Shown one piece after another: positions 1-12,763 of a DNA stretch of 12,763 nt. This stretch comes from an archaeon. GTDB taxonomy: Archaea; Hydrothermarchaeota; Hydrothermarchaeia; JALTZZ01; JALUTC01. Position 1 is the stretch's first letter, and each line of letters starts with the position of its first letter. The notes under the pieces were generated by a model, which was not told the DNA's origin, did not search any database, and saw only the letters and a program-made list of their open reading frames with translations. The stretch lies in assembly GCA_027051265.1 (NCBI GenBank), contig JALTZH010000157.1, positions 1 to 12,763 on the forward strand. The letters run 5' to 3'. Made by a program: the position numbers and the translations under genes.

Positions 1-195
1 ATATAAAGGCTTTAATTATAAATTATAACTCTTTAAGATTTTTATCATGTTTTTATATATTCTTAATTAGAATAAAAATTCTTTTAAATTTTTCAATATT
101 TTTATTATATATTTCAAAAAGATTTATTCTGAATTTTTTATTTATAGGATTTTACAAAACATCACTAAGAAAGTCTAGTTTTTAAAAGCAGGGAT

Positions 196-239
196 GAATT
201 AATGAAAATTTGCGATAAGTCTTTATCGTAGTGAAATTC
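196..239 (+). ncRNA. Candidate structured RNA hairpin with a kink-turn-like internal loop
   Basis: CGATAA (213-218) pairs perfectly with TTATCG (223-228) around the loop GTCT. Pairs at 210-212 with 229-231 (two G-T, one T-A) extend the stem. A second outer stem, GAATT (196-200) with AATTC (235-239), closes the structure. Between the stems lies an asymmetric loop, AATGAAAAT on the left and TGA on the right. It offers a three-base bulge followed by GA opposite GA, as in kink-turns bound by archaeal L7Ae, but there are extra bases, so the match is imperfect. Box C (RUGAUGA) and box D (CUGA) are only degenerate here. The strand and the existence of a transcript are inferred; a chance palindrome in AT-rich DNA is the alternative. 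Confidence 0.25.
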
Positions 240-384
240 TTAAATATCATTAAATATAGGTTTAAATATAGTTCTTTATTAATATAAATTTTATTTTTAA
301 GTAACTTTAACCTCCATATACTGTAATAGAAGAGTAAAAGAGTAATAATAACTGAATATTATTCTTATAGAAATCTCAATTTAT

Positions 385-398
385 GAAAGTATAAAAAA
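385..398 (+). promoter_or_regulatory. Probable TATA/BRE promoter of the trpG-like gene
   Basis: A TATA element, TATAAAAAA (390-398), is preceded by a purine-rich GAAAG (385-389) that could serve as the BRE. Archaeal start sites lie about 25 bp beyond the TATA centre, which predicts initiation near 419-421. The leader would be only 15-20 nt, and no Shine-Dalgarno is visible before the gene. A second TATA-like string at 424-430 lies too close to the start codon to drive a full-length transcript. Confidence 0.45.
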
Positions 399-434
399 CA
401 CAAGTTAAAACAAATTTAGTTATCTATAAATATT

Positions 435-1016
435 ATGATTATGAAAGTTTTAATTATAGATAATTATGATTCGTTCGTATATAACATTTATCAATACGTT
501 GGTGAACTTGTTTCATCGGTTATCGTAAGGAGAAACGATATTCAAACGAAGGATGTAAAAAGAATATGCCCTGACAAAATAATTATAAGTCCAGGACCAA
601 GTGTTCCACAAAATGCTGGAAATACTATTGAAATAATAAAAACGTTCTATGAGGAAATTCCAATTCTAGGCATATGTCTTGGACATCAAGCTATAGGTGT
701 AGCATTTGGATGTAAAATTAGAAAGGCGAGAAAGATAATGCATGGAAAAGTCAGCAACATATATCATAAAGGGAAAGGTATTTTGAAAGGAATTCAGAAT
801 CCATTTATTGCTACTAGATATCATTCCTTAGTTATAGATGATAAAGATTTCAACAACGATGCCTTAGAGATTGTTGCATATAGTATGGATGATAACGAAA
901 TAATGGCAGTTCAACACAGAAAATATCCTGTTTTTGGAGTTCAGTTTCATCCAGAATCTATATTAACAATGGTTGGAAAAGAGATACTAAAAAATTTCTT
1001 ATTTGATAGATATTAA
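435..1016 (+). CDS. Class I glutamine amidotransferase, anthranilate/aminodeoxychorismate synthase component II type
   Basis: This protein hydrolyses glutamine and passes ammonia to a chorismate-using partner (TrpE or PabB), forming anthranilate for tryptophan or aminodeoxychorismate. The full-length 193-residue product shows the family hallmarks: an N-terminal IIDNYDSF block, the SPGP motif near residues 52-55, the nucleophile elbow GICLGHQ with Cys81, and the His172-Pro-Glu174 dyad in GVQFHPES. It is a stand-alone amidotransferase with no synthase domain. No trpE, pabB or other tryptophan gene is adjacent in the window, so TrpG and PabA cannot be separated by context and no symbol is given. 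The first ATG is at 435, but the in-frame ATG at 441 ([12 protein letters not shown]) fits the usual family start equally well. A T-rich stretch follows the stop. Confidence 0.88.
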
Positions 1017-1053
1017 ATAAAATATATTTAATTAAAAATTTTTAAAACCATTT

Positions 1054-1079
1054 TGATATTTTTTTAATATTTTTTATTG
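1054..1079 (+). terminator. T-rich terminator-like stretch after the trpG-like gene
   Basis: Two runs of six to seven T within about 25 bp downstream of the stop resemble archaeal intrinsic terminators, which need U-rich tracts rather than a stable hairpin. The call rests on composition and position only, in a generally AT-rich background. Confidence 0.35.
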
Positions 1080-1087
1080 AAGGAAAA

Positions 1088-1136
1088 ATTTTAAACGAAT
1101 AGATTACAATCACATTGATCATTCACAAGAGGTGAT
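1088..1136 (+). promoter_or_regulatory. Promoter and ribosome binding site of inositol-1-phosphate synthase
   Basis: A TATA-like ATTTTAAA (1088-1095), preceded by a purine-rich AAGGAAAA, predicts a start near 1117. GAGGTGAT (1129-1136) is a strong archaeal Shine-Dalgarno complementary to the 16S rRNA 3' end, four bases before ATG 1141. The Shine-Dalgarno contains the GTG at 1132 that would otherwise be an in-frame start. This argues that 1141 is the real start codon. Confidence 0.6.
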
Positions 1137-1140
1137 ATAT

Positions 1141-2322
1141 ATGAAGATATGGCTTATTGGAGCCTATGGTATTGTTTCAACAACCGCAATGGTTGGTATG
1201 AAAGCAATTGAAAAAGGAATTTCAAGTAAAATAGGATTGGTATCAGAATTGCCACAGTTTAAAGATTTAAATAAATATGTACCACTGAAAGCTGAATTCG
1301 GTGGTCATGAAATAAGATTACAGTTCAAAAATGCTTACGAAGCAGCATTGGATAATTGGAAACAAAACAGACATTTCGATTACTATTATCTTGAAGCAAC
1401 AAAAGATGAGTTGGAAAATATCGTAGCAAAAAAAGGAACAGCTTTAAACTGTGGACGGGGTGTTAAAGAACTTGGTGATATAACAGTTCTAGAAAACGAT
1501 GGATTAACATTAAGAGAGATTGCAGATAGATTGATCGAAGATATAAAGGAATTTGCTGATGATGAAACTGTTGTCATTAACGTAGCTTCAACAGAACCTC
1601 CAGTACCATATAATCCCGAATATCATTCTACAATAGAAGGCTTTGAAAGAATGTTGGATGAAAATAAACTGGAATATTGTTCAGCTAGTATGTTGTATGC
1701 TTATGCAGCAATTAAACTTGGATTACCGTATGCAAATTTCACACCAAGCACAGGTTCAAGTATACCAGCGTTAAAGGAACTAGCTATTAGGAATCGAGTT
1801 CCTCATGCAGGAAACGATGGAAAAACAGGAGAGACTCTTGTGAAAACAACTCTTGCACCAATGTTTACATATAGAAATTTGAGAATACTTGGATGGATGT
1901 CCTACAATATTCTTGGAGATTTGGATGGTAAAGTTTTAGCATGTGAAGAGAATAAGAAGAGCAAAGTAATTTCAAAGGATAAAGTTTTAGAGAAGCTAAT
2001 GGGATACTCTCCTTATACTATAACGGATATAAACTTTTTCCCAAGCCTCGTCGATAACAAAATAGCCTTTGACTTCATACACTTCGAAGGATTTCTTGGA
2101 ACAAGAATGAAATTCTACTTTGTTTGGGATGGAATAGATGCAATAGTTGCTGCTCCTTTAATAATAGATTTAGCGAGATTCCTATTACTTGCAAAGAAGA
2201 AACAGAAATACGGAGTTATAAAAGAACTCGGTTTCTTCTTCAAGAGCCCTATGGAATCAGATAACGTAAACACGCATAAACAGTTCGAAGAACTGATAAA
2301 GTGGTATAACACGTTGATTTAA
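1141..2322 (+). CDS. myo-Inositol-1-phosphate synthase (archaeal type)
   Basis: The enzyme converts glucose-6-phosphate to L-myo-inositol-1-phosphate by an NAD-dependent oxidation, aldol cyclisation and reduction. In archaea the product feeds inositol phospholipids and, in hyperthermophiles, the solute di-myo-inositol phosphate. The 393-residue product has the N-terminal dinucleotide-binding stretch MKIWLIGAYG and the core motifs NDGKTGET (225-232) and SYNILGD (254-260). Lysines at 275, 279, 307 and 368 and aspartates at 226 and 333 sit one position after the catalytic residues I recall for the Archaeoglobus fulgidus enzyme (Lys274, 278, 306, 367). The length is also within one residue of that enzyme. 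A GTG at 1132 would add three residues but lies inside the Shine-Dalgarno, so ATG 1141 is chosen. The gene looks monocistronic: it has its own promoter and a T-rich tract after the stop. It is assigned with high confidence. Confidence 0.95.
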   Translation: MKIWLIGAYGIVSTTAMVGMKAIEKGISSKIGLVSELPQFKDLNKYVPLKAEFGGHEIRLQFKNAYEAALDNWKQNRHFDYYYLEATKDELENIVAKKGTALNCGRGVKELGDITVLENDGLTLREIADRLIEDIKEFADDETVVINVASTEPPVPYNPEYHSTIEGFERMLDENKLEYCSASMLYAYAAIKLGLPYANFTPSTGSSIPALKELAIRNRVPHAGNDGKTGETLVKTTLAPMFTYRNLRILGWMSYNILGDLDGKVLACEENKKSKVISKDKVLEKLMGYSPYTITDINFFPSLVDNKIAFDFIHFEGFLGTRMKFYFVWDGIDAIVAAPLIIDLARFLLLAKKKQKYGVIKELGFFFKSPMESDNVNTHKQFEELIKWYNTLI

Positions 2323-2345
2323 TTTTTTATTTTTATTCTTCTTTA
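2321..2345 (+). terminator. T-rich terminator-like stretch after inositol-1-phosphate synthase
   Basis: Several T runs of three to six follow the stop at once, with only scattered A, C and G. This fits U-rich archaeal termination and separates the gene from the feoB promoter just downstream. No strong hairpin precedes the runs. Confidence 0.4.
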
Positions 2346-2348
2346 AAA

Positions 2349-2374
2349 TTAGGGTTTCATTTTTATAAACCTAA
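2349..2374 (+). promoter_or_regulatory. feoB promoter with a TATA box bracketed by a DtxR-box-like inverted repeat
   Basis: The TATA box TTTATAAA (2362-2369) is centred about 26 bp before ATG 2391, predicting a leaderless mRNA starting at or next to the start codon. An imperfect inverted repeat encloses it: TTAGGGTTT (2349-2357) against AAACCTAA (2367-2374), perfect apart from one extra G in the left arm. The TTAGG and CCTAA half-sites equal the outer halves of the bacterial DtxR/IdeR box, but here 16 bp separate them instead of 9. A repressor bound here would block TBP. The natural candidate is the DtxR-like regulator encoded two genes into the same run. The palindrome is seen directly; the regulation is inferred. 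Confidence 0.5.
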
Positions 2375-2390
2375 AATACTCTTGCTTATT

Positions 2391-4340
2391 ATGCATCATG
2401 AACATCATAAATGTATAATTGAAACAGGAAAAATAAATATCGTATTGGTAGGTAATCCAAACGTAGGTAAATCTGCGATATTTAATCAAGTTTCTGTTAA
2501 AAAAGCAACCGTATCAAATTATCCTGGAACAACTGTTGAAATATTTTCTTCTAGAATAAAAACGTTTGAGAATAGTGTTATAATAGATACGCCTGGAGTA
2601 TATAATCTATTTAAGGTTGGTAGTGAAGATGAAAAAGTAACTAGAGAATTCTTACTCAAGTATGATGTGGATAGAATAGTTTTAGTTATTGATTCGAAAA
2701 ATTTAGAAAGAGGTATTTATTTGTTGCTACAATTACTTGAACTAGAAGTGCCGATCGTTGTATCGTTAAACATGTTTGATGAAGCTTCAAGAAGAGGTAT
2801 AGATATCGATGAAAAAAAATTGGAAGAAATTTTTGGGATAAAATTCATTAAAACCATTGCAACGGAAGGCTATGGGTTGAAAAGTTTGATTGATACGATA
2901 ATGAAGATCAAGGATACGAGTAAAAGGTTCATGATAAAATATCCAGAAGAATTTGAAACCAAAATTAAAGAAGTAGAAGAATTGTTGGTTGGATTTAAAC
3001 ATAGAAGATTTTTGGCAATATGTTGCTTGTTGGATTTTGAGAATATTAAGAATATTTTGGAAGAAAAATTAGACAGTAACAAAATTAAAAAGATAGAGGA
3101 ATTATCAAAGGGTAAAGATTACGATATAATCGTTTATAATACTTTAAGGAAAAACGTTAACAGAATATTAAAACAAGTTGTGAAGAAAAGAAAGATTGAA
3201 CATAAAAGTTTATCTGAGAAAATAGACAGCTATTTGTTACATCCTGTATATATTATACCAACAATATTTTTAACATTACTTTTTCTTTACTATTTTGTTG
3301 GAGTTTTTGGAGCAGGAATTTTGGTTGATTTTTTAGAAGAAGATATTTTTGGAGAAAAAATAAACCCATATGTTACAGAGCTCTTTAAAAAATATATAGG
3401 AAATAACATCATAACAGATTTATTTGTTGGAGAATATGGAATAATAACTTTTGCACTAACATATGCGTTTTCGATAATTCTTCCCGTCGTTACAACGTTC
3501 TTCATAGCTTTCAGCATATTAGAAGATTCCGGATATTTGCCACGTTTGGTTAGTTATCTTCATATTCTTTTCAAAAAGATAGGGTTAAGTGGAAAAGCAA
3601 TAATTCCAACAGCGTTAGGATTCGGATGCGTTACAATGGCAACGATAACTACAAGAACTCTTAGTACAAAAAAAGAAAGAAAAATTCTAACATTCTTACT
3701 AGCATTAACAATACCTTGCTCAGCTCAACAAGCTGTTATACTTGCTTTAATTATCGGTTTAGGTTTTAAAGTACTGGTTGGTTGGATGTTAACGATAATC
3801 CTCGTATATTCATTTTTCGGATATGTTCTTAGTAAACTTATAAGAACAGAAGAGCGTTCTTATTTCATTTACGACTTACCACCACTGAGATTGCCTCTTA
3901 TTTCGAACGTTTTACTTAAAACATACCTAAGACTTAAATGGTATATAACTGAGGTTGTACCTCTCTATATTCTTGCTTCGATTATTTTGGTATTGTTTGA
4001 TAAAGTAGGAGTGTTAAACGTTTTATATGAGATTTTATCACCAATAGTTGTTGGATGGCTGAATTTACCAAAAGAAGCAGCTTTAGCTTTTATTCTTGGT
4101 TTCTTACGAAGAGATTACGGAGCGGCAGGATTTTTTGCATTGAATGAGAAAGGATTATTAACTGAGGAACAATTGATTGTAAGTGTTGTAACGATAACGT
4201 TATTCGTACCTTGTATTGCAAACTTCTTAATGATAATTAAAGAAAGAGGAAAACTATTCGGTATTGTTGCTTTTCTATCAATAATAACGATAGCATTTAT
4301 AATAGGTGGAATTGTGAATTTGATTTTAAAGGTGATTTAA
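2391..4340 (+). CDS. feoB: Ferrous iron transporter FeoB
   Basis: A membrane Fe2+ importer with an N-terminal GTPase domain. Residues 21-28 are the G1 P-loop GNPNVGKS, followed by YPGTT (G2), DTPG at 66-69 (G3) and NMFD at 127-130 (G4). A helical spacer of about 110 residues leads into a membrane domain from about residue 283, with the FeoB signature LEDSGYLPR near 377-385, a gate segment GFGCVTMATITTRTL from 410, and RRDYGAAG plus FVPCIANF towards the C-terminus. The length (649) is normal. The gate lacks the GFGCNVP form of enterobacterial FeoB and carries the GFGCVTMA variant. ATG 2391 is chosen over TTG 2382 because the TATA box places initiation there. The N-terminus then reads MHHEHHKC, a possible metal-binding tail. 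It heads a tight iron gene run; the next start lies 1 bp after its stop. Confidence 0.95.
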   Translation: MHHEHHKCIIETGKINIVLVGNPNVGKSAIFNQVSVKKATVSNYPGTTVEIFSSRIKTFENSVIIDTPGVYNLFKVGSEDEKVTREFLLKYDVDRIVLVIDSKNLERGIYLLLQLLELEVPIVVSLNMFDEASRRGIDIDEKKLEEIFGIKFIKTIATEGYGLKSLIDTIMKIKDTSKRFMIKYPEEFETKIKEVEELLVGFKHRRFLAICCLLDFENIKNILEEKLDSNKIKKIEELSKGKDYDIIVYNTLRKNVNRILKQVVKKRKIEHKSLSEKIDSYLLHPVYIIPTIFLTLLFLYYFVGVFGAGILVDFLEEDIFGEKINPYVTELFKKYIGNNIITDLFVGEYGIITFALTYAFSIILPVVTTFFIAFSILEDSGYLPRLVSYLHILFKKIGLSGKAIIPTALGFGCVTMATITTRTLSTKKERKILTFLLALTIPCSAQQAVILALIIGLGFKVLVGWMLTIILVYSFFGYVLSKLIRTEERSYFIYDLPPLRLPLISNVLLKTYLRLKWYITEVVPLYILASIILVLFDKVGVLNVLYEILSPIVVGWLNLPKEAALAFILGFLRRDYGAAGFFALNEKGLLTEEQLIVSVVTITLFVPCIANFLMIIKERGKLFGIVAFLSIITIAFIIGGIVNLILKVI

Positions 4341-4341
4341 T

Positions 4342-4974
4342 ATGGAAGTGATTGAAGAAGCTTTAGAATACGTTTGGATTTTGGAAGAAGATAATAAAAA
4401 CGAGATTGATGAATTTCTAAAGAATTTTGACAAAAAGCTACTTAACGATTTGATAAAAAACGAATATATAGTAGTAAAAGATAATAAACTAGAATTGACT
4501 GAAAAAGGAAGAGAAATAGCTAAGAATATTGTAAGAAGACATAGATTGGCAGAATTTTTACTCTATAACGTATTTGAAATAGAAGAGGAATCTTATGAAG
4601 AATTTGCATGTAAATTTGAACATATCGTTGATGAGGAAATAACAGATAAAATATGTACGTTTTTAGGACATCCTTTATACTGCCCACATGGTAGAAAAAT
4701 TCCTAGAGGGAAATGCTGTATAGAGAAAAAGAAAGAGATAGAATCGATAATAAAACCTTTAATAGAATTAAAACCAGGAGAAAAAGCTGAGATTGTTTAT
4801 TTTGTAACAGAGAGTAAACGTTTAACGGATTCGTTGATAAGTCATGGTCTCTCACCTAAAAAGAAAATAATACTTAAACAAATATATCCTACGGTTATAA
4901 TTCAAATCGACGAATCGATTATAAGTTTTGATAGAGAAATAGCGAAAAGAATTTATGTTAAAGAATTAGATTAA
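4342..4974 (+). CDS. DtxR-like metal-dependent regulator fused to a FeoA domain
   Basis: A 210-residue two-part protein. Residues 1-65 form a short winged-helix-like segment ending in LELTEKGREIA. Residues 66-128 are the DtxR metal-binding and dimerisation region: His67 and Glu71 in RHRLAE, then Cys90, Glu93 and His94 in EFACKFEH, and His116 in CPHGRKIP, which correspond to DtxR ligands. Residues about 140-208 are a FeoA-like SH3 domain (PGEKAEIVYF onward). Cys105, Cys114, Cys125 and Cys126 cluster nearby and could add a metal site. The helix-turn-helix is several residues shorter than in DtxR, so DNA recognition may differ. A Shine-Dalgarno, AAGGTGAT, lies inside the end of feoB just before ATG 4342. 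No separate feoA is present, so this protein probably both modulates FeoB and senses iron. The domain call is firm; the repressor role is inferred. Confidence 0.85.
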   Translation: MEVIEEALEYVWILEEDNKNEIDEFLKNFDKKLLNDLIKNEYIVVKDNKLELTEKGREIAKNIVRRHRLAEFLLYNVFEIEEESYEEFACKFEHIVDEEITDKICTFLGHPLYCPHGRKIPRGKCCIEKKKEIESIIKPLIELKPGEKAEIVYFVTESKRLTDSLISHGLSPKKKIILKQIYPTVIIQIDESIISFDREIAKRIYVKELD

Positions 4975-4980
4975 TTAATT

Positions 4981-5268
4981 ATGATTTCGAAGATACCTTT
5001 CGATATAAAATTATTAAAGAAGGAAAATATTGATAAGGAAATTTTAAGAATTGGAATAATAGCCGAGCTGGATGCAATAAACCTATATGAACAATTGGCT
5101 GACATGACCTCAGACGAAAGATTGAAGAAGATTCTTCTAGATATTGCAAAAGAAGAAAAAACACATGTTGGAGAATTTCTAGCTCTATTGCTTGAATTGG
5201 ATCGTGAACAGAAAGACGAGTTAGAGAAAGGAAAAGAGGAGGTTGAAGAAAAGCTTAAAAAAGCATGA
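4981..5268 (+). CDS. Stand-alone encapsulin-cargo-type ferritin-like protein
   Basis: A 95-residue, all-helical, highly charged protein with two main helices, as in encapsulated ferritins, which assemble as rings of dimers and oxidise Fe2+. The pattern IIAELDAINLYEQ gives Glu29, Tyr36 and Glu37; AKEEKTHVGEF gives Glu58, Glu59 and His62. Glu29, Tyr36, Glu59 and His62 align by eye with Glu32, Tyr39, Glu62 and His65 of the Rhodospirillum rubrum EncFtn ferroxidase centre. The sequence also strongly resembles the ferritin-like N-terminal domain of the Pyrococcus furiosus encapsulin as I remember it, but here the protein stops after a charged coiled tail (EEVEEKLKKA). No shell domain or obvious cargo-loading peptide follows. 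It lies 6 bp after the DtxR-FeoA gene and has no clear Shine-Dalgarno, so coupled translation is likely. A small rubrerythrin-like protein is the alternative. Confidence 0.8.
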   Translation: MISKIPFDIKLLKKENIDKEILRIGIIAELDAINLYEQLADMTSDERLKKILLDIAKEEKTHVGEFLALLLELDREQKDELEKGKEEVEEKLKKA

Positions 5269-6200
5269 GAATAAGAACACCATCACGAATTCATATAACG
5301 TTAATTGATTTAAACGGCTCGTTAGGTAGAGTTGATGGTGGAGTAGGTATAGCTCTTGAAAAACCATACTTCGAATTAGAATTTGTAGAGAACGATAAAA
5401 TAGAAGTCGAGGGTTGTTATTCAGAAGAAATAAAAATAATTGCGGAAAAGGTTATAAACGAATTGAAGCTTGATGTTAAAGCAAGAATAAGGGTTTTAAA
5501 TCATTACGAAAGGCATATCGGTCTTGGATCTACAACACAACTATATTTAGCAATAGCAAAAGGAATTACGTTGTTGAACAACATAAATTTAAACGTTTAT
5601 GAACTTGCAAAAATTGTAAATAGAGGTGGAACTTCAGGTATAGGAATTAATGCATTTGAGCATGGTGGTTTCATAATAGATGCTGGTCATGGAATAAGAG
5701 ATAAACCGGACTTTTTACCATCGGATTTTTCAAGATCAAAACCTGCAAAAATGTTGTTTAGATATGATTTTCCATGGGATCTAATCTTAGTTATACCGAA
5801 AGATAAGAAGAGAATATATGGAGGAAAGGAGTTGATGATATTTAAGGAATATTGTCCAATAAGTGAAGATGAGGTTGAAAGGTTATGTAGAGTTATACTG
5901 ATGAAACTAATTCCTGCAGTTGTTGAAGAAGATATTGAAGAATTCGGATCAGCTATAAACTTAATTCAAAGACTCGGCTTTAAACGAATAGAAATATCAT
6001 TACAGAACGATTCCGTTAAAGAATTACTTAAAATCTGTCAACTCTATTCCTATGGTGCTGGATTAAGTTCATTTGGTCCTGTTATTTATTGTATTGCCGA
6101 AAAAAGAATTCTTCTTGAAAGATTAAGAGAAGAGAAAGATAGAATCGAAAAAATAATTTTAACGAAACCAAATAATTCAGGATATAAGGTATTGTATTAG
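5265..6200 (+). CDS. Beta-ribofuranosylaminobenzene 5'-phosphate synthase (beta-RFAP synthase)
   Basis: This enzyme joins an aryl acid (p-hydroxybenzoate or p-aminobenzoate) to PRPP with release of CO2 and pyrophosphate, the committed step in the arylribitol part of methanopterin. The 311-residue product begins with the family start MRIRTPSRIHITLIDLNG, followed by a glycine-rich GRVDGGVGIAL. The GHMP-kinase-like motif HIGLGSTTQLYLAIAKG lies at 84-100, NRGGTSGIGINAFEHGGF at about 119-136, and a late YSYGAGLSSFGP motif near the C-terminus. The length is slightly short but complete. Its ATG overlaps the stop of the ferritin-like gene (ATGA, 5265-5268), indicating coupled translation with the iron run. 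Its place there has no obvious metabolic reason. Its stop is 10 bp from the stop of the convergent gene. Confidence 0.9.
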   Translation: MRIRTPSRIHITLIDLNGSLGRVDGGVGIALEKPYFELEFVENDKIEVEGCYSEEIKIIAEKVINELKLDVKARIRVLNHYERHIGLGSTTQLYLAIAKGITLLNNINLNVYELAKIVNRGGTSGIGINAFEHGGFIIDAGHGIRDKPDFLPSDFSRSKPAKMLFRYDFPWDLILVIPKDKKRIYGGKELMIFKEYCPISEDEVERLCRVILMKLIPAVVEEDIEEFGSAINLIQRLGFKRIEISLQNDSVKELLKICQLYSYGAGLSSFGPVIYCIAEKRILLERLREEKDRIEKIILTKPNNSGYKVLY

Positions 6201-6210
6201 TTATTTTAAA

Positions 6211-7359
6211 TCATTTGATATAAAGTTTTAAGAGTTTTAAAAAGAGTTTAAAAGTTTTACGAGATGTTGCAAATTCCAATAAAAATCTGTAAGGTTTATC
6301 GGTATTAGAATATTTAGATATAAATTTTTCTATATCCTGATTTTTTGTCTCTTTTAAAAGTTCTTCAAATTCTGTCTGCGATGCTTTTAAGAAGATATTT
6401 CTGAGAAATTTATGTGCATTGATCTCGAATCTATATTTTTCGATGAATCTTTTTTGATAGTGATTTACGAAAAAGTTTTTCGAATAATCTTCTAAATCTA
6501 AAGATTTTAATACAGCTTTTTTTGCAACTCTTGCAGCGTAGTAACTATATACTATACCACCTCCAGTACTAAACTTAACTTGACCAGCAGAATTTCCTAG
6601 CAAAAATCCATGTTCGAAACAAATTTCTCTAAGCATTTCTAAGGGTATATAAGAAGTATAAATCTTATGGGGATTTAGCCTTAAACTCTTCATAAACGTT
6701 ATAAGTTTTTCTCTTGAATTTCTTCTAGAACCAATTGCTACTTCGTACCTATTTTTCCTATATAAGATCCATGCAAAAAAACTTTTTGAGATATCTTTTA
6801 ATACAAAAATATGTGCAACGTTTTTGTCTAGATTTATTTCTTTTACATATGTTTTAGATATTTCTACGATGTCTCTTTTATGATCCAATCCAAAACTCTT
6901 AGCAACTATTCCATTTACACCATCACATCCAATAAGAATTTTTGTGACGTATGTATCCTTGTTCGTTAAAACTTTTATACCATTATTCACTCTTTTACAG
7001 CCTATAACTTTAATACCAGTTTGTACGATGCTTCCATAAGTATTAATCTCTCTATACAAATAATTATCAAAAAGAACTCTATTTAGTACGTATCCTTTTA
7101 CATCTTTTGTAATTATACTTAAACAATCTTTTTTAGTATATATTTTAAATCCATATATTTTGTTTTCAACTATTTTTTCATCAAGTTTTAATCCTAAATC
7201 GTTTAAACCTTCTTTCGTAATTAAACCAGTACAATAAGGGTTACCAACGAATTTATCTTCCTCTAAAATTTTCATAGAAATTCCTGTATTACAAAGCTCT
7301 CTTCCTAACAATAAACCAGCAGCTCCTGCACCAACTATTATGACATCAAGACTCTTCAT
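6211..7359 (-). CDS. Geranylgeranyl reductase family FAD-dependent oxidoreductase
   Basis: Members of this family saturate the double bonds of archaeal isoprenoid lipid chains or of geranylgeranyl diphosphate, with FAD as prosthetic group and acting at the membrane. The 382-residue product has the N-terminal Rossmann motif IIVGAGAAG (Gly10, 12, 15). Cys43 in PYCTGLI matches the conserved cysteine of the family. GCDG lies at 144-147, and the second FAD motif at 253-269 is LLGNSAGQVKFSTGGGI. The usual GDAAG is GNSAG here, with Asn256 in place of the aspartate expected to bind the FAD ribityl chain. A basic helical C-terminal part of about 100 residues follows. It is transcribed away from SRP54 and towards beta-RFAP synthase. 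The exact lipid substrate cannot be told; a tRNA or quinone-linked oxidoreductase is a less likely alternative. Confidence 0.8.
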   Translation of the reverse strand: MKSLDVIIVGAGAAGLLLGRELCNTGISMKILEEDKFVGNPYCTGLITKEGLNDLGLKLDEKIVENKIYGFKIYTKKDCLSIITKDVKGYVLNRVLFDNYLYREINTYGSIVQTGIKVIGCKRVNNGIKVLTNKDTYVTKILIGCDGVNGIVAKSFGLDHKRDIVEISKTYVKEINLDKNVAHIFVLKDISKSFFAWILYRKNRYEVAIGSRRNSREKLITFMKSLRLNPHKIYTSYIPLEMLREICFEHGFLLGNSAGQVKFSTGGGIVYSYYAARVAKKAVLKSLDLEDYSKNFFVNHYQKRFIEKYRFEINAHKFLRNIFLKASQTEFEELLKETKNQDIEKFISKYSNTDKPYRFLLEFATSRKTFKLFLKLLKLYIK

Positions 7360-7399
7360 ATATAGAGACTTTTGTTGAAAACACTTAATATTTTTTATG
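7358..7399. promoter_or_regulatory. Compact divergent promoter between the GGR-family gene and SRP54
   Basis: Only 37 bp separate the two start codons. A plus-strand TATA element, ATATATA (7358-7364), overlaps the minus-strand start codon and predicts SRP54 initiation near 7387, a leader of about 10 nt. A minus-strand TATA element, ATAAAAAA (7398-7391), overlaps the SRP54 start codon and predicts initiation near 7368 for the reductase gene. No Shine-Dalgarno is visible for either, consistent with nearly leaderless mRNAs. The spacing arguments are mine; no start sites are mapped. Confidence 0.45.
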
Positions 7400-8686
7400 A
7401 GTTTAGAAAAATTAAGTGATGGTTTAAAAAATGTAGTAAAAAAAATAATGGAATCTGTTCTTATAGATGATAGACTTATAAACGAAGTTGTAAGAGATTT
7501 ACAAAAAGTTTTAATATCTGCTGATGTAAACGTTAAACTTGTATTAGAACTTTCAAACAGAATAAAAGAACGTGCTAGAAAAGAAAAGTCAAAACTTGAT
7601 AAAAAGCAGAGAATTGTAAAAATCTTATATGAAGAATTGGTTAAAATACTTGGTAAGAAAAAGGAACTAAAACTTAGAAAGATGAAAATAATGCTTCTTG
7701 GATTACAAGGAAGTGGTAAAACTACGACAGCTGCAAAACTTGCAAGATATTTTCAGAAAAAAGGTTTATCTTCAAGCGTTCTATGTCTCGATACGTATAG
7801 ACCTGCAGCGTATGAACAGTTACTCCAGCTTCTTAAACCATACAATATTAGAGTTTATGGAGATGCTGATGAAAAAAATCCAATTAAAATTGCAGAGAAA
7901 TTTATAAATAAAATAAAATCAGATGTTGTAATAATAGATACAGCAGGAAGACATAAAAATCAAGAATCGTTATTTAATGAAATGAAAGAGCTTGATAGGA
8001 TAATTAAACCTGATGAAAAATTTTTAGTTATAGATGCTACTATAGGACAAGCAGCTAAGGATCAAGCATCCGCTTTTCATAGAGAGGTAGGAATTACTGG
8101 AATAATTGTAACAAAACTCGATGGTTCAGCAAAAGGAGGTGGCGCTTTAACAGCTGTTGCTGAAACTGGTGCACCGATACTTTTTATTGGTACTGGAGAA
8201 AAAATCGAAGAGTTTGAGGAATTTGATCCCGATAAGTTTATTTCAAGACTTATTGGATTAGGTGATATTTCCACGTTATTGGAAAAAGCAAAAGAGGTTA
8301 TAAAAGAAGAAGAAATCGAGAGAATGATGAAACATGAAATAACTTTACTAGATTTAGAGAATCAGATCGAAAATATTATGAAGATGGGAAAACTTAAGGA
8401 TTTGATTAAGATGATACCCGGCTTTTCTCTGTTCATGAGTAAGGAATTTGCAGACTTAACGGAACAAAAAATGAAAAGTTATTTAGTTATATTGAAATCG
8501 ATGACAAAGGAAGAAAAACTTAATCCAAAAATAATAAACTCGTCAAGAATAAGAAGGATAGCTTTTGGTTCTGGAAAATCAATAGAAGAAGTTAGAGAGT
8601 TGTTAAAATATTATAATCAGATGAAGAAGGCTATGAAACTTATGAAAAGAGGTCGAATACCCTTACCTTTCGGATTTAGATTTTAA
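7397..8686 (+). CDS. Signal recognition particle 54 kDa protein (SRP54)
   Basis: The GTPase of the signal recognition particle, which binds 7S RNA and nascent hydrophobic signal sequences and docks with FtsY at the membrane. The 429-residue product has all three domains: an N-terminal helical bundle (about 1-90), a G domain with LLGLQGSGKTTTAAKLA (100-116), CLDTYRPAAYEQL (130-142), DTAGR (181-185), TKLDG (239-243) and FIGTGE, and the linker motif GLGD (287-290). The C-terminal M domain is methionine-rich, with the RNA-binding helix-turn-helix SSRIRRIAFGSGKSIEEV before the basic tail. Length and order are typical of archaeal SRP54. The gene diverges from the GGR-family gene across 37 bp, and cdhD starts 32 bp after its stop. 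It is assigned with high confidence. Confidence 0.97.
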   Translation: MSLEKLSDGLKNVVKKIMESVLIDDRLINEVVRDLQKVLISADVNVKLVLELSNRIKERARKEKSKLDKKQRIVKILYEELVKILGKKKELKLRKMKIMLLGLQGSGKTTTAAKLARYFQKKGLSSSVLCLDTYRPAAYEQLLQLLKPYNIRVYGDADEKNPIKIAEKFINKIKSDVVIIDTAGRHKNQESLFNEMKELDRIIKPDEKFLVIDATIGQAAKDQASAFHREVGITGIIVTKLDGSAKGGGALTAVAETGAPILFIGTGEKIEEFEEFDPDKFISRLIGLGDISTLLEKAKEVIKEEEIERMMKHEITLLDLENQIENIMKMGKLKDLIKMIPGFSLFMSKEFADLTEQKMKSYLVILKSMTKEEKLNPKIINSSRIRRIAFGSGKSIEEVRELLKYYNQMKKAMKLMKRGRIPLPFGFRF

Positions 8687-8705
8687 CCATTGTTTTTTGT
8701 AATGG
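8687..8705 (+). terminator. Small T-loop hairpin after SRP54
   Basis: CCATT (8687-8691) pairs with AATGG (8701-8705), extended inward by two G-T pairs around a loop of T. It begins directly after the SRP54 stop. It could act as a weak terminator or processing signal, or be chance. No convincing TATA box lies at the proper distance before cdhD, so read-through from SRP54 seems likely. Confidence 0.25.
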
Positions 8706-8718
8706 TGTTTAAATTTTT

Positions 8719-9909
8719 ATGGATTTAAAAGAAATTTTAAAGTTGGTAGAAGAACTTGAGCTAGAGAACGTAAAAGTTGAAGCGGATGAAATTTTTATCG
8801 ATTTAAAACAACAGATTTATAAGATATTCCAAGAATATAAAATAGTAAAACCGACTGAAAAAAAAGTTCCTGAAAAGAAAAGAAAGGAAAAACTTCCAGT
8901 AGAAAAAAAACTTTTAATATACAAACCAAGAAAATATGAGTATCGAGGATATGTAGAAGAGGTTCAAATCGGTGCAACAAAATCTGAAGGAGGAAGTAGA
9001 GACTACGTTATAAAAATAGGTGGTCAAAGAACTCTTTACTTCTTTGAAGGTGGTATCAAGAATAGACCTGTTGTATCAATAGATGTTTTCGATATGCCTC
9101 AACCACAATTCCCAAAACAGTTAAGAGAGGTTTGGCAAGAATATTGGAACAATCCAGTAGTTTGGGCGAAGAAAGCATTGGAATTCGGAGCAGATTTAGT
9201 TACGATACATCTCGTATCTACGGATCCGAAAATTAAGGATACATCACCTCAAGAAGCAGCTAGAACAGTTGAAAATATTTTACAAGAGATTAAGGCTCCT
9301 ATAATAGTTGGAGGAAGTGGTGATCCAGATAAAGATCCAAAAGTATTTGAAAAAGTTGCAGAAGTTGCGAGTGGTGAAAGAATTTTAATCGCATCAGCTA
9401 GTTTAGATATGGATTATAAAAAAGTTGCACGTGTCGTAAAAGAGTATAATCATAACGTTATTTCATGGATTTCTATGGATATCAATGATCAGAAAATGCT
9501 TAATAGATTATTACTTGCAGAAGGTGTTCCTAGAAATTGTATCGTTCAAGATCCAACAACAGCAGCGTTAGGGTATGGTTTAGAATATACGTACTCCTTA
9601 ATACAAAGAATAAAGATCAACGCCTTAATGGCTAACGATAAAGAGCTACAATTCCCAATTTCATGTGGAGTAACAAACAATTGGGCAGCTAGAGAAGCAT
9701 GGATGAAAGAACCTAAATGGGGAGATAAAAAGTTTAGAGGAATTCTTTGGGAAATAACCGGAGCTATAACTGTCCTATCGGCAGGTGCTGATTTACTTAT
9801 GATGTTACATCCATATTCAGTTAAAGTTATAAAAGAGATAATATTAACATTGTTCGATAAAAAAAATGGAAAGAAAAAAATAGATTATAAGAAATGGCTA
9901 GAAGTTTAG
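8719..9909 (+). CDS. cdhD: CODH/acetyl-CoA synthase (ACDS) delta subunit, corrinoid protein small subunit
   Basis: With the gamma subunit CdhE this subunit forms the corrinoid iron-sulfur protein that carries a methyl group between tetrahydro(methano)pterin and the acetyl-CoA synthase nickel site in the Wood-Ljungdahl pathway. The 396-residue product has an acidic N-terminal segment, a lysine-rich linker at about 41-65, and the TIM-barrel-type core. Core blocks include IGGQRTLYFFEGGIKNRPV (about 100-118), the long DMPQPQFPKQLREVW stretch, IVGGSGDPDKDP, and NCIVQDPTTAALGYGLEYTYSL. The last lies in a well-conserved region. ATG 8719 follows a weak GGTG at 8704-8707. No cdhA, B, C or E gene is in the window, so this subunit is separated from the rest of its complex. 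It overlaps the DUF996 gene by 16 bp. Confidence 0.93.
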   Translation: MDLKEILKLVEELELENVKVEADEIFIDLKQQIYKIFQEYKIVKPTEKKVPEKKRKEKLPVEKKLLIYKPRKYEYRGYVEEVQIGATKSEGGSRDYVIKIGGQRTLYFFEGGIKNRPVVSIDVFDMPQPQFPKQLREVWQEYWNNPVVWAKKALEFGADLVTIHLVSTDPKIKDTSPQEAARTVENILQEIKAPIIVGGSGDPDKDPKVFEKVAEVASGERILIASASLDMDYKKVARVVKEYNHNVISWISMDINDQKMLNRLLLAEGVPRNCIVQDPTTAALGYGLEYTYSLIQRIKINALMANDKELQFPISCGVTNNWAAREAWMKEPKWGDKKFRGILWEITGAITVLSAGADLLMMLHPYSVKVIKEIILTLFDKKNGKKKIDYKKWLEV

Positions 9910-10397
9910 ATTTAAAACATGCAAAAAAATATGGTTTCATAGGATCAATATTATATCTGGGTAGCATAATTCCTTACATTGGATGGTTCGTATATATAGT
10001 AGGGATAGCTTTTGTGTTGAGAGCTTTAAAAATACTTTCAGAAATATTTAATGATAAAAAACCTTTTAATTATTATTTTATCGGTATAACAATTGGTACT
10101 ATTGCAATCTTTATCTCTTCAATACTTATTGGTATACATTATGGAAACTTTAACAAGATGGCTATATATACTTTTGTGTTATGGTTACTGTTTATAATTT
10201 CAGCATGGTTAATTAGAAAAAGTTTAATATTCATATCTAAGTATACAAAAATAAATTTATTTAAAACTACGGGTAACGTTTTTCTGATTGGTGCATTTTT
10301 AACAATGGTTCTAATAGGATTTCTCATAATCGTTGTAGCGGTTATACTTCAAATTCTTTCGTTTAGATCGTTACCAGAATCTTTAAATGAAAAATAA
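9894..10397 (+). CDS. DUF996 family membrane protein
   Basis: A 167-residue hydrophobic protein of unknown function. It has a hydrophobic N-terminal stretch (about 14-42) with a short break at PYIGW, which may be one bent or two short membrane helices. Further helices lie at about 61-82, 89-107 and 127-152. Basic residues (RKS, KYTK) lie between helices three and four. The opening LKHAKKYGFIGSILYLGSIIPYIGW and the linker LRALKILSEIFNDKKPF fit the DUF996 family of archaeal membrane proteins. I recognise the family by pattern only. No catalytic residue stands out. It starts inside the end of cdhD with a 16-bp overlap in another frame, so it is probably co-translated with cdhD. Whether it helps that enzyme or simply shares the transcript cannot be told. 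It converges on glyS with 20 bp between stops. Confidence 0.7.
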   Translation: MARSLDLKHAKKYGFIGSILYLGSIIPYIGWFVYIVGIAFVLRALKILSEIFNDKKPFNYYFIGITIGTIAIFISSILIGIHYGNFNKMAIYTFVLWLLFIISAWLIRKSLIFISKYTKINLFKTTGNVFLIGAFLTMVLIGFLIIVVAVILQILSFRSLPESLNEK

Positions 10398-10417
10398 AAA
10401 GATATTTTCTTCTTAAT

Positions 10418-12124
10418 TCAAAGGGCACATGCTTTTTGGTAACGTTTCTCTTTCAAGAAATTTTCAACTACTTTAACGACATCTTCAATTTTAACTCGAA
10501 TTTGTTCCTTAGTATCTCTAAATCGTATTGTTACGGAGTTATCCTTAAGCGTATCAAAATCTACGGTAATTGCAAAAGGTATTCCAAGTTCATCCGCTTT
10601 GTAATATCTTTTTCCTATCGTATCTTTTTCATCGTATATCGCGTATAAACCATTGTTTTTAAACTCTTCATAAATTTTTAGTGCAATAGCGTTCAATTCA
10701 TCCTTGTTTACGAGAGGAAAAACCGCAACAGTTATTGGAGCAATTTCAGGTTTGAGTGTTAATACCATACGACCATCTATCTCTTTTAAATTATTATCTA
10801 GTAGGCAATACAATATTCTATCTATACCAAATGATGGTTCAACAACATGAGGAATAAGTTTTTCTCCAACTATTCTTTGTTCAACGCGTTTTAGTTTAAC
10901 GTATCTTTCATCAAGAATTATTGTATCGTTTTCTAATTCAATTATTACTTTCCCTTTCTTTTTAAACTCTTCAACGTATTTTTCATTCTTTAAAATTTCT
11001 AGAATTTGTTTTGCTTTCTTTTTAAACGTTTTTCCAATTAACGTAAGATTTGGTTCTAATATTTCTTTTTTAATAATAATAGGTCTTTCATATGTAACAA
11101 ACGCTTTCAATTCTTTTTTGCTATGAATCTCATGCATCCTTAAGTCATAATCTCCTCTATAAGCAATACCTGCAACTTCTATCCATCCATATCTTTTTGT
11201 TTTAATTTCACAATCCCACGCATCTCTAGCATAATGTGCTAGTTCTTCTTTTGAATGTTGTCTGAATCTTATATTGTTTTCATCAATTCCTATTTGTTTA
11301 AGAAATATTTTTGTTAAAACAATACAATACGCAAAAGCTTCATTGATAAATATTCCTCTATCAACAGCCTCTCTAGCGGTAATCTTATATTCTTGGTTAT
11401 TATTTGTAATTAAATATAAGTTTTCATTTTCATAATATTTAAAACGACTATATTTTCTTTCCTTAGGATTAATAAACAGTTCAAGCTCTGCTTGAGTAAA
11501 TTCTCTCAATCTTATTAAACCTTGTCTTGGTGAAATTTCATTTCGATAAGATTTACCTATCTGTACAATACCAAATGGAAGTTTTCTTCTAGCAAAATCA
11601 TATAATCTATTAAAGAGGATAAAAATATTTTGTGCAGTTTCTGGTCTTAAATATCCAGTTCTTGAATTAAGTGGTCCAATATATGTTTTAAACATGAGAT
11701 TAAACATTATTATCTTTGATAATTTTCCACCACATTTTTTGCAACAAATCTTTTCCAGAAGTTTTTCCATCTCATCTAACGAAAGATTTTTCGTATCTAT
11801 TTTTAATTCTTCTTCTATCAAATGATCTGCTCTATATGCTTGTTTACAATTGTTACAATAAACTAGAGGATCTATAAAATTTTCAACATGACCGCTCGCT
11901 ATAAACACCTCTTCTGGTGCAATTGTTGGTGAAGATATCTCAAAGAATCCTTCTTTTATACAAAAGATTTCACGCCATTTATTTTCTATCTTATTTTTAA
12001 GGATACATCCAAGTGGACCATAATCGAAAAACCCTGATACACCACCGTATATTTCATATGCTGGATATACAAACCCATGTTTGATTGCAAATTCCAAAAC
12101 CTTATCTCTATCATCCTTTTCCAT
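10418..12124 (-). CDS. glyS: Glycyl-tRNA synthetase (class II, archaeal/eukaryal alpha2 type)
   Basis: Charges tRNA-Gly with glycine in the cytosol. The 568-residue product is full length for the single-chain homodimer type, not the bacterial alpha2beta2 enzyme. It opens with KHGFVYPAYEIYGGVSGFFDYGPLG, the family hallmark. Two CxxC pairs, Cys90/93 and Cys128/131, flank an insert and probably bind zinc. Class II motif 2 is at about 192-213 (SYRNEISPRQGLIRLREFTQAE) and motif 3 at 429-436 (EPSFGIDR). The C-terminal anticodon-binding domain runs from about 460, with APITVAVFPL and DEKDTIGKRYYKADELGIPF. The gene stands alone on the minus strand: it converges on the DUF996 gene and diverges from the TSUP transporter. 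Confidence 0.97.
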   Translation of the reverse strand: MEKDDRDKVLEFAIKHGFVYPAYEIYGGVSGFFDYGPLGCILKNKIENKWREIFCIKEGFFEISSPTIAPEEVFIASGHVENFIDPLVYCNNCKQAYRADHLIEEELKIDTKNLSLDEMEKLLEKICCKKCGGKLSKIIMFNLMFKTYIGPLNSRTGYLRPETAQNIFILFNRLYDFARRKLPFGIVQIGKSYRNEISPRQGLIRLREFTQAELELFINPKERKYSRFKYYENENLYLITNNNQEYKITAREAVDRGIFINEAFAYCIVLTKIFLKQIGIDENNIRFRQHSKEELAHYARDAWDCEIKTKRYGWIEVAGIAYRGDYDLRMHEIHSKKELKAFVTYERPIIIKKEILEPNLTLIGKTFKKKAKQILEILKNEKYVEEFKKKGKVIIELENDTIILDERYVKLKRVEQRIVGEKLIPHVVEPSFGIDRILYCLLDNNLKEIDGRMVLTLKPEIAPITVAVFPLVNKDELNAIALKIYEEFKNNGLYAIYDEKDTIGKRYYKADELGIPFAITVDFDTLKDNSVTIRFRDTKEQIRVKIEDVVKVVENFLKEKRYQKACAL

Positions 12125-12290
12125 AAATTATATAAGAAAATTTTAATCTAGATTTTAAATAAAAATTATAACGTTAAAAATCTATAATCTATAAGCTATA
12201 AAAACTTATATTCAAAAAATTTATACATTTTATGATATAAGCGTAAGATTTAAATATCTTTGCTTTTAATATTAAATTTGGTGAGATTGT
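12125..12290. promoter_or_regulatory. Divergent intergenic region with the glyS and TSUP promoters
   Basis: A minus-strand TATA-like ATTTAAAA (12160-12153) predicts glyS initiation near 12130, a leader of about 6 nt. A plus-strand TTTAAATA (12249-12256) predicts initiation near 12278 for the transporter, followed by the Shine-Dalgarno-like GGTGAG (12280-12285) before ATG 12291. Between them, TATAAG (12190-12195) pairs with CTTATA (12205-12210) across a nine-base loop, and the short direct repeat CTATAA occurs three times around 12182-12201. No gene is visible. Confidence 0.45.
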
Positions 12291-12763
12291 ATGGCATTTG
12301 AAGTTACCTGGTTTGAAGGAACTGCTACCGATGGTACTCCTATAAAAATAACATTCAATCCTCTTCTATACTTTCTATGGTGCATATGGGTAGGATGGAT
12401 ATTCTCAACAGTAGGAGCATTTGGAGGAATAATGGCAGGATTTGGTCATATAACAGTTTTAGGTATTAGATCGGCTGCTGCTGCTTTAAAAGGAAAAACC
12501 GTTGTAATTCCAGGAAGAGGAGAAGTAGAGGTTCCAAAATATGTAGGTTCTGATATGATAAGAGCAGCAAATTCTTCATTAACGTTGATCAACGGTTTAA
12601 CTACGGTTATAGGCTATCATCTACAAAAAAGACTTGTATGGCCTGCTGGTTTTTACTTAGGTTTAGGTATGGTTATAGGAGCTCAACTAGCTGTTTTAGC
12701 AACTGCTGGAATGCCTTTAAAACAATATGTAGGTTACTTTGGTTTGGCAGCATTTGCAGTTTC
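12291..12763 (+). CDS. TSUP (TauE/SafE-like) family permease, N-terminal part
   Basis: The frame is open from ATG 12291 to the window edge, giving 157 complete codons with no stop; the C-terminal part is missing. The protein starts MAFEVTWFEGTATDGTPIKI, followed by a long hydrophobic, glycine-rich stretch at about 25-58 (GWIFSTVGAFGGIMAGFGH). A hydrophilic segment with GRGEVEVPKYVGSDMIRAANSS separates it from further membrane segments at about 95-108, 116-137 and near the cut end. This arrangement matches the sulfite/sulfonate exporter-like TSUP permeases found in sulfur-metabolising prokaryotes, as I remember them. Substrate and direction of transport cannot be seen from the sequence. The call is by overall pattern, and only about half the protein is present. 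Confidence 0.6.
   Translation, partial: MAFEVTWFEGTATDGTPIKITFNPLLYFLWCIWVGWIFSTVGAFGGIMAGFGHITVLGIRSAAAALKGKTVVIPGRGEVEVPKYVGSDMIRAANSSLTLINGLTTVIGYHLQKRLVWPAGFYLGLGMVIGAQLAVLATAGMPLKQYVGYFGLAAFAV

What the first reader, a model, noticed from the sequence alone, without database searches (positions are those of the whole stretch)
4981..5268. Encapsulin-cargo-type ferritin without a shell, inside an iron uptake operon
The 95-residue protein keeps the EncFtn-like ferroxidase pattern (Glu29, Tyr36, Glu59, His62) and resembles the ferritin domain fused to the Pyrococcus furiosus encapsulin. Here it is free-standing, has no evident loading peptide, and is joined to FeoB and a DtxR-FeoA fusion. 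EncFtn proteins need a shell to store mineral iron. The gene therefore either serves a shell encoded elsewhere or acts as a shell-free ferroxidase or iron buffer coupled to import.
Basis: partly seen in the sequence, partly recalled or inferred. Interest (0 to 1): 0.6.

Follow-up and report, generated by a model that had tools for sequence, protein, structure and literature searches.

The report
Shell-free encapsulin-type ferritin in iron-import operon
An archaeal iron-import operon encodes a small ferritin-like protein of the kind normally housed inside a protein nanocage, yet neither this genome nor the genomes of its close relatives encode the cage, so a large, conserved group of these proteins appears to work without the shell thought necessary for storing iron.

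Summary
Window 4981-5268 (+) encodes a 95-residue EncFtn-type protein (Pfam EncFtn-like 36.7 bits, cut-off 27) with Glu29, Tyr36, Glu59 and His62 in place. The AlphaFold2 model matches P. furiosus EncFtn best, and the 50 Foldseek matches listed are all EncFtn-type proteins. It has no loading peptide. The genome (1.46 Mb, 95% complete) has no PF04454 shell and no cage ferritin.

Beyond this genome, 80 relatives at 64-77% identity, archaeal and bacterial, share its length (91-100 aa), its N-terminal S-x-x-P motif and the absence of a tail. Of their 79 genomes one matches the shell family, and that is a prophage capsid. In 294 genomes of one archaeal phylum, 73 carry the class; their six shell matches are unlinked phage-type capsids. 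By contrast, 15 genomes carry an EncFtn-type relative with a strong shell match (12 read: all have a loading peptide), and 7 carry fused EncFtn-shell genes.

The operon feoB-DtxR-EncFtn-RFAP synthase is conserved in a second species of the genus, with the same TTAGG-N16-CCTAA repeat around the feoB TATA-like sequence. Feo linkage is genus-specific; elsewhere some copies sit beside oxidative-stress genes. Most likely role: a shell-free ferroxidase that buffers incoming iron. Function is untested.

The parts
4981..5268 (+). Shell-free EncFtn-type ferritin-like protein, 95 aa (ferroxidase residues E29, Y36, E59, H62; motif D54xxxE58E59xT61H62)
   Evidence: Pfam PF22277 36.7 bits; PDB 5n5e E 7e-25; AF2 pLDDT 93.4; Foldseek best hits 5n5e then Rru/Ne/Mx/Hoch EncFtn; 80-row alignment
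2382..4340 (+). feoB, ferrous iron transporter (TTG at 2382; ATG at 2391 is the more likely start)
   Evidence: TIGR00437 399 bits, cut-off 315.65; FeoB_N, Gate, FeoB_C
4342..4974 (+). DtxR/IdeR-type metalloregulator with a C-terminal SH3/FeoA-like domain
   Evidence: PF02742 93 bits, PF04023 41.5 bits; NCBIfam DtxR aligns residues 44-207
5265..6200 (+). beta-ribofuranosylaminobenzene 5'-phosphate synthase (methanopterin biosynthesis), last gene of the operon, overlaps the EncFtn gene by 4 bp
   Evidence: NF040726 384.7 bits, cut-off 328
2349..2374 (.). Candidate operator TTAGG-N16-CCTAA flanking a TATA-like TTTTTATAAA upstream of feoB
   Evidence: Same half-sites, spacing and position in the genus mate; only occurrence in this genome

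Best explanation
The gene encodes a free-standing EncFtn of a widespread class that works without an encapsulin shell. By homology it should form the EncFtn annular decamer with a di-iron ferroxidase centre at each of five subunit interfaces. In this genus it is probably co-transcribed with FeoB and a DtxR-type iron regulator, so it is made when ferrous iron is being imported. It most likely binds and oxidises incoming Fe2+ in small, protein-bound amounts, keeping the labile ferrous pool low and away from peroxide, and hands the iron on rather than storing it as a mineral. Shown: identity, conserved active site, predicted fold, no family 1 shell gene found, no loading peptide, gene order and promoter repeat conserved in two species. 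Inferred: co-transcription, decamer, ferroxidase activity, regulation by the operon's own DtxR, and the buffering role.
For: EncFtn identity by profile, PDB sequence and fold. All active-site residues conserved. No PF04454 in the own genome or in 78 of 79 genomes carrying close relatives; the one match lies in a phage-type head cassette. In 294 genomes of one phylum, 0 of 73 carriers of this class have a real shell (six phage-type capsids excluded after reading their context) against 22 of 81 carriers of other homologues (Fisher p 1.6e-7, curated; raw 6 vs 25, p 5e-4). No tail in any of 80 relatives, whereas all 12 shell-adjacent homologues read end in T(I/V)GSL(K/R)-type peptides. The own genome has no cage ferritin: its only PF00210 match is a rubrerythrin next to a superoxide reductase. 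Operon order conserved in the genus mate. Promoter repeat with IdeR-type pentamers conserved at the same place (PMC8464063).
Against: EncFtn of R. rubrum without its shell is a slow ferroxidase, binds only about 10-48 iron ions per decamer and aggregates with excess iron (PMC5012862), so a shell-free role must be low capacity or use a partner. Feo linkage is confined to one genus. Ferritins are usually made when iron is plentiful, whereas Feo is usually made when it is scarce (general knowledge), so co-expression fits a storage role poorly. The oligomer cannot be tested here. The genome is 95% complete in 257 contigs, so a missed shell is not impossible.
Confidence: 0.6

Rival explanations
1. 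It is mainly an oxidative-stress protein: a shell-free di-iron peroxidase or Dps-like scavenger that consumes peroxide with Fe2+, working with superoxide reductase, rubrerythrin and peroxiredoxins. The Feo linkage is a local rearrangement.
For: Peroxiredoxin, desulfoferrodoxin, SOD, catalase or rubrerythrin genes are among the two nearest genes on either side in 9 of 80 related loci (14 of 299 near genes vs 5 of 456 far genes, p 0.003; Pfam tallies). The window's own genome pairs a rubrerythrin with a superoxide reductase elsewhere.
Against: Most loci show no such neighbour. The BLAST queries for the enrichment were partly taken from near loci, which biases the count, and some loci are related to one another. 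Here the operon is about iron import.
Confidence: 0.25
2. It is cargo of an undetected or non-HK97 shell.
For: A shell is known to be required for mineral storage in R. rubrum (PMC5012862). A 2024 review notes that the short tail-less class could in theory be encapsulated (PMC11202242).
Against: No PF04454 in own or related genomes. No shell gene among neighbours. The proteins end where the fused class begins its linker. The family 2 model PF19307 was also negative in the own genome, but that search had no positive control.
Confidence: 0.07
3. It is a rubrerythrin-like or other helical protein misread as EncFtn.
For: Pfam Rubrerythrin also matches at 33.1 bits (cut-off 22.8).
Against: The EncFtn model scores higher. 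The best eight PDB sequence matches are EncFtn-type, as are the 50 Foldseek matches listed. It is a half-bundle (helices 14-42, 46-73, 75-93) without a rubredoxin domain.
Confidence: 0.03

Closest known systems
P. furiosus EncFtn domain of the Flp-fusion encapsulin (PFC_05175, PDB 5n5e / 2e0z)
   Same: Closest solved relative: 54-57% identity in the structural alignments; same ligands and the archaeal D-xxx-EE-x-(A/T)-H motif; many proteins of both classes start MLS
   Different: There it is fused to an HK97-fold shell; here it stands alone, ends where the linker would begin, and has S-x-x-P instead of the fused class's MLSINPTLI-like start
Short FLP class (s-FLP), Nitrosomonas europaea NE0167 (PDB 3k6c; PMC11202242)
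   Same: Free-standing, 95 aa, no known targeting peptide; first classed as non-encapsulated
   Different: Only 28-29% identity in structural alignment; described as predominantly bacterial; no shell census or operon context was found in the papers searched
EncFtn with targeting peptide (R. rubrum Rru_A0973, H. ochraceum, M. xanthus EncB/EncC)
   Same: Same fold and ferroxidase residues
   Different: About 25-38% identity; those carry a C-terminal loading peptide and go with a shell. Entry-site residues E31/E34 of R. rubrum are A28/D31 here
DtxR/IdeR-regulated iron genes
   Same: FeoB with a DtxR-type regulator and TTAGG/CCTAA half-sites (PMC8464063)
   Different: Half-sites are 16 bp apart around a TATA-like sequence, not the 19-bp bacterial box; the EncFtn and a methanopterin gene are part of the operon

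Membership tests
EncFtn-like (PF22277) | Profile match above the curated cut-off | tested here: met
   36.7 bits vs 27
EncFtn-like (PF22277) | Ferroxidase residues Glu, Tyr, Glu, His | tested here: met
   E29, Y36, E59 invariant, H62 in at least 90% of 80 rows
EncFtn-like (PF22277) | Two-long-helix half-bundle fold | tested here: met
   AF2 pLDDT 93.4; Foldseek 5n5e, 5da5, 3k6c
EncFtn-like (PF22277) | Annular decamer and ferroxidase activity | not testable with these tools
   Needs purified protein; inferred from identity to 5n5e
Encapsulin cargo ferritin (family 1 systems) | Encapsulin shell gene in the genome | tested here: not met
   No PF04454 in G000; no real shell in 79 relatives' genomes
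Encapsulin cargo ferritin (family 1 systems) | Loading peptide or fusion to shell | tested here: not met
   0 of 80 have a tail; positive controls show T(I/V)GSL(K/R)-type peptides or fusion
Encapsulin cargo ferritin (NCBIfam EncB_fam NF058679) | Score above the family cut-off | tested here: not met
   75 vs 90 bits
s-FLP class | Free-standing, about 95 aa, no targeting peptide | tested here: met
s-FLP class | Sequence kinship to NE0167 | tested here: inconclusive
   phmmer E 9e-4, 28-29% identity; nearer to the fused archaeal type
Rubrerythrin | Four-helix bundle in one chain plus rubredoxin domain | tested here: not met
   95-aa half-bundle, no rubredoxin domain; a true rubrerythrin is elsewhere in the genome
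Cage ferritin / Dps | PF00210 match and about 150-190 aa four-helix chain | tested here: not met
   PF00210 finds only the rubrerythrin in this genome

The most novel reading that the evidence does not exclude
Shell-free EncFtn is an old, independent iron-handling system found across archaea and bacteria, and the shells of the fused and loading-peptide types were joined to EncFtn (or lost from it) more than once. In this genus it may act as an iron-receiving partner of FeoB.
Probability: 0.25. Interest if true: 0.75.

Novelty: new variant of a known kind. Interest (0 to 1): 0.55.

Why it matters
The accepted model says EncFtn only oxidises iron and needs the shell to store it. A highly conserved class (70% mean column identity) kept in dozens of genomes without a shell means the protein has a selected function alone. 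That is directly testable, and it questions the label 'encapsulin cargo' for such proteins. It also bears on whether the ferroxidase or the nanocompartment came first.

Tried and rejected
Shell elsewhere in the genome: searched and not found. The one PF04454 match among 79 relatives' genomes (L085) and those in G157, G196, G240, G245, G295 and G313 were read in context and rejected as phage-type capsids: PHROG major head protein for the three of them that matched, with HK97-gp10-like, portal or shared head-cassette neighbours. The G196 case is the weakest, resting on the head-protein match and a similar-looking cassette. Note that a true encapsulin shell (L116) also matches that PHROG model, so the context, not the PHROG match, decides. 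A general Feo linkage: rejected, only the genus mate shares it; Methanohalophilus has a DtxR-family gene two genes downstream but no FeoB match in the flanks. PF19307 (family 2) was negative but its control rang nowhere, so it says nothing firm. The protein tree (94 columns) puts the window with its genus mate but resolves little else; no claim of gain or loss rests on it. Papers on a shell-less EncFtn coupled to Feo: none found in the library. Taxonomic name of the host: not resolved.

Full report
WHAT IS THERE. The window carries a tight co-directional series: feoB (2382-4340; the ATG at 2391 is the likelier start), a DtxR-type regulator (4342-4974), the 95-residue protein of the finding (4981-5268), and beta-RFAP synthase of methanopterin biosynthesis (5265-6200, overlapping by 4 bp). 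The 'DtxR-FeoA fusion' is best read as a normal three-domain DtxR/IdeR: the FeoA model matches its C-terminal SH3-like domain, and NCBIfam's DtxR model aligns across it. No other FeoA domain was found in this genome or in its genus mate.

WHAT THE PROTEIN IS. Pfam EncFtn-like scores 36.7 bits (cut-off 27), above Rubrerythrin (33.1). The best PDB sequences are the P. furiosus EncFtn domain (5n5e, E 7e-25) and its fused shell protein (2e0z), followed by M. xanthus and R. rubrum EncFtn. An AlphaFold2 model on 80 sequences has pLDDT 93.4 with helices 14-42, 46-73 and 75-93; Foldseek ranks 5n5e first and lists only EncFtn-type proteins in its top 50. The motif D54-xxx-E58-E59-x-T61-H62 fits the archaeal form D-xxx-EE-x-A(T)-H described in PMC11202242. 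So the family assignment is firm; decamer and activity are inferred.

NO SHELL. PF04454 finds nothing in the window's genome, which holds one EncFtn. A scan of GTDB contigs gave 343 relatives; the best 80 (64-77% identity) come from many archaeal groups and several bacterial ones. All are 91-100 aa, with P6 invariant, S3 nearly so, and no C-terminal tail. Their 79 genomes gave 0 of 50 and 1 of 29 PF04454 matches; the single match is a major head protein inside a head gene cluster.

CONTROLLED COMPARISON. In 294 genomes of the phylum of L012 (Methanohalophilus), 154 have a homologue and 34 have PF04454 over cut-off. I sorted them by the form of the EncFtn. (a) The window's class, full-length and free-standing: 73 genomes, six PF04454 matches, all unlinked and, on reading the flanks, phage-type capsids. 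(b) Fused genes: frames of 339-353 aa in six genomes plus one apparently broken by a frameshift (G283). (c) A distant class with a strong shell match in the same genome: 15 genomes; the 12 EncFtn proteins I read beside the shell all end in T(I/V)GSL(K/R)-type loading peptides. (d) A distant free-standing class (MPEF-like start) without a loading peptide and, in the examples read, without an intact shell. Real shells: 0 of 73 in class (a) against 22 of 81 other carriers, p 1.6e-7; uncurated 6 against 25, p 5e-4. Species are related, so these p-values are only indicative. The positives in the same search show that archaeal shells, fused ones included, are detected well above cut-off. In G263 a tail-less EncFtn sits beside a truncated, frameshifted shell remnant, which looks like shell loss in progress.

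THE OPERON. The order feoB-DtxR-EncFtn-RFAP synthase recurs only in the other species of the genus (L002, L083 = G072). In the window's small phylum sample (23 genomes) only these two and one distant 45% homologue (L084) carry a match, so the gene is patchy there. Upstream of feoB both species have TTAGG-N16-CCTAA around a TATA-like TTTTTATA, 30-31 bp before an ATG (from the sequence). The pattern occurs once in the window's genome and twice in the genus mate, against 3 and 1 for the reversed control, so it is not enriched genome-wide; its shared position is what counts, and I noticed it before testing it. The pentamers equal those bound by IdeR monomers (TTAGGTTAGSCTAACCTAA, PMC8464063), but the spacing differs. 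That the operon's own DtxR binds it is inference, and its DNA-binding domain is divergent (no PF01325 match).

OTHER CONTEXTS. Elsewhere the neighbours vary. Peroxiredoxin, desulfoferrodoxin, SOD, catalase or rubrerythrin genes lie within two genes in 9 of 80 loci: 14 of 299 near genes against 5 of 456 far ones, p 0.003 (tallies). The queries were partly drawn from near loci, so this is suggestive only.

FUNCTION. The own genome has no cage ferritin; its only PF00210 match is a rubrerythrin followed by a superoxide reductase. R. rubrum EncFtn without shell oxidises Fe2+ slowly, holds 10-48 irons per decamer and precipitates with excess iron (PMC5012862). A bulk store is therefore unlikely. Co-expression with an importer fits a low-capacity buffer and ferroxidase that keeps incoming Fe2+ bound and away from peroxide. 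A peroxide-scavenging role is the main rival.

NOVELTY. Tail-less 'short' EncFtn proteins were known from bacteria and once called non-encapsulated (PMC11202242). What appears new here, within the papers I could search, is the shell census for a large and very conserved class across archaea and bacteria, its contrast with fused and loading-peptide classes, and the Feo-DtxR operon. Hence: new variant of a known kind.

Noticed in passing
window 10418-12124 (-), GlyRS residues 351-424: The NCBIfam model for family 4B (A-domain) encapsulin shell, NF041191, matches part of this glycyl-tRNA synthetase (E 9.6e-6, 25.9 bits, far below its cut-off of 90); possible kinship of the A-domain model to a GlyRS insertion.
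   Followed up: no
L135:1919-2288 (G263): Truncated, frameshifted encapsulin shell remnant beside an EncFtn that lacks a loading peptide: apparent shell loss.
   Followed up: partly
L094:1800-2069, and similar second copies in other genomes: A second EncFtn-like paralogue, in L094 in tandem with the first, alike only over about residues 1-77, with a different C-terminus.
   Followed up: no
window 2391-2414: FeoB begins MHHEHHKC, a histidine-rich N-terminus; the genus mate (L002) begins MIHLHKG instead.
   Followed up: no
window 5265-6200: A methanopterin biosynthesis gene (beta-RFAP synthase) overlaps the EncFtn gene in an iron operon in both species; the reason is unknown.
   Followed up: no
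L115:3248-4090 (G283): An EncFtn-shell fusion apparently split by a frameshift.
   Followed up: no
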